Assembly (NCBI RefSeq): GCF_000735135.1
Contig: NZ_JPLZ01000006.1
Location: forward strand, 1-64,000
Reading direction: 5' to 3'
Length of the DNA: 64,000 nucleotides
From: Chryseobacterium sp. FH1
GTDB lineage: Bacteria; Bacteroidota; Bacteroidia; Flavobacteriales; Weeksellaceae
Shown here: positions 1 through 64,000 of the stretch, one piece after another
Layout of the letters: the number at the start of each line of letters is the position of its first letter
Position numbering within the stretch: position 1 is the first letter of the stretch
Notes under the pieces: generated by a model
Told to the model about the DNA's origin: nothing
Seen by the model: the letters and a program-made list of their open reading frames with translations, nothing else
Databases searched by the model: none
Translations under genes and position numbers: made by a program

Positions 1-117
1 AATAAGATGTTGGTTTTGAACAATATACGCAACAAAATCATTCACCGTATTTTTGCAGTGGTGAACTCCGGCAGAAATTACGAGAAAAACTACCAAAATA
101 ATTTGGTTTGTCCATAG
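1..117 (+). CDS. IS110-family transposase, C-terminal end (partial)
   Basis: Frame 1 is open from the window edge to a TAG at 115-117 and encodes 38 residues. The stretch with NKM, then IRNKIIHRIFAVV, then a tail rich in Tyr, Asn and Lys resembles the extreme C-terminus of IS110/IS116/IS902 transposases (Transposase_20 domain end). The catalytic DEDD domain and the serine-containing domain lie outside the window, so intactness cannot be judged. Alternative: an unrelated protein with a similar basic tail. Assignment rests on recognition of a short segment only. Confidence 0.55.
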   Translation, partial: NKMLVLNNIRNKIIHRIFAVVNSGRNYEKNYQNNLVCP

Positions 118-174
118 AAATCAAGTCGGGCTGCGGATTCGTCGTTAAATCAAGATTTGTCCTAAAACCCAATA

Positions 175-250
175 TTGTTATTCCGTAGGAAATCAATGTA
201 GTAGTTTGACGAGGTCAATCTCAAAGGTCTAGATTCCTAAGGAATGACAA
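175..250. repeat. Decayed inverted repeat of the ATTCCGTAGGAAT type
   Basis: The arm at 175-194 (TTATTCCGTAGGAAATC core) is matched in inverse orientation at 232-250 (GATTCCTAAGGAATGAC core). It is a degraded relative of the perfect repeat at 1709-1764. Just upstream, 117-145 carries a GTCGGGCTGCGGATTC segment that recurs near 22615 and 44496. The remainder of 118-394 shows no gene. Confidence 0.6.
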
Positions 251-394
251 AGGCTTTAAAGTTTTATTCTTTGATGAGCGTAATCGTCTTTGCGAACCTT
301 AAAAATATTTTCAATAAGAATCAAAAAAATCTTAGCGGACTTTGCGTTAAAACCTTAAATCTATCAACCAACAACAATTAACTATCAACCAAAA

Positions 395-1690
395 ATGAAA
401 TACATATCAACAAGAAAACACGAAGAAACCAACATCAAAACAGCCATCCTAAAAGGTTTGGCAGATGACGGCGGACTTTTTATGCCAGAATATATTCCGC
501 AACTTGATGCTGGGTTTTTTGAAAATCTACCGAATCTTAGCTTGCAGGAAATCGGTTTCCAAGTAGCAAAAGAATTCCTCGGCGAGTCCATTTCCGATGA
601 CAATTTGAAAGAAATCATTAATGAAGTTTTGAATTTCGAAATTCCAGCTGTGAAAATCTCGGAGAATATTTATTCCCTGGAATTATTCCACGGTCCAACG
701 ATGGCTTTCAAGGATGTTGGCGCAAGATTTATGGCGAGAATGATGGCTTATTTCTCAGAAGGAAAACCGATGAAAGTTGTCGTGGCGACTTCTGGCGATA
801 CGGGAAGTGCCGTTGCATCAGGATTTTTCAATGTTGTGGGAATTGAGGTTTACATTCTCTATCCAAAAGGAAAAGTCAGTCCGTTGCAGGAAAAACAGTT
901 GACAACTTGGGGCGGAAATATCAAAGCGTTGGAAATCGATGGCACTTTTGACGATTGCCAAGCTTTGGCAAAACAAATTTTGTCCGACGAAGAACTGAAT
1001 CAAAAATTCACTTTGACATCGGCGAATAGTATCAATATTGCCAGATTGATTCCACAATCATTCTATTATTTCTGGGCGTTTGCTCAATTAGAAAAATTAG
1101 GAAAGCCAATTGTTTTCTCAGTTCCTAGCGGGAATTTTGGAAATTTGACAGCTGGGCTTTTTACTAAGAAAATGGGTTTGCCAATTCATCAATTCATAGC
1201 TTCAACCAACGCAAATGATGTCATTCCAAAGTTTTTAGAAACCGGAAATTACGAATCGAAACCTTCAAAACAAACCATCAGCAACGCAATGGACGTTGGC
1301 AATCCAAGCAATTTTGAAAGAATGAAAAGTCTTTTCAATGATGATGTTTCGGAATTCAAAAAAGAAATCGAGTCGTATTCTTTTTCGGATGAAGCGACAA
1401 AAGAGACGATGATAAAAGTTAAAAACGATTTCGGTTATACTTTGGACCCGCACGGCGCGGTGGCTTATTTGGGATTGGAAAAATATTCTGAGAAATCAAA
1501 TGAAGATTTTGTTGGTGTTCTATTGGAAACGGCTCATCCTGCAAAGTTTGTCGAAGTTGTGGAAGAGGTCTTAAAAGGGAAAATCGAAATCCCTGAAAAA
1601 CTGGAAGCTTTCAACAGAAAGGAAAAACAGTCTGTGGAATTTCCAGCGGATTTCGAATTGGTGAAAGCATTTTTGATGGAAGAGAAGTAA
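395..1690 (+). CDS. thrC: Threonine synthase
   Basis: Pyridoxal-phosphate enzyme converting O-phosphohomoserine to threonine, the last step of threonine synthesis, in the cytoplasm. The 431-residue length fits the family. The PLP-binding lysine is K106 in GPTMAFKD, and the phosphate-binding SGDTGSA motif is near residue 133. The N-terminal YISTRKH start is typical, which supports ATG 395. No thrA or thrB lies next to it inside the window; the region to the left is repeat sequence and a transposase tail, so the gene stands alone here. The perfect inverted repeat 20 bases downstream could end its transcript. Assignment is secure. Confidence 0.96.
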   Translation: MKYISTRKHEETNIKTAILKGLADDGGLFMPEYIPQLDAGFFENLPNLSLQEIGFQVAKEFLGESISDDNLKEIINEVLNFEIPAVKISENIYSLELFHGPTMAFKDVGARFMARMMAYFSEGKPMKVVVATSGDTGSAVASGFFNVVGIEVYILYPKGKVSPLQEKQLTTWGGNIKALEIDGTFDDCQALAKQILSDEELNQKFTLTSANSINIARLIPQSFYYFWAFAQLEKLGKPIVFSVPSGNFGNLTAGLFTKKMGLPIHQFIASTNANDVIPKFLETGNYESKPSKQTISNAMDVGNPSNFERMKSLFNDDVSEFKKEIESYSFSDEATKETMIKVKNDFGYTLDPHGAVAYLGLEKYSEKSNEDFVGVLLETAHPAKFVEVVEEVLKGKIEIPEKLEAFNRKEKQSVEFPADFELVKAFLMEEK

Positions 1691-1708
1691 GAGTATGTAT
1701 TCAGTAAG

Positions 1709-1764
1709 TTTGTCATTCCGTAGGAATCTCAACTTAGCTGTCTAGATTCCTACGGAATGACAAA
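1709..1764. repeat. Perfect 21-bp inverted repeat after thrC
   Basis: The arms 1709-1729 and 1744-1764 (TTTGTCATTCCGTAGGAATCT and its exact complement) are separated by 14 bases. Degraded versions occur at 175-250 and near 22668-22693. It is a dispersed palindromic element that could also act as a stem-loop ending thrC transcription. Confidence 0.8.
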
Positions 1765-1839
1765 ATCGTGTTTTATTGAATAGAATTTATTCCAATAAAA
1801 ATACTTTTGATTTTAAGTTCTTAATCCCAAATAAAATCC

Positions 1840-1847
1840 TATCTTTG
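1840..1847 (+). promoter_or_regulatory. Probable -7 box of the rpsO promoter
   Basis: TATCTTTG matches the Bacteroidetes -7 consensus TAnnTTTG and is followed by GCAC, 37 bases before the rpsO start. No good -33 TTTG is seen at the usual spacing. Confidence 0.55.
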
Positions 1848-1884
1848 CACCCGAATTACATAATAATCATTAAATAATATTGGA

Positions 1885-2154
1885 ATGTATTTAACAACTG
1901 AAAAAAAGTCAGAAATTTTCGCAAAGCACGGAAAATCTGCAAATGACACAGGAAGCGCTGAAGGACAGATTGCTCTATTCACTTTTAGAATCAACCACCT
2001 TTCTCAGCACTTGAAAGCTAACCGTCACGATTTTGCTACTGAGAGATCTCTAGTGAAATTGGTAGGTAAGAGAAAATCTCTTCTTGATTATTTGAAGAAG
2101 AAAGAAATCTCTAGATACAGAGCTATCATCGCTGAATTGGGAATCAGAAAATAA
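1885..2154 (+). CDS. rpsO: 30S ribosomal protein S15
   Basis: Small-subunit protein that binds the central domain of 16S rRNA early in assembly. The 89-residue length is exactly that of the family, with the characteristic GSAEGQIA and SRYRAIIAELGIRK segments. It is monocistronic, with its own -7 box upstream and an intrinsic terminator 25 bases downstream. In many bacteria rpsO is next to pnp; here pnp is 56 kb away, with its own promoter. Assignment is secure. Confidence 0.98.
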   Translation: MYLTTEKKSEIFAKHGKSANDTGSAEGQIALFTFRINHLSQHLKANRHDFATERSLVKLVGKRKSLLDYLKKKEISRYRAIIAELGIRK

Positions 2155-2177
2155 TTTCCGCTTTCAAGCAAAAAACA

Positions 2178-2207
2178 AAAGCAACTCAATTTGGGTTGCT
2201 TTTTTTG
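2178..2207 (+). terminator. Intrinsic terminator of rpsO
   Basis: The hairpin AGCAACTC / GGGTTGCT is followed by a run of seven T. It abuts the stop codon of the convergent DUF2971 gene. Confidence 0.85.
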
Positions 2208-2891
2208 TTATTTTACTGCTCGAATTTTGATACTAAAATTCTCACGATTAATAATACTTTTATAAATTTTGATATGTTTTTGATTGGCAATTTTTTTTAA
2301 ATACTCTTCAATAATGATATTTGTATTTGCTCCTATTATTATTGATTTGATAGATGTTGCATCATATTTAACTAAGCCAAATTTATCAGATAAAAATCGA
2401 AATTCTTTTTCATATTTCCAACCTAAACTTTTATTAAATAAATATTCATCGTAAGAATTTTCGAATAATTGCATTTTTTTACTTTTCGGAGAGTAAATTA
2501 CTTCAGAAGACTTAGTTACTTTTCTTATGTTTTCTTCAACGTTAAAACTCTCCAATGTAAAATCATATTCAACTACATAACCTTTGTGATTATCACAATA
2601 GTGGCTCCATAGAACTAAATTGTTTTTTGACTTTGATAGTGATAAAACTCCAACTGATTGATTTTTTAGAAAACTGCTATCTAATAATTGGTTTTTATAT
2701 TTCTCAGTTGAATACTTCCTTTTGGGTAATAAATAATCAAAATTTTTGGGATTTTCAAAATTGGCTATACCTTCAAAAGGGTCGTTAAGATATTCTATTT
2801 TTGAAAACCAAATTTCATCATTTAGAATACAATTTAAATCTCTTTCCACGTCAGAAATTTTTATTGCATTCTTATATTTATAGAGTTTCAT
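2208..2891 (-). CDS. DUF2971 family protein
   Basis: 227 residues, cytoplasmic, function unknown. The family signature is visible: LVLWSHYCDNHKGYVVEYD near residues 92-110 and a WKYEKEFRF segment near 158-166, matching the WxHYAxxHxGxxIEF and WxYExEWR blocks of DUF2971. Members are scattered in bacterial genomes and often sit in variable regions. The gene lies 40 bases downstream of the YfhO-like gene on the same strand and converges on rpsO. It is noticeably more AT-rich than its neighbours, which suggests acquisition by transfer. Function is not assigned. Confidence 0.8.
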   Translation of the reverse strand: MKLYKYKNAIKISDVERDLNCILNDEIWFSKIEYLNDPFEGIANFENPKNFDYLLPKRKYSTEKYKNQLLDSSFLKNQSVGVLSLSKSKNNLVLWSHYCDNHKGYVVEYDFTLESFNVEENIRKVTKSSEVIYSPKSKKMQLFENSYDEYLFNKSLGWKYEKEFRFLSDKFGLVKYDATSIKSIIIGANTNIIIEEYLKKIANQKHIKIYKSIINRENFSIKIRAVK

Positions 2892-2931
2892 TGGAAGGAG
2901 TAGTCTAATTAAGTATTTAAAAATAGTTTAT

Positions 2932-5463
2932 TTAAAGACTAACAATTTCTTTGTTCCTTTTAAACAGAAAATAAACCCCAATCAAACTCAACAAAACAAA
3001 CAATCCAAAACTTATCAAAGAAAATAATTTCCCAGTCTCGATAACGGCTGGTTCAAATTTCATTTCAATTTTGTGCTTTCCTGCTGGAACGTAAAGCGCT
3101 CTCAAAAGGTAATTGGCTTTGATGTAATCCACTTTGTTTCCGTCCAGATAAACATTCCAGCCGTGAGGATAATAAACCTCAGAAAAGACCGCTAATTGAG
3201 GCGTTTTGGAAGATGAATCAAATGACAATGCGTTTGGCTGATAAGATTTCAAAGCCAAAAACGCCGTTGAATCTTTTACCAGATTTTTCCCGTTGAAATA
3301 AGCTTTGTCATCTTTAGAAATCACCGCGATTTTTTTGGTGTCAAGATTTCCTGTTTCATTCAGTTCCTCGTTTGGATTGTTTACGAATTTGATGTCAGAA
3401 ACAAACCACGCATTGCCGTTGGCTTCAGGGTTTGGAGAGATTTCTGGTTTTTGCTGGTCGCCAACTAGGAAGTATTTGGTGTTCAGCATATTCAGGATTC
3501 GGATGGTTTTTACCTGGTCTGTGGTTGAGAAATATTTGTTGATTAAATCATCGTAACGTCTCAGTTTAACCGCGTGATAACCGCCGATTGAAGATTTGAA
3601 ATAAGAAGTATTCGTCTCACTGAAAGTTCCTAAAACATTGTTGAAAATCCTGTAATGGTCTTTATCTTTTTCAGCGATGGTTTGTAAGGCTTTGTTCACT
3701 TCGGTCTGTTGCAAAAGGCTTTGAACAAAAGAATTGTCGCCCGCTTTGCTCATCAGATATTCCGAGTTTTCGGTTTGGAAGGGATAATCTGCGAAGGTTT
3801 TATCAACGTAATTATCATCGTTCAGATAACGTCTGTTCACCGTCCAAAGGTCAAACAAGCTCACGAATCCGATGATTAATAAAACGATGTTGACATTCAG
3901 TTTTTTCTTTAATCCAAAAAATAAAACGCCGGCTGTAATCAAAACATAAATAATCGCTTTCAAAGCATCGGTTTGGAACATCGACGCTCTTTCATCAACC
4001 AAATAATCCAACACATACGGCGGAAGATAAGTTTTCTCATTCGCGGTGTAGAAACCTAAAATTCCTTTCCCGAAAACCATAAAAATCAATGTGATTCCGA
4101 GAACGCTTCCTGAAACATAAAGCAGGATTTTCTTTTTGTATTCCTCGGTCAGATTTTCATCCGTAAAGAATTTATACAAGCCAAGAATCGCAATCAAAGG
4201 GAATAAGAATTCCACAACCACCAAGATAGAAGACGGTGCACGGAACTTGTTGTACAACGGCACATAATCGATGAAGAAATCCGTCAGCGCAGAGAAATTG
4301 CTTCCCCAAGCCAAGAAAATCGTTAAAATCGAAGCACCCAAAATCCAATATCTGTACTTTCTTCCAGCAAAGAAGAATCCTAAAACTGCCAAGAAACAAA
4401 CCACAGCACCTTGATAAGCCGGTCCAGAAGTGGTCGGCTGGTCGCCCCAATAGGTCGGACTTCCGAAACCTCTGAGGAACATATCGTATTCTTGTTGGGA
4501 TTTGATGTTGTCCTGAGCCAAAACCTGGATTTGTTCCATTATTTTGTCGGAACCTTCTTCCTGACTTGCGCCTCCCATCAATCTAGGAATGAATAAGTTA
4601 AGTGTTTCTAGTTTTCCGTAGCTCCACATTGTTATGCTTTCTTTGTCCATTCCGGATTTTCCAGCGGTGTGATTTTTATCGTTCAGGATTTGCTTTCCAC
4701 GAACAGTTTCCTTCACGTATTCGGCATTTGCCATTAGTCTTTGCGAGTTCATTCCAACGCCGATGATTCCAGCGACGGCAACGATTCCTGTCGAAATTAA
4801 GAAATGTTTCCATTCGATTTTCCCTTTGATGGCTCTAATCAATTCCGAAAGGAATAAAAATCCTAATCCGAGGAACAGATAATAAGTCATCTGTGGGTGA
4901 TTCGCACAAATCTGAAGTCCCATAAATAGGGTAGTGGTGATGAATCCGAGAATATATTTTTTCCTAAAGTAAACCAATAAAATCCCCGCTACCAATGGCG
5001 CAAAGTAGGCAATCGTATGAACTTTTCCGTTGTGTCCAGCCGAAATAATGATGTAAAAATAAGTTGACAATCCAAAGAATGTCGCGCCCAGCAAAGCATA
5101 TTTCCAGTTTCTAACAGCCACCATTCCCAAAAAGAAAAATCCGGCAAACAGCAAGAACAGGTAGTTTGCAGGTTTCGGAAGGAACAAAAACAAATCGTCA
5201 ATTTTCTTGATGACATCGCCACGAAATTGCGCGCCAGTCTGATAAGTCGGCATTCCGCCAAACATTGCGTCGCTCCAATAGGTTTCGTTTTCGTTGTTCG
5301 CACGGTATTGCAAAAGTTCTTCCGCGCCACCTTTGTAGAAAACGATATCGTGTTGCATCAAACGTTTTCCAGAGATGACAGGATTGGCGTAAACCACCGC
5401 CAGCAAAATGAAAACAACCAAACTTGCAAGGATGAAAATGAGATTTTTCTTGTTTTTGAACAT
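2932..5463 (-). CDS. YfhO-family multipass membrane protein
   Basis: 843 residues with an N-terminal membrane segment (about 8-27), a periplasmic loop, a run of about ten further hydrophobic segments between 95 and 540, a large soluble region (about 560-800) and a final membrane helix near 815-835. This is the layout of Bacteroidetes YfhO-like proteins, a GT-C-type glycosyltransferase-like fold. The segment FDSSSKTPQL followed by VYYPHGWNVYLDGNK in the last 150 residues is characteristic of the family. In Firmicutes YfhO acts in lipoteichoic acid glycosylation; the substrate in Bacteroidetes is not known, so a role in cell-envelope glycosylation is inference. The region between it and DUF4834 contains a strong hairpin, so it probably has its own promoter. 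Confidence 0.85.
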   Translation of the reverse strand: MFKNKKNLIFILASLVVFILLAVVYANPVISGKRLMQHDIVFYKGGAEELLQYRANNENETYWSDAMFGGMPTYQTGAQFRGDVIKKIDDLFLFLPKPANYLFLLFAGFFFLGMVAVRNWKYALLGATFFGLSTYFYIIISAGHNGKVHTIAYFAPLVAGILLVYFRKKYILGFITTTLFMGLQICANHPQMTYYLFLGLGFLFLSELIRAIKGKIEWKHFLISTGIVAVAGIIGVGMNSQRLMANAEYVKETVRGKQILNDKNHTAGKSGMDKESITMWSYGKLETLNLFIPRLMGGASQEEGSDKIMEQIQVLAQDNIKSQQEYDMFLRGFGSPTYWGDQPTTSGPAYQGAVVCFLAVLGFFFAGRKYRYWILGASILTIFLAWGSNFSALTDFFIDYVPLYNKFRAPSSILVVVEFLFPLIAILGLYKFFTDENLTEEYKKKILLYVSGSVLGITLIFMVFGKGILGFYTANEKTYLPPYVLDYLVDERASMFQTDALKAIIYVLITAGVLFFGLKKKLNVNIVLLIIGFVSLFDLWTVNRRYLNDDNYVDKTFADYPFQTENSEYLMSKAGDNSFVQSLLQQTEVNKALQTIAEKDKDHYRIFNNVLGTFSETNTSYFKSSIGGYHAVKLRRYDDLINKYFSTTDQVKTIRILNMLNTKYFLVGDQQKPEISPNPEANGNAWFVSDIKFVNNPNEELNETGNLDTKKIAVISKDDKAYFNGKNLVKDSTAFLALKSYQPNALSFDSSSKTPQLAVFSEVYYPHGWNVYLDGNKVDYIKANYLLRALYVPAGKHKIEMKFEPAVIETGKLFSLISFGLFVLLSLIGVYFLFKRNKEIVSL

Positions 5464-5570
5464 AGATGTTAGATATTAAGCTTTATATATTAGATTTGAA
5501 ATCAGCGTTTTAACAATTAATATCAATTATCAAATGGCTTTAAACTTTCAAATTCCAAATTTAATATTAA

Positions 5571-5604
5571 AAAACCTTTCAGACTTAATAATCTGAAAGG
5601 TTTT
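5571..5604. terminator. Bidirectional hairpin terminator after DUF4834
   Basis: AAAACCTTTCAGA (5571-5583) pairs exactly with TCTGAAAGGTTTT (5592-5604), with an 8-base loop. It is A-rich on one side and T-rich on the other, so it can act on either strand. It closes the leftward DUF6263-DUF4834 transcript before the YfhO gene. Confidence 0.75.
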
Positions 5605-5629
5605 ATGTTTATTTTATGTCAGAATCTGA

Positions 5630-5857
5630 CTATTGTTTTTTCTCTTCTTTTATTTCCTCAAAATCCACCGTTTCCGCATCCCATTTTACTTTTTGTTCGG
5701 GCATTTTTTTCGAACTGGTTTGCTGGTTTTGCTGTTGATTTTTTGGATTCAGAGTGGGGAAGTTTTTATAAAACGCACTGAAAAACAAGCGCTTCAAAAT
5801 ATTCCAAACGAAGAATATGATGATGGTTGCTATGATGAGTTCTAAAATGTATTTCAT
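5630..5857 (-). CDS. DUF4834 family small membrane protein
   Basis: 75 residues with one N-terminal membrane helix (about 3-22), a Gln-rich linker and an acidic C-terminus with the family-typical WDAETVDFEEI segment. This matches DUF4834, a Bacteroidetes-specific family of small membrane-anchored proteins of unknown function. It lies 9 bases downstream of the DUF6263 lipoprotein gene on the same strand, so the two are probably co-transcribed. Confidence 0.75.
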   Translation of the reverse strand: MKYILELIIATIIIFFVWNILKRLFFSAFYKNFPTLNPKNQQQNQQTSSKKMPEQKVKWDAETVDFEEIKEEKKQ

Positions 5858-5866
5858 TTCCTGTTC

Positions 5867-6910
5867 TTATTTATAGGATGGATTAATGATGATAGAAGTG
5901 GTGGAATTCTTGCTCATACTCTGGGTTTGCTTGCCATCGGAAACCGTTTCTTTTTGATTGGTTTTGATGGAAAGGTTTTGGTTCAGTAGCCAACCAGTGT
6001 TTTCATCCACAATGATTTTCCCACTTTGCGAACCGCCCATACTCATCGAGTGTGTCATTCCGTTTTGGGATTGCTTGTCCGATTTGGATGGAATCACCCC
6101 AGTTACGGTAATTTCTGCTTTTCCGTCTTCAACTTTTGTCAAGGTGAAAGTCAGGTTTTGTTTCAATTTTCCGCTTGGGTCGATGTCTTCGGAAGTGGTC
6201 CATTTTTCTCCGATTTTCGTTCCTTTTACGGGAAGAAGTTTTAGGTTTTTGCCCAATTGTTCCTTCATCATTTCCTCGTTGAAACCAGCTTTGAAGCTTT
6301 CTATAAAGCCATCCTGCTGTTTCTTATCTTTCACAGTTCCAGCAATTGCTTTCTTCAAATTGTTGTAAATGGCATCAAATCCTGTAACCGATTTGATATT
6401 TCCCGAAGCATCCATTTTCACGTTCAGTTTATTTCCTGCCAAACCTTTGCTCACAAGATATTCCATTTTCAGATTTTCCTCTTTTGGAGCGGGCTGTTTG
6501 GTGTCGATGGTCAACGTCTTTCCGTTTGAAGTGCTGGACATTCTTTTGCCCACCATATTCAAAGTCAAATCGTAGATGTTGTCTTTGAAATCATTGACTG
6601 TCACAGACATTTCGTCCGTCGTTTCATTGGTTCCAGACATTGTTTTTCCATCTGGCGTTGTCAAAGACTGGATTTCTCTTTGATAAGAAACCAACGGATA
6701 AGTCACGCCTTTTTCAAGAATGAATTTTTGTTTGAAAATGCCACTACTGTCAGCAATCGCTTTCGGTTTTGAAGCTTCTTCGTCGGAAACTTCCACGGTT
6801 ACAGTTTCAGTTTTTCCGGTTTTTGGGTCAACTCTTGTAACGGTTTTTGTTTCCTTTTTACAAGCGACCAATGTTATGGCAATTAGCGCAAGCGCTGTTA
6901 TTTTTTTCAT
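5867..6910 (-). CDS. DUF6263 family lipoprotein
   Basis: 347 residues beginning with a lipoprotein signal peptide; the lipobox LVAC places the lipidated cysteine at residue 17. The mature protein is lysine- and threonine-rich with repeated beta-strand patterns, and resembles DUF6263 proteins of Bacteroidetes (blocks such as KGTKIGEKW and DENTGWLL). It is probably anchored in the outer or inner membrane facing the periplasm. It is followed 9 bases later by DUF4834 and preceded 72 bases upstream by rlmB on the same strand. Function unknown. Confidence 0.75.
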   Translation of the reverse strand: MKKITALALIAITLVACKKETKTVTRVDPKTGKTETVTVEVSDEEASKPKAIADSSGIFKQKFILEKGVTYPLVSYQREIQSLTTPDGKTMSGTNETTDEMSVTVNDFKDNIYDLTLNMVGKRMSSTSNGKTLTIDTKQPAPKEENLKMEYLVSKGLAGNKLNVKMDASGNIKSVTGFDAIYNNLKKAIAGTVKDKKQQDGFIESFKAGFNEEMMKEQLGKNLKLLPVKGTKIGEKWTTSEDIDPSGKLKQNLTFTLTKVEDGKAEITVTGVIPSKSDKQSQNGMTHSMSMGGSQSGKIIVDENTGWLLNQNLSIKTNQKETVSDGKQTQSMSKNSTTSIIINPSYK

Positions 6911-6982
6911 AATTGATGTTTAATAATAAATTATAATTGATGTTTTGATAATTATCAAGTTGATTTCTATCAAACAAAACTA

Positions 6983-7738
6983 TCAACCAGCAACAACTAT
7001 CTTCTGTCTCACGGCTTCATAAAGAATCGCGCCACACGCTACAGAGACGTTTAGGGATTGGGTTTTACCTTCGATTGGCAATTTTATTTTTTCATCGGAG
7101 TGGTGAAGCACTTCTTTTGAGATTCCCGTTTCCTCATTTCCCATTACGATTGCGCACGGTTCTGTGAAGTCCACGTCGTATATCAATTTCTGCGCCTTTT
7201 CCGTTGCTGAGAATACTTTGATGCCACTTTGCTGAAGGAAATCTACCGAGTGGGCAAGATTTTTTTCTTTACAGATTTTGATATTATAAATCGCTCCAGC
7301 CGAAGTTTTGATAGCATCAGAATTAATTGGCGCACCACCTTTTTCTGGAATCAAAATCGCGTCAACACCCACACATTCAGCGGTTCTACAGATAGCTCCG
7401 AAGTTCCGAACATCGGTCAATCTATCAAGAATTAAAATAAATGGCGTCTTTCCTTCTTCAAAAAGCTGAGGCAACACATCCTCGATTTTGTGAAACGGAA
7501 CGTCTGAGATGAAGGCCACCACACCTTGGTGGTTTTTTCGTGTAAAACGGTTGAGTTTTTCTACGGGAACGTAGTTTGGGCGGAGATTATGCTTGGCCAA
7601 AAGTTGCTTCAGTTCGAAGTAAATTTCGCCCGTCAAAGCGTTTTGTAAAAATATTTTATCTACGGTTTTTCCGGCTTCTAAGGCTTCCATCACTGGCCTT
7701 AAACCGAATATGAAATCGTCTTTTTTCTCTGGATTCAT
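6983..7738 (-). CDS. rlmB: 23S rRNA (guanosine-2'-O)-methyltransferase RlmB
   Basis: SpoU/TrmH-family enzyme that uses S-adenosylmethionine to 2'-O-methylate a guanosine in the 23S rRNA peptidyl-transferase region. An N-terminal substrate-binding domain (residues about 5-75) starts FIFGLRPVMEAL; the SPOUT knot domain follows with DRLTDVRNFGAICR, MGNEETGIS and SLNVSVACGAILYE. The frame is open 28 codons further upstream, but family members start at MNPEKKDD-like sequence, so ATG 7738 is chosen. This gives 251 residues, the usual length. A MITE-like repeat lies immediately upstream (7815-7949). Confidence 0.93.
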   Translation of the reverse strand: MNPEKKDDFIFGLRPVMEALEAGKTVDKIFLQNALTGEIYFELKQLLAKHNLRPNYVPVEKLNRFTRKNHQGVVAFISDVPFHKIEDVLPQLFEEGKTPFILILDRLTDVRNFGAICRTAECVGVDAILIPEKGGAPINSDAIKTSAGAIYNIKICKEKNLAHSVDFLQQSGIKVFSATEKAQKLIYDVDFTEPCAIVMGNEETGISKEVLHHSDEKIKLPIEGKTQSLNVSVACGAILYEAVRQKIVVAG

Positions 7739-7814
7739 TAATGAGATTTTGTTTTGCAAAAGTAGTCTTTTTGAGATTAATTTTATCTTAACAAAATTGT
7801 AAAGTTCTTGTTTG

Positions 7815-7949
7815 AACCACAAAAGTCACAAAAGGAAATCATTTGTAGGAAAAATTTAGAATAAGCGCAAAAAAGAAAATTTTACAGAAAGTCTTTTTTG
7901 AACTTTTAAAAAACATATTAAAGAAAAAACTTTTGTCCCTTTTGTGGTT
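7815..7949. repeat. MITE-like element with terminal inverted repeats, copy 1
   Basis: The element begins AACCACAAAAGTCACAAAAG and ends CTTTTGTCCCTTTTGTGGTT. A second copy of nearly equal length is at 16823-16959. The internal sequence shares the block CTTTTTTGAACTTTT followed by ATTAAAGAAA. It is non-coding and AT-rich, with no open frame for a transposase, so it would be a non-autonomous or relic element. No target-site duplication is evident. Confidence 0.7.
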
Positions 7950-7950
7950 T

Positions 7951-8385
7951 TTAATCCAACACAAAAACTAAAAACTCGTCATTTTCAGTTTTGAATTTCA
8001 AATCGCCCGTTTTTCTGTAATCTTCAAAAAGTGGCGTTGGAAACTTATCATCGAATTGTTTGGTCTTGAAGAATTTTCCCTTTATTTTTAAAGGGATTTT
8101 CTTAATCAATTTATCCGTCGTCACCGGAATTTTGAATTTCCTTTTCTCAGGATCTTTGGAATCGACGTAAAAACAATGTGCAATCAATTCAGCCTTGTCA
8201 ACATATTTTTCGTAGTCAGCAGTTTTTACAAAATTTGGAAGGTTAGTGTCTTCCCAAGTCAGATAAAGAACTTCGATTTCCTGAGTTTTGCTGATAGGTT
8301 GGTAATATTTGAATCGCTCATTATCGGAAATCGAAAATGATAAAACTCCCAAGAGGAAAATCGGAAAAAGGAATCTGAATTTCAT
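7951..8385 (-). CDS. Exported protein of unknown function
   Basis: 144 residues. The N-terminus is a signal peptide or membrane anchor (basic KFR, then a hydrophobic run to about residue 19). The mature part has alternating charged and hydrophobic residues with no motif I recognise. The gene sits 3 bases downstream of the DinB-family gene on the same strand, so the two are likely one operon. Its stop codon lies 1 base from the end of the MITE-like element, which may supply the transcript end. No function assigned. Confidence 0.7.
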   Translation of the reverse strand: MKFRFLFPIFLLGVLSFSISDNERFKYYQPISKTQEIEVLYLTWEDTNLPNFVKTADYEKYVDKAELIAHCFYVDSKDPEKRKFKIPVTTDKLIKKIPLKIKGKFFKTKQFDDKFPTPLFEDYRKTGDLKFKTENDEFLVFVLD

Positions 8386-8388
8386 TAA

Positions 8389-8865
8389 TTATAAACTTAA
8401 TCCTTCCGCAATCAAAGCTCTTTTCTGAGCCAAAATATAACCGTAATGAATGCTTTCGTGCATATTGTTGAAGATGATAGCGTCCTGTACATTTTTCAAA
8501 TCAATCCCAAAACTCGTGGAATAAGGGGTGTAATCCGAGAAGAAGTCATCATCATAATCCTTCATCAGGATTTTTGAAGTTTCAATTAATAGGTAAGCCA
8601 AATCCTCCATTTCGGATTGTTTGACATCCACGTTGGCGAAAGTTCCTTTTTTGTAAGTTTCCACCCAATATTTGTCGATTCTGAATTGGTTTCCGCTGAG
8701 ATAATAGCAAAGTAACTGTTGCTGGGCCACGCAATGCGCGATGTTCCAATAAATATTGTTGTTGAATCCGTCTGGAATTGTCAGAAGGTCTTTTTCTGAG
8801 GTCGTTTGTAGAATATTTAAAAGGTTTTTTCGAACCTGTCTATGATTGGCAAAATGATAATTCAT
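8389..8865 (-). CDS. DinB-family (DinB_2) protein
   Basis: 158 residues forming a predicted four-helix bundle. The histidines expected to bind metal in the DinB/YfiT fold are visible: IAHCVAQQ in helix 2 (about residue 49) and NNMHESIHYGY in the last helices (about 134-141). Family members include metal-dependent thiol transferases and many proteins of unknown substrate. It is first in a two-gene leftward operon with the exported protein at 7951-8385. Confidence 0.82.
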   Translation of the reverse strand: MNYHFANHRQVRKNLLNILQTTSEKDLLTIPDGFNNNIYWNIAHCVAQQQLLCYYLSGNQFRIDKYWVETYKKGTFANVDVKQSEMEDLAYLLIETSKILMKDYDDDFFSDYTPYSTSFGIDLKNVQDAIIFNNMHESIHYGYILAQKRALIAEGLSL

Positions 8866-9029
8866 TTTCGGAGAGAAATTTATTTAGTCCAAAGTTATAT
8901 TAATTATAAATAAACGACAAATTATTGAGATTTATTAGCAAAAAGTAAATCAGTTTGCTCAAAACTTCCATCATCTGGCTTCCAACTTCCATCTCTTTAA
9001 CAAATATTTAACGGAAGTTTGGCAATTGT

Positions 9030-9037
9030 TATGTTTG
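9030..9037 (+). promoter_or_regulatory. Possible -7 box for the moxR/bat operon
   Basis: TATGTTTG fits TAnnTTTG and lies 49 bases before the MoxR start. No clear -33 element sits at 19-21 bases, so the call is tentative. Confidence 0.35.
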
Positions 9038-9086
9038 CTGTTGCTAGATTTTATGTGAAATTTACCAATTATTTTTATTAATTGAT

Positions 9087-10091
9087 ATGTCAGAATTGAA
9101 TCAAGCAGAAGATATCAGACAACTTACCGAAAAAGTTAAAGAACAAAATTACTTTTTCTCCATCTTAAAACAGGAAATCAACCGCGCCATCATCGGGCAG
9201 GAATATATGATAGACCGTTTGCTCATCGGACTTCTTGGCAACGGGCACGTTCTCTTGGAAGGTGTTCCGGGATTGGCAAAAACCTTGGCCATCAAAACCT
9301 TGTCGGAAGCTGTTGATGGACAATTTTCCAGAATCCAGTTTACACCGGATTTGTTGCCTGCGGATGTTGTTGGGACAATGATTTACAGCGTGAAAGACAA
9401 CGATTTCAGTATCAAAAAAGGACCTGTTTTTGCGAATTTTGTTTTGGCAGATGAGATCAACCGTGCGCCGGCGAAAGTTCAGTCCGCACTTCTCGAGGTG
9501 ATGCAGGAAAAACAGGTGACGATTGGCGACGAGACAATGCCTTTACCAAAACCTTTCCTCGTATTAGCCACTCAAAATCCGATTGACCAGGAAGGAACTT
9601 ATCTTTTGCCAGAAGCGCAAACCGACCGTTTTATGCTGAAGTGTAAAATCGATTATCCTGAATTCGAGGATGAGAGAAAGGTGATGCGAATGATTTCGAC
9701 GCAGGATATTCCGCAAATCAGAAAAGTGGTGGATTTGAACCAAATTGTTGAAGCCAAGAAACTCATCAATCAAATTTATCTTGATGAAAAAATAGAAAAA
9801 TATATTCTGGATATGGTTTTCGCAACCCGTTTTCCAGAGCGATACGGCTTGTCCGAAATAAAAAATTACATCAGTTTTGGTGCTTCACCGAGAGCAAGTA
9901 TCAACTTGGCCATTGCTTCCAGAGCGTATGCATTCATCAAAGGAAGAGCATTCGTAATCCCGGAAGATGTGAAAGAGATTGCGAAAGATGTTTTGAGACA
10001 CAGAATTGGATTAAGTTTCGAAGCTGAGGCAGAGGAAGTGACTCAAGATGATATTGTGAATAAAATTCTGGCGAAAATTCAAGCACCGTAA
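9087..10091 (+). CDS. MoxR-family AAA+ ATPase
   Basis: 334 residues, cytoplasmic. Walker A is GVPGLAKT (residues 59-66), Walker B LADEINRAP follows, and TQNPIDQEGTY with a C-terminal AAA lid matches the MoxR/RavA class. These ATPases act as chaperones that help insert metal or assemble complexes with von Willebrand A proteins. It is the first gene of a rightward operon with DUF58, a membrane protein, BatA and BatB, which is the classic Bacteroidetes Bat arrangement linked in other species to aerotolerance and stress survival. Assignment to the family is secure; the client is unknown. Confidence 0.93.
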   Translation: MSELNQAEDIRQLTEKVKEQNYFFSILKQEINRAIIGQEYMIDRLLIGLLGNGHVLLEGVPGLAKTLAIKTLSEAVDGQFSRIQFTPDLLPADVVGTMIYSVKDNDFSIKKGPVFANFVLADEINRAPAKVQSALLEVMQEKQVTIGDETMPLPKPFLVLATQNPIDQEGTYLLPEAQTDRFMLKCKIDYPEFEDERKVMRMISTQDIPQIRKVVDLNQIVEAKKLINQIYLDEKIEKYILDMVFATRFPERYGLSEIKNYISFGASPRASINLAIASRAYAFIKGRAFVIPEDVKEIAKDVLRHRIGLSFEAEAEEVTQDDIVNKILAKIQAP

Positions 10092-10225
10092 ATGAGTTTG
10101 AGGGTTTGAGAAAATATTGAGAATATTCAGGACAAATCTTGTTCTAAAATTTGGTTAATCTGTTGATAGTGGTCAGTCGTCCTATTGTTTTTGAAAAAAC
10201 TAAGAGGTCTGAAAACTATCAACCG

Positions 10226-11110
10226 ATGACCGCCAAAAAACAATCTAAATTGCAGATAAAAGACATTGTCAAAAAAGTAAAGCAGATAGAAATCCGAACT
10301 CGCAAGAAGACGGAGGCATCGCTTATGGGACAATATCACAGTGCATTCAAAGGTCAAGGAATGACTTTTTCAGAAGTTCGTCAATACCAGTTTGGTGATG
10401 ACACCCGAAGAATGGACTGGAACAAAACTGCACGTTTTCGCGAGCCATTTGTGAAAGTAATGGAAGAGGAACGCGAGCTCACAATGATGCTTGTCGTGGA
10501 CATTTCCGCCTCAATGGATTATGGAACGAGAACTCAGTTGAAACGAGAATATGTTGCAGAAATCTGCGCTTCTCTTGGATTTTCGGCCGCTGGAAACAAT
10601 GACAAAATCGGATTGATTCTCTACGCAGACAAAGTTCTGAAAGTAGTTCCGCCACAGAAAGGTAGAAAACACGTTTTGTCTATCATCAGCAACATTTTGT
10701 CGGCTGATTATGTTCCTACAAAATCCAATCTGGATGTGGCTTTCAATTATATGATGAGCGTTTTCAAAAGGAAATCTTTGGTGTTTCTGTTTTCGGATTT
10801 CGAAGATGAATTTGACCAAAAAATCCTGAATGTGACCGCCAGAAAACATCAGGTTTTGGGACTTCGTGTTTTTGACGAAAAAGATATGGAGATTCCAGAC
10901 ATCGGTTATGCGCTTTTTCGTGATGCGGAAACTGGTCAGCAAGTTTGGGCAAACACTTCCAGCGCTAGATGGCGATACGATTTCGCAGAACAGCAAAAAC
11001 GAAAAATGCGCCAGACAAAAGAAGAATTCGAGAATTCATCGGCCCATTTTTTAGATATTAAAACCTCAGATGATTACAGCAAGTTTTTGTATCAATATTT
11101 TAAAAAGTAA
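10226..11110 (+). CDS. DUF58 domain protein of the Bat operon
   Basis: The 294-residue product begins at the ATG at 10226 (MTAKKQSKLQI); 25 further codons upstream are open but do not look like family sequence. The DUF58 signature FGDDTRRMDWNKTAR lies near residues 72-87, and a von Willebrand A-like metal site DISASM follows at about 106-111. DUF58 proteins are the regular partner of MoxR ATPases. The protein lacks membrane helices, so it is likely cytoplasmic. It is 134 bases after the MoxR gene and 40 bases before the next gene. Confidence 0.88.
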   Translation: MTAKKQSKLQIKDIVKKVKQIEIRTRKKTEASLMGQYHSAFKGQGMTFSEVRQYQFGDDTRRMDWNKTARFREPFVKVMEEERELTMMLVVDISASMDYGTRTQLKREYVAEICASLGFSAAGNNDKIGLILYADKVLKVVPPQKGRKHVLSIISNILSADYVPTKSNLDVAFNYMMSVFKRKSLVFLFSDFEDEFDQKILNVTARKHQVLGLRVFDEKDMEIPDIGYALFRDAETGQQVWANTSSARWRYDFAEQQKRKMRQTKEEFENSSAHFLDIKTSDDYSKFLYQYFKK

Positions 11111-11150
11111 AAAACAAGAACCAAGAGTCAAGATTAAAGACAGTCAAATA

Positions 11151-12095
11151 ATGCCTTACAGAATTTTCAAAATATTTTTTTCGCTTTTCATATTTATTTC
11201 TTCGTTTAGTTTCGGGCAAACCTTATCATCCAATCTTGATAAGACGACTTTGGCGTTGGGAGAGGTGGCGATTTTCAAGATTCAAATTCTGGATCTTAAT
11301 GGAAAACAAGTACAGGCCGCGCCAAGAAACGAAATGCTTCCTTTTCATTTTGAAATGGTGAATGACAGTATTGCAGTTCAGAAAGATGTTTATTTAAGAT
11401 CAATAAAATTCGCCGTTTTTCAGGAGGGAAAATTTACCATTCCGGAAATAGAGATCAGAGTTGGAGACCAAATCTTGAAAACTATCCCTTACGAAGTCGA
11501 AGTCATCAATACTGCGAAAAAAGATGACCAGATCAATGACATTATGAAGAATAAGGAAGTGGATCTGAATGTCAAAGATTATTGGGATCTCTACAAGTTC
11601 TATGTTCTTCTGGCTTTATTAATTATAGCGATCATTGTTTTGATCTACGGAATCATCAAATGGGGAAGAAAACGTAAGGACAGTCCAGCGGTAACGACCA
11701 ATCAAACCTTGAAGGATTTGGATAAATTAAAAAAGAAAAACTACATCGAAGACCAGAATTTCCGTGCTTTCTACGTTGAATTAATTGAAATTTCCAGAGC
11801 CTTCATCACCAAACAATATCAAATTCCAGCAGACGTTTTGCTCACTGACGATTTGATTGTTTATATGAAACAAACCAACGCCATTTCTCCAGAGAATGAA
11901 AAAGTGGTAGAAGATATATTCCTGCGTGGCGATCTCGTGAAGTTTGCGAAAACAATCCCAAATCAGGAAATTATGAATCAGGATTTTGCGGAGATCAGAG
12001 CGTTTGTAAAGCGTTCCACAAAAGACATTGAAGCCGAAAATCTAAGAAATGTGAATAATGGAGATCAGGAAAACTATAGAGTCAAAAATCCGTAA
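11151..12095 (+). CDS. Bat-operon membrane protein (BatD-like N-terminus)
   Basis: From ATG 11151 the product has 314 residues: a signal peptide (to about FGQ at 23), a periplasmic beta-rich domain (about 25-145, with the pattern ALGEVAIFKIQI expected for an Ig-like or BatD-like fold), a single membrane helix (about 150-172) and a cytoplasmic helical domain. The upstream extension overlapping DUF58 lacks coding character, which decides the start. It occupies the slot between DUF58 and BatA seen in Flavobacteriia. It could be the local equivalent of DUF4381/BatD proteins. The exact role is unknown. Confidence 0.75.
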   Translation: MPYRIFKIFFSLFIFISSFSFGQTLSSNLDKTTLALGEVAIFKIQILDLNGKQVQAAPRNEMLPFHFEMVNDSIAVQKDVYLRSIKFAVFQEGKFTIPEIEIRVGDQILKTIPYEVEVINTAKKDDQINDIMKNKEVDLNVKDYWDLYKFYVLLALLIIAIIVLIYGIIKWGRKRKDSPAVTTNQTLKDLDKLKKKNYIEDQNFRAFYVELIEISRAFITKQYQIPADVLLTDDLIVYMKQTNAISPENEKVVEDIFLRGDLVKFAKTIPNQEIMNQDFAEIRAFVKRSTKDIEAENLRNVNNGDQENYRVKNP

Positions 12096-12146
12096 CCATT
12101 TAATCAAAATCATTTATCAACCATCATTTATCAATTATAATCACCC

Positions 12147-13136
12147 GTGAATTTCGAATTTTACAGTCCTTGGTTTTTATTACTTTTTCTTTTGTTCATT
12201 CCATTGTTGATATTGGATGCGGGCAAGAAGAAGAGTCGTGGGATTGCGGTGCCTTCGGTTCAGAATATGCGACCGAGCGGAAATATTTCTTTGGTGATGT
12301 GGTTTTTGAAGATCTCAAAATATTTCATTCTGTCAGCTTTGATCATCGCTTTGGCAAGACCAAGAACTTACACGGTTTCCCAAGACAGAGACGAGTCAAA
12401 GGGAATTGACATCATCCTTTCTGTGGATGTTTCACTGAGTATGTTGGCAAAAGATCTGGATCCCGATCGATTGGAAGCTTTGAAAAAGATTGCCGTCGAT
12501 TTCGTCAATAAAAGAGAAAATGACAGACTTGGTTTGGTAGCCTATTCTGGAGAAGCTTACACCAAGGTGCCACTTACGACGGATCATCAGGTTGTTGTGG
12601 ATGAGATCAATTTGTTAAATCCATTGGAATTGCAACAGGGAACTGCCATTGGAGAAGGCTTGTCCGTCGCTGTGAATCACCTCAAAAAAAGCAAGGCGAA
12701 AAGCAAGATCATCATTTTGATGACAGATGGCGTGAATACAATTGTCAATGCAATGCCTCCACAAATTGCTGCTGAGTTGGCGAAAAATAACGATATAAAA
12801 GTGTACACCGTCGGAATTGGAAGCAATGGTTTTGCGCCATTTCCAACTGGAACCAATATTTTTGGAGACATTGTTTTCACGGAGCAAAAAACGGAAATCG
12901 ATGAAAATACTTTGATGGATATTGCCCAACTGACAGGCGGGAAATATTTCCGGGCAACGGACAATTCCAGTCTCCAAACGGTTTACGACGAGATCAATCA
13001 ATTGGAAAAATCGGATGTGAAAACGTCGAAATTATACAATTACGAAGAATATTTCAGGATTTTTCTCTGGATTGCCTTGGGATTTTTGGTGTTGGATGCG
13101 ATGTTGCGTTGGGTCATTTTTAAAATTTTGAATTAA
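12147..13136 (+). CDS. batA: BatA, von Willebrand factor A membrane protein
   Basis: 329 residues with two N-terminal membrane helices (about 7-25 and 55-72), a VWA domain with an intact metal-ion-dependent adhesion site DVSLS near residue 93, and a C-terminal helix near 302-320. The start is GTG 12147: a TAA lies three codons upstream in frame and no ATG is available, so this is a supported GTG start. It is followed 4 bases later by batB. BatA is predicted to work with MoxR and DUF58 at the inner membrane. Confidence 0.9.
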   Translation: MNFEFYSPWFLLLFLLFIPLLILDAGKKKSRGIAVPSVQNMRPSGNISLVMWFLKISKYFILSALIIALARPRTYTVSQDRDESKGIDIILSVDVSLSMLAKDLDPDRLEALKKIAVDFVNKRENDRLGLVAYSGEAYTKVPLTTDHQVVVDEINLLNPLELQQGTAIGEGLSVAVNHLKKSKAKSKIIILMTDGVNTIVNAMPPQIAAELAKNNDIKVYTVGIGSNGFAPFPTGTNIFGDIVFTEQKTEIDENTLMDIAQLTGGKYFRATDNSSLQTVYDEINQLEKSDVKTSKLYNYEEYFRIFLWIALGFLVLDAMLRWVIFKILN

Positions 13137-13140
13137 GCTG

Positions 13141-14148
13141 ATGAATTGGTCTTTAGGAAATTACTGGTATCTTTTACTTCTTCTTTTGTTGCCTATCATC
13201 GGTTACTTTATCATTCACTATGTCCGGTGGAAAGGGAAGAGAAGGAATGTTTTTGCGGAAGACAGGTTTCAAGATGTTTTATTTGAAAAGACCTCTGGAT
13301 TTGCCAAGATTTTTCCGATTCTTTATCTCTTGGGATTTCTGTTTTTAATTTTTTCAATCATCGATCTCTTGGGTGGGAAAGAGGAAATTAGCGTGACTCA
13401 AAATCTCAGCAACACGATTTTTGTTTTGGACGTTTCCAACTCGATGAATGCACAAGACATCCAACCAAGCCGATTGGACGAAGCTAAAAATATCATCATC
13501 AATTCACTGCAAAAAATGAGCAACGATAGGGTAGGGATTGTGGTTTTTGCAGGCGATGCCTATTCTGTGATGCCTTTGTCCAGCGATTATTCAGCAGCGG
13601 AAACTTACCTTGCCGGAATCGAAACCAGCGTGATTCAAAATCAAGGAACGGATTTTCTGAAGGCGATGGAAATTGCTTCTCAGAAATTTAAAAATATCAG
13701 CAAAGGTTCAAAAAACGTAGTCCTCATCAGCGATGGCGAAGACAATGAAGGTCACGAGGGAGAAGCCATTGATTTGGCAAAGAAACAAGGCATCAGAATT
13801 ACGACCATTGGCGTTGGAACCGAAGATGGCGCACCAATTCCAGAATATTATTACGGACAATTGATGGGCTACAAATCTGATCTGTACGGCGAAACAGTCG
13901 TTTCCAAACTTCAAACCAAAGCGCTCAACAACATCGCATCTTCCACGGGTGGAACTTATATCAATGGGAACAATCTCGAGGAAGCCATCAGCAGTCTAAA
14001 CTCTGAGTTGCAAAAATCTACTGGAAGCAGTACAACGACCATCAGCTCTCAGTCTGCTGTTCATTATTACCAATATTTCTTGGCGGTTTCGGTTTTCTTT
14101 TTCTTGATGATCTATCTTTTCAATCCGAAGAAGGATTTTAATTTATAG
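13141..14148 (+). CDS. batB: BatB, von Willebrand factor A membrane protein
   Basis: 335 residues, paralogous to BatA: two N-terminal helices (about 10-25 and 57-77), a VWA domain with the metal site DVSNS near residue 98 and a C-terminal helix near 305-325. It is the last gene of the rightward operon here. The TPR protein BatC and the BatD/BatE proteins that follow in other Bacteroidetes are not present; the next gene is on the opposite strand. Confidence 0.9.
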   Translation: MNWSLGNYWYLLLLLLLPIIGYFIIHYVRWKGKRRNVFAEDRFQDVLFEKTSGFAKIFPILYLLGFLFLIFSIIDLLGGKEEISVTQNLSNTIFVLDVSNSMNAQDIQPSRLDEAKNIIINSLQKMSNDRVGIVVFAGDAYSVMPLSSDYSAAETYLAGIETSVIQNQGTDFLKAMEIASQKFKNISKGSKNVVLISDGEDNEGHEGEAIDLAKKQGIRITTIGVGTEDGAPIPEYYYGQLMGYKSDLYGETVVSKLQTKALNNIASSTGGTYINGNNLEEAISSLNSELQKSTGSSTTTISSQSAVHYYQYFLAVSVFFFLMIYLFNPKKDFNL

Positions 14149-14249
14149 AATTATTTGTTCAAATTTAAACAAAGTCCCAAAGTCCCAAAGGGACGATTGA
14201 TATTTCAGCGTAGGAATTTATTCCTACGCAAATGTTATGATGGTCATTT

Positions 14250-16736
14250 CTAAATCACATACTTCTTCAAACCTTCCATAATGCCCTGCCAAACCATATT
14301 GAAGAAGCTCTTTTCAGGGTCGCGTTTTTTCTCGATTTTCACGTGTTCTGGTTCTCCAGTCGATTCGTTTTTCACAAACCAATTGGCGACAGTTGATAAG
14401 ATTTTGCGCTCTTTTCCATTGTTTTTATTAATGAAATTCACGTACATATCTTTGTATTTGAAATAGAATTTACCAGCAATTCCTGCATTGGAACCATAAT
14501 AATCAAACTTCACATAATCGATTTTCCCATCCAAAGTCACATTCAAATAAGGTCTGACGAACAAATTGACATTATCAGCCGAAAGTTTTTGGATATTTCC
14601 CGCAATCGTATATTTATCATCCATATCTTTCACATCAAATTTCCAAGTCGCGGTTGTAGGCGCAGTTCCATAGAATTTGAAATTGGCATCAACGGAAACC
14701 AAAGTTGGTAGACCTTTGATTTTCGTGTTGTTGACATTATTAATTGTTGCATTGAAATCATCAAAAGTCAATTTTCCAGGTTTGTTGGCATTCACCGCAT
14801 TTTCCTCATAGATCAACCCAGAATTTTTCAATTGAATTTGATTGACGAACAGCGGAAACTTCACATCACGCAACTTCTTCCCAAACAAATATCGCACGCC
14901 GTGATCTTCTGGTGGCGCAAGGTCGTGGTAGATGTTGCAATCCAGATTGTCGATGATGATTTTATCGAGATGAATGACAGTATTCTTCCCAATTTTCGAA
15001 TCTTTGTCTGTGATCGAAATGTGTTTCGTTCGGATTGTATACAAATCTTCCTGTTTCGCAATCACTTTGCTGAAAGCATCTCTGGAGTATTTTGGTAGAA
15101 ATTCAAGATTCTGCAAATCGGTTTGTTTGCCTGAGTTTTTCAACGAAGCCAATTTCAATCTGTAATGCTTTCCAGCGTCCAGATTGATGATTTTTGCAGA
15201 GATCAATCTATTTTTTATCGTGAAAGGAAAATCTTCCTTTGCAATATTTTTGTCCGATTTTATTTCATTAAGATTAATGTCAAATTTCCCTACAGACAAC
15301 TTTTCTTTACCTTCCGAAATTTGTTTGAAAGTTCCATTGGTGATATTCAATTTTCCAATCAACGCTTTGAAGTCAGGTGTTGATGAGGTTTTGTTTTTAG
15401 TATTAGATTTATGTTTTGCGGAGTAGATTTTAATCTTTGGATTCATCACATCGATTCCAGCAAAATTCAAATTCAATTGTTGACCGATATATTTTGATTG
15501 GTTTTTTGTGATTAATATTTTATCCGTTTTAATGTCAAGGATATCTTTGTGACTGCTCCTTCCAAGCGGAATCATCTCAAAATTATCAATCGTGATGTCT
15601 TGATTTTCCGACTTTATTTTTCCAATTTTCAAAGCTTGAAGTTCATCCGTTTTCAGATAAATATTTTCCGCTTCAATATTATGATTGGTAAATCTGAACG
15701 GAATTTTTTCTTTCACCGTATTTTTATCAAAAACAATATCATTAAGTTTAAAATTAAAGTTGTCGATTGAAGCCGTTTTCTGAAGATTAGATTGCAAAAC
15801 CAATATTTTTCCTTGATTGAAATTGATATTCTTCAACCCGATTTTCAGGTTCATTTCCTTCTCTTTTTCCGATTTCTTTTCCACCGTTTTTTTACCTGTC
15901 GAAGTCACTTTCAAATCTGGTTTTATGAAATCGACCTGATCCACAATCAAAGAATCTTGGCTGATGACAAAGTTTTTTGCCATCAATTCATCCGCAGAAA
16001 AATCGAAAATATTTTTGGCATTATAATTTTTCGCATTTTGAATCGGATTGAGATGGAAACCAAGAATGTTCAAAGTTTTATTCTTTGCAGATATTTTTTT
16101 TGCATTGATTTCATAAAATTCATTCGCCGTCACGACAACATTTTGCGCATCAATTTTGAACTCCTCAAATGCAAAAGGAATTTTCGACTCATCTTCACTC
16201 TGCTTGATATTTGTGAGTTTGATGTTCACGTTTTGCCCATTGAACAAGGTCTTTTTCAACTCATTCTGGATTTTTACATTGCCGTTGGAAACAATGATGT
16301 TTTCCAGAGCAATATCAATTTTTTTCTTTTCCTTCTTTTTCTTTTCCTTTTTCGGAGCGAAAATTACTGTGATGTTTGGGTCGGTCAAAACCACATCTTT
16401 TGCCTTGTAACTTTTGCTGAAAACCGCTTTCCAAATGCTGAAATCCTCGATCTTCAGTTCTTTCACGGTTCCATTGATTTGAGTCACCGTAGAATCTTTT
16501 TTGTTTTTATTATTAATGACCAAATTCTCTGCATTCAAATTACCAGAAAACAGACTCAGATTGAATTGGTCAAGAGTCAAATGGTAAGGCGTTTTATCGT
16601 TGATGATGTCGGGAAGTTTGCGCTTCAAATAAGCATCTAGTGCAAAAGGAAAAATTATTGCCAAGACCAGAATAGAAATTCCAGTGATGGTCAATATTTT
16701 TTTTAGTTTAGATGGCTTAGTAGTTTTTTCATTCAT
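14250..16736 (-). CDS. AsmA-like inner-membrane protein with large periplasmic region
   Basis: 828 residues. There is a short cytoplasmic Lys-rich start, one membrane helix (about 13-33) and then almost 800 residues of repeated beta-strand pattern, as in AsmA/DUF748 proteins that form long beta-groove bridges for phospholipid movement between membranes. A Lys/Glu-rich segment with runs of KKEKKK lies near 127-142. The C-terminus is short and helical. It is monocistronic and converges with the Bat operon. The AsmA-like label rests on topology and strand pattern, not on a recognised motif; lipid transport is inference. Confidence 0.65.
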   Translation of the reverse strand: MNEKTTKPSKLKKILTITGISILVLAIIFPFALDAYLKRKLPDIINDKTPYHLTLDQFNLSLFSGNLNAENLVINNKNKKDSTVTQINGTVKELKIEDFSIWKAVFSKSYKAKDVVLTDPNITVIFAPKKEKKKKEKKKIDIALENIIVSNGNVKIQNELKKTLFNGQNVNIKLTNIKQSEDESKIPFAFEEFKIDAQNVVVTANEFYEINAKKISAKNKTLNILGFHLNPIQNAKNYNAKNIFDFSADELMAKNFVISQDSLIVDQVDFIKPDLKVTSTGKKTVEKKSEKEKEMNLKIGLKNINFNQGKILVLQSNLQKTASIDNFNFKLNDIVFDKNTVKEKIPFRFTNHNIEAENIYLKTDELQALKIGKIKSENQDITIDNFEMIPLGRSSHKDILDIKTDKILITKNQSKYIGQQLNLNFAGIDVMNPKIKIYSAKHKSNTKNKTSSTPDFKALIGKLNITNGTFKQISEGKEKLSVGKFDINLNEIKSDKNIAKEDFPFTIKNRLISAKIINLDAGKHYRLKLASLKNSGKQTDLQNLEFLPKYSRDAFSKVIAKQEDLYTIRTKHISITDKDSKIGKNTVIHLDKIIIDNLDCNIYHDLAPPEDHGVRYLFGKKLRDVKFPLFVNQIQLKNSGLIYEENAVNANKPGKLTFDDFNATINNVNNTKIKGLPTLVSVDANFKFYGTAPTTATWKFDVKDMDDKYTIAGNIQKLSADNVNLFVRPYLNVTLDGKIDYVKFDYYGSNAGIAGKFYFKYKDMYVNFINKNNGKERKILSTVANWFVKNESTGEPEHVKIEKKRDPEKSFFNMVWQGIMEGLKKYVI

Positions 16737-16822
16737 TCTGTCGCGGTTTCAGATTTCGGTATAATCAATACTTATTCCAAAATTATAAATCATTATCATT
16801 AAAGACTGCATAAAATTTATAT

Positions 16823-16959
16823 AACCACAAAGTCACAAAAGATAAATGAAAAAAAGAGAAATGTTTCAAAGAGCAAAAAAGCTAATTTTTAGAATAGCCT
16901 CCTTTTTTGAACTTTTGATACACTTAAGAAAGAGTATAACTTTTGTGACTTTTGTGGTT
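16823..16959. repeat. MITE-like element with terminal inverted repeats, copy 2
   Basis: It begins AACCACAAAGTCACAAAAG and ends AACTTTTGTGACTTTTGTGGTT; it is the partner of 7815-7949 (137 versus 135 bases). It lies between the AsmA-like gene and the HsdR_N gene. A short open frame reading through it is not credible as a gene. Confidence 0.7.
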
Positions 16960-16986
16960 CGTAATAGTTTTACTCAAGCTCGCAAC

Positions 16987-17421
16987 TTATTCAAAATCTT
17001 TGCGAAACTGATAACCATTCTCCGTATGTTCTGCAAAAATATGATGGAGTCCGTTGCTGATGATGATTTGTTGTGCGCCAATCAAGCTGTTGTAGCGCGC
17101 AATCTGCTCAAAATGAATTTGTTTCAAAGCAATGTTCGGTGCTTTGCATTCTATGAGGATTTTCGGTTTCGTTTTTTCTGTTACTAGAAGGTCGATTCGC
17201 TTGGTTGTGCCGTTTAGTTCTAGTTTTTTTTCTAGGATCAATGACGATAGATTTTTCTTTTTCACAAACCTGAAATAGTGCAACCAATGCTGTCGCACCC
17301 ACTCCTCGGGCGTGAGCAAGAACCAGTTTTTCCGCACCAGATCATAGATAAAAAATGTATCTTTGTCTTGTTTGATCTGCAGATCAAAGTCATTTTCAAA
17401 GTTAAGTTTCGGAACCTGCAT
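16987..17421 (-). CDS. HsdR N-terminal-type PD-(D/E)XK nuclease-domain protein
   Basis: 144 residues matching the stand-alone HSDR_N domain proteins common in Bacteroidetes. The nuclease-fold core is visible: RIDLLV (Asp near 76) followed by KILIECKAP (Glu and Lys near 91-93), that is D...ExK. It has no helicase or methylase partner here, so it is not a restriction system. It is divergent from holA with only 8 bases between the start codons, a pairing typical of this family, which suggests a role near DNA replication or repair; that is inference. Confidence 0.85.
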   Translation of the reverse strand: MQVPKLNFENDFDLQIKQDKDTFFIYDLVRKNWFLLTPEEWVRQHWLHYFRFVKKKNLSSLILEKKLELNGTTKRIDLLVTEKTKPKILIECKAPNIALKQIHFEQIARYNSLIGAQQIIISNGLHHIFAEHTENGYQFRKDFE

Positions 17422-17429
17422 ACGTTAAG

Positions 17430-18467
17430 ATGAAAGAAATAGATATTATCCTCAAAAATATTAAAAATAAAGAACTATTACCGGTTTATTTTCTTCACGG
17501 CGACGAGTCTTTTTATATCGATCTCGCTGTCAAGCATTTTGAGCAGGATGTTTTGGAGGAAGATGAGAAGGCTTTTAACCAAACGGTTGCTTACGGAAGA
17601 GATACCAATTATCTGGAAATTCTGTCATTGGCAAGACAATATCCAATGATGGGCGACAAACAGCTCATCATTGTAAAGGAAGCGCAGGACATGAAACTGA
17701 ATGACGACGAATCCAAAGCTCTTGAAACTTATCTGGAAAATCCCGTTCCGTCCACCATTTTGATTTTTGCACACAAGCTGAAAAAGTTAGATGCGAGGAA
17801 GAAAGTCACAAAAATATTAGCCAAATCCGGAATGCTTTTCACAAGCGAGAAGATGAAAGATTATCAACTTCCAACGTGGATCCAAGGCGAAATGTCTGTG
17901 ATGGGAATCAAATCTGCGCCGAACATCAGCCACCTTTTAGCAGAATATCTTGGTAATGACCTTTCCAGAATTGCGAATGAACTCAACAAACTGAAAATCG
18001 TTTTGAAAGACGGCGCCGTTCTGGATGGAAAGATCATTGAGGAACATATTGGGATCAGCAAGGATTTCAACATCTTCGAACTTCAAAAGGCGTTGGCTAC
18101 GAAAGATCAGGCGAAGGCTTTCAGCATTGCTTATTATATGGGCAAGAACAAAAAATCGAATCCTGTTCAAATGGCTTTCGGCGCGTTGTACAATTTCTTT
18201 TCGAACATCGTCATTTATCATACTTTGACGGGACAATCTCCGCAGAACATTGCTTCTCAAATGGGCGTGAATCCTTATGCTATCAAAGATTATTCGGAAG
18301 CGGCGCGGTTCTATCCATTGAAGCACGCGACAAGAGTCATTTCCATACTTCGAGAAATGGATCTGAAATCCAAAGGTGTTGGGGTGAGACAAATGGAAGA
18401 TGACGAGATCTATAAAGAGCTGGTTTACAAAATTATAAAAGTGGATGAGTTGAAGGTGAAGGTTTAA
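17430..18467 (+). CDS. holA: DNA polymerase III subunit delta
   Basis: Clamp-loader subunit that opens the beta sliding clamp. The 345 residues fit the family. The N-terminal domain has the typical PVYFLHGDESFYID start and GDKQLIIVKEAQDM, followed by the lid and the C-terminal collar domain with the family pattern in which interaction helices end in IYKELVYKIIKVD. The ATG at 17430 is 8 bases from the divergent nuclease gene. A small membrane protein gene follows 2 bases after the stop. Confidence 0.93.
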   Translation: MKEIDIILKNIKNKELLPVYFLHGDESFYIDLAVKHFEQDVLEEDEKAFNQTVAYGRDTNYLEILSLARQYPMMGDKQLIIVKEAQDMKLNDDESKALETYLENPVPSTILIFAHKLKKLDARKKVTKILAKSGMLFTSEKMKDYQLPTWIQGEMSVMGIKSAPNISHLLAEYLGNDLSRIANELNKLKIVLKDGAVLDGKIIEEHIGISKDFNIFELQKALATKDQAKAFSIAYYMGKNKKSNPVQMAFGALYNFFSNIVIYHTLTGQSPQNIASQMGVNPYAIKDYSEAARFYPLKHATRVISILREMDLKSKGVGVRQMEDDEIYKELVYKIIKVDELKVKV

Positions 18468-18469
18468 AA

Positions 18470-18880
18470 ATGATAAAGGCTGTAATCTTAAATTTTGTAT
18501 TTTTAATGTTTGTTACAACATTTTTTGTAGCAATGTTTTTAATCTATCCTCTTTTTGAAAATTACTTTACAAATAAATATTTTGATGTTACTATATTAGA
18601 AGATAGAGGTGCATTTGGTTTTGGGAGCTTCAAATTCAATTTTTTATTTATAGTAATATTTAATCTAATTGTTTCAATTATTACTATTTTAGTTTTATCA
18701 AAAATCAAAATTACAAATAGTAAATTATCTAAAATTACAGCGATTTTACTTAATCTTACGCTATTTGTTTGGATTAATTATCATATTACAGAATTTATTT
18801 TTTTTCCATTTGATCACATTTCTGTGCTTAATACAATTTTGATGATCACATTTTTTAGTATTTATTGGAGCTTTAGATAG
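18470..18880 (+). CDS. Small multipass membrane protein, unknown
   Basis: 136 residues with four hydrophobic segments (about 5-28, 57-82, 90-108 and 115-133). No family recognised. The start codon lies 2 bases after the holA stop, so it is probably translated from the holA transcript. It is clearly more AT-rich than holA and the following gene, and may be a recent insertion. Confidence 0.6.
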   Translation: MIKAVILNFVFLMFVTTFFVAMFLIYPLFENYFTNKYFDVTILEDRGAFGFGSFKFNFLFIVIFNLIVSIITILVLSKIKITNSKLSKITAILLNLTLFVWINYHITEFIFFPFDHISVLNTILMITFFSIYWSFR

Positions 18881-18924
18881 CGAACAAATTTTATTTAATA
18901 AGAAATAAAAGACAAAATACACAA

Positions 18925-19620
18925 ATGAAAGAAGAATTAATCGGTAACATCAAGCTGTTCGCAAAGATCAGCGGAAAAGCTTCCTTAGCTTGGATCAAAG
19001 TTGCGTTGATAGGCGCAATCATTATGATTGTCAATATTGTGATTGCCATTATTTTATTGGGTGACAACACTGGTGGTGGATTTCCGGCCTCGGCGCACGC
19101 GGGAATGTTGGGCGCCGTAATGGGATTTATATTGCTCTTTGTGGTCGAGTTTTGGACGGCGCTGCTTATGACTGTCGGGATTTTAGCGCCAATCCTTTTC
19201 ATTGTTTTGGCCAATAAAAATGCCATTGCTTCCGCCGTTTATAATGTCTGGAAATATAAGATTGCAGATTTTATCGAACCTAAAATTGATTTTTACATCG
19301 ACAAAATACTCCAGAAACAGCCTGGATTTTTGAAGAACATCACAGAATGGAGCGTTGTAAAAGTGAAGTTGCTAGACACCATCAACAATGATTCTCAGAC
19401 ACCCAAATTGCAGAAGAGAATCATCAAGTTCGTCCTCAAAAAAATCAAAATGGACGATGTTAATTTTAAAGATCCGAATACGAATCTGAGTACCATCTTA
19501 TCTCTTAAAATCAGACAATTCATAGAAGGATTTGCGGAGCCGGATCTGAAGCTGGTTTGGATTCTTGTTGGGATTGATATTGTGCTGATTATTTTGGCTT
19601 TTGTTTTCAATCATCAGTAA
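18925..19620 (+). CDS. Membrane protein of unknown function
   Basis: 231 residues. There are two or three N-terminal hydrophobic segments (about 24-45, 58-80 and 82-100), the first two with many Gly, Ala and Ile residues. A soluble middle (about 110-205) contains charged helices, and a final membrane helix spans about 211-228. No motif recognised. It follows the previous gene by 44 bases on the same strand and precedes trxB by 178 bases. Confidence 0.7.
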   Translation: MKEELIGNIKLFAKISGKASLAWIKVALIGAIIMIVNIVIAIILLGDNTGGGFPASAHAGMLGAVMGFILLFVVEFWTALLMTVGILAPILFIVLANKNAIASAVYNVWKYKIADFIEPKIDFYIDKILQKQPGFLKNITEWSVVKVKLLDTINNDSQTPKLQKRIIKFVLKKIKMDDVNFKDPNTNLSTILSLKIRQFIEGFAEPDLKLVWILVGIDIVLIILAFVFNHQ

Positions 19621-19798
19621 ATAAATATTATTCATCATTCATATATTTCAAATCGACAGTTTAGATAGGTTATGAATAATTAATTCCCGAAATTTGTGTT
19701 CGCTTTTTTCGCGTAAAGATTTATATTTGAAAACTTAAAATCGAGGAAAAAATCGATTCATAAATTAGTCTTAAGAATAAAATAATTTAATTATAAAA

Positions 19799-20770
19799 AT
19801 GGAAAACAATATCTTAGATTGTGTGATTGTAGGATCTGGACCAGCTGGTTTTACAGCAGCAATCTACGCTGCCAGAGCAAGTCTGAAACCGGAATTATTC
19901 ACAGGACTGGAGCCAGGAGGGCAGTTGACGACCACTACAGAAGTAGAGAATTTCCCAGGTTATCCAGACGGAATCACAGGTCCGGAAATGATGTTGCATT
20001 TACAAAAGCAAGCGGAACGTTTCGAGACTAAAGTTCATTACGAGATGATTTCCAAAGTGGAATTTTCCAAAGTAAGAGGCGGAATCCACAAATTGAGTAC
20101 AGGTTCTCGAGAGATTCTTGCAAAAAGTGTGATCATCTCCACTGGAGCAGCAGCAAAATATCTTGGTCTTGAGGACGAGAAAAAATATTCTGGTGGCGGT
20201 GTTTCTGCGTGTGCAACTTGCGACGGATTTTTCTACAGAGGAAAAGATGTTGTGGTGGTTGGCGCTGGAGATACTGCTGCGGAAGAAGCAACTTATCTAT
20301 CAAAAATCTGTAACAAAGTTACTTTGTTGGTTAGAAAAGACCACTTCCGAGCTTCAAAAGTAATGGTGGACAGAGTAATGACAACGCCAAACATCGAAGT
20401 GAAATACAACCACGAACTCATCGGAATCGAAGGCGAAAATTTCTTGGTAGAAAGAGCGAAGGTCGTAAATAATTTGACTGACGAAGTTTCTACGATCGAT
20501 GTTCACGGGATTTTCATCGCGATTGGTCATAAACCAAATACAGGAATCTTCAAAGGACAAATCGATTTGGACGAAAACGAATACATCATCACCGAAGGCA
20601 AATCTGCAAGAACCAATCTTCCAGGTGTTTTCGCAGCGGGTGATGTTCAGGATCATCACTACAGACAGGCGATCACAGCGGCTGGAAGCGGTTGTATGGC
20701 GGCAATGGATGCAGAGAAATATCTTGGTGAATTAGCTGGTGAAAACCATACTTGGGTGGAGCAAGACTAG
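19799..20770 (+). CDS. trxB: Thioredoxin-disulfide reductase
   Basis: FAD-dependent enzyme that passes electrons from NADPH to thioredoxin in the cytoplasm. 323 residues. The N-terminal FAD site is GSGPAGFTAA (12-21), the redox-active pair is C138 and C141 in CATC, the NADPH-binding site is VVGAGDTAAEEA, and the C-terminal FAD segment is GVFAAGDV. All are in the usual order and intact. It is monocistronic with a hairpin terminator just downstream. Confidence 0.96.
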   Translation: MENNILDCVIVGSGPAGFTAAIYAARASLKPELFTGLEPGGQLTTTTEVENFPGYPDGITGPEMMLHLQKQAERFETKVHYEMISKVEFSKVRGGIHKLSTGSREILAKSVIISTGAAAKYLGLEDEKKYSGGGVSACATCDGFFYRGKDVVVVGAGDTAAEEATYLSKICNKVTLLVRKDHFRASKVMVDRVMTTPNIEVKYNHELIGIEGENFLVERAKVVNNLTDEVSTIDVHGIFIAIGHKPNTGIFKGQIDLDENEYIITEGKSARTNLPGVFAAGDVQDHHYRQAITAAGSGCMAAMDAEKYLGELAGENHTWVEQD

Positions 20771-20796
20771 TTGATTAAAACATATTATAAAAATAA

Positions 20797-20825
20797 ATAC
20801 ACCGAGACTTTCTCGGTGTATTTCT
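20797..20825 (+). terminator. Intrinsic terminator of trxB
   Basis: ATACACCGAGA pairs with TCTCGGTGTAT around a 3-base loop and is followed by a short T-rich stretch. It lies between trxB and the convergent DUF1275 gene. Confidence 0.7.
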
Positions 20826-20875
20826 GTAAAAAAGAACTATTAAAAACTAATATATATTGAAGTGTTTTCTTAGAA

Positions 20876-21724
20876 TTAATCCTCGTTGAAGGCAAGTTTC
20901 GGTTTGGCTGTTGTTCGGCTCGTCGTCCTTTTTTCTTCCTTGTTATGGATTTTGTAGTACAAGAAGGCAATCAAGGTTGGCTTGTGATAGATCTTGTAAT
21001 ATCTGTATTCTGTTTGGAAATGTCGCAAGTTGATCTTGTAAAAATCATATCCAATAACAATTAACAAACAAAAGCTAATCACATAAAAAACTCTGAACTC
21101 CAGATTGTAATAAGTCAGTCCAGAGAATACAGCGCCTAAAACATAAGCGACCATAATGCTAGATAACAACTTGGCTCTGGCAATCAATTCGGGGTTTTTT
21201 CTGAATCTCTTCTGAGTAAACATCGAAACCAAAATACCTAAATCCGTGGTCGTTCCCGTAAGGTGCGTCGTCTTTACGGAGAAGTTGGAGATACTCGCTG
21301 TCAAACCATTTTGAAGACCAGTTGCGAACAACATCAGTGCAACCAGCATTTCTGTCTCTTGCAAAGTTTTCTCGTAATAAAACTGACCATAGATTCCAAC
21401 TGCCAAGAGACACAAGATCTCTAAAATGATCGGAAAGGCGTGTGCAAAATATTTACTCTTCTTGTTGAGGTTGATCACACTCATGTTGGCTACAAAACCT
21501 CCGAAGAAGAATAGGAAGATCCAGCCCGCTACGACACCAACCTGAGTCCAGTTTCCTTGGCTAATTTCCGCCGCCAAGATGGCGTAGTGTCCTGTTACGT
21601 TGGACGTAAAAGAAAGGAAAATCAATAGAGAAGCTATATTTATAGTTCCTGCTGTAAAAGCAGTCAGCGTCCCCAGTCTTATATTTTCTCCCAATGTCCT
21701 GCTGTTACTATAATTTCTTAACAT
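20876..21724 (-). CDS. DUF1275 (YoaK-family) membrane protein
   Basis: 282 residues with about six membrane segments. The family pattern is clear: an N-terminal GTLTAFTAGTINIASLL with TSNVTGHY, then the FVAN region, ATGLQNGLTA and the THLTGTTTDLG block. The C-terminal 40 residues are basic and cytoplasmic. Function of the family is unknown; it resembles transporters in topology. It lies 46 bases after the UspA-like gene on the same strand, so both are probably one transcript. Confidence 0.85.
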   Translation of the reverse strand: MLRNYSNSRTLGENIRLGTLTAFTAGTINIASLLIFLSFTSNVTGHYAILAAEISQGNWTQVGVVAGWIFLFFFGGFVANMSVINLNKKSKYFAHAFPIILEILCLLAVGIYGQFYYEKTLQETEMLVALMLFATGLQNGLTASISNFSVKTTHLTGTTTDLGILVSMFTQKRFRKNPELIARAKLLSSIMVAYVLGAVFSGLTYYNLEFRVFYVISFCLLIVIGYDFYKINLRHFQTEYRYYKIYHKPTLIAFLYYKIHNKEEKRTTSRTTAKPKLAFNED

Positions 21725-21770
21725 ATTACTTACTTTTTAATCTATTAACTTCTTTTTCATCATTCGGTTT

Positions 21771-22262
21771 TTATGAGAAAACCTGCGCCAGTCTGCCTTT
21801 TTCAGGCATGTAATCTACTGCTTCCATTACCACTTCTTGCGGTTGGATGTGTTTGTTTTTTTTGAGGTAAGTTGTAAGTTCAAATTGGTTTTTCTTAAGA
21901 CTCTTGCTTTTTGTAGAAGAATAGTAAGCCTCATCTATATTAAGTGCTTCCAAATAATGGTTGAAGGTTCTCTGGAAATTTCCTGTGAAAATATCGCAAG
22001 TCACTTTGTTGATCAGCTTAGAATATTTGTTGCAAATAATGCTGTACGCATCGCAGAAATCTTGAGATCTCACTTTGCAGATCATCGAATTTTTTGTGGT
22101 GAAAAGAAGCTCTCGGATAGAATCTCCCATATCATATCCAGAAACAAAAAGGATATTGTATTGATTCTCGTCACTTTGACTCTCTTTCTTTTTCAACACT
22201 TTCTTCAAGATGTCCAAAGATTCCAGTGAAAAGTCCGTAGCTATTAAAATGGTTTTGATCAT
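21771..22262 (-). CDS. Universal-stress-protein-like protein
   Basis: 163 residues. The N-terminus IKTILIATDFSLESLDIL matches the first strand and helix of the UspA fold. The ATP-binding GxxGxxxxS segment expected near the C-terminus is not visible, so it belongs to a divergent or non-ATP-binding group. It probably forms an operon with the DUF1275 gene. The family assignment rests on the N-terminal 20 residues. Confidence 0.5.
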   Translation of the reverse strand: MIKTILIATDFSLESLDILKKVLKKKESQSDENQYNILFVSGYDMGDSIRELLFTTKNSMICKVRSQDFCDAYSIICNKYSKLINKVTCDIFTGNFQRTFNHYLEALNIDEAYYSSTKSKSLKKNQFELTTYLKKNKHIQPQEVVMEAVDYMPEKGRLAQVFS

Positions 22263-22442
22263 AACTTTATAATTTTTGTGAGTTGTTGTTTTTTTGATAA
22301 TACAAAACTATACCCACCAAATTAGAAAGCCTTTGGAATTAAATTAAAATGTAATTAGAGAGATTAGAATGAGATTAGAATTTCTTCTCAGGAGCAAATT
22401 ATCAGAAATTTTTAGTCTGAGGCTCTTGAAGACTATATCAGA

Positions 22443-22560
22443 TTTGGGCAGCTATTCCGCCTGGAGTTTATCCTGAGCTTGTCGAAGGGCTCACAATCTT
22501 TTTTGCAGACGATTTCCTTTTAAATAGAACTTAATTCAAAGCAAAAAAGGATTTCCGCTC
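22443..22560. repeat. Dispersed intergenic repeat, copy 1
   Basis: The segment starts TTTGGGCAGCTATTCCGCC and contains AATCTTTTTTGCAGACGATTTC and AAAAAAGGATTTCCGCTC. A second copy is at 44402-44497. This copy is longer because a 20-odd base piece, TATCCTGAGCTTGTCGAAGG, is inserted after the first 20 bases. The rest of the 439-base gap 22263-22701 holds a GTCGGGCTGCGG segment (22615) and a decayed ATTCCGTAG repeat (22668-22693), and no gene. Confidence 0.7.
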
Positions 22561-22701
22561 AAACCTAACGGAGTGGTTCATCGCTTCAAATAAAAACAAT
22601 AAAAATTAAGAGATAAGTCGGGCTGCGGTTTCGTTAAAAGAACAACAGCCAATATAAAAACGAAATTTTCTCATTCCGTAGATTCCTGCGAAATAAAAGA
22701 A

Positions 22702-24096
22702 TCAATACGTCACAAAAATAGGAAAACTAATCTGAACCGTAGTTCCCACATTCTCCTTAGAATTGATAATCAACTCGCCACTGTGAATCCTGATAATATT
22801 CCTTGCCAACGGTAATCCGATTCCATAACCTTCGTAATTCTTCGTATTAGAAGCACGGAAAAACGGATCATAGATCTTATCAAATTCGGAGTCAGGAATA
22901 CCGATTCCATTATCTTTCACAATGATGTAAACGTGCGTATCTGTTGCGCCAAGTGAAACCTTCACCTGTTGGAAGTTGGAATATTTGCAAGCATTATTGA
23001 TGATATTTGCCATTGCAAGATGCAGAAGTTGCTCGTTTCCTTGGACTTTCAATTTCTTAGGATTGTCTGGCAACATACTGATGTCCATAAAAACATTATT
23101 ATTGGAATTGATTCTAGTTGCCGTTTCTATCACGTCCCAAAGCAGTTGATCCATCCGCACTTTGTCCATTTTCTGGATCTTTCCGTCAAAACCAGTTTGG
23201 GCAATCATTAGCAAAGCCTTGATTTTTTTATCGAGTTTTTCGGCTTCATTCAAAATGATCTGAAGCGTTTCCTGATAATGTTCTTCCGTTCTCTTCATCG
23301 AGAGTGCAACGTCAGCTTCTCCCATTATCGAAGTCAAAGGCGTGCGAAGTTCGTGCGAAACATTCCCGATCAAATGGTTTTGCGTTTCAAAAGAAGTCTC
23401 GATTCTGTTCAGCATTCCGTTGAAGGTTTCTACAAGTTCGTCCAATTCTTTATTCCCAGGTTGAGGTTCCAATCGGAGATGTAGATTTTCCGAGCTTATT
23501 TCTTTCACTTTATTCGTGATTTTAAGAATCGGTTTGAACAAAGTTTTTGATAAGTAAAACGAGAAAATCATCGAAAAGAACAAGGCTAAAATCATACAAG
23601 TGATCAAAGTTCTTTTGAGATAACCGAGATAATAAACCACATAATGATTCTTTGCAGAAGCAATGGCGATGTAATTTTTATCGTGCGATCGGAAACTTTG
23701 CCCGATGTAGTAATCCTCTTTGTCCTTATAGTTCGCTTCTCCATTTTTTACAATGTTTTTGAAGAAAGATTCTGGAATGTGAATTTGATGCGATATTTTT
23801 TTATAGTTGGAATCCGTCGGAATCTGAAAAACATAATCTTTCTCCATTGGAAGTTCCTCCGCCTGCGTCAGATTGTTGATTTTTGTGTTGACAGAATTTG
23901 ATATTTCCGATTTGCTTTTCTCGATTTGGACAATCGTGGTAGCGCGAATTTTCAGCAATTCATAAAAACGCTGGTGCGAAAAATTAACAATAGAAAAATA
24001 AACCAATCCACTGAAAAGAAGGATGACAACAGAAAAAACAAGCATCAAGAGAAGCATTGTCTTGGTTTGATTTGTATAAGAAAATTTACCTGTCAT
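22702..24096 (-). CDS. Two-component sensor histidine kinase
   Basis: 464 residues. Membrane helix 1 (about 13-35), a periplasmic sensor of about 120 residues, membrane helix 2 (about 163-183), a HAMP linker (about 184-235), a HisKA domain with the phosphorylated H248 in NVSHELRTPLTS, and a HATPase_c domain with NIINNACKYS, VKDNGIGIP and GYGIGLPLA (N, G1 and G2 boxes). All catalytic boxes are intact. It lies 3 bases after its response regulator on the same strand. The stimulus is unknown; the architecture is the CusS/ArlS class. Confidence 0.93.
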   Translation of the reverse strand: MTGKFSYTNQTKTMLLLMLVFSVVILLFSGLVYFSIVNFSHQRFYELLKIRATTIVQIEKSKSEISNSVNTKINNLTQAEELPMEKDYVFQIPTDSNYKKISHQIHIPESFFKNIVKNGEANYKDKEDYYIGQSFRSHDKNYIAIASAKNHYVVYYLGYLKRTLITCMILALFFSMIFSFYLSKTLFKPILKITNKVKEISSENLHLRLEPQPGNKELDELVETFNGMLNRIETSFETQNHLIGNVSHELRTPLTSIMGEADVALSMKRTEEHYQETLQIILNEAEKLDKKIKALLMIAQTGFDGKIQKMDKVRMDQLLWDVIETATRINSNNNVFMDISMLPDNPKKLKVQGNEQLLHLAMANIINNACKYSNFQQVKVSLGATDTHVYIIVKDNGIGIPDSEFDKIYDPFFRASNTKNYEGYGIGLPLARNIIRIHSGELIINSKENVGTTVQISFPIFVTY

Positions 24097-24099
24097 AGT

Positions 24100-24804
24100 T
24101 TAAGGTTTTTTCATAACGTAACCCATTCCAATAACCGTATGAATGATTTTGTTATCGTCTTGATTGTCCAGTTTTTTTCTGAGGTAATTCACGTAAACAT
24201 CTACCACATTGGTTCCCAGTTCATAATTCACGCCCCAGACCGCTTCCAGAATTTCGGATCTGGAAATTACTTTTTCCGGATTGTTGAGAAAGTAGAGTAG
24301 AAGCTTGTATTCTGTTGAGGTCAGGGAGATCTCTGTACCGTTTCTGGTTACTTTTTTTGTATAATCATTTACGCTAAGATCTGCGAAGTTATAGGTGTTT
24401 TCATCATTTTCGGCTTCGCTGTTTTCGTTGCCGTTGCTGTGTCCGCTTCTTCTGAGTAAGGATTTGATTCTTGCCACCAATTCTATAAATTTGAAAGGCT
24501 TCACCAAATAATCATCGCCACCGCTTTCCAATCCTAAAACGATATTTTCCGAAGAGTCCAAAGCTGTAAGGAAAAGAATGGGAACGGTTTTGTTTTTCTT
24601 TCGAATTTCTTTACAAACCTCCAAACCATTGATGTCTGGCAACATAATGTCAAGAATGATCATATCGAAATCATTGCTTTCCACCAGTTTGATTCCTGTA
24701 GAACCGTCAAATGCGACAGAGATCTCGTAGCCAAATTCCATAAGTCCCTTTTTGATAAAAGAAACAACGCTGGATTCATCTTCGATAAGAACGATTTTTT
24801 TCAT
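24100..24804 (-). CDS. OmpR/PhoB-family response regulator
   Basis: A receiver domain (phosphoacceptor D52 in ILDIMLP; conserved LVKPF lysine) and a C-terminal winged-helix DNA-binding domain (about 134-234, with LTSTEYKLLLYFL and DVYVNYLRKKLD). The frame is open 14 codons upstream, but the receiver starts at MKKIVLIEDE, so ATG 24804 is chosen, giving 234 residues. It is the first gene of the two-gene operon with the kinase at 22702-24096. Confidence 0.93.
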   Translation of the reverse strand: MKKIVLIEDESSVVSFIKKGLMEFGYEISVAFDGSTGIKLVESNDFDMIILDIMLPDINGLEVCKEIRKKNKTVPILFLTALDSSENIVLGLESGGDDYLVKPFKFIELVARIKSLLRRSGHSNGNENSEAENDENTYNFADLSVNDYTKKVTRNGTEISLTSTEYKLLLYFLNNPEKVISRSEILEAVWGVNYELGTNVVDVYVNYLRKKLDNQDDNKIIHTVIGMGYVMKKP

Positions 24805-24908
24805 AAAGTTTAATTCAGAATAAAAGTGGAATTTCAAAAATAACAATTTAAAATGTAAGTCTAATATGTAAAGTCAAATCTTACACTCAATTTTCATAAT
24901 TTAGCACA

Positions 24909-25274
24909 ATGAGAAATTTGGTTTATATTTTCTTGGGAGGCGGTTTTGGAAGTGTGATGAGGTTCTTAATCTCCAATTACACCCAGAAGTTATGGAACGT
25001 CAACGCATTTCCGATGGGAACCTTTGTCGTAAATATGACTGGTTGTTTTCTGATCGGATTGTTAACTGCATATTTCATCAAAATTGACAATTCGCTGAAG
25101 TATCTTTTGATTACCGGAATCTGTGGCGGTTACACCACATTTTCTACATTTTCTGCAGAAAACTTTTCGCTTTGGCAAAACGGCAACTACAATATTCTTA
25201 TTTTTTATGCTCTGTTGAGTCTTGTTTTAGGATTATTGATGGTTTTTGCAGGTTTTAATTTGATCAAAAATTAA
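24909..25274 (+). CDS. crcB: Fluoride exporter CrcB/Fluc
   Basis: 121 residues with four membrane helices, the normal size for a Fluc monomer that works as an antiparallel dimer to let fluoride out of the cell. Family motifs are GGGFGSVMRF near the N-terminus, GTFVVNMTGCFLIG in helix 2 and GGYTTFSTFSAE in the helix 3 break (residues lining the pore). No fluoride riboswitch is recognisable in the 100 bases upstream. It is divergent from the two-component operon. Confidence 0.92.
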   Translation: MRNLVYIFLGGGFGSVMRFLISNYTQKLWNVNAFPMGTFVVNMTGCFLIGLLTAYFIKIDNSLKYLLITGICGGYTTFSTFSAENFSLWQNGNYNILIFYALLSLVLGLLMVFAGFNLIKN

Positions 25275-25321
25275 TTTTTCCCTTTGATAACGAAAGAATT
25301 AAAACTTTTTCTCAAAAATTA

Positions 25322-25353
25322 TTTGGTCATAAAGCAAAAGCGTTTTATATTTG
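25322..25353 (+). promoter_or_regulatory. Promoter of tRNA-Ser
   Basis: TTTG at 25322-25325, a 20-base spacer and TATATTTG at 25346-25353. This is a full match to the Bacteroidetes -33/-7 promoter, 37 bases before the tRNA. Confidence 0.75.
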
Positions 25354-25389
25354 CACCACTGAAAACGAAGATATAATCTGAGTTTTTAA

Positions 25390-25474
25390 GGAGAGATGGC
25401 AGAGTGGTCGATTGCGATAGTCTTGAAAACTATTGACTGTAACAGGTCCGGGGGTTCGAATCCCTCTCTCTCCG
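25390..25474 (+). tRNA. tRNA-Ser (anticodon TGA)
   Basis: 85 bases. The acceptor arms GGAGAGA (25390-25396) and TCTCTCC (25467-25473) pair fully with discriminator G. The anticodon loop CTTGAAA reads TGA, a long variable arm follows as expected for serine, and the T loop GTTCGAATC is intact. CCA is not encoded. The AT-rich accessory block starts directly after it, making this a candidate integration site. Confidence 0.93.
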
Positions 25475-25477
25475 CAG

Positions 25478-25512
25478 AAAACCCCATAAACATAATGTTA
25501 ATGGGGTTTTTT
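25478..25512 (+). terminator. Terminator of tRNA-Ser
   Basis: AAAACCCCAT (25478-25487) pairs with ATGGGGTTTT (25501-25510) and runs into a T tract. Confidence 0.8.
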
Positions 25513-26072
25513 AATTTTAGGTGCTAAAATAGGTGCTAATAAAATAAGTTCTTAATGTTTCAATCATCTCAAAGGAACTATCATTACTATTTTATAGGTT
25601 ACTATTGTGTTTCTACACTGGTACTGGGTACCAAAAACATTAAACTCTAATTGATAATCAATCAATTAGAGTTTTGTTTTTATATAATTGTTCCCCAATT
25701 GTTCCCATACGAAGCAGATTACTACATTTAAGAATTATTATTGTATTGTATTGTACTTTAGTTTACACTAAATAAATATTCACTTTAAGTATTGATTTCC
25801 TCCAACTCCACTTAAAAAACTTCTCAAATAGTTATATTTATTTAACGGGATTAATTTTTCTAGGTACTACCAACGGATCTAATAGAACTAATGGTTTATT
25901 TTTCAATTATTTCTTAGAATACTTAATCTCATCGTAATTTTTTTAAAGTATATTAATATATCAGATAATTCAACATATATAATAATTTTAATTATATATA
26001 CCGTACTACATCATTAGTAAATAGTCGCATTTTTTATTTAACGAATACTTCTTTGATGATGAGAAAATGCTC
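25513..26072. other. AT-rich non-coding stretch at the left edge of accessory region A
   Basis: No credible gene in 560 bases. It contains a GGTGCTAA direct repeat (about 25521 and 25533) and a perfect 14-bp hairpin (25642-25655 with 25661-25674) followed by T residues, which looks like a rho-independent terminator with no gene before it. This could be decayed remains of an integrase or cargo gene next to the tRNA; no such gene can be read. Confidence 0.5.
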
Positions 26073-27002
26073 TCAATCATTCCCATAATCAAAATCTGGC
26101 TCATAATCATCTAACTCGAAATATTCTCTTGGCTCAAAAACTTCTTCTATTTTGTACTGACCACCAAGTTCAATTGCATCTAATTCTTGATGATTTACTA
26201 ATTCTAAATCACAACACAAACAGCTAAAATGGGTTGGCAAAATATTCATTTTTTGGGTTATCTCATATTCATTCGCCGTACCTTCCATAACTGAAATTAA
26301 TTTACCAGTCATAACACCATTATTGCCACACGAAGGGCAAGTCTCATCTTTCCTATAAACGCGGCTACCGAACCACTTATCTTTTTCCGAAATTGATATT
26401 TTTTCTTTCTGGCTCTCTATTGTGAGTAATGCGAAGTTTCTTCTATAAAGTGAAATTCTATCCCTTACTCTTTTTTCCAGATCTGCATCCCTTTCGGCAA
26501 TCATTTCTTCAGCTGCTTCTGCCTCATCATTACCCAAAAAATCTAATAGAGTTTTTTCTTGAAATTCCAATAAAATTTTTAAAGTTTTATAGTATTTTGA
26601 CAACCAAACTTTAGTAGGAAAATTATCAAAACCTAAATTCCCACTATGTAGTTCTTCATTTCGTTTAGTTGTAATCTCTTTACAAAATACTTTTTCACTA
26701 TCCGTAAAATTAGGAACAATCACTTCACATCTTTCTAAAACTGATTTTGTAGGAATCGAAATAGGTGTATATATTGGTTTCTTTTGAAATCCAAAAACGT
26801 AAAGAATATTTTCTCCTTCTCTCGGATCCGCCAGTAAAACAGGATGTATTTTAGCTAGAGAAGCTCTAGCAATAAATTCCAAAGCAATAGCAGCAAAAAA
26901 AGGAAACATTTCACTCTCTCTATCTTGTAAAAGTGCTTTGCTAATATAAACTTTACCTTTCAACCACAATTTTTCGTAAGTCCAAGCGCTATCAAAACTC
27001 AT
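26073..27002 (-). CDS. HEPN-like protein with C-terminal zinc ribbon
   Basis: 309 residues. The N-terminal helical part contains EFIARASLAK (about 42-51) and then KRNEELHSGN with the spacing R114-x4-H119, the R-x4-6-H signature of HEPN ribonucleases. A charged helical segment (155-205) leads to a zinc ribbon with C222 and C225 (CPSC) and C261 and C264 (CLCC). The C-terminus is very acidic. HEPN proteins are common RNA-cleaving effectors in defence and toxin systems. The gene overlaps the upstream oxygenase gene by 4 bases (26999-27002), so translation is coupled. It is last in the four-gene operon. Alternatively, it may be a DUF4145-like HEPN protein without nuclease activity. Confidence 0.65.
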   Translation of the reverse strand: MSFDSAWTYEKLWLKGKVYISKALLQDRESEMFPFFAAIALEFIARASLAKIHPVLLADPREGENILYVFGFQKKPIYTPISIPTKSVLERCEVIVPNFTDSEKVFCKEITTKRNEELHSGNLGFDNFPTKVWLSKYYKTLKILLEFQEKTLLDFLGNDEAEAAEEMIAERDADLEKRVRDRISLYRRNFALLTIESQKEKISISEKDKWFGSRVYRKDETCPSCGNNGVMTGKLISVMEGTANEYEITQKMNILPTHFSCLCCDLELVNHQELDAIELGGQYKIEEVFEPREYFELDDYEPDFDYGND

Positions 27003-27598
27003 AATATCATAATTCTTTGAAGGTTTCTAGAATTTATCTCATTGTCTTTCACTTCTGGTCGTGTGTGTAAATAATTCCAATTGTCAATCACAACTGTTTT
27101 ATTAATTTCCCAATTAATTTGTTCTTTTGGTAATGTTGAAATTAACTGTTCTAAATATATTGAATTGTCGTTTTTACTGTCAGCTGGTTGCATTATACAT
27201 TTATCGAATCTGAAAATTCGTTCATCCTCTGATAGAATTGAAGAATAAAAAGATAAATCCCTTGATTTAACTTTCCATACAGAATGCTTAAGTATTCGTT
27301 TATCAGTTGTAGTAATATCTTTTAAATTACATACTAGCGTTGGTGTTGGATTTGAAATGCCGTTGATGTACCTTAATAGAATAAATTTTGGTGGAATTTT
27401 AAAATATGCCCCATCAGTATGAAATGGAAATGCATTTGTTCCAAAATTAGCAGATATAGATTGCTTGTGTGCCTCTTCTTTCCGCACTGGAATTAAATTA
27501 TCAATCAAAAATCCATTTATTCTTGATGTAATAGGTTTTCCTAATTTGTAAGCAAGCTTTAAAAAATCTTCATCGCTTTTTATTGAAAGTTCTTCCAT
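26999..27598 (-). CDS. TauD/clavaminate-synthase-like Fe(II)/2-oxoglutarate oxygenase
   Basis: 199 residues, shorter than typical TauD proteins (about 280). The metal triad is visible: H60-x-D62 in FPFHTDGAYF and distal H178 in IDNWNYLHTRPEV, followed by R195 in RNLQRIMIL, the expected 2-oxoglutarate carboxylate ligand. This H-x-D...LH.R...R arrangement is that of TauD/TfdA enzymes, which hydroxylate small molecules. The substrate cannot be told. The gene lies 13 bases after the 220-residue protein gene and overlaps the HEPN gene, so it is part of the operon. An oxygenase in such a context is unusual. Confidence 0.7.
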   Translation of the reverse strand: MEELSIKSDEDFLKLAYKLGKPITSRINGFLIDNLIPVRKEEAHKQSISANFGTNAFPFHTDGAYFKIPPKFILLRYINGISNPTPTLVCNLKDITTTDKRILKHSVWKVKSRDLSFYSSILSEDERIFRFDKCIMQPADSKNDNSIYLEQLISTLPKEQINWEINKTVVIDNWNYLHTRPEVKDNEINSRNLQRIMIL

Positions 27599-27611
27599 TT
27601 TTTTTAAAATT

Positions 27612-28274
27612 CTACTGATTAAAATATGTTAATATAGCTTGCAAATCGACTCCAGCTACTGTTGAAATTGAACTTAAAACATTTAGTCCTGAAAAGATTG
27701 TCTTTATTACATTTATAGGCAATCGCTCTGACCTTTCTAAAGTGGCTTGTGTAGATAGAATATTTACATTATCCAGTAGTAAATTTCTTTCTTCTTCTGA
27801 AATATTTTCATTATTAACCACCTCCTTTAATCTATTAAAAGATTCTGCAATATTTTCCTCTCCTCTATTTTTCAAGATTGTAATACTGTTTTCAATATCT
27901 CCATTGGTTCCACCAATATTAACAAAGTGTCCAGTTCCAGTAATTGTCAAATTTTCAACATAGTTGCCAAAAGATGATCTATTATTCCTTTCAATCTTAT
28001 TTAATTCCTGCTTTAAAAAGAAAAGCGCAGCTTCATAGTTTCCTTCAATAACACAATTACCATTCAATGCCGTACATACTTCCTTATGATTTAATAATCC
28101 TTGCTGAAGATTTATTTTATAAAAATCAATAATTCCACGTTTGTCAGTCTCATCAAAGATGTTTTCTAAAAATTCTTCAATCTGAATTCTAATTTTATCT
28201 CTTTGATGAGGATTACGTATACTATCAATATTGCGCTTAAGAAGTTCAAATTTTCTAACTGTATAATCATTCAT
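27612..28274 (-). CDS. Unknown protein with glycine-rich beta segment and hydrophobic C-terminus
   Basis: 220 residues. The N-terminal half (1-100) is charged and helical. Residues about 108-130 hold a short Gly/Asn-rich beta segment (TITGTGHFVNIGGTNGD), followed by helices with the pattern ISEEERNLLLDNV (159-170). A C-terminal hydrophobic stretch (about 189-218) includes GLNVLSSISTVAGVDL. The beta segment plus hydrophobic tail recalls effector-associated C-terminal modules seen in bacterial conflict proteins; this is resemblance only. It is second in the operon, 64 bases after the helicase gene. A role as adaptor or membrane-acting effector is speculation. Confidence 0.55.
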   Translation of the reverse strand: MNDYTVRKFELLKRNIDSIRNPHQRDKIRIQIEEFLENIFDETDKRGIIDFYKINLQQGLLNHKEVCTALNGNCVIEGNYEAALFFLKQELNKIERNNRSSFGNYVENLTITGTGHFVNIGGTNGDIENSITILKNRGEENIAESFNRLKEVVNNENISEEERNLLLDNVNILSTQATLERSERLPINVIKTIFSGLNVLSSISTVAGVDLQAILTYFNQ

Positions 28275-28338
28275 AGCTTTTTCTTTTAAATATTTAATTT
28301 TTAAGGTTTACACAGAGACATAGATATTAATAACAGAA

Positions 28339-31300
28339 TTAGCTTGAAATTACTTTTAAGCTTATCCCACCTTCTTTATTTAGATGATTTGCTGTAACTC
28401 CTAATAAATTTAAAATTGAAGGGGTTACAGTCGTTTGAGAAAATCCAGGTTGAATGATGTAAATTTGAAATTTCAATTCTTTCTTCCATTTGGCTTCAAA
28501 TTGTAATTTTTCCAGCAATTCTATGTCACCTTTTCTAATTCGGGTTTGTCCTATTTTATTTTTTTTATCCTCCCTCTTTATTAAATGATTAAAGAACTCT
28601 ATATTTTCTTTATATTTCCAAATTAAAGATTTTTGTGCTTGACCACAAACTTCGTAAAAGTTTTTGATTTCGGCTGACACCAGACCATTTTGAGCAAACT
28701 TTAAATGATATAAGTCTATTACAATTTCATTTTCATTATTTTTTATAGCAACAATATCTGCTATTTCTCCCTTATTATCATCATTAAAAATTAAATCATA
28801 ATAATCTTCTTGCCTTAATCTTTCTATAGAATGAAACTGAATTGAATCGGTATTTAAAGATGCAAATCCTTCAGATTCATTTCTTAAATTAACTCCACTC
28901 CAATCCCAAGCCTCAATTTCATTTTTGGGGAAATCAAGTATTTGTTCATTAAATTTCACATAATCATTTCCCTGTAAAAATGCTCCATCGTGAAACCAAA
29001 ATTTGGGTGGTAATTCATTGAAAAATTCAGATACTGAATAATTTCTGGAACCTAATCTCACATTTGCATCAATAGTAGTAAGCTTGACAACACTGAAACT
29101 AAATACTTTATTATCATTTAGAATTGTTTCATCCAAGTTTATTTGAAAAGCAATACTATCATTTTCAGCATCTAAAGAGAAGCATAAAGGACTTTCATTA
29201 TCGGGATTGAAAGTATTAAGCTCCAAAGTTGATAAATCATAATCAATTCCATTAATTGTAAAAACAACTCTATCTTCAATTGTCTTATAAATTTCGTGAT
29301 GCCAATCTACTGAAATTGGATAAGCATTTGGTCTCACAGAAGTCCTGACTGGTTTTATGGAGTTTTTGAATAAAATATTGTTAGGATCAATTTCATCATT
29401 TGCCAATTTAACAGCAATTCCATCACACCAATCCAAGTACTGATTTATTGTTCCTCGGGAATATGACCAGATTCTTCCTTTTCTTGAACAACCTATAGAA
29501 GTCATATTGCCATCTTCAAATCCGACCCCAAACACATTGTTGCTAATGCCCGATTTTTCTTCTGCCAGAGACAGCCCTTCTTGTACACCTTTTCCATAAT
29601 AAGATTGGAAAGTGATATCTTTTCCAAGGCCTTTTCTCAGACCTAAGTTAAAAAGTCGAATCCTGTCAATATTATAAAATGTTTTGAAGACCTCTTCATC
29701 TTTTATTAGTAAAGAACTTTCACCAATAACAGCATTTGCTAATTCCTTATAAAGACTTCCTTTATCCGACGAGTGTATAAATAACAAATTTTTTGATTGC
29801 TCCCAGTAAACTATATAAATATCCCATTCAATATTATAAACGTCTTTAAAACTACCCCAATCAACGGATTTTTTATTTCCTAGAAAAACAATCAATGCCT
29901 TTTTCTCTCTATTTAAATCGAAAAATTTATAGTCATAATTTTCATAACCTTTTATACCTTTTTTGAAATTCATTGGATGCCAATCCTCGTTTTGATTTTG
30001 ATAAACCACGGAGCTAAAAGCTGGACGGACTTCTTGAAATGGAATGAGTGATTCGTCCAAGTGACTAAATCCAGCCAAGAATTCTTGTAGGTCTATCTGT
30101 TCTTGGGTAGCTTGTAAACTTAACGCTGGTAATATTGAGTTCCAATTTGATTCTTTAGCGTAAAGAAGACTTAATTCATCACTTAAAGTTGGTTGATGAA
30201 GATTTGCAATAAAACTTGCTTTACCCAAATTATTATCTTTGTTCGTCCGTGTAAACCTACCTGCAAATTGCAAAGTGATTGGTAAACTTTTTCTTACATC
30301 GTGGAATGCTGCAATTTTCAACTCGGGCAAATCAAATCCCTCTCCAAGCATATCAACACATACAATAATCTGATGCTGTTTATCTATTATATTTTGTTTA
30401 ATATTTGATTGCCCTTTTAGATTAGAATATATTTTAACAGGATTTAAGTCTGTATATTGAGAGTATATTTCAAAAACTTCATCTGCACGATATTTATCCT
30501 CACATCTAGCCATCAAAATATGCTCATAACCATTGGCTATATCTTCTCTTAATTTATTTACAGCTGTTTCGGCAATTTTTAAGTCGGCAATTTTTTGGTC
30601 ATATTCTCTTATTGGGATAAAATCAATTTCTTTAAAATAACCTTGTTCCTGAGCTTCTTTTAGCGTGAAATTATAAATGATTTTTCCATCGAGTAATTGC
30701 CCGTCATTTCTATACGGTGTTGCTGTAAAAAGAACCACTCTATTTTTATCAAAAGATTTAATGAGTTTATTCCAGCTTTTAGCTTTCGAATGATGTGCTT
30801 CATCAACAAATAAATGTGAACACTTTTCAATCATTAAGTTTTTCTGCTGAATTGACATTGATGTCAATAAATCCATCGTAGAAACAATGACATTACATTT
30901 ATCAAAAAACTGATTAAGTTCTTCCTCATTGCTAAAACCAGTATTTAATATTCCCACTTTTGGATATTTAGCGGAAGTATTTACAATTGAATTACCATCA
31001 CTATCAAGTTTTTTTAACCAACCTAAATTACAAAATTTTCCGGCTAATTGACCTCGTAGAGCATCAGATGGTACAGTAACTAAAAGCTTACTACATTTAT
31101 TAGCAATCAAGACAGATAACATTGTTTCTGTTTTACCCGTTCCTGTCGGTAATACGACTGTAGCAATTTCAGTAGCATTTGTTAAATGTCCTAAAATAGA
31201 ATGAATGGCTCCAATCTGAGGTTTACGTAATCCTATTGTATTGTTTTCAACATCTTCTTCTTTGAAATTGAATGTGTTTTTCCAAGAATTCACTATAGTA

Positions 31301-31611
31301 TCTAATAAATTATCAACATTATCAGGATGCTTTACCCATTTAATAAATTTTATATTTCCATTCTCAACATCAGCTTTGAGAAAGCTTTTTGATAATAGCA
31401 CAAAATTTTTATCGTCAGGAACATCATTCTTATCTGTAGTGATATAATATTCATTGCTATCCAAATCCTTTAAAATGACTTTTCCTCTTTGAAAAGAAAC
31501 AATTTCAAATTCTATTTCTGCTTCTTCCCTAATTAAATGAATTATTATATTCTTTTTTGCAGAGTTTCCTATTTTCTCTTCTCTTTGTAGTTTGGGTAAT
31601 TTTAAATTCAT
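28339..31611 (-). CDS. Large DEAH-box helicase with C-terminal nuclease-like domain
   Basis: 1090 residues. Superfamily 2 motifs in order: Walker A PTGTGKT (155-161), DEAH (270-273), TAT (296-298), GEGFD (423-427) and QFAGRFTR (448-455). The similarity is to the type III restriction/ResIII helicase core. Residues about 500-930 form a large unknown region. The C-terminus has ADIVAI (D952), IDLYHLKF (D966 to K971) and then YEVCGQAQKS, a pattern reminiscent of a PD-(D/E)XK-like fold, though the last motif is not canonical. It is the first gene of the operon with three small partners; no methylase is present, so it is not an ordinary restriction enzyme. Comparison with Hachiman-like helicases would be informative. 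Confidence 0.85.
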   Translation of the reverse strand: MNLKLPKLQREEKIGNSAKKNIIIHLIREEAEIEFEIVSFQRGKVILKDLDSNEYYITTDKNDVPDDKNFVLLSKSFLKADVENGNIKFIKWVKHPDNVDNLLDTIVNSWKNTFNFKEEDVENNTIGLRKPQIGAIHSILGHLTNATEIATVVLPTGTGKTETMLSVLIANKCSKLLVTVPSDALRGQLAGKFCNLGWLKKLDSDGNSIVNTSAKYPKVGILNTGFSNEEELNQFFDKCNVIVSTMDLLTSMSIQQKNLMIEKCSHLFVDEAHHSKAKSWNKLIKSFDKNRVVLFTATPYRNDGQLLDGKIIYNFTLKEAQEQGYFKEIDFIPIREYDQKIADLKIAETAVNKLREDIANGYEHILMARCEDKYRADEVFEIYSQYTDLNPVKIYSNLKGQSNIKQNIIDKQHQIIVCVDMLGEGFDLPELKIAAFHDVRKSLPITLQFAGRFTRTNKDNNLGKASFIANLHQPTLSDELSLLYAKESNWNSILPALSLQATQEQIDLQEFLAGFSHLDESLIPFQEVRPAFSSVVYQNQNEDWHPMNFKKGIKGYENYDYKFFDLNREKKALIVFLGNKKSVDWGSFKDVYNIEWDIYIVYWEQSKNLLFIHSSDKGSLYKELANAVIGESSLLIKDEEVFKTFYNIDRIRLFNLGLRKGLGKDITFQSYYGKGVQEGLSLAEEKSGISNNVFGVGFEDGNMTSIGCSRKGRIWSYSRGTINQYLDWCDGIAVKLANDEIDPNNILFKNSIKPVRTSVRPNAYPISVDWHHEIYKTIEDRVVFTINGIDYDLSTLELNTFNPDNESPLCFSLDAENDSIAFQINLDETILNDNKVFSFSVVKLTTIDANVRLGSRNYSVSEFFNELPPKFWFHDGAFLQGNDYVKFNEQILDFPKNEIEAWDWSGVNLRNESEGFASLNTDSIQFHSIERLRQEDYYDLIFNDDNKGEIADIVAIKNNENEIVIDLYHLKFAQNGLVSAEIKNFYEVCGQAQKSLIWKYKENIEFFNHLIKREDKKNKIGQTRIRKGDIELLEKLQFEAKWKKELKFQIYIIQPGFSQTTVTPSILNLLGVTANHLNKEGGISLKVISS

Positions 31612-31831
31612 TGCTATTATTAGTTTTGTTAAAAATACTATAATTCAATTGTTTGACAACCTACTGTCTAAAATTATTTTAGATTTTCAATCATTTGTAA
31701 AACTAAATTTTAAAAACCTGTCATTTTTACGGAATACCGTAACAACGTAAGAAAAGCCTCACAAGAAGAAAGGCTTAGGCATAAAATATATGGTTATGTA
31801 ATAAAGAAAGAACTTAGTCCAGAATTTTACA

Positions 31832-31857
31832 ATAAAAAAAACACCAACTCTAGTCGG
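31832..31857 (-). terminator. Terminator behind the XRE gene
   Basis: On the minus strand CCGAC-TAGA-GTTGG (one G-U pair) is followed by TG and eight T. It separates the XRE transcript from the helicase operon, whose start lies 220 bases further on. The gap 31612-31831 holds no gene; a weaker hairpin (AAGCC...GGCTT, about 31754-31778) is also present. Confidence 0.65.
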
Positions 31858-31860
31858 CAT

Positions 31861-32040
31861 TTATTCATTTATAAGTTCAAGAAATTGCTCAAGATTAATT
31901 TTTCTTGCTTTGCAAATTCTATATGGTGTTTTAACTATAGTTCTGTACGTAGAAACAATGAATTTAGGCTCTATCTTAAAACAAAACCACTTATTAGGAT
32001 TTTCTCTTATTTTGATTTTTGAATTTTTCTTCGAGAAGTT
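31861..32040 (-). other. Open frame without a start codon, overlapping the end of the XRE gene
   Basis: In the +1 frame relative to the XRE gene, 59 codons are open and end at TAA 31861-31863, only 4 bases before the terminator hairpin. The predicted tail (NPNKWFCF, then TYRTIVKTPYRICKARKINL) looks protein-like and basic. No ATG, GTG or TTG lies in a useful position, so it may be the C-terminus of a longer XRE protein broken by a frameshift in an A-rich tract near 32000-32030, or may be made by a programmed shift. Confidence 0.3.
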
Positions 32041-32302
32041 TTATCTCGCTTATCATTTCATCAATTTGAGAATGATTTATTTTAGAAAATACTCGAAGTA
32101 AATCAATTTCTAGAAAGTTGCAGATAGTAATAATAATCTCAATAGTTGGATTAGTTTTTCCTCTTTCTATTCTACCAATATAATCTTTAGAGAGTTCTAT
32201 CTCGGTGGCTACTTGAAATTGCGACAATCCTTTTCTTAAACGATATAGTTTAAAAAAGATTCCGATTTGATTTTTTATTTCTTCTGAGTTCCACTTATAC
32301 AT
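31994..32302 (-). CDS. XRE-family helix-turn-helix regulator
   Basis: 102 residues. The HTH_3 domain spans about 12-68: LRKGLSQFQVATEIELSKDY is helices 1-3, then IGRIERGKTNPTIEII. Such small Cro/C1-like proteins regulate adjacent mobile or defence genes. It sits upstream of the helicase operon on the same strand, but a terminator separates them, so it would act in trans on the helicase promoter or on the divergent sigma-dCas12f promoter 160 bases away. The target is inferred only from position. Confidence 0.85.
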   Translation of the reverse strand: MYKWNSEEIKNQIGIFFKLYRLRKGLSQFQVATEIELSKDYIGRIERGKTNPTIEIIITICNFLEIDLLRVFSKINHSQIDEMISEIKLLEEKFKNQNKRKS

Positions 32303-32461
32303 TCAGTAAATTTTATAAATATTTATGTTTTTCATAGAGACTTATAGTACTTACTGAATAAATATTCTTATATTTGGAACAAATTACCTACCAAGGTAGT
32401 TATCAATAACTTCAAAGAAACATAGAAGCTATTAATTAGCTCTCGATTGGAAATACTGTGT

Positions 32462-33277
32462 ATGAAAAGAACAGAATTTTTGCCCCGAAAGTTAACCAAT
32501 CTTCAGCTATACGAACTGCTGAAAGAAGGCAATCCGACCGCACTTGAACATATTCATCTGCGCTACAAAAGACTTCTTTTCTGGGTTGGATGGCAGGTAC
32601 TTAAGGATGATTTTGTAGTGGACACTATTGTTCAGGATACCTTCCTTAAATTGTGGTTACACCGTGACACCATTGAAACCCCTGATCATATTACTGGCTT
32701 TTTACGGTTTGTTATGAAAAGAGACTGTATATCGTATGTCACTGCGCCGAAGAATAAATTCAATCGTCTAATTGCTTCTCTTGAAAGTTTTGAGAATTAT
32801 CAGGATTATCTTGTGGGTTATGATCCACTAACTGATAAAGAGAATCTCCTCAGTCACGAATCGGATCAGAAAAATTTCGATGAAGTCAAAAAGGTTTTAC
32901 CTGTTCTGGATCCCAAAAGAAAACATCTGATTGAACTTTGCTTAGAATATGGCTTTCAGCACAAACCAATCGCAGAAGCAATGGGAAGCAGTGTAAAAGA
33001 CATCAGCAATGAGGTAAGCAGAGCTATAAATGATCTCCGGAAAATTCTTAATAGAAGTTCTTTTGAACAGCCACAGGGAAAGGCTTTCGATAACAAGGAG
33101 CAGTCAGTAAAACTCAGTAGTCAACAACTCGATATTTTGAAAAGAAGGTTTGAACAGAAATCTTCATTTGCAGGTATTGCTCAGGAACTCAAATTACCTG
33201 AAAAGACAGTACATCGGGAATTTCTGTATGCATATCAACATTTACAAAATCAAAACACTTCTGAAATACCTCTTTGA
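32462..33277 (+). CDS. ECF-like sigma factor paired with dCas12f
   Basis: 271 residues from ATG 32462 (a TTG 15 bases upstream is less likely). A sigma-70 region 2 is seen at about 12-95 (DTIVQDTFLKLWLHRDTI matches the -10-binding helix of ECF factors) and region 4 at about 145-196 (KRKHLIEL...IAEAMGSSVKDISNEVSRA). A second region 4-like helix-turn-helix follows at about 217-262 (FAGIAQELKLPEKTVHREF), which is unusual. No anti-sigma gene is adjacent. The stop is 1 base before the start of the Cas12f homologue, so the two are translated together. Established knowledge: some Bacteroidetes ECF sigma factors form RNA-guided complexes with dCas12f. A conventional ECF factor is the alternative. Confidence 0.85.
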   Translation: MKRTEFLPRKLTNLQLYELLKEGNPTALEHIHLRYKRLLFWVGWQVLKDDFVVDTIVQDTFLKLWLHRDTIETPDHITGFLRFVMKRDCISYVTAPKNKFNRLIASLESFENYQDYLVGYDPLTDKENLLSHESDQKNFDEVKKVLPVLDPKRKHLIELCLEYGFQHKPIAEAMGSSVKDISNEVSRAINDLRKILNRSSFEQPQGKAFDNKEQSVKLSSQQLDILKRRFEQKSSFAGIAQELKLPEKTVHREFLYAYQHLQNQNTSEIPL

Positions 33278-33278
33278 A

Positions 33279-34373
33279 ATGGAAAAATCCAAAATTACAC
33301 TTACCCGAAGAATTCAGTTGCTGATCGATCTTCCTGCAAATGAACAAAAAGAGATGTGGGAAAAACTATATCGTTATCAGAACCGGTGTTTCCGGGCGGC
33401 TAATTTAATTGTTTCCCATCTGTATGTTCAGGAAATGATCAAAGATTTCTTTTACCTTACAGAAGACATCCAATACAAACTAGCGGATGTAAACAAAGAT
33501 GAAATGGGAATGTTTACGAGATCGAAAACACACACAACTGCACGGATGATCTTCGACCGTTTCAAAGGGGAGGTTACGACCGATATTCTAGGAAGCCTAA
33601 ACCATACGATTCAATCTACCTTTTCCAAAAACAAAGCCGACTATTGGCAAGGGTCTCAATCACTGAGAAACTTTAAAAAAGACATTCCCATTCCGCTTCC
33701 GATCAAATGCATCAGCAAAATGAAGTATGATCCCGAAAAGAAAGCGTTTAGTTTCAATATGTTTGCGATCCCTGTCAAAACGTATTTAGGGAGAGATTTC
33801 TCTGATAAACATTTGGTACTGGAACGTCTCTTAAGAGAAGAGATCAAGCTGTGCAATTCACAGGTACAGCTAAAAGACGGTAAAATATTTTGGCTAGCTG
33901 TTTTTGAATTTGAAAAGGAAGACCACGGTTTAAAACCCGACATCATTGCTGAAGCATCCCTGTCATTAGAACATCCGATCGTGGTAAAAGCCAATAATGT
34001 ACGGATGAATATTGGCTCGAAAGAGGAATTCCTCTACCGCAGATTGGCGATCCAGGCCAGTAATAAAAGGATTCGAGCCGGAGTCGCATATTCCCGTTCC
34101 GGACATGGAACCAAACGCAAACAGAAGGCACTGCACAAAACAGAGGATCTGGAAAACCGTTTTGTCAGTCATCATCTTCATCTGTACAGCCGCAAATTGA
34201 TTGATTTCTGCATCAGGCAACAGGCAGGCACCCTTATCCTTAAAGATCAGGAAGACAAAATAGGAATTGCAAAAGAACAGGAATTTGTGCTTCGCAACTG
34301 GAGCTATTATGAACTGCAGACCAAAATAAAATACAAAGCAGAAAAAGCCGGTATCGAATTGATTATCGGATAG
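33279..34373 (+). CDS. Nuclease-dead Cas12f/TnpB homologue (dCas12f)
   Basis: 364 residues from ATG 33279; the open frame extends further upstream but only inside the sigma gene. A helical N-terminal recognition region with YQNRCFRAANLIVSHLY (32-50) is followed by a beta-rich part (about 157-215). The C-terminus aligns with the TnpB/Cas12f RuvC core: FVLRNWSYYELQTKIKYKAEKAGIELI (about 336-362) is the conserved helix and strand before the zinc finger. The catalytic sites are lost. The RuvC-I GIDLG equivalent reads ASLSLEHP (226-233), RuvC-II LED reads LKD (321-323), and the protein stops before the zinc finger and RuvC-III. It should bind guide RNA and DNA without cutting and recruit the sigma factor. 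A decayed TnpB is the alternative, but the intact operon argues against it. Confidence 0.82.
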   Translation: MEKSKITLTRRIQLLIDLPANEQKEMWEKLYRYQNRCFRAANLIVSHLYVQEMIKDFFYLTEDIQYKLADVNKDEMGMFTRSKTHTTARMIFDRFKGEVTTDILGSLNHTIQSTFSKNKADYWQGSQSLRNFKKDIPIPLPIKCISKMKYDPEKKAFSFNMFAIPVKTYLGRDFSDKHLVLERLLREEIKLCNSQVQLKDGKIFWLAVFEFEKEDHGLKPDIIAEASLSLEHPIVVKANNVRMNIGSKEEFLYRRLAIQASNKRIRAGVAYSRSGHGTKRKQKALHKTEDLENRFVSHHLHLYSRKLIDFCIRQQAGTLILKDQEDKIGIAKEQEFVLRNWSYYELQTKIKYKAEKAGIELIIG

Positions 34374-34381
34374 CTAAAAAA

Positions 34382-34471
34382 AATGAGGGTGCTTGTAAAC
34401 CCGTAGGGTGAGGTCATGAACACTCACTAAATACCTAATAGTATATACAACGGCGTGGGCTTCTTTTTTTA
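34382..34471 (+). ncRNA. Candidate guide RNA for dCas12f (scaffold plus 3' guide)
   Basis: It begins 9 bases after the dCas12f stop. Predicted hairpins are ACCC-GTA-GGGT (34399-34409), or alternatively GTGAG/CTCAC (34408-34412 with 34423-34427), then ATAC/GTAT (34431-34434 with 34441-34444). The scaffold would end in ACAAC at 34451, the type of ending that precedes the guide in Cas12f and TnpB RNAs, so the guide would be 34452-34471, starting GGCGTGGGCTTC. No repeat array is present, so this would be a single-guide RNA. Boundaries are inferred by eye. No equally good match to the guide was noticed elsewhere in the window. Confidence 0.55.
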
Positions 34472-34832
34472 TCTAAATCTTGATTGTGAAAAATGGAAGT
34501 AACTAATGTGATACAGAATTAATTTGTAAGAAATAATTTTCAAGATAAAAGAAGTATTTTGAATTTTAAGGATTGATAGTTTAATCATGAATTTGAATAT
34601 TTCATCAAATTGGGGTTTTTACTCTATCTATTTACGCATAGTTGAAAACAAATAACTTTATGAACTTTAATTCATTTAATCTACTTGCAGGTTGAAGTAT
34701 AGATAAAGCCATGATGATGCGTAGGAAATGCTACTTGACTAGAAATATTAGGATATTTTAATAATTTAATGTTTTTTTGGATCTGTGATTGAATCTGAGG
34801 ATCTCACCTGTACTAGTATTAGTCAATGGAAA
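34472..34832. other. Non-coding right edge of accessory region A
   Basis: No gene seen. The sequence is AT-rich up to about 34800, after which core-like genes resume. I looked for a copy of the tRNA-Ser 3' end as a right attachment site and saw none. Confidence 0.4.
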
Positions 34833-35189
<357 letters not shown>

Positions 35190-35244
35190 TCATTTTTATT
35201 CAGACAAATTTAAACAATCTAATGTTTATTTAAAACAAGACACT

Positions 35245-35346
35245 CAAACAAAATTTTCCTCCCTTTAGTGCTAGGGGCAAGAAAATTTCGCCGCCCAAAC
35301 AAAATTTCCCTCCCTTTAGGGTAAGGGCAAGGAAATCTCGCCTCCG
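35245..35346. repeat. Two tandem copies of a 51-base unit
   Basis: Units begin at 35245 and 35296 with CAAACAAAATTTTCCTCCCT and CAAACAAAATTTCCCTCCCT and end in AAATTTCGCC and AAATCTCGCC. Non-coding. The rest of the gap 35187-35536 shows no gene. Confidence 0.75.
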
Positions 35347-35536
35347 TACCATTGATGTTTTTCCTCTTTTTAAATGCTGTCACAAACTCAACCCTTCAAC
35401 TTCTAACCGTAAACCCGTCCTCCAACTTCCAAGCTCCAGCCTCAACCCACTTTAACAAACATTTATAATTCTCAAAACCCGCATCGGCATTATATTTTCT
35501 TACTTGATGACATACTAATCACAAAAATATATTATT

Positions 35537-36085
35537 ATGTCAAAGAAAATTGCAATACTTGCAACCCACGGATTTGAAGAAAGTGAATTGAGTTCTCCAA
35601 AAGAACATTTGGAACAACAAGGCTGGACGGCGCACATTGTAAGTCCTCAAGATGGAAGCATCAAAGCCTGGTCTGGAAAAGACTGGGGAAAGGAATACAA
35701 GGTAGATGTGACACTTGACGAAGCCTCAGCAAGCGACTATGATGCATTAGTATTGCCAGGAGGTGTCATCAATCCAGATAAACTGAGAACTAATAAAGCG
35801 GCTTTGTCATTCGTGCAGGATTTCTTCAAACAGCACAAGCCAGTGGCGGCCATTTGCCACGGTCCTCAGATTCTAATCAATGCAGGTGCTACAGAAGGCA
35901 GAAAAATGACCTCGGTAGAATCCATCAGCGTCGACCTGAAAAATGCAGGTGTGATCTGGGAAGACAGTGAAGTAGTGGTGGACAATGGCTTGGTGACAAG
36001 CCGTACACCAGAAGATCTTCCAGCCTTCAATACCAAATTGGTAGAGGAGATCAAAGAAGGAAAACACGAAGATCAGAATCTCTAA
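35537..36085 (+). CDS. DJ-1/PfpI-family type 1 glutamine amidotransferase-like protein
   Basis: 182 residues of the PfpI/YhbO group. The nucleophile elbow AICHGPQ places the reactive cysteine near residue 115. The N-terminus KIAILATHGFEESEL has the conserved Glu of the family, and TSRTPEDLPAF near the C-terminus is typical. Members are linked to stress resistance, acting on glycated or misfolded proteins, or have protease or hydratase activity. It is monocistronic with a terminator 25 bases downstream. Confidence 0.9.
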   Translation: MSKKIAILATHGFEESELSSPKEHLEQQGWTAHIVSPQDGSIKAWSGKDWGKEYKVDVTLDEASASDYDALVLPGGVINPDKLRTNKAALSFVQDFFKQHKPVAAICHGPQILINAGATEGRKMTSVESISVDLKNAGVIWEDSEVVVDNGLVTSRTPEDLPAFNTKLVEEIKEGKHEDQNL

Positions 36086-36110
36086 ACTGATTTTCAAAAT
36101 TATCATATTT

Positions 36111-36142
36111 AAGACCTGGGTTTTTGTCTGGGTCTTTTTTTT
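36111..36142 (+). terminator. Intrinsic terminator of the PfpI-family gene
   Basis: AAGACC (36111-36116) pairs with GGTCTT (36131-36136), followed by eight T. Confidence 0.65.
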
Positions 36143-36282
36143 GTGTTGGAGAGTGGTAGCGCTTGAGGGTTTAAGGGTGACAAAGAAATGTCGAAGGTTA
36201 TGGGAGGAAGTTTTATAGAGCTGGCTGAGCCAGCGATTGTTATAGGTCTTCGAGAATCTCTGACTGGCATTTGATTAATTTC

Positions 36283-36645
36283 ATTTATTCACAAAGAACT
36301 CGAAGATTTCAATATTAGTAGCCATAGGTGAAACCTATGGAACATCGCCAATGGTAATGAAAAAGATATTTTGACATTTATTCACAAAGAACTCGAAGAG
36401 TTCAATATTAGTAGCCGTATGTGAAACCTATGGATCGCCAATGGTAATGAAAAAGATAGTTTGACATTTATTCACGAAGAACTCGAAGGGTTCAATATTA
36501 GTAGCCGTATGTGAAACCTATGGATCGCCAATGGTAATGAAAAAGATAGTTTGACATTTATTCACGAAGAACTCGAAGAGTTCAATATTAGTAGCCACAT
36601 GTGAAACCTATGGAACATTGCCCATGGTAGTGAAAGATCTATGTG
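36283..36645. repeat. Four tandem copies of a 90-93-base unit
   Basis: Units start at 36283, 36376, 36466 and 36556 with ATTTATTCAC(A/G)AAGAACTCGA, followed by TTCAATATTAGTAGCC, GTGAAACCTATGGA and CGCCAATGGTAATGAAAAAGATA. Copies 2 and 3 are nearly identical; copy 1 has a 3-base insertion and copy 4 diverges after about 60 bases. Each unit contains a short inverted match (CATAGGTGAAACCTATG in copy 1). There is no conserved reading frame. The flanks (36143-36282 and 36646-36801) hold no gene. Confidence 0.85.
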
Positions 36646-36801
36646 AAACCTGTAGAATTTTGACAATATTACGATTGTGTGAAACTTTATGTTAAATTCA
36701 TTCGTATGTGAATTAAAATAATTACTTTAGCGCCCCCGTTATCTATTAGCTAAAAATAATACCGTTTTTTGGTGACGGTCTCAATAAATAATTAAATATC
36801 C

Positions 36802-37347
36802 GTGATTAAATCTGGTCAAATCGTTCAAATACCATTAGACTCTTCAATCTTTGAAACTGATGTTTCTGTATTGGATTCGAAGAAAGATGCACTGACTAAG
36901 GCGGTCGAAGTAAGAAATTACGGTTTGTTCGACGGTTTTTTGATCGGCGAGCATCAGGGAACGGAGAACTTCAAGCTTGGACAAAGAAAAGGAATCAATG
37001 TGGGCGGAAAGAAATCCCCACTTTATGTGATTGGCATCAGCCACGTTACCAATCAACTGTTTGTTGGCGAAGGAGAACAACATCCCGGTCTGTGGATTAA
37101 AGTAATTAAAGTCAGTCAATTTCCATTAGATCAAATGACGAATCCTTCAACTGAAGAAGACTCGAAACAAGGCTTGAAAGTCCAGATCCATTCAGCATTG
37201 ACGGATGAAGAAGCTCCTGCAAGCTTGTATCAATTTGAGGAAGACGTGTTTTTGGAATTTGATAACCTTGTACCCATCGCCATTCAGGATTACCCTTTTG
37301 AGATTCGTTTCGAGGATCATTATAAAGCAACTATTAGAATCAATTAA
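36802..37347 (+). CDS. Stand-alone protein resembling the MnmA C-terminal domain
   Basis: 181 residues, GTG start at 36802. Residues about 45-97 (LIGEHQGTENFKLGQRKGINVG, LYVIGISHVTNQLFVGEGEQHPGL) match the central/C-terminal beta-domain of Bacteroidetes tRNA 2-thiouridylase MnmA, where GQRKGL and PLYV.. are conserved. The ATP-pyrophosphatase domain and catalytic cysteines of MnmA are absent. It may bind tRNA or be a repurposed duplicate. The next gene, an exported nuclease, follows by 15 bases and may share its transcript. Confidence 0.6.
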   Translation: MIKSGQIVQIPLDSSIFETDVSVLDSKKDALTKAVEVRNYGLFDGFLIGEHQGTENFKLGQRKGINVGGKKSPLYVIGISHVTNQLFVGEGEQHPGLWIKVIKVSQFPLDQMTNPSTEEDSKQGLKVQIHSALTDEEAPASLYQFEEDVFLEFDNLVPIAIQDYPFEIRFEDHYKATIRIN

Positions 37348-37362
37348 ATATATTTTTATCAC

Positions 37363-39117
37363 ATGAAATTAAAATTTTCATTCTTTGCAAGTATCATTTC
37401 GTTTGTGGTTTTTGCACAGTCGGCGTCTTCTTACTATTCCGGTGTCAACTTCAACAAAACGAAAAACGAACTGAAAGCTGATCTTGCGACATTGATCACA
37501 ACCACCCACACGGCTAGTGTTTCTTACTCTGCGGGATTGGCGAACCTCTTCAAAACGAGTGATGCAGATCCAACAAACCCGTCCAATCTATTATTGATGT
37601 ACGGGTCCACAAGTTCTGGGACACACCAAAGAAGCCGTCCATACAGCGGATCTTGGAACCGCGAGCACGTTTACGCCAAATCAAAAGGAACACCTAATCT
37701 AGGTGAGTCTGGTCCAGGTGCCGACGGTCACCACCTTCGTCCAACGGACATGCAGTTGAACAGTACGAGAGGAAGTCTTCTTTTTGATGATGGAACTGGC
37801 GTAACTGCAGGTAAAACGAGCAGAGGTGGTTGGTACCCAGGAAGCGAGTGGAAAGGTGACGTTGCTAGAATCTTAATGTACATGTACGTAAGATACAATA
37901 CAAGATGTCTTCCTTTGAACATCACAATGAATCCGGCAACTTACTCATCCGACTTCCCAGATATCCTGTTGAAATGGAATGCAGAAGATCCCGTTTCTGA
38001 CTTCGAAAGAACAAGAAACAATGTAGTAGCAGGTGTTCAGAAAAACAGAAACCCATTCATCGACAATCCTTATTTGGCAACTGTGATCTGGGGTGGTCCA
38101 GCAGCGCAGAATACTTGGCCAGATACTTTCAATGGTGGATCATCATCTGATACTGTAGCACCATCTACGCCTACAAATCTTGCTGTTGTGGCGGTAACTT
38201 CAAACAGTGTGTCGTTATCTTGGACAGCTTCAACAGATAATATCGGAGTTAGCGGTTATGACATTTATGTAGATAATGCATTTAAAGCTTCTGTTTCTAC
38301 AACAACTGGAACAGTTTCAGGACTTAACTCTTCTACAACTTATTCTTTCTACGTGTTAGCAAGAGATGCGGCAGGTAACAAATCTGAAAATAGCACAAGT
38401 GTACAAGGCACAACAGAAGCAGGAGGTGGTACAGGAGAAACTACCACTTGTGGTACAGAAGATTTTGAAAATATGCCAGCAACCAATTCTTCTTATGCGG
38501 GTAGAGAGTGGTCTAACAAAAGCATCGTTTGGACTGCAACCAACGCAAGAACAGATAAGCAGATTTACATTGATGGGGACAACAACAGAGCGATCTGTAT
38601 CAGAAAAGGAAGCTTGAAATCTTCTACAATCTCTGGTGGTATCGGATCTTTGACAGTGAAAACTTACTTGCCATTCAACGACGGTGAGGGAAGTTATACA
38701 TTGAAAGTGAACGGTGTGGTGAAAGGACAAATTCCTTATTCTAAGACTGCTAAGACTCAAACTATCAGTAACATCAATGTTGAAGGTAATGTGGTAATCG
38801 AGTTGGTAGATGATGTTACAAGCAACCGTGTGTCTTTTGACAACCTGTCTTGGACTTGTTTCGCAGGATTGGCAACGGACGATGTCGATGCTCAAAAAAC
38901 AAAAATCGCGATCTACCCAAACCCAGTGAAAAATAACCAATTCTTCATCAGTGGTATCGAGAAAAACGAAACAGTGAAAATCTACAGCTTAAACGGACAA
39001 TTGGTTCAAACCATCAACAACGTTGAGAACAAAGGTAAAGTAAGCCTTAACAAGCTCGCAAAAGGTGTTTACATTGTAGCAACTAAAAACCAGTCTTCTA
39101 AGATTGTTGTAGAATAA
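37363..39117 (+). CDS. Exported endonuclease I-family nuclease with FN3 and type IX secretion tail
   Basis: 584 residues. Signal peptide (to about 18), endonuclease I domain (about 24-250) with the histidine-metal site in WNREHVY and GHHLRPTD, a fibronectin type III domain (about 268-355), a beta-sandwich region of unknown type (about 365-500), and a C-terminal sorting domain (about 512-584, starting IAIYPNPVKN, ending KGVYIVATKNQSSKIVVE). It would be sent to the surface or medium by the type IX system and degrade DNA or RNA for nutrients. Glu and His motifs are intact. It lies 15 bases after the MnmA-like gene and has its own terminator. Confidence 0.93.
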   Translation: MKLKFSFFASIISFVVFAQSASSYYSGVNFNKTKNELKADLATLITTTHTASVSYSAGLANLFKTSDADPTNPSNLLLMYGSTSSGTHQRSRPYSGSWNREHVYAKSKGTPNLGESGPGADGHHLRPTDMQLNSTRGSLLFDDGTGVTAGKTSRGGWYPGSEWKGDVARILMYMYVRYNTRCLPLNITMNPATYSSDFPDILLKWNAEDPVSDFERTRNNVVAGVQKNRNPFIDNPYLATVIWGGPAAQNTWPDTFNGGSSSDTVAPSTPTNLAVVAVTSNSVSLSWTASTDNIGVSGYDIYVDNAFKASVSTTTGTVSGLNSSTTYSFYVLARDAAGNKSENSTSVQGTTEAGGGTGETTTCGTEDFENMPATNSSYAGREWSNKSIVWTATNARTDKQIYIDGDNNRAICIRKGSLKSSTISGGIGSLTVKTYLPFNDGEGSYTLKVNGVVKGQIPYSKTAKTQTISNINVEGNVVIELVDDVTSNRVSFDNLSWTCFAGLATDDVDAQKTKIAIYPNPVKNNQFFISGIEKNETVKIYSLNGQLVQTINNVENKGKVSLNKLAKGVYIVATKNQSSKIVVE

Positions 39118-39142
39118 TCATTGACAGACATTCAATATCAAA

Positions 39143-39169
39143 GCCGGGAGTTATCTTCCGGCCTTTTTT
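39143..39169 (+). terminator. Intrinsic terminator of the exported nuclease gene
   Basis: GCCGG / CCGGC stem followed by CTTTTTTG. Confidence 0.8.
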
Positions 39170-39192
39170 GTTAATTAAGACCCTGCTTAAAC

Positions 39193-39241
39193 TTTCATCA
39201 AAATTATTTCCCCGACCCTAAAGGCAGTAATTTTGATGAAA
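39193..39241. repeat. 16-bp inverted repeat with GC-rich loop
   Basis: TTTCATCAAAATTATT (39193-39208) and AGTAATTTTGATGAAA (39226-39241) pair with one mismatch at the inner end. Non-coding; the rest of 39170-39485 shows nothing recognisable. Confidence 0.65.
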
Positions 39242-39485
39242 TTTTCAAGGCGTTTTTCCACCTTTTAGAATTGGGGAAAAGAAATATGTTTTGAAAATTT
39301 TATTTCTTAATCATTTTTAAACAAACACTAAATATTAGCTCTGAAAATTAGTTAAACTACATAGATAGAAAAATGAAATATCTGTTTTTAGAAAAGATAA
39401 AATAGATTTGAGCATCAAAATATTTTATCTTAAAACATTACAAAAACGATGTGTCTATGTGGTGAAAAAGTGAATGCTCTCAAAC

Positions 39486-39516
39486 AAAAAAAAGACTGCT
39501 CCAAATTGGAACAGCC
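39486..39516 (-). terminator. Terminator of the gene at 39545-39928
   Basis: On the minus strand GGCTGTTCCA pairs with TGGAGCAGTC (two G-U pairs, 3-base loop), followed by eight T. Confidence 0.75.
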
Positions 39517-39544
39517 TTATTTATGTTAAAATGAATGTTTCTAA

Positions 39545-39928
39545 TTAAGAGATAATTCGAACAGAGTCTGGTTCGTTCATATCCAATTTATCCATCAGCT
39601 TTTGAAGGTTCTCAATATCTTTCAATACTTTCTGATAAGATGATCTGGCGTAATCTGCAAAAGACGCCGTAGTATTCAAATCATCCACATTTTTGAAAAC
39701 ATTGATTTCAGGATTCTCTACCGTGTCGTGTTTGTAATTCTCAAGACAATCTTCTATCGCTTTCCTTTTTCTTTTGCAACTCACTTTGTTCCTCAGTTTT
39801 TGAAGAGAACTGATCAGGTACGGGCTATCGTTGTATGGATTTACAAAATCGCTTTGTTCAGATTCCTCCTGATACACGTGATATGCTGTTTCATTGCTGG
39901 GCTTGAGGTAGTTTTTGTCGAATATCAT
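39545..39928 (-). CDS. Small cytoplasmic protein of unknown function
   Basis: 127 residues, no signal peptide or membrane helix. It is highly charged, with a basic segment KVSCKRKRKAIEDC (about 48-61) and a helical C-terminus with a heptad-like pattern (YQKVLKDIENLQKLMDKL). No family recognised. Monocistronic with its own terminator. Confidence 0.6.
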   Translation of the reverse strand: MIFDKNYLKPSNETAYHVYQEESEQSDFVNPYNDSPYLISSLQKLRNKVSCKRKRKAIEDCLENYKHDTVENPEINVFKNVDDLNTTASFADYARSSYQKVLKDIENLQKLMDKLDMNEPDSVRIIS

Positions 39929-40124
39929 AGCGGTAGAGAGTTAAAGTTTAACATCAATAAAAATCGGTTTAGATAGATTTGACATATCAATTTTAAGACC
40001 AAGATTTTATCATATTAATAATTATCTTCGTCGTCAGCTACAAATATTTCTCAATTTAAATAACAAATATCAACCACTTTCCCTTCAATAGTTAATACCT
40101 TTGACGCTTTAAAAATTTGATTAA

Positions 40125-40661
40125 ATGAAAATATTAGCATTTGGAGCGAGCAACTCCAGAGAATCCATCAATAAGCAACTGGCAGAATACACAGCAAAAC
40201 AATTCAACGGTGCAGAAGTAGAGCTTTTGGATCTTAACGATTTCGAAATGCCCTTGTTCAGCGTTGATAGAGAAAAGCACGATGGCATCCCAACTTTGGC
40301 ACTTCAATTTGCTGAAAAGATAGATGCTTCCGATCTATTGATTATTTCTTTTTCAGAGCACAACAGCACTTATACTGTGGCTTTCAAAAACATATTCGAT
40401 TGGGTGTCAAGAATCAAAGACCGCAAACATTTTGGCGAGAAGCCTGTTTTTGTTTTGGCTACAGCGCCTGGTCCTGGTGGTGGAAAGAATGTTGTGGCAG
40501 CTTTTGAAGCAAGAGCCCCTTTCAGTGGAGCTAATGTTCTACAGACCTTTACATTACCAAAGTTCAAAGAGAGTTTTGATGGGGAAAAAGGGATAATTAA
40601 TGATGAAAAAAAAGCGGAATTCGAAGAGAAATTGACTGCTGTTAAAAACTTTTTCGCTTAA
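40125..40661 (+). CDS. NADPH-dependent FMN reductase-family oxidoreductase
   Basis: 178 residues of the flavodoxin-like FMN_red family. The N-terminal phosphate loop FGASNSRESINKQLA binds FMN phosphate, SEHNSTYTVAFKNIFDW (about 84-100) is the characteristic helix, and a glycine-rich TAPGPGGGKN follows. Such enzymes reduce quinones, azo compounds or chromate with NAD(P)H in the cytoplasm. Monocistronic. Confidence 0.9.
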   Translation: MKILAFGASNSRESINKQLAEYTAKQFNGAEVELLDLNDFEMPLFSVDREKHDGIPTLALQFAEKIDASDLLIISFSEHNSTYTVAFKNIFDWVSRIKDRKHFGEKPVFVLATAPGPGGGKNVVAAFEARAPFSGANVLQTFTLPKFKESFDGEKGIINDEKKAEFEEKLTAVKNFFA

Positions 40662-40664
40662 CAT

Positions 40665-40697
40665 TTTGGAAAGTCATATTAAGAATGCGTAGCTTTG
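40665..40697 (+). promoter_or_regulatory. Promoter of the 27-codon ORF
   Basis: TTTG at 40665-40668, a 21-base spacer and TAGCTTTG at 40690-40697. It is a full Bacteroidetes promoter pointing into 40714-40797. Confidence 0.65.
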
Positions 40698-40713
40698 CAA
40701 TCAAATAAGGACA

Positions 40714-40797
40714 ATGAAAATTCAACAAGTTCATTTTGAGAAATATCCTAATTCTTGCAAAGAGAATTACATCAGCACCTCCGAACTTGTGGACTAA
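40714..40797 (+). CDS. Predicted 27-residue microprotein (or small RNA)
   Basis: ATG at 40714 to TAA at 40797. The peptide begins MKIQQVHFEKYPNSC and ends TSELVD, without a signal or membrane segment. A good promoter lies just upstream, AAGGA stands 5 bases before the ATG (rare in this group), and a strong terminator starts 8 bases after the stop. Together these define a transcript of about 130 bases. It could encode a peptide of unknown function or be a small RNA with incidental coding. Not recognised. Confidence 0.5.
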   Translation: MKIQQVHFEKYPNSCKENYISTSELVD

Positions 40798-40804
40798 AAT
40801 AACG

Positions 40805-40835
40805 GCCGATAATCTAAAAGATTGTCGGCTTTTTT
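40805..40835 (+). terminator. Intrinsic terminator of the small transcription unit
   Basis: GCCGATAATCT (40805-40815) pairs with AGATTGTCGGC (40819-40829) and six T follow. The remainder to 41023 has a CTTTCAGG/CCTGAAAG hairpin (about 40891-40914), a repeat-like CCACAGCGTGGCGACC segment and no gene. Confidence 0.85.
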
Positions 40836-41023
40836 ATTTAACAATTTTGAAAAAGTAAGTTTGAAATAAATCTAGTAAATTCTGATATTCTTTCAGGCCT
40901 CAAAAACCTGAAAGAGTTGATGAAGAAAGATAAAAAGTCAAACAAGCCACAGCGTGGCGACCGATTTATCAGCATTGGATTTCAATCCAATGAATAAGAA
41001 TAAATGAAATTGAAAATCTAAAA

Positions 41024-42016
41024 ATGAGCAATACCTATAAATCCGCCGGAGTCGATAAAGAAGAAGGCTACAAAACAGTAGATAAAATAAAATCTGCCGT
41101 TGCCGAAACCCATAACAAAAACGTTCTCAACAATCTTGGAAGCTTTGGTGCGTTCTATGAGATTGCTGGCTACAAAAATCCAGTGTTGGTTTCAGGAACC
41201 GATGGCGTTGGAACCAAACTGAAAATCGCTTTGGACACCAAACAATACGATTCTATCGGCATCGACTGTTTCGCAATGTGCGCGAACGATATTCTTTGCC
41301 ACGGTGCAAAACCCTTGTTTTTCCTGGATTATCTGGCTTGCGGAAAACTCGATTCTGAGATTGCAGCAGAAATCGTTCTTGGAATGGTAAAAGCTTGTAA
41401 AGACAACAACTGCGCATTGATTGGTGGCGAAACTGCCGAGATGCCAGGAATGTATCAGCCAGGCGATTATGACGTTGCTGGATTCTGCGTCGGAATTGTA
41501 GAAAAAGACCAAATCATTGACGGTTCCAAAATCAGAGCAGGGAATAAAATTATTGTTATTCCAAGTTCTGGATTTCATTCCAATGGATTTTCATTGGTGA
41601 GAAAGATATTCCCGGATTTCGAAGAGCAATTTGAAGGAAAACCTTTGTACGAAACACTTTTGGTTCCTACGAGATTATATTATCAAGACATTCATAAAGT
41701 GTTGGAAGAAGCGCCACTTTACGGTATTGCGCACATCACAGGAGGCGGATTGTACGAGAATGTTCCAAGAATTATCCCAGAAGGACTTTGCGCAACCATC
41801 GATGCTTCAAAAATCCAAATTCCGACCGTAATGCAGGAATTGGAAAAACGTGGCAACATCGCAAGAGAAGAGATGTTCGGAACGTTCAATATGGGCGTTG
41901 GAATGGTTCTCGTGACCGACGAAAATCACGTTGATAAAATCCTTGACCTTTTGGAAGACGCATATGTAGTGGGCGAAATCACGGAAGGAAGCGAGAAAAT
42001 AAAATTATCAATCTAG
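41024..42016 (+). CDS. purM: Phosphoribosylformylglycinamidine cyclo-ligase
   Basis: Fifth step of purine synthesis: ATP-dependent ring closure to aminoimidazole ribonucleotide. 330 residues. The N-terminal YKSAGVDKEEGY start, the GTDGVGTKLK nucleotide/phosphate site, and GGETAEMPGMY are family hallmarks, as is the C-terminal FNMGVGMVLV. First in a purM-purN-purH cluster (gaps of 75 and 208 bases). Confidence 0.96.
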   Translation: MSNTYKSAGVDKEEGYKTVDKIKSAVAETHNKNVLNNLGSFGAFYEIAGYKNPVLVSGTDGVGTKLKIALDTKQYDSIGIDCFAMCANDILCHGAKPLFFLDYLACGKLDSEIAAEIVLGMVKACKDNNCALIGGETAEMPGMYQPGDYDVAGFCVGIVEKDQIIDGSKIRAGNKIIVIPSSGFHSNGFSLVRKIFPDFEEQFEGKPLYETLLVPTRLYYQDIHKVLEEAPLYGIAHITGGGLYENVPRIIPEGLCATIDASKIQIPTVMQELEKRGNIAREEMFGTFNMGVGMVLVTDENHVDKILDLLEDAYVVGEITEGSEKIKLSI

Positions 42017-42091
42017 CAATTTAATAATGTACCAGTTTACCAATTTGTTCAATTGTTAAATTATTAAACTGATACATTGTTACATTTATAA

Positions 42092-42655
42092 ATGAAAAAC
42101 ATCACCATCTTAATTTCAGGTTCAGGAACCAATCTTCAAAGGATTATAGATTGCATTGATAGCGGAGAAATCCGAAATGCAAGAATCATCCAGGTCATCG
42201 CTGACAGAGAATGTTACGGATTGGAAAGAGCTCAGAAACATCAAATCCCGAATGAATTAATCAAACGCGGAAAAGACTTCGCTGAGAATCTTGAACAAGC
42301 CGTTCCTGAGAATACAGATTTGATTGTTCTGGCAGGTTTTCTATCTATTTTGAAGCCGGAATTCTGTGAAAAATGGGAAGGAAAAATCATTAATATTCAT
42401 CCGGCATTATTACCAAAATTTGGTGGAAAAGGAATGTGGGGTCATCATGTTCACAATGCGGTCATCGAAGCAGGCGAGAAAGAAAGTGGTGCAAGCGTTC
42501 ATTATGTGACCTCAGGTATCGATGAAGGCGAGGTGATTTTGCAGGGAAAATTTGAGATTGATGAAACTGATACTGCCGAAATAGTTGCTGAAAAAGTTCA
42601 TCTTGCTGAATATGATATTTTCCCAAAAGCCATTGATTTGGTTTTAAATAAATAA
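42092..42655 (+). CDS. purN: Phosphoribosylglycinamide formyltransferase
   Basis: Third step of purine synthesis, transferring a formyl group from 10-formyltetrahydrofolate. 187 residues. The N-terminal phosphate loop is ISGSGTNLQ, the catalytic Asn-His pair is in INIHPALLPKFGGKGMWG, and the catalytic Asp is in the SGIDEGEVI loop. All present. Second in the purine cluster. Confidence 0.95.
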   Translation: MKNITILISGSGTNLQRIIDCIDSGEIRNARIIQVIADRECYGLERAQKHQIPNELIKRGKDFAENLEQAVPENTDLIVLAGFLSILKPEFCEKWEGKIINIHPALLPKFGGKGMWGHHVHNAVIEAGEKESGASVHYVTSGIDEGEVILQGKFEIDETDTAEIVAEKVHLAEYDIFPKAIDLVLNK

Positions 42656-42863
42656 AACATTAAGTTAAAGTTAAAATAATATTTTAATTTGTAAAGTGTT
42701 GTAATATATTATTTTATGAATTTTATTTATAATTAACTTTAAATTAAGAAATGAAATCTAATAGCTCCGTCGGAGCGACCAATTAATAGAAATCCGGAGG
42801 TGAAAGAACCGGTAAATCACAGTTTGGATAAAACTGTAAAAAGTAAAATTTGAAAGAGAAGGT

Positions 42864-44381
42864 ATGAGTAAAAAGAGAGCACTTATCAGCGTATCTGATA
42901 AAAGCGGTTTGGTAGATTTCGCAAGATTTCTCGAAGAACAGAACTACGAATTGATTTCCACCGGCGGAACATTCAAACATTTGAAAGACGCCGGATTGAG
43001 CCCGATTCAAATCGATGAAGTCACAGATTTTCCGGAAATGCTGGACGGCAGAGTGAAAACCCTGCACCCGAAAGTTCACGGCGGATTGCTGGCGGTTCGT
43101 TCCAACGAGGAACATATGAAAACCGTTCAGGAGTACGAAATCGGACTGATTGATATGGTCATCGTGAATCTTTATCCGTTTTTCGAAAACGTGAACAAAG
43201 AAATTTCTCTTGACGAAAAAGTAGAATTCATCGATATTGGCGGACCTTCTATGTTGCGTTCTGCAGCTAAGAATTTCAATTCTGTTGTGGTTCTTACAGA
43301 CGTAAATGACTACGAAATCATCAAAAATGAAATGTCAGAAAATGGTGATTCGACCATCGAAACCAGAAAGAAATTGGCTGGAAAAGTATTCAATCTGACT
43401 TCTGCCTACGATGCTGCGATTTCCAGAATGCTTTTGGATGAAGAATATCCAACTTATCTGAACGCCTCTTACAAAAAGGTTTCAGACTTGCGTTACGGCG
43501 AAAATCCGCACCAGTCAGCGGCTTATTACACTTCGACTTTCGAAAACGGCGCAATGAAGGATTTCGAAATTTTGGGAGGCAAAGAATTGTCTTTCAATAA
43601 TTTGAGAGATATGGATTTGTGTTGGAAAGTGGTTAATGAGTTCAAGGATGAATTGGCTTGTTGTGCTGTAAAACACTCAACGCCTTGTGGTGTTGCGGTT
43701 GGAACTACAGCTTTGGAAACTTACACTAAAACATTCGAATGCGACCCAATTTCCATCTTCGGCGGCATCATCGGAATGAATTATAAAGTGGATGCGGCAA
43801 CGGCTGAGGAATTGAACAAAACGTTCCTCGAAATCGTGATGGCAACGGACTTTGACGAAGATGCTTTGGAAATCCTCAGAAAAAAGAAAAATCTTAGAAT
43901 CATCAAAATCAAAAACCAGGTGACAGACAAACAAGCTTGGGTGAAAATTGATGGCGGAATGTTGGTTCAAAGTGCCGACGACCAATTCTCAGACGATATT
44001 AAATTAGTGACAGAAACCGCTCCAACAGACGAACAAAGAAAAGCATTACTGTTCTCTCAAAGGGTGGTGAAATATGTAAAATCCAACGCAATCGTGGTTT
44101 CAAACGGCGTTCAAGCCATTGGAATCGGTGGTGGACAAGTGAACAGAATCTGGGCAACACAACAAGCAATTGAAAGAGCCAAAGAGAAATTCGACGGCGA
44201 GTTGGTTTTGGCTTCGGATGCATTTTTCCCTTTCCGAGATGTGGTGGATTTCTGTGCACAGGAAGGCATTACGGCGATTATTCAGCCAGGTGGAAGTATG
44301 AGAGATAATGACTCCATCGAAGCGGCGAATGAGCATCAAATCCCGATGTTGTTTACGGGAATGAGACATTTCTTGCATTGA
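42864..44381 (+). CDS. purH: Bifunctional AICAR formyltransferase/IMP cyclohydrolase
   Basis: The last two steps to IMP. 505 residues. The N-terminal IMP cyclohydrolase domain (about 1-190: [35 protein letters not shown]) is followed by the transformylase domain (about 195-505) with [24 protein letters not shown] with the catalytic Lys-His, and the C-terminal IQPGGSMRD. Full length. Third in the purine cluster. Confidence 0.97.
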
Positions 44382-44401
44382 TATTAAAATAGTTGATTTT
44401 G

Positions 44402-44497
44402 TTTGGGCAGCTATTTCCGCCTTCCGCTCCCAATCTTTTTTGCAGACGATTTCAGTCCAAATAGAACTTTAGTTTACGCAAAAAAGGATTTCCGCTC
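44402..44497. repeat. Dispersed intergenic repeat, copy 2
   Basis: It starts TTTGGGCAGCTATTTCCGCC and ends AAAAAAGGATTTCCGCTC. It shares the AATCTTTTTTGCAGACGATTTC block with 22443-22560, and is followed by GTCGGGCTGCAGATTC as at positions 122 and 22618. Confidence 0.7.
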
Positions 44498-44567
44498 AAG
44501 TCGGGCTGCAGATTCAATATAAATCAACGTTTTGTACAAGATATAAAGATGAGTAAAATATAAAAGT

Positions 44568-44639
44568 CCTTCGACTCCGCTCAGGATGACATCGGAATTT
44601 ATGATTAAATATGAATGTCAGGCTGAGCGGAGTCGAAGC
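44568..44639. repeat. Inverted repeat CCTTCGACTCCGCTCAG
   Basis: The arm 44568-44592 and its complement 44614-44639 (ending GAGCGGAGTCGAAG) flank 21 AT-rich bases. A related CTTCGACTTCGCTCAGGAT segment occurs at about 49140-49158. Nothing coding in 44640-44837. Confidence 0.7.
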
Positions 44640-44837
44640 CTTTTCCAATAAAATTACCCTTTCAAGTTCAAACTTCGGAAGGGTTTTCTTTTTAATAATT
44701 AATAAAAATTAGTCTCAAAAATTATCGTTCGTTTGATGGATTTAGAATTATGTTGAGATATTGATTTTGTGGTCATTTAATTTTAAATTAATGATAAAAT
44801 TTCGGTTAAAAATTCATTTTGAAATCGAAATAATATT

Positions 44838-44845
44838 TACTTTTG
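44838..44845 (+). promoter_or_regulatory. Probable -7 box for proline dehydrogenase
   Basis: TACTTTTG fits TAnnTTTG, 16 bases before the ATG at 44861; a TTTG lies 16 bases upstream of it, slightly too close for a standard -33. Confidence 0.4.
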
Positions 44846-44860
44846 GGACAAATTCTGGAT

Positions 44861-46030
44861 ATGAGTATTTTCAATGATACAAAGCTCGCATTTGCCGATA
44901 AAACGGATGCTCAGCTGAGAAAAGCGTATTGGATGTTCAAGGCCATCGAACAGCCTGCATTGACGAATATTGGCGTTTCACTGCTCAATTTTACCGTTAA
45001 GAACAATTTTCCGTTTGTGGACGGCATCGTGAAGCAAACTTTGTTCGAACAGTTTTGCGGTGGCGAAACGAGAGAGGAAAGTATGTCTGTGGTAAAACAG
45101 ATGTTCAAACGTGGCGTTGGAAGCATTTTCGATTACTCCATTGAAGGAAAAGAAGAAGAGGAAGTTTTTGATGCAGTTTGCAAGGAAATCAAAGATATCA
45201 TTAGATTTTCTGTTGGAAATCTAGCGATTCCGTTTATTGTTTTCAAACCGACGGCTTTTGGTAGAATTGATATTTATGAAGAAGTTGGGAAAGGCAAAGA
45301 ACTCACCACCAGCCAAAAAGAAGAATGGAATAGAGTAGTGACGCGTTTCGACGAAGTTTGCAAACTCTGTTTCGAGAACAACAAAAAAGTAATGGTTGAC
45401 GCCGAAGAATCCTGGATGCAAGATGCGGCCGACCAACTTTGTGAGGAAATGATGGAAAAGTACAATCAGGAAAAACCCATCGTTTGGAACACTATTCAAA
45501 TGTACAGAACCGGCCGTTTGGAATATATGAACGCACATCTTGAAAGAGCGAAAGAAAAAGGCTATTTCATTGGTTATAAGATTGTTCGTGGCGCTTATAT
45601 GGAAAAGGAAAGAAAACGTGCCGAGGAACAAAACTACCCAGACCCAATCCAACCAACCAAGCAAGCTTCCGACGATAATTACAATGCAGGAATTGATTTC
45701 GTGATGGCGAATCTCGATAAAGTTTCAGCCTTCTTCGGAACACACAACGAGAAATCCTCCGAATTGGTGATGGATAAAATGCAGGCCAACAATCTGGAGC
45801 ACAACAATCCGCATATCTATTTTGGACAGCTTTACGGGATGAGTGATAATATTACTTATTACTTGGCGGACAAACATTATAACGTTGCCAAATATCTGCC
45901 TTATGGTCCTGTGAAAGACGTCGTTCCGTATCTTACGAGAAGAGCGCAGGAAAATACGTCTGTTGCTGGACAAACCGGACGGGAATTGGGATTGATTGAT
46001 AAAGAATTGAAAAGAAGAAAAGCGAAATAG
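44861..46030 (+). CDS. Proline dehydrogenase
   Basis: FAD-dependent oxidation of proline to pyrroline-5-carboxylate. 389 residues from ATG 44861 (a TTG 18 bases upstream is not needed). It is a TIM-barrel PRODH domain with VMVDAEESWMQDAAD near 180, IVRGAYMEKER near 243 (substrate/FAD contact) and LPYGPVKDVVPYLTRRAQEN near 350, the conserved C-terminal Arg-Arg motif. It is a monofunctional enzyme, without the dehydrogenase half of PutA; that enzyme must be elsewhere. Monocistronic. Confidence 0.94.
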   Translation: MSIFNDTKLAFADKTDAQLRKAYWMFKAIEQPALTNIGVSLLNFTVKNNFPFVDGIVKQTLFEQFCGGETREESMSVVKQMFKRGVGSIFDYSIEGKEEEEVFDAVCKEIKDIIRFSVGNLAIPFIVFKPTAFGRIDIYEEVGKGKELTTSQKEEWNRVVTRFDEVCKLCFENNKKVMVDAEESWMQDAADQLCEEMMEKYNQEKPIVWNTIQMYRTGRLEYMNAHLERAKEKGYFIGYKIVRGAYMEKERKRAEEQNYPDPIQPTKQASDDNYNAGIDFVMANLDKVSAFFGTHNEKSSELVMDKMQANNLEHNNPHIYFGQLYGMSDNITYYLADKHYNVAKYLPYGPVKDVVPYLTRRAQENTSVAGQTGRELGLIDKELKRRKAK

Positions 46031-46145
46031 AAAATCCTTAATCGTATTTTAGACGGATTTTTTCATTTTATAAAATTAAAAAGTTAAATCATAATTAGTT
46101 AAAGTTTTATTAAAATTATTCATATTGAAAATTTGTGGATTAATA

Positions 46146-46163
46146 TTTGGTAACATTACCAAA
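46146..46163. promoter_or_regulatory. Perfect palindrome upstream of the OmpA-family gene
   Basis: TTTGGTAA-CA-TTACCAAA, 24 bases before the ATG. Its position and symmetry suggest an operator for a dimeric regulator; which one is unknown. Confidence 0.45.
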
Positions 46164-46187
46164 ATCAAACTCATAAAATAAACTATT

Positions 46188-47537
46188 ATGTCAACTAATC
46201 TTATCGACCTTATCAAAGGTCAACTGGGACCAGCAACAGTGTCTCAAACAGCAACTCAACTTGGAGAAAGTGAATCTGGAATTTCAAAAGCAATTTCTGC
46301 ATTATTACCTGCAGTGATTGGCGGTTTTGCCAATAGCAATGCAAAATCAGAACTTTTCAGTACAGTCAAAGACGCATCAACTTCTGGATTATTGTCAAAT
46401 CTTTTGGGAAATCTAAGTGGGAGTGATACTGTTGTTTCAAAAATCTTAAGTTTAATTTTTGGAGACGGTGATAAACTTGCAGCAATTACAAACGCAGTTT
46501 CATCTTATGCGGGAATCAAAACTGAATCTACAAATTCATTATTGAATTTAGTTACTGGAGCGACAGCAGGAACTCTTGGAAGATATGCAACGGAAAATAA
46601 TTTGGACGTCTCATCTTTCGGAAATCTATTGGACGAGCAAAAAGGACTTTTAACTTCATTATTACCAGCTGGATTTAGTTTCGCATCTTTGGGATTAGGA
46701 AATTGGTTCGGGACTGTGGATGCAGAACCGGTAAATGTGAACGTAATTCCGGAAGCAAATCAAACGCCACTTGCAGATGTAAATCCAGTGACGCCAGTTA
46801 CGGAAAGACCAATCGTGACAGACTCTCCTATCACTGACACTCCAAAAGTCGAAGTCAACAGAAGCGGAAGTACACACGAAATTGTTTCCGATAATAATGG
46901 AGGAGGCGGAAGCATTTGGAAATGGTTATTGCCATTGCTTTTATTATTGTTGTTAGGCTGGTTCTTCTGGAAACAATGCAACAAGAAGGTAGAAACAGTT
47001 CCAGTGGGAACAACTGATTCATCAGCGGTAGTAGCAGATTCTACAAATACAACACCAGATTCTGTGGTTACAACAAGAGAAACCTTAGTAGTGACTTTAC
47101 CAAGCGGAAAAACTCTACAAGCTTACAAAGGTGGAATCGAAGATCAAATTGTTACTTTCTTAAAATCTGATGATTACAAAAATTCAACAGAAGAACAATT
47201 GAAAGATAGATGGTTTAATTTTGATAATCTTAATTTCGAATTTGGGAACGCGAAATTAACTCCTGAATCTCAAGTTCAGTTGGATAATTTGAAAGCAATC
47301 TTGGCTGAATTTCCAGATGCTAAAATTAAAATTGGAGCTTACACAGATAAAAAAGGTGACGAAGCAGTTAACTTGAAATTGTCTGGAGAAAGAGCAAGTG
47401 TTATAAAATCTGCAGTTAGCTCGGCTCAAGTCTTGGAAGCAGAAGGTTATGGATCTAAATTTGCAAAAGTTTCAGCAGACGCTACTGACAAAGAAAGAGA
47501 GTCTGATAGAAAAACAGCAATCAGATTTACAAAATAA
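46188..47537 (+). CDS. DUF937-OmpA fusion membrane protein
   Basis: 449 residues. A DUF937 domain (about 5-165, with AISALLPAVIGGFAN) is followed by a Pro/Thr/Val-rich linker (about 180-235), one membrane helix (about 244-262, nearly all Leu and Trp) and an OmpA-like peptidoglycan-binding domain (about 340-449) with the family motif FGNAKLTPESQ, KIKIGAYTDKKGDEAVNLKLS and ERESDRKTAIRF. The helix places DUF937 on one side and OmpA in the periplasm, so it probably tethers the inner membrane to the wall. Signal peptide absent. Monocistronic. Confidence 0.88.
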   Translation: MSTNLIDLIKGQLGPATVSQTATQLGESESGISKAISALLPAVIGGFANSNAKSELFSTVKDASTSGLLSNLLGNLSGSDTVVSKILSLIFGDGDKLAAITNAVSSYAGIKTESTNSLLNLVTGATAGTLGRYATENNLDVSSFGNLLDEQKGLLTSLLPAGFSFASLGLGNWFGTVDAEPVNVNVIPEANQTPLADVNPVTPVTERPIVTDSPITDTPKVEVNRSGSTHEIVSDNNGGGGSIWKWLLPLLLLLLLGWFFWKQCNKKVETVPVGTTDSSAVVADSTNTTPDSVVTTRETLVVTLPSGKTLQAYKGGIEDQIVTFLKSDDYKNSTEEQLKDRWFNFDNLNFEFGNAKLTPESQVQLDNLKAILAEFPDAKIKIGAYTDKKGDEAVNLKLSGERASVIKSAVSSAQVLEAEGYGSKFAKVSADATDKERESDRKTAIRFTK

Positions 47538-47558
47538 ATCGACTTAAAGTTAAATACA

Positions 47559-47586
47559 AACTGCCAAGCAATTGGCAGTTTTTTTA
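47559..47586 (+). terminator. Intrinsic terminator of the OmpA-family gene
   Basis: AACTGCCAA pairs with TTGGCAGTT over a 4-base loop and a run of seven to eight T follows. Confidence 0.85.
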
Positions 47587-47594
47587 TTGTTAAC

Positions 47595-47641
47595 TTGCGA
47601 GTTAAGTAGAGTATAACTAATTTTGTTAGTCTAATCTAACA
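47595..47641 (+). promoter_or_regulatory. mntH promoter with overlapping metalloregulator-like operator
   Basis: TTG at 47595-47597, a 20-base spacer and TAATTTTG at 47618-47625 form a full promoter. The 18-base near-palindrome TGTTAG-N6-CTAACA (47624-47641) covers the expected transcription start. DtxR/MntR-type regulators bind TTAG..CTAA sites, so manganese- or iron-dependent repression is likely; inference from site and gene function. Confidence 0.6.
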
Positions 47642-47651
47642 ATGCAGATCA

Positions 47652-48983
47652 TTGGAGCAATTTAATCATAACGGTGGCTGGCGAAAAGAGAAGAGTTCCA
47701 ACTCTCTCCAAGAGGTTTTCGCAAGCGTCAATATTCCTAAAGACGGAAGTTTCAAAAAGAAATTATTGGCCTATATGGGTCCAGGATTGCTTGTTGCAGT
47801 CGGTTATATGGATCCAGGGAATTGGGCAACGGATATTGCCGGTGGAGCGCAGTTTGGCTATGCATTGCTTTCGGTCATTTTAATTTCAAATCTTTTTGCG
47901 ATTCTTTTGCAACATCTTTCTGTTAAATTGGGTGTTGTTGCGGAGCGCGATTTAGCGCAGGCTTGTAAAGATCATTTTCATCCGGCTGTTAATTTTGTGC
48001 TCTGGATATTTTGTGAGATTGCCATTGCTGCCTGTGATCTGGCAGAAGTCATCGGTTCCGCCATTGCTTTGAATCTCCTCTTTGGAATTCCACTCACTTG
48101 GGGTGTTGTGATTACAATTGTTGATGTATTTTTGATTTTATTCTTGCAATCACGTGGATTTAGATATATTGAAAGTATTGTTGGCGGATTGATCTTCATC
48201 ATTTTTGTGGCTTTCTTTTATGAGATTTTCCTTAGCCAACCAGAGATTTTTCCTTTGTTGGAAGGCTTGATTCCACAGAAGGAAATTATTACCAATCCAT
48301 CGATGCTTTACATTGCAATTGGGATTTTGGGAGCAACGGTGATGCCTCACAACCTTTATTTGCACAGCAGTATTGTACAAACTAGAAATTACCCAAGAAC
48401 AACGGAAGGTAAAAAAGAAGCGCTCAAATTCGCAAGTATTGATAGCAGTCTATCATTAATGTTGGCTTTCGTCATCAATGCAGCGATTTTGATTATTGCG
48501 GCAGCAACTTTCCATACTTCGGGGAACAAAGATGTGGCGGACATTAATGATGCTTATATGTTGTTGACGCCACTTCTGGGAACTACTTTGGCAAGTATTT
48601 TCTTTGGAGTCGCGTTGCTGGCTTCTGGTCAAAATTCTACTTTGACGGGAACGCTTGCCGGACAAATTGTGATGGAAGGTTTTCTAAATATTCGATTGAA
48701 ACCCTGGGTTCGAAGATTGATAACAAGAACGATTGCAATCATTCCAGCTTTTGTTATTTCTTTGATCTATGGTGAGAAGGGAACTGCGGATCTTTTGGTC
48801 TTTAGTCAGGTGATCCTTTCGATGCAATTGAGTTTTGCGGTTGTTCCATTGGTAATGTTTACAAACAGCAAAGCGAAAATGGGAGAGTTTGCGAACAAAA
48901 TGTGGCTTAAAGTTTTGGCGATCATCATCAGTGTGATTATTATTTTCTTGAATCTCTATCTCTTGAAAGAAACTATATTCTAA
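47652..48983 (+). CDS. mntH: Nramp-family Mn2+/Fe2+ transporter
   Basis: 443 residues with eleven membrane helices. Metal-site motifs DPGNWATD (helix 1) and MPHNLYLHSS (helix 6) are intact. Proton-coupled uptake of manganese or ferrous iron. The start must be TTG 47652: in frame a TAA lies five codons upstream with no ATG or GTG between, and the next ATG (residue 42) would remove the helix 1 entry. The promoter leaves only about a 20-base leader. A terminator follows. Confidence 0.92.
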   Translation: MEQFNHNGGWRKEKSSNSLQEVFASVNIPKDGSFKKKLLAYMGPGLLVAVGYMDPGNWATDIAGGAQFGYALLSVILISNLFAILLQHLSVKLGVVAERDLAQACKDHFHPAVNFVLWIFCEIAIAACDLAEVIGSAIALNLLFGIPLTWGVVITIVDVFLILFLQSRGFRYIESIVGGLIFIIFVAFFYEIFLSQPEIFPLLEGLIPQKEIITNPSMLYIAIGILGATVMPHNLYLHSSIVQTRNYPRTTEGKKEALKFASIDSSLSLMLAFVINAAILIIAAATFHTSGNKDVADINDAYMLLTPLLGTTLASIFFGVALLASGQNSTLTGTLAGQIVMEGFLNIRLKPWVRRLITRTIAIIPAFVISLIYGEKGTADLLVFSQVILSMQLSFAVVPLVMFTNSKAKMGEFANKMWLKVLAIIISVIIIFLNLYLLKETIF

Positions 48984-49010
48984 ATAATTTTGGATTGATC
49001 TCAAAAATAT

Positions 49011-49045
49011 AAAACCTTCTCGCTATGAAAACGGGAAGGTTTTTT
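49011..49045 (+). terminator. Terminator of mntH
   Basis: AACCTTCTCG pairs with CGGGAAGGTT (one G-U) and six T follow. Confidence 0.75.
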
Positions 49046-49070
49046 GTATGTTGGATTTGATGACAAATCT

Positions 49071-49187
49071 TGTTTCTTGCGAAGCGCGCCCCCGAACTGA
49101 GTGGACTCTTCGAGAGGCTCAGAGTGACAGCGGGAATCCTTCGACTTCGCTCAGGATAAACTACGGGCGGAAATTGGCGCCCAAATA
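49071..49187. repeat. Composite GC-rich intergenic repeat
   Basis: It contains GAAGCGCGCCC, CTCTTCGAGAGGCTC (a self-complementary stretch), CCTTCGACTTCGCTCAGGAT (related to 44568-44639) and GGGCGGAAATTGGCGCCC. Markedly more GC-rich than its surroundings; non-coding. Confidence 0.55.
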
Positions 49188-49190
49188 ATT

Positions 49191-49844
49191 TTAACCCAAC
49201 TTCTTGGAATCTGCTACGAACTGCGCCAATCCTGAATCTGTCAATGGATGATTGAGCAAATTAAGAATCGATGGAAGTGGCGAAGTGATTACATCTGCAC
49301 CAATTTTTGCACAATTGATGATGTGCATAGGGCTTCTGATGGATGCTGCAAGGATTTCTGTATCAAACATGTAATTGTCAAAAATCAAACGGATTTCTTC
49401 AATCAAATTAAGTCCATCAACGGAAATATCATCTAATCTTCCTAAGAAAGGAGATACGTAAGTTGCGCCAGCTTTTGCTGCCAGAAGTGCTTGTCCTGCA
49501 GAGAAAATCAAAGTGCAATTGGTTTTGATGCCTTTGTCTGAGAAATATTTTAGGGCTTTGATGCCGTCTTTTATCATTGGGATTTTTACAACAATTCTCT
49601 CGTGAAGTGCAGCAAGTTCGTCTCCTTCTTTGATCATTTCATCGTAAGTTGTGGAAAGAACTTCTGCGGAAACATCGCCGTCTGAGATGTTGCAAATGTC
49701 AACGTAATGCTTGTTGATGGCTTCTTTGCCAGAGATTCCTTCTTTTGCCATAAGGGAAGGATTCGTAGTAACACCATCCAGGATTCCAAGATCTTGTGCT
49801 TCTTTGATTTGCTCTAGATTGGCTGTGTCAATAAAAAATTTCAT
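49191..49844 (-). CDS. fsa: Transaldolase (FSA/TalC type)
   Basis: 217 residues, the short decameric class of transaldolase/fructose-6-phosphate aldolase. The Schiff-base lysine is K87 in VVKIPM; FIDTANLEQIKEA and DGVTTNPSLMAKEG at the N-terminus and NCTLIFSAGQALLAAKAGA are typical. In Bacteroidetes this form is the cell's pentose-phosphate transaldolase; whether the reaction is transaldolase or aldolase cannot be read from these motifs. Confidence 0.92.
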   Translation of the reverse strand: MKFFIDTANLEQIKEAQDLGILDGVTTNPSLMAKEGISGKEAINKHYVDICNISDGDVSAEVLSTTYDEMIKEGDELAALHERIVVKIPMIKDGIKALKYFSDKGIKTNCTLIFSAGQALLAAKAGATYVSPFLGRLDDISVDGLNLIEEIRLIFDNYMFDTEILAASIRSPMHIINCAKIGADVITSPLPSILNLLNHPLTDSGLAQFVADSKKLG

Positions 49845-49913
49845 ATAAAGGTATTTGTTTATTTATTTTTAATTAATAGCAAATATACATTTTTAGTTTG
49901 CTCTGTAAAAATC

Positions 49914-49940
49914 AAAAAAAGAAGCCAATTGGCTTCTTTT
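49914..49940 (-). terminator. Terminator of the TPR-protein gene
   Basis: AAAGAAGCC-AATT-GGCTTCTTT perfect hairpin with a T run on the minus strand, directly after the stop at 49945. Confidence 0.85.
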
Positions 49941-49944
49941 AAAA

Positions 49945-51327
49945 TTATTTCATCGCAGCTTCTTTTGCTTTGAACTCGTTGTACTTTGCAGTGTTTTGCG
50001 TTGTCATGTACAAACCTTTTAGAATGCTGACCATGTCTTTGTCATCCGGTTTGATGGCATTGTATTTTTCTGCATAAGGAATTGCTTTTGAGAATCTGGC
50101 TCTTCTTTCCTCCATTATTTTGTTGGCCGCATCAATCTTTCCAGATTTTCTAAGCTTATTATATTCGTCAACCGTTTTTCCATCATCTCCCATGTACAAA
50201 TAGACCATATTCTGAAGTGCATTTTCAAAGTTTGGATCTATTTCCAAAGCTTTTTTCAATGATGTTTCTGCATCATTCTGCATAGCTGGATCTTTTAATT
50301 GTAGAACGCCCAAGTTGTACCAATTAACTTTATCCCCAGGATTTTTAGCCAATTGTGCTTTTAGATTTGCTACAAATTCTCCAGTTTTTCCAGTTTTAAA
50401 ATAGGAGTTTCCTTGGATCTGAGAGAGTGTCTTGTTGTTTGGAAACTTCTTTAATCCATCATCGGAAATAGCCGCTGCTTCTTCAAATTTTTGCTGATCA
50501 AAAAGTAATGAAGCTAGAATCTCATACAATTCTTCTTGCTTGCTAGGCGTTTTTTCGATTTTAAAATCTGAATAATCGCTACCATCTTTCATCTTTTGGT
50601 AAAGATCGTACGCGTTTTTGTCAAGATTTTCTACGGTTCCAGTTTTCTTGTTTTTTGCAGTGTAGTTGGTTTCCTCACCTGTATAATTGGACTTGATCAA
50701 TTCATTAAGAATCGCAATTCCTTTTGCTTTTTGGTCTTGAGTCTGCGCATACGCTACACCCGCATAGTAGAGATAGTTTTTGTTGTCTTGGCCAGCTGCT
50801 TTGAATAAGTAATAAGTCTCAGCAAATTTTTCTCCAGCAACATCATATTTCTTATTGTTGTAATTTGTCGTTGCTGCTGTACTTGCTGCCTGCAACTGAG
50901 GATTGATTGCATTTCTAAGTTTTTCGCTTAACGAAGGTGAGTATTTTTCCTGCTTCAAAGAAATTCCATTTCCGAATTTTTCCGATGCTTCTTTTCCTAC
51001 AAAATAAACTTTGTTCTTATCCGTATCTTTTCCTGTGAAAATAGGCTCTGTACCTAGAGTTGCAATTTTTGCAAGATATTCTGCGCCTTCAGTATTTTTT
51101 CCGGATTTCAATAATGAAAATCCTTTTGCATAATAATATTGCTCAAGAAGAGAAGGTTCTAGTAAATAAGTTTTGTCACCAAAAATACCTTCTGCTTTTG
51201 ATATTTCTGAATTGGCGGTTGCAAGATCTCCTGAATCAACTGCTTTTACAGCATTAGCGATTTCCTTTTTCTGTGCATTGATACATGTTACAGATAAAAC
51301 TGCTAAACTTAAAATTAATCTTTTCAT
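49945..51327 (-). CDS. Exported tetratricopeptide-repeat protein
   Basis: 460 residues with a signal peptide (cleavage after about INA at 18). The mature protein consists of helical repeats; recognisable TPR units lie near 30-75, 160-200, 270-330 and 335-385 (for example VNWYNLGVLQLKDPAMQNDAE). Lys-rich. Likely a periplasmic scaffold. It follows gyrA by 60 bases on the same strand and may be transcribed with it. No specific function. Confidence 0.82.
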   Translation of the reverse strand: MKRLILSLAVLSVTCINAQKKEIANAVKAVDSGDLATANSEISKAEGIFGDKTYLLEPSLLEQYYYAKGFSLLKSGKNTEGAEYLAKIATLGTEPIFTGKDTDKNKVYFVGKEASEKFGNGISLKQEKYSPSLSEKLRNAINPQLQAASTAATTNYNNKKYDVAGEKFAETYYLFKAAGQDNKNYLYYAGVAYAQTQDQKAKGIAILNELIKSNYTGEETNYTAKNKKTGTVENLDKNAYDLYQKMKDGSDYSDFKIEKTPSKQEELYEILASLLFDQQKFEEAAAISDDGLKKFPNNKTLSQIQGNSYFKTGKTGEFVANLKAQLAKNPGDKVNWYNLGVLQLKDPAMQNDAETSLKKALEIDPNFENALQNMVYLYMGDDGKTVDEYNKLRKSGKIDAANKIMEERRARFSKAIPYAEKYNAIKPDDKDMVSILKGLYMTTQNTAKYNEFKAKEAAMK

Positions 51328-51387
51328 ATGATAATTTTTATTTTTTTATTTAAGGTCAAATGTTATCGCAAGCGATTTGATACTATT

Positions 51388-54015
51388 TTATTCGTTGTCT
51401 TCTGATTCTTCAGCATTGTCTGCGGCTTCCTCGTCTTCAATTTTCTTCAATTCCTCTTCATCGCCGATGTTGATCTGATTGTTACCAGTTTGGGGTTTCA
51501 CTTTGAATTCCGGATTGTTGCTGTCGTTTTCTGCAACTTCTTCGCCTTCTTCTTCCACAACCTCACTGTCCATTTCTACTTTTGCAATTGCTGCAATTTC
51601 GTCCTTGGTTTTCAGATTAATGACTTTCACACCTTGGGTATTTCTGCCCATCACGCGCATTTCGTTCATGTTCATTCGGATGGCGACACCAGATTTGTTG
51701 ATGATCATCAATCCGTCTTCGTCGGTTACGCTTTGGATAGCGATCAGATTTCCAGTTTTCTCAGTGATGTTCAAAGTAATTACACCTTTTCCACCTCTGT
51801 TTGTGATTCGGTAATCTTCAACAGCTGTTCTTTTTCCATAACCTCTCTCTGATACAACCAAAACTGTATCATTTTCCAAATCATTAACAACAATCATTCC
51901 GATTACTTCGTCTTTCTCTTCAAGTGAGATTCCACGTACACCAATAGATCCTCTGCCGACCGCTCTCGCTTTTTCTTCAGGGAAACGGATACATTTACCA
52001 TTTTTGGTAGCGATCATGATCTGGGAATTTCCGTCCGTCAATCTTGCGCCTAGTAAGGCATCATTATCACGGATCTCAATGGCATTTACACCATTCGTTC
52101 TTGGTCTAGAGTAAGCTTCCAAAGATGTTTTCTTGATGGTCCCGTTCTTGGTGATCATCACGACATTCATTTGGTTGATATATTCCTGATTTTTAAGATC
52201 TTTGGTTCTGATGTAAGCCTTAATCTTATCGTCCTGTTCAATATTAATTAAGTTCTGAACCGCTCTACCTTTCGCTGTTTTAGAACCTTCCGGAACTTCG
52301 AAGACCCTTAGCCAGAAACATTTTCCTTTTTCTGTGAAGAATAATAGATATTCGTGGTTGGTGGCTGTAACAATGTATTCAAGGAAATCCTCGTCTCTTG
52401 TCGTCGCCGCTCTGTTTCCAACGCCACCTCTGGACTGTACTTTATATTCGGAAAGAAGTGTTCTTTTGATGTAACCAGCGTGAGAGATGGTCAAAACAAC
52501 TTTCTCATCTGGGATCATATCTTCGATAGAGAATTCTCCACCAGTATAATCGATCTCTGAACGTCTTTCGTCGCCGTATTTTTCTTTGATCTCTTGAAGT
52601 TCTTCTTTGATGATCTCGTAACGTCTTGGCTCATTGGTTAAAATGTCTTCCAAGTCTTTTATTAAGGCCATGATCTCTTCGTACTCAGCACGGATCTTGT
52701 CCAATTCCATTCCCGTAAGACGAGCCAAACGAAGATCTAGAATTGCCTGCGCCTGAAGGTCAGAAAGTTCAAATTCTTCGATCAAGCCTTCTTTCGCTGC
52801 CGCAGGATTTGCACTGTGACGGATGATCGCAATCGCTCTATCAAGAGAATCCTGAGTGCCGATCACTTTCATAAAGCCTTCAAGGATGTGGGCTCTTTCC
52901 TGTGCTTTTCTAAGTTCGTATTTTGTTCTTCTTACAATAACCTCGTGACGGTGATCTACGAAATGCAGGATCATATCTTTCACATTCAGTTGTACAGGAC
53001 GTCCTTTGACCAAGGCGATATTGTTAACTGAAAAAGAAGTTTGTAATGAAGTATATTTATATAAAAGATTTAAGACAACATTTGGAATCGCGTCGTTTTT
53101 GAGTTCGTAAACGATACGCATGCCATTTCTGTCGGACTCATCACGGATCTCATAGATTCCTGGGAGTTTGTCATCTTTTACCAACTCAGCAGTTCTGGCG
53201 ATCATTTCTGCTTTGTTAACCTGATAAGGAATTTCTGTTACGATGATCGCATTTCTGTTTCCGATCTCTTCGAAGTTGATCTTCGCTCTCAAAACGATAC
53301 GTCCTCTTCCTGTATGGAAAGCATCACGCACGCCGTCATAACCGTAGATGATTCCACCTGTCGGGAAATCCGGCGCAATGATGTGCTTCATCAGCTCATC
53401 GATGGTAATTTCTTTATCATCAATGTAAGAGCAGATCGCATCAATACTTTCAGATAGGTTGTGAGGCGCCATATTCGTCGCCATCCCAACTGCAATTCCG
53501 GAAGCTCCGTTCACCAAAAGACTTGGGATCCTTGTAGGAAGAACGGTAGGTTCTGTTAAACTATCATCAAAGTTATTTTGGAAATCAACAGTTTCTTTAT
53601 CAAGATCGGCAAGGATCTCATCAGATATTTTTTTAAGTCTTGCTTCGGTGTAACGCATTGCTGCTGGTGGATCACCGTCCATAGAACCAAAGTTACCTTG
53701 TCCGTCAACCATTTGATAACGCAAACTCCAAGGCTGAGCCATTCTTACCATCGCATCGTAAACAGAACTGTCTCCGTGCGGGTGATATTTACCTAGAACG
53801 TCTCCAACAATTCTCGCAGATTTCAAATGTTTTCTGTTAGAAAAGACATTAAGACCATACATACCGTAAAGCACTCTTCTGTGAACGGGTTTCAATCCGT
53901 CTCTCACATCTGGCAAAGCTCTTGATACGATTACTGACATCGAATAATCGATGTAAGAGGTTCTCATCTCGTCAACAATGTTGATCGGTATTAACCTTTC
54001 TCCTTCCTTATGCAT
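51388..54015 (-). CDS. gyrA: DNA gyrase subunit A
   Basis: 875 residues. The subunit that cuts and rejoins DNA during supercoiling. The N-terminal domain has [17 protein letters not shown], the [17 protein letters not shown] region where quinolone resistance arises (Ser at the usual serine position), and the catalytic tyrosine in MRYTEARL. The C-terminal pinwheel blades include SRGYGKRT and GRGSIGVRG. The GyrA-box reads QSRGGVG rather than QRRGGKG. The extreme C-terminus (about 815-875) is a strongly acidic tail. Confidence 0.97.
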
Positions 54016-54164
54016 AAATATTTTTTAATTTATTGTAAATCAGAATATTAAAATACATTCTGACCCTTTAAGTTTTTCTGTTTTTTATAACGGGCTAATT
54101 TACAAAAAAAATACGATTTTTGCATTCTGAATTTATCAACATTAATCATAAAAAAATATAAAAA

Positions 54165-54479
54165 ATGAGCATCCTGAGTATTACATTTCATACAATCGAA
54201 AATAAAATTGAAGAATGGGACATCTATGTGGAAAGTGATCTGCATCAGATGGTAGAAAATCTTCTGGATGTTGAAAAATATATTCTTTCTGAAGTTCGGT
54301 CTGATATGCTGGGTGAAGGGAAAAACACCAATTTGCTTTTGGTTTTTGATAATGACGATATGAGAGATCAGTTCATGGAAAGTGAATTGGTGAATCTCGA
54401 AGAAAGAATTAATCTGAAATTTGGAGAATATGTGATGGTGTTTCCAACTTTTCTTGATCCTAAGAAAAAGAGATTTTAA
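54165..54479 (+). CDS. DUF4286 family protein
   Basis: 104 residues. It matches the small Bacteroidetes DUF4286 family, with a ferredoxin-like strand-helix pattern: ITFHTIENKIEEWDIY, a helix HQMVENLLDV, LLLVFDNDDMRDQFMESEL and a final FPTFLDPKKKRF. Cytoplasmic, function unknown. Divergent from gyrA. Confidence 0.75.
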   Translation: MSILSITFHTIENKIEEWDIYVESDLHQMVENLLDVEKYILSEVRSDMLGEGKNTNLLLVFDNDDMRDQFMESELVNLEERINLKFGEYVMVFPTFLDPKKKRF

Positions 54480-54714
54480 TTAAATTTTAAAATCTAAAAA
54501 TATGCTCTGGCAGATTATGCTGATTTTTCAGATTCTAATTTTAAATCTGCTTGATTTGCAAAATGTGCGAGATTTTTACTTTAAAGGTCTATCTTAATGT
54601 GAGTCGAAGCGTAATCAAATACTATCAAATGTCGGTCTGAGGCTCTCGAAGACTTTTTTTATTAGTAGGAATAATTTTTGGAGTTACTTTGTAGCTCCTT
54701 TATTTTTATAAATT

Positions 54715-56358
54715 ATGTTCGATAAACAACAGCGAAAACTTAAACGTTCTGCCAGATTGATCTCGGTTCTCAGCAAATATGGCTTTAAAGATATGATTGC
54801 CAGAATGGGGAAAAAACCAGAAGAAAGTTCTGTAAATTCTGATGAGATCATTTCCAAAGGAACTGTTTACGAGAGGATTCGATTGGTTTTGGAAGAATTA
54901 GGTCCGACCTTCGTGAAGCTTGGGCAGACGTTCAGCAATCGGGAAGATCTGCTTCCGCCAGAGTTGATTCAGGAGTTGCAGAAGCTTCAGGATAGAGTTG
55001 AGGTTGTTGATATGAATGTTGAGGAAATCTTGGAAAACGAATTCAATATTTCGGTCAAAGAATATTTCTCTGAAATTGTTTCCAAACCTTTGGCGACAGC
55101 TTCTATTGCGCAAGTTTACAGAGCAACTTTGATCACTGGAGAAGAAGTGATTTTAAAGATCAAAAAACCGGATGTTCTGAGTGTGATCGAGGATGATCTG
55201 TTGTTGATAAAAGATTTGGTAAAACTGATTTCGACCTATTCTGAAATTGCTTCAAAATTAAATCTTAAACAAGCGATTGCGACGTTCGAAAAGTCTTTGT
55301 TAGAAGAAGTTTCACTGGTGAATGAACGAAATAATATCAAGCAATTTGCATTAAATTTCAAAAATAACAAAGAAACCTACGTTCCAGTTGTCTACGACGA
55401 ATTTTCCAATAATAATGTCCTTTGTATGGAATTTATTGACGGGATTAAAGTCACCGATAAAACTGAGCTTCTTAATAATAACATCAGTCCAGTTGTGATT
55501 TCGGAAGTTGGTTTGAGACTTTTCGTTTCTCAGATTTTGGATTATGGGTTTTTCCACGCCGATCCACACGCAGGAAATATTCTGGTGAAGAAAGATGGGA
55601 GAGTGGTTTTTATTGATTTTGGTGCCGTCGGGAAAATTCAGCCGAATGACAAGGAGATTCTTGAAAGTCTGATTGTGGCTTTTGTCGCTAAAAATTCAAA
55701 TAAAATTGTGAGGTCATTGAAGAAAATGGCAGTCAGTTACGAGATCCCAGATGACAGGCGATTTGAAAATGACGTGGAAGAAGTTCTGAATTTCGTTCAC
55801 AGCACGTCATTGAAAAATATCGACCCGCATATTATCATTAATAAAATGAAAGATGTTCTGAAGGACAATCAGCTTTATATGCCGGATTATTTTTATCTGT
55901 TGTTCAAAGGAATTGGTCTGATAGAAGGCGTTGGGCGAACCATCAATCCTGATCTGGACATTGTTAAAAGTCTGCATCCTTACACTAAGAAAATTTTATC
56001 GAGAAAGATCAGTCCGAAAAAGATCTTCAAATCCGGAATGGACAAAATGCTGAATTTCACAGACAACATTGATGAAATTCCAAAAGAATTGCGCTCCGTT
56101 CTGCAGAAATTGGATGATAACAAATTCACCATTTCGAGCGAGATCAAAAATATTGAGAAAACCAACAATCTTATCAAATCGAGTATCATTAATCTGATTT
56201 TAGCGATGATTTTGGGTGCAAATATCATTGCTACATCAATCGTTTTCGTTTCGGAATCCGGACCAAGGGTTGGTGAAATGTCTTTGGTTGCTGTTTTGGG
56301 ATTTATATTTTCAGTTGTTCTGGTGATTATTCTTTTGTTGAGAATCATCCGAAAATAG
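54715..56358 (+). CDS. AarF/UbiB (ABC1)-family atypical kinase
   Basis: 547 residues. The ABC1 hallmark KLGQTFSNREDLLPPE (the KxGQ motif) is at about 66-83, then SIAQVYRA (A-rich loop), a lysine in VILKIKKP, and the catalytic/metal motifs HADPHAGNILV and FIDFGAVG. Two membrane helices close the C-terminus (about 495-545). The family supports isoprenoid-quinone synthesis; in Bacteroidetes the quinone is menaquinone and the partner is not known. The 235-base gap upstream holds no gene. Confidence 0.92.
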   Translation: MFDKQQRKLKRSARLISVLSKYGFKDMIARMGKKPEESSVNSDEIISKGTVYERIRLVLEELGPTFVKLGQTFSNREDLLPPELIQELQKLQDRVEVVDMNVEEILENEFNISVKEYFSEIVSKPLATASIAQVYRATLITGEEVILKIKKPDVLSVIEDDLLLIKDLVKLISTYSEIASKLNLKQAIATFEKSLLEEVSLVNERNNIKQFALNFKNNKETYVPVVYDEFSNNNVLCMEFIDGIKVTDKTELLNNNISPVVISEVGLRLFVSQILDYGFFHADPHAGNILVKKDGRVVFIDFGAVGKIQPNDKEILESLIVAFVAKNSNKIVRSLKKMAVSYEIPDDRRFENDVEEVLNFVHSTSLKNIDPHIIINKMKDVLKDNQLYMPDYFYLLFKGIGLIEGVGRTINPDLDIVKSLHPYTKKILSRKISPKKIFKSGMDKMLNFTDNIDEIPKELRSVLQKLDDNKFTISSEIKNIEKTNNLIKSSIINLILAMILGANIIATSIVFVSESGPRVGEMSLVAVLGFIFSVVLVIILLLRIIRK

Positions 56359-56375
56359 ATATTAAGATCAAAGAT

Positions 56376-57614
56376 TTAATTCACTTCTTCCGCTTTTAAA
56401 TTTCCAGTTTCTCTTAAGAAAATAGAAATGACAATCGCGAAGGAAATTCCTATGACAAAGAATAACAGTGAATGTTGTAATAGAGAATCTGCGTCTAAGC
56501 TCTTTGTCAGCTTCGAACCGTACAATTTAGAAAACAAAGGTGCTAAAAGCGTCGTCACACCAAAGGTCAAGAAATTGATGGCTCCTGTTGCGCTTCCTTT
56601 CACTTTGTCGGGGTTCACTTCTTTGATGATGGAGTAAGGAATCATTGCGGCGCCAGAACCGATTCCCATTAATAATAGAGAAATATTTTCTGACATTAAA
56701 CTTGGTAAGTAAGCCAACTGCAATAAGCTTAGGATCATTAAAACAGCGCCTCCGATGATGACCGGAATTCTACGTTTGATCTTATCTGCGACCCAACCCA
56801 AAAGCGGACATCCAATTGCCCAACCAATCGGAACTAAGGCGCAAGCTATTGTTGCCGTTTCGTGGGAAAGACCTCGGCTTTTTTGAAGAAAATCTACACC
56901 CCAGATCATCGCAAAAATCGTTGTCGGAGCGAATAATAATCCCGAAACCAAACCTGATAAATAACTTTGCGGATTTCCGAAGATGATTTTATAATTATCA
57001 AGAAAATTCTTTTGCTTTTCAATCTTTTCTCCAGGTTCTGTTTTGGGTGTGAACAAAAATGCCAGTAAAGCTAAAATTAATGAGGTGACACCAAAAATAA
57101 TCCAGATGCTAGTAACGCTATTTCCATTGGTCAAATAAGTGTTGCTTAATTTCTGTCCAGCAGAACCTCCCAGCATTCCTAAAGTCTGTGTGATTCCAAT
57201 CGCTGTGGCAAGATTTTTTCCAGAGAAAGCTTTCACTGCAATGTAAACCGCGGCCGGAAAAGCCATTGCTGAACCTGCGCCCTGCATCAATCTTCCTGCA
57301 TATCCAACTACATAATGTGAACCTCCAAATAATAATGAGCCAATTGCCAAAACCAAAATTCCAAAAAACACAGGCTTTCTCGCGCCCATTCTGTCCAAAA
57401 ATAATCCAGCCGCCAAACTCGTGATGGAGTAGCTGATATAGTAGGCGCTGATCATCGAGCTGACTTCTGTCCTTGTCGCGCCGTAAGATTCTTTGAGGTC
57501 ACCTATCATCACGCTTGGAGAAGATCTGATCGCATATTCCAATGCGTAGAACAATAAGGCCAATATCCAGGAGATAAAGAAGGGATTTTTCAGAAAAGAA
57601 GTTTCGGTTTTCAT
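56376..57614 (-). CDS. Major facilitator superfamily transporter
   Basis: 412 residues from ATG 57614 (nine upstream codons are open but precede the usual short MFS N-terminus). Twelve membrane helices. Motif A-like LFLDRMGARKP after helix 2 and the second half loop VADKIKRRIP are typical. The closest resemblance is to the anion/organic-acid or hexuronate-type (ACS) group; the substrate cannot be stated. Converges on the AarF gene (17 bases) and is divergent from pnp. Confidence 0.88.
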   Translation of the reverse strand: MKTETSFLKNPFFISWILALLFYALEYAIRSSPSVMIGDLKESYGATRTEVSSMISAYYISYSITSLAAGLFLDRMGARKPVFFGILVLAIGSLLFGGSHYVVGYAGRLMQGAGSAMAFPAAVYIAVKAFSGKNLATAIGITQTLGMLGGSAGQKLSNTYLTNGNSVTSIWIIFGVTSLILALLAFLFTPKTEPGEKIEKQKNFLDNYKIIFGNPQSYLSGLVSGLLFAPTTIFAMIWGVDFLQKSRGLSHETATIACALVPIGWAIGCPLLGWVADKIKRRIPVIIGGAVLMILSLLQLAYLPSLMSENISLLLMGIGSGAAMIPYSIIKEVNPDKVKGSATGAINFLTFGVTTLLAPLFSKLYGSKLTKSLDADSLLQHSLLFFVIGISFAIVISIFLRETGNLKAEEVN

Positions 57615-57754
57615 AGGGAAATATTGGAAGTGTAAAAACAATTTTCACCTCGGTTAAAGAGATCTTTTAAGGCTCTTTTGATTAAATCAGCTGTAAAAAT
57701 AGAATATTAAAATCTATATTTCAATGGAATTTCAGAAAATCCAAACAAAAACTG

Positions 57755-57762
57755 TAAATTTG
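57755..57762 (+). promoter_or_regulatory. -7 box of the pnp promoter
   Basis: TAAATTTG followed by CACC, 67 bases before the ATG; the -33 element is weak. Confidence 0.5.
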
Positions 57763-57829
57763 CACCACATTTTTAGACGAAATATAATTAATTAAAGCAC
57801 TCAATACGGAGTGCAACACAAAACAATTT

Positions 57830-60037
57830 ATGAGTATACCTCAAGCAATTACAGAAACGGTCATTCTTGCAGACGGCAGAGAGATCACAATCGAAACAGG
57901 GAAATTGGCAAAACAGGCTGATGGATCTGTAGTAGTAAAAATGGGTGGAACAATGCTTTTAGCAACTGTTGTAGCCAGCAAAGAAGCAAAAGATGGCGTA
58001 GATTTCTTGCCATTGACAGTAGATTACAGAGAAAAGTTCTACGCAGGAGGGAAGATCCCTGGAAACTTTTTCAGAAGAGAAGCTAGACCATCCGATCAGG
58101 AGATCTTGACGATGCGTTTGGTGGACAGAGTTCTAAGACCATTGTTCCCTGAAGATTTCCACGCGGAAGTACAGGTGATGATCTCTTTGATCTCTTACGA
58201 TGGACAATCCATTCCGGATGATTTGGCTGGTTTTGCAGCATCTGCAGCGATCGCGATCACGGACATTCCTTTCAACGGACCAATGTCTGAAGTAAGAGTG
58301 GTAAGAATTGACGGGAAACTTTCTGTTAATCCAAAATTAGAAGACCTAAAGATCGCTGACCTTGATATCATGGTTGGTGCAACGAAAGATTCTATCGTCA
58401 TGGTAGAAGGCGAGATGAAGGAAATCTCTGAAGCAGAAATGCTAGAGGCCATCAACTTCGCTCACGTTGAGATCAAAAAACAAGTTGAAGCTCAGGAGAG
58501 ATTGGCTGAAAAAGTTGGTAAATCTTTCCCGAAAAGAGAATACAGCCACGAGAATCACGACGAAGCGATCCGTGAGAAAGTTTGGAAAGAAACTTACGAT
58601 AAAGTATATGAAGTAGCGAAATCGCCTTCAGGTAAAGAAGAGAGAAGCGATAAATTCAAAGCGGTGCGTGAAGAGTTCTTGGCTCAATACGTTGATAACG
58701 CTGAAGAATTGGAAAGAGTAACACCTTTCGTAAAAGTGTATTACCACGATGTTGAGAAAGAAGCGATGCGTCAGATGATCTTGAATGATAAGATCAGACT
58801 TGATGGTCGTGATCCTCAAACGATCCGTCCAATCTGGAGTGAGATCGATTATTTGCCAGGCGCACACGGTTCTGCGATCTTCACAAGAGGAGAAACGCAA
58901 TCTTTAACAGCTGTAACATTAGGTTCAGTGAAAGATGCGAATATGGTTGACAGCGTGATGATCAACTATGACGAGAGATTCTTCCTACACTATAACTTCC
59001 CACCATTCTCTACAGGTGAAGCTCGTCCTTTGAGAGGAACTTCAAGAAGAGAAGTTGGTCATGGAAACCTGGCTCAGAGAGCTTTGGCGAATATGATCCC
59101 GGAAGAAAATCCTTACACGATCCGTATCGTTTCCGATATCTTGGAATCAAACGGTTCATCTTCTATGGCAACTGTTTGTGCAGGAACTTTAGCATTGATG
59201 GATGCGGGTGTTCAGATCAAGAAACCAGTTTCTGGTATCGCGATGGGATTGGTAACTGACATCAAAACAGGAAAATTCACAGTGCTTTCTGATATCTTGG
59301 GTGATGAAGATCACTTGGGAGATATGGACTTCAAAGTAACTGGAACTGCAGACGGGATCACCGCTTGCCAGATGGATATCAAGATCCAGGGATTGTCTAT
59401 GGACATTATGGAGAAAGCCCTTCTACAAGCTAGAGACGGAAGATTGCATATCCTAGATAAATTAAACGAAACCATCTCTGCACCAAGAGAAGACGTGAAA
59501 CCTCACGCTCCGAAAATGGTGATGCTAGAGATCTCTAAAGATTTCATTGGTGCGGTGATCGGACCTGGTGGAAAGATCATTCAGCAGATGCAGAAAGATA
59601 CGGATACAGTTATCGCTATCGAGGAAGTTGGAGAGATTGGAAGAATCGAGATCTCTGGTGTGAGTAGAGAGAAGATCAACGAGGCTATCGCGAAGATCAA
59701 CGAGATCACTTTTGTACCGACTGTTGGTGAAGTTTACCAAGGTAGAGTTGTGAAAGTAATGGACTTCGGAGCTTTCGTAGCGATCGCTAAAGGAACTGAA
59801 GGACTTCTACACATCTCTGAGATCGAGTGGGCGCGTCTTGATAAGGTGCCTTACAGTGAAGGTGACCAAGTGGAGGTGAAATTTATGGGTTATGATGACC
59901 GTAAAAAAATGAAACTTTCCAGAAAAGTATTGTTGCCAAGACCAGAAAAGCCGGCACCAAAACCAAGACCGGAAAGTCAAGTGAACCCTGAAGGTAAAGA
60001 CCAACCAGGAGAACACAAGCCTTTGAACGAAGCATAA
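57830..60037 (+). CDS. pnp: Polyribonucleotide nucleotidyltransferase
   Basis: 735 residues. 3'-5' phosphorolytic exoribonuclease of the RNA-turnover machinery. Two RNase PH domains (about 15-145 and 320-455; [19 protein letters not shown] and [25 protein letters not shown]), a helical domain between them, a KH domain with [11 protein letters not shown] (about 570-580), and an S1 domain (about 630-700; [13 protein letters not shown] and LLHISEI). All domains are intact. The C-terminus is a Pro/Lys-rich tail. Monocistronic with its own terminator. Confidence 0.97.
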
Positions 60038-60058
60038 GATTAAGTCTTAATTATATTG

Positions 60059-60088
60059 AATCCCCCGAGTTATCGGGGGATTTTTTTT
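60059..60088 (+). terminator. Intrinsic terminator of pnp
   Basis: AATCCCCCGA pairs with TCGGGGGATT across a GTTA loop; eight T follow. Confidence 0.92.
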
Positions 60089-60098
60089 GTTTTAATTA

Positions 60099-61166
60099 TT
60101 AATGAGAATAATAAAGCTTTTCCCTTATCTCAACCAAATTCCGCTCGACTTTTTCCTTATTTGAAAAATCTGGCAAAGTAGAATTTTCGCTTAAAACAGA
60201 AAGCTCTTCCAGCAGTTCATCGGCGTAAGAAAGTAAATCGTCATAATCCCTTTTTCCGGCTTTTATGTCGAGCAATTCTTCTCGATTTTTCACCCGGATT
60301 TCGAGTTTATTATTTTTAAAAATATTGACGGCAGATTGCAACAAACGAATCGTGTGCATCATATTTTTGCTGTCGTAATTTTTCCCATGTTGCTGATTGG
60401 TATTGTATCGGTCGTCGTTTCTTTTCGCCACCCAATCCCAATATTCCTTGTAACTTTTGCAATCAGTGGAATAAGAATCTTGGTTGAAAAACAAATACGC
60501 TTCCGATTTTTTTCCTTTCGGAACAGAGGATAAACTCACTTCATTGGAATCTTCATTTTTGAAAATTCCGCTATACTTTTTATCGCCAATTTCATCATAG
60601 TACAAAGCGAAAATTCCTTTAGAATTCGGCATTTTTACCAAACCGCAATTGTCTTGTGAGAAGTTCTTTTTCTGCAACCAATCTTTCGCAGGAATGGACG
60701 CAGAATCTTCCAGAATCACACAAAAATCAAGAATTCCTTTTCGCTCTTTTTCTACAGGATTTACAATTTTTTTGTTTAGTCCTCTCGCTTTCTGAATTTG
60801 GGTTGAAGCATATCCTCCAAAAGTTTCTTTGCATAATTTTGATAGAAAATCTTCTTGACGAAAACTGTCCATCATAGGGTTTTTATACAAAATACAATCT
60901 TCCGGAGTTGCAAGAATTTCCAAAATATTAGGGTTGTTTTTCAGCAAAAGTTCGGTAAATCTTCCGATTTCGTAATACACAATATCGTTGCTATCGTTAG
61001 AAACCTGCGGAATATATTCTAAACCAAAAAACAGATTTTTCGGCAGATAAAAAACACCCTTGATATCCGTATCCGAATTTTCCGTCGCCAATCCGAAAGA
61101 ACGACTTCCGGAAATGGCTTCGAAAAGGATGAGGTTATTTTGTTTTAAAAATTCTATGGTTAACAT
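60099..61166 (-). CDS. RlaP/YcgL-type nucleotidyltransferase, complete copy
   Basis: 355 residues of the predicted nucleotidyltransferase family related to DNA polymerase beta (RlaP, COG3541). The catalytic core is intact: GSRSFGLATENSDTDIKG (19-37) carries the GS...DxD triad, followed by KNNPNILEILATPE and WDWVAKRNDDRY. The C-terminal helical segment has MMHTIRLLQSA. Members are associated with RNA-repair genes in other bacteria; the substrate is not established. The start codon overlaps the end of the RloC-like gene by 7 bases, so they are translationally coupled. Confidence 0.8.
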   Translation of the reverse strand: MLTIEFLKQNNLILFEAISGSRSFGLATENSDTDIKGVFYLPKNLFFGLEYIPQVSNDSNDIVYYEIGRFTELLLKNNPNILEILATPEDCILYKNPMMDSFRQEDFLSKLCKETFGGYASTQIQKARGLNKKIVNPVEKERKGILDFCVILEDSASIPAKDWLQKKNFSQDNCGLVKMPNSKGIFALYYDEIGDKKYSGIFKNEDSNEVSLSSVPKGKKSEAYLFFNQDSYSTDCKSYKEYWDWVAKRNDDRYNTNQQHGKNYDSKNMMHTIRLLQSAVNIFKNNKLEIRVKNREELLDIKAGKRDYDDLLSYADELLEELSVLSENSTLPDFSNKEKVERNLVEIREKLYYSH

Positions 61167-63412
61167 ATTTCCATCATCATTTCATAGTGAGAAGAAGCAT
61201 TTAATTTTTCGAAAAATAATTTTAAACTATCCATTGCAATTTGTCTCGATTCATCACACAATCTATTATAATACATTTCATCATTGATTGCCACTTTATG
61301 GCTTTCGTCGTTTATGTTTGACAAAAACGATACGCAAACTAAATATTCGGTGGATTCTTCATCCAAATCTAAAGTACTTAATAAATTCCAAAGATTACTT
61401 CCACTTATATATCCCATAAAATTCGAATAGCTTTCAATTATTCTTCTCATATTATTTAATAAAGAAATTGTAATCTTATCCGAATTTTCTAATTTAACTT
61501 CTCTCCATAATAAACCATAATCATTGATGTTAGAATATCCAATATCTTCAATTAAAGTTTTGTTATTTCTTTTTGATACTTTTTTAAATAAAACTTCATC
61601 TTTATAAATTAGTCTTTGGTAAAAAGAAACTTCTTTGAAAAAATAACTATTGTGAGTTAAAATAAAAGCTTGCTCTAAATTTTCATTTTTAAAAATCTTT
61701 CCTCCACCAACACCTCCTTTTGGAGCAATCAATTTTCTTATTAAAGTAGAAACAAAGAATAAAACCTGACTATCCATACTTGATACTGGGTCATCAATTA
61801 CAATAATTTTCTTTTTTGTGGAATTTTCTGTGTCATTAGTCCCTAGACATAATTGATAAAAATATAAGAACGCAATAAAGTTTTTTTCACCTTCGCTTAA
61901 TGTTTTGAAAACGTGATTTCCGGACGTTTCATCTTCTCTTAGGATGTAATATTTGGTAATATTGTTTTCAGATTCATTCTTTTCTATTTTAAATCCGGTA
62001 AAATTATTTTTTAATAATAAATCATTTATATTGTCGACAGCTTTTTGTGTATTAACCGTTTGGCTTTGCCATTCTTTAATTTTACTATTAGAGTCAATTT
62101 TTGCATCTTCAAAAACTTTAATTTCTGTGTCTAATTTTTTTATCTGTTTAGAATTACTATCATTGTTTATTTTAAAAGAATTGATTTTGTCTTTTACTTG
62201 ATGGGAAATATATTTCCATATTTCATCTGTCAATTCTTGTTGGTTCAGTTTTATATTATCCACATCTTCATTATGGATTCTAATAATCTCATTTACTTTT
62301 TCAATTTCAATTTTTAATGATTCAAGACTTTCTAATTTTTTCTTTTCATTTGGATTCTCGATTTTAGTTTGCACCTCTTTTTCATTTTTAGTCAAAATAT
62401 CTGATAATTGTTTTTGGATTTTTAAAACATCGAATTTCACTAAATCTTTTTCTATCAGAGCCTCTAAGTTTGATTCAAAACTTGAAAGTATATCAGTGTA
62501 ACTGTAATACAATTCCTGAATATTTTTAATTTTTTCTTCTCGAGTAGTGTCAAAATATTTTTCAAACTGATTCAGTAAATTTTTGTCAATTGTTTTTTGT
62601 TGACAGAATGGACAATCTTGAACTTCTTTATTTTTATCCAAAAAGTTTATTCCTTGTTTTACCCAAGAGCTATTATTCAATTGGTTAATAATAAAGGCAA
62701 TAGGAACGTCATTGCTACCTATAATAATTTCTTCTAAAGCATTATTGAATTCTTTTTCAAAATCAAGAATAGTATTAAAATTTTTAAAGGAAATGTTGTT
62801 CTCTATTTTATTAAGTTCTTCTAAATAGTATTTCTTATATTTTTCAGTTATATAATTTAATTTTTTTGAAGAATATTCAGTCTGATTTATTTCATTAAGC
62901 TTTTCATAAAAAGGCTCTTTTCTTTTCCCTAAATTTATCTTATTAAAGTCTTCTTCAAATTGCTTATTATAAATCCAACAGTCTTCTAATATATTTTTAT
63001 TAGCTTGATTTTTTAAATTTGTCAGTTTTTGCTTTTCATCTTTTTTTTCAGAAATTGATTTTTCAGTATTTGTTACATTTTGATATTCTGCTTCTATAAT
63101 TTTATCAATTTCTTCATTTTTTTCATCCAATGAAAAGATTCCGGATAATTCAGGATTCAAGTAAAAATTATTCTGAATAAAATCATAATCAAAAACAAGT
63201 ATTTCTTCTTCGTCTTTATTAAAACCATCAATAGAAGAGTTGTTGAATGGATATAAAGGAACTTCGTTTTGAGAATAATTGTAGAATAAACGTGCAATTG
63301 TGGATTTACCACAGCCATTATTTCCAAAGAAAAAATTAACTTTTTTCAAATCATTTATTTCAACTAAATCTTTATAAGTCGCTACATTATTAAGCTGTAA
63401 TTTTGTTATCAT
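61160..63412 (-). CDS. RloC/PrrC-like ABC ATPase with putative anticodon nuclease site
   Basis: 750 residues of the AAA_13 family. Walker A GNNGCGKST (30-38), a long coiled coil (about 100-480) with a zinc-hook CPFC (C267, C270), ABC signature LSEGEK (505-510), Walker B IIVIDD (536-541). The C-terminal part holds R656-R657-I-I-E660 and H705 (NDESH), which matches the R-x3-E...H active site of the anticodon nucleases PrrC and RloC. RloC cleaves tRNA at the wobble base and its ATPase and zinc hook regulate the nuclease. No restriction-modification genes are visible, as is often the case for RloC. The tRNA substrate is inference. The 7-base overlap with the nucleotidyltransferase suggests one unit. 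Confidence 0.78.
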   Translation of the reverse strand: MITKLQLNNVATYKDLVEINDLKKVNFFFGNNGCGKSTIARLFYNYSQNEVPLYPFNNSSIDGFNKDEEEILVFDYDFIQNNFYLNPELSGIFSLDEKNEEIDKIIEAEYQNVTNTEKSISEKKDEKQKLTNLKNQANKNILEDCWIYNKQFEEDFNKINLGKRKEPFYEKLNEINQTEYSSKKLNYITEKYKKYYLEELNKIENNISFKNFNTILDFEKEFNNALEEIIIGSNDVPIAFIINQLNNSSWVKQGINFLDKNKEVQDCPFCQQKTIDKNLLNQFEKYFDTTREEKIKNIQELYYSYTDILSSFESNLEALIEKDLVKFDVLKIQKQLSDILTKNEKEVQTKIENPNEKKKLESLESLKIEIEKVNEIIRIHNEDVDNIKLNQQELTDEIWKYISHQVKDKINSFKINNDSNSKQIKKLDTEIKVFEDAKIDSNSKIKEWQSQTVNTQKAVDNINDLLLKNNFTGFKIEKNESENNITKYYILREDETSGNHVFKTLSEGEKNFIAFLYFYQLCLGTNDTENSTKKKIIVIDDPVSSMDSQVLFFVSTLIRKLIAPKGGVGGGKIFKNENLEQAFILTHNSYFFKEVSFYQRLIYKDEVLFKKVSKRNNKTLIEDIGYSNINDYGLLWREVKLENSDKITISLLNNMRRIIESYSNFMGYISGSNLWNLLSTLDLDEESTEYLVCVSFLSNINDESHKVAINDEMYYNRLCDESRQIAMDSLKLFFEKLNASSHYEMMMEIC

Positions 63413-63518
63413 ACTGTTTTTATGGTTATAGTTTTATTTTTTTTCCAGTTTTTCCAATTCATTTGAATGTAAATATATTTACATATTACAATAAAAGATT
63501 ACGGAAATCCATAATCTT

Positions 63519-64000
63519 TTATTTTAGTATTTCCACAAACACTTTCTCTGCTTCCTTTTTATCCAAATTTCCAACTTTCAAAGTCTTTGCAACTTCCGAG
63601 AGCTTTTCTATTTCCGATTTCAAATATTCGAAAAGTTCCCAATCTTGAGAATGATAATATTTCTCGCCGTTTTCAGATTTTACATTTAATAAAAATTGAA
63701 CTTTTTTCAAGATGCTTTCTGGTAGCAAATCTAACATTTCGTGGAAGATAACCGGCGGAAAAGTACCTTTTTCAACCACCCATTTTGAAGCTAAAGTGGT
63801 TCGCAGACAATAGAAGTAATCTTTCAATTTTACTTCATCTTTGTTGCAGGCTTCCAAATATTTTTTACTCATACTCAAATAATGAAAAACCACTGAAACA
63901 GGTGAAAATGCTTGCTCAGCCAAAGGTTTCATTAGTTTTAAAAACTTTTCGTTTTTCACATAAAAGATGTGAGAATACAAATGTTCCAAATTCGGAACGT
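63519..64000 (-). CDS. RlaP/YcgL-type nucleotidyltransferase, C-terminal part (cut by window edge)
   Basis: The frame is open across the right edge, so the N-terminus with the catalytic core is missing from view; the TTG near 63989 is not a real start. Visible are NLEHLYSHI (the NPNxLExL position of the family), FSPVSVVFHYLSMSKKYLE, KLKDYFYCLRTTLASKW and PPVIFHEMLDLLPE, typical of COG3541 proteins. It lies 106 bases upstream of the RloC-like gene on the same strand, so it would be the first gene of the module. Confidence 0.75.
   Translation of the reverse strand, partial: VPNLEHLYSHIFYVKNEKFLKLMKPLAEQAFSPVSVVFHYLSMSKKYLEACNKDEVKLKDYFYCLRTTLASKWVVEKGTFPPVIFHEMLDLLPESILKKVQFLLNVKSENGEKYYHSQDWELFEYLKSEIEKLSEVAKTLKVGNLDKKEAEKVFVEILK

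Follow-up and report, generated by a model that had tools for sequence, protein, structure and literature searches.

A dCas12f-sigma factor module of Chryseobacterium and its probable targets in the structured leaders of SusCD operons

The window, a stretch of 64,000 nucleotides of DNA from Chryseobacterium sp. FH1, carries an ECF-type sigma factor gene, a nuclease-dead Cas12f (dCas12f) gene and a guide RNA which, judged by sequence, form a dCas12f-sigma system, a type of bacterial gene switch that is already known but was discovered only recently. The module is likely an RNA-guided activator whose targets are the leaders of two SusCD-S9-peptidase operons and of two other sigma-dCas12f operons. 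Few natural RNA-guided activators exist, and an earlier note on this DNA asked which genes they control in the hosts that carry them. The conserved guide, the shared leader address and the matched guide and leader variants lead to a short list of four candidate sites in the genome.

The sigma factor, dCas12f and guide RNA

The sigma factor gene (32462..33277, forward strand) runs from an ATG at 32462 to a stop at 33277, and the dCas12f gene (33279..34373, forward strand) begins at 33279; the coordinates that the earlier note had given to the module are correct. The sigma-70 family factor claimed there is confirmed by Pfam matches to Sigma70_r2 (1.6e-5) and, in two region-4-like stretches, to Sigma70_r4 (2.3e-10). 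In a search against solved structures, residues 17-262 of its 271 match the RpoE chain 9n9q_C (E 8e-80). The same search, which supplies the alignment to dCas12f and TnpB families that had been proposed, matches residues 2-364 of the 364-aa dCas12f to the 'Nuclease-deactivated Cas12f' of 9n9c (E 1.2e-156), followed by 13 other Cas12f/TnpB-type sequences (8.7e-39 to 3e-10). In Pfam, dCas12f gives sub-threshold hits only (Cas12f1-like_TNB, 0.048; OrfB_IS605, 0.18). PDB entry 9n9q contains both chains, dCas12f and RpoE, and the reading of the module as dCas12f, ECF sigma factor and guide RNA agrees with the match of both proteins to this pair and with a guide RNA in the expected place.

The RuvC motif GVDLG of the relatives 9nzo and 8hr5 reads EASLS in the window dCas12f, resulting in the loss of the RuvC-I Asp. 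The alignment also stops 60-130 residues short of the C-terminal end of the 13 Cas12f/TnpB-type relatives, and the absent tail presumably includes the zinc ribbon and the last of the three catalytic residues, an Asp, as in the family. The earlier statement that the RuvC residues are gone holds for the RuvC-I Asp and the absent C-terminal part; the position of the RuvC Glu lies where the alignment has gaps.

The guide RNA scaffold is located at 34385..34451 (forward strand), ends in ...GTATATACAAC, and is followed by the guide GGCGTGGGCTTC and then seven T (34452..34470, forward strand). The scaffold was delimited with an alignment and pair counts of 19 chosen sequences, comprising the window group and relatives at 59-62% protein identity. 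These scaffolds are conserved as far as ...ACAAC (one CAAT, one CAGC), and CAAC is an ending also known from Cas12f scaffolds. The guide RNAs of distant relatives diverge in sequence past CAAC, which fits the guide start at 34452 that the earlier note had placed there. The scaffold has 13 pairs in three stems with 247 of 247 cells paired, and 12 cells show double-sided changes against a shuffled mean of 4.2. Two other measures gave no excess over shuffles (204 and 500 of 500), and the window guide RNA, folded as a single sequence, does not surpass shuffled versions (z -0.41). Rfam returned no match at gathering score on the module; elsewhere in the window, at 44410-44511, a Flavo-1 RNA scores 42.6 against a gathering score of 42.

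The module had been described as a new example in its lineage, but it is not an isolated one. The genome has three dCas12f loci, at C6:33279 (the window copy, copy 1), C6:1464645 (copy 2, 86% identical) and C6:1579146 (copy 3, 81%), and a scan of public genomes found 34 loci in Chryseobacterium, Epilithonimonas, Kaistella, Soonwooa and one Flavobacteriia MAG. When the order was sampled evenly, a dCas12f match was found in 22 of 395 genomes. Clustering of ORFs places a sigma ORF next to dCas12f in 34 of the 37 loci, the exceptions being L010 and the partial matches L039 and L040. The guide starts with GGCGTGGGY in all 37 loci (34 public and three own); the letters after the guide start GGCGTGGG are CT in 24, TT in 12 and TC in one, and the four letters preceding the guide are CAAC in 34, CAGC in two and CAAT in one. 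Further dCas12f loci came from wider genome scans, and their guides were read in part. Tandem guide RNAs occur in two distant relatives, three in G342 and four in G366. Downstream of dcas12f, at L102:7265-7720 and L103:9348-9930, such arrays consist of three and four guide RNAs whose guides differ. Truncated or broken-frame dcas12f copies, seen as fragments in G005, G396 and G193 and also at L023, suggest gain and decay of the module.

Among known systems, the dCas12f-RpoE (sigmaE) system (PDB 9n9c, 9n9m, 9n9o, 9n9q) is the one in which both proteins are homologous to those of the window over most of their length. The window module shares with it a lost RuvC centre, a linked RpoE-like sigma factor and a downstream scaffold followed by a guide, and differs in that the window-type guide start is the same in 37 loci and points to a leader common to susCD and the module's own operons. 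Its order of genes and the position of its guide RNA are reportedly as in the window module, and the 5' G reported beside its target may be shared as well. CRISPR-Cas12f and IS605 TnpB nucleases (PDB 7c7l, 7l48, 9nzo) are sequence relatives (E 8.7e-39 to 3e-10) from which the window protein is set apart by the lost RuvC-I Asp, the absent C-terminus and the sigma partner. A direct-repeat search of 31500-36500 found no repeat array around the guide; this, the lost Asp and a guide that begins alike in all 37 loci do not correspond to CRISPR-Cas12f immunity. Another likeness is to the TldRs, TnpB-like nuclease-dead proteins which are described as repressors (PMC13418256). Both are domesticated nuclease-dead TnpB-family proteins that use a guide RNA in controlling genes, but the window dCas12f is paired with a sigma factor, as is dCas12f in 34 of 37 loci, and so does not correspond to a protein that lacks a sigma partner and blocks transcription. 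A linked sigma factor is not known to be part of TldRs.

Guide matches in this and related genomes

The earlier note had proposed a search of the genome for the guide preceded by G, and the outcome depends on the length of guide considered. The first 12 guide nucleotides have no match in the genome except in two guide-RNA genes, while a seed of ~10 nt recurs in leaders. The pattern GGCGTGGGYT occurs ten times in the genome (three times in its reversed control): in three guide-RNA genes, in two leaders, and five times inside open frames of 187-781 codons. These last five exact 10-mer matches, all in long open frames, were put down to chance. Outside long open frames and guide-RNA genes, the only exact 10-nt matches are the two leaders, at C6:1463654, before dCas12f copy 2, and at C6:689193, before a SusCD-peptidase operon. 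Two further leader sites carry one G-to-A change, at C6:233097, before a second SusCD-peptidase operon, and at C6:1578148, before copy 3. The two standalone leader operons (C6:233043 and C6:689136) encode SusC, SusD and an S9 peptidase.

In the window lineage, the pairing of guide and leader extends over ~10 nt, after which the guide runs into T. None of 1000 shuffles reaches the match of the copy 2 guide to its own leader, and for copy 3, with 5 nt up to the G-to-A change, 17 of 1000 do. If the guide begins immediately past CAAC, the sites in the window lineage are preceded by C, A or G. The 5' G beside the target expected by the earlier note is found directly at the sites in G101, and in the window lineage and G342 the fit requires leaving out the first nucleotide past CAAC. 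Candidate sites with a 5' G upstream of genes lie in leaders of this genome and of relatives, those of the window lineage being of seed length and uncertain in the register of guide to G. The leader core lies upstream of the locus's own sigma gene in 27 of 37 loci (L039 has no upstream sequence), and G plus the site is intact in 23 of these.

In some distant relatives, the guide and the target differ together. The G101 guide GCGTGGGCTCTCTTATT faces G|GCGTGGGCTCACTTATT in its own leader, a match reached by none of 1000 shuffles. In G342, two of three guides contain AAAGCCTTCCC, and G+AAAGCCTTCCC occurs once in 4.0 Mb, upstream of the sigma gene of the same module; again, no shuffle in 1000 reaches the match. 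Guide 2 of G366, GCGTGACAT, corresponds to a variant of one leader of the same genome among the 78 distinct leader cores in the fetched loci. Guide 3 of G366, GCGTGAGCTT, has two exact G-preceded hits, located 47 and 50 bp upstream of the start codons of two susC genes that are closely similar to each other; a looser pattern adds a third place, which reads GGCGCGAGCTT inside an open frame, with zero hits in the reversed control. Other distant cases do not fit, so that the joint change appears to hold in part. The G395 guide matches neither its genome nor its leader (for the leader, 440 of 1000 shuffles), the G342 guides have no match in that genome's own susC leader, the G366 guides share 6 nt with the leader of their own operon (37 of 1000 shuffles), and the G317 guide shares 7 nt with its leader (1 of 1000 shuffles).

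These cases bear on the alternative that the module is an RNA-guided activator whose match to the leader is an inherited resemblance or a side effect, the real target being elsewhere, outside the genome (for example, on a mobile element), or recognized with many mismatches. The shortness of the pairing, only ~10 nt in the window lineage, is compatible with this, as are the G395 guide that matches nothing found, the presence of leaders without dCas12f, and the frequent location of modules near restriction or defence, metal-resistance and mobilisation genes. It does not explain why guide variants track leader or upstream variants where the guides are unrelated (G101, G342 and one G366 guide), and we consider an incidental match unlikely.

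The structured leader and its terminator

The 17-mer GGCGTGRGCTCNCTTAT of the leader that contains the proposed targets was found in 70 of the 395 genomes of the order sample, with zero occurrences of the reversed control. Downstream of the leaders, 53 ORFs were collected from 69 fetched loci after dropping 11 duplicate leaders, four loci without a 100-residue ORF and one without a recognised leader; TonB plug/SusC domains are present in 35 of them and sigma-70 region 4 in nine. The leader stands before SusC operons in Flavobacteriales (for example, L056:7090-7300 and L055:6990-7190, with 78 distinct cores in the fetched loci) and, in four places, before a protein of ~185 aa that is not SusC (L134:695-1261, L137:1786-2331, L143:592-1149 and L146:2008-2562), the L134 and L146 copies of which have no Pfam match. 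The hairpin had at first suggested that the module is a mobile unit whose left end resembles that of a transposon, an idea abandoned after the leader had been found before many susC genes.

In an alignment of 24 chosen leaders, 30 pairs are formed in 99.4% of 714 cells, compared to 32-50% when the strands are slid, and double-sided changes occur in 33 cells against 5.8 in shuffles. The leader is thus a conserved RNA structure with compensatory changes. In two places searched, Rfam 15 has no match to the leader RNA at gathering score; copy 2 with its leader and one susC leader gave weak hits only, far below it. A second stem of 11 pairs, GGCGTGGGCTC with GAGTTCCACGCC, overlaps this structure and is paired in 99.2% of cells, compared to 40-66% when slid. 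Its covariation is no greater than in shuffles (34 of 500), and in 57 of its 58 distinct matches TTTT follows at a distance of at most 14 nt. By its pairing and its T run, this stem is a probable intrinsic terminator or attenuator stem. The guide-matching site is its 5' strand, and the 3' strand starts 54-59 nt after the G (78 matches, duplicates included). Because the site forms one strand of this probable stem, initiation guided to it could circumvent termination.

The distribution of the leader is wider than that of dCas12f. The 17-mer is present in 17 of 22 dCas12f genomes compared to 53 of 373 others, and within the family in 15 of 17 compared to 29 of 59 (Fisher p 0.005, uncorrected for kinship and with self-leaders counted). 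A looser core pattern, with one hit in the reversed control, is found in 30 of 31 dCas12f genomes (G005, among the 31, having a fragment only) and in 10 of 11 dCas12f-negative congeners. A leader that serves dCas12f solely was therefore rejected. Leaders in genomes without a dCas12f hit indicate that the leader has another role, and the activator seems fitted to this leader.

Starting from the genes, the guide RNA anatomy, the conserved guide, the leader sites, the matched variants in some distant genomes and the leader covariation, we infer DNA binding, sigma recruitment, a start site, terminator bypass and expression. The guide RNA, transcribed directly downstream of dcas12f, would load dCas12f, and the complex would bind DNA at G followed by GCGTG(G/A)GCT. 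The linked sigma factor would then bring RNA polymerase to the guide-matching site, the four candidate leader sites being C6:233097 and C6:689193 (SusC-SusD-S9-peptidase) and C6:1463654 and C6:1578148 (sigma-dCas12f). If transcription starts just downstream of the site and before the 3' terminator strand, the RNA would lack the 5' strand and escape termination. Published work on relatives reportedly describes DNA binding, recruitment of polymerase by the sigma factor and a start downstream of the R-loop. Such a bypass, if true, would join RNA-guided initiation to transcription attenuation.

The guide could alternatively act on the leader RNA. Being identical to the 5' strand of the terminator stem, the guide is also the complement of the 3' strand, and its GGCGUGG end could pair with CCACGCC and cause antitermination in trans, with dCas12f-sigma as a carrier or in a separate role. 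The two G366 guide 3 sites just before susC starts have the same sense as the mRNA, at places where a complementary RNA would not be expected, and the published work on relatives reportedly concerns DNA binding. We consider an action of the guide on RNA very unlikely and prefer guided initiation on DNA.

A broader proposal is more tentative and, in our estimate, somewhat less probable than its negation. The near-invariant guide might create a guided promoter in SusCD leaders, past the 5' terminator strand, and the same address before most sigma-dCas12f operons (23 of 37) might turn the whole into a self-reinforcing, genome-wide uptake regulon set by a single guide, in which multi-guide arrays of relatives serve leader variants. 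Both the attenuator reading and the leader address common to these operons could be new. Neither was found in an open-access library that also lacked the key dCas12f-sigma papers, so this proves little.

Upstream region and neighbouring genes

Upstream of the window module, a divergent gene encodes an XRE-type HTH regulator (31994..32302, reverse strand; HTH_3, E 1.3e-12). The sequence TATATTTG at 32369..32376 (forward strand) was read as a promoter box, which we take to be the Bacteroidetes-type -7 box. TA..TTTG is present 60-170 nt upstream of 68 of the 78 distinct leader cores, a count made with no chance control. Alignment with copies 2 and 3 as well as two susC leaders identifies 32410..32461 (forward strand) as a leader relic lacking that part of the hairpin which contains the guide-matching site; upstream of the window sigma gene there is no guide match, the best being 2 nt. 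This deletion, together with the dcas12f fragments in other genomes, could mean that copy 1 is a degenerate, inactive relic beside two active copies elsewhere. However, both of its reading frames are open and of full length, its scaffold and guide are intact, and the promoter box and the divergent regulator are retained, which makes a relic highly improbable.

The ORFs nearest upstream of and antisense to 71 fetched leaders (some duplicates included) match HTH_26 in 47 cases and HTH_3 in 39, with E values up to 0.01. These divergent regulators are highly diverse, with 14-47% identity to that of the window in a set of 38, while the leader and the operon are conserved. Among 61 first or second genes beyond the divergent regulator, type I restriction families are the commonest (4-6 members each), and in a set of 62 downstream genes DUF4172, Fic, Toprim and metal-transport families lead the Pfam matches with 3-4 members each; the sets were built without the L025 upstream protein, the L027 downstream protein and loci L019-L021, L039 and L040. 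The neighbouring genes of the module are read as accessory-island content rather than as function. In the window, a ResIII/DEAD helicase gene lies beside the module at 28339-31611. Both leader-susCD operons of this genome are also near defence-like genes, which encode a SIR2-TPR protein and a protein with a NACHT-associated domain (L055:3464-5275 and L056:2027-6094).
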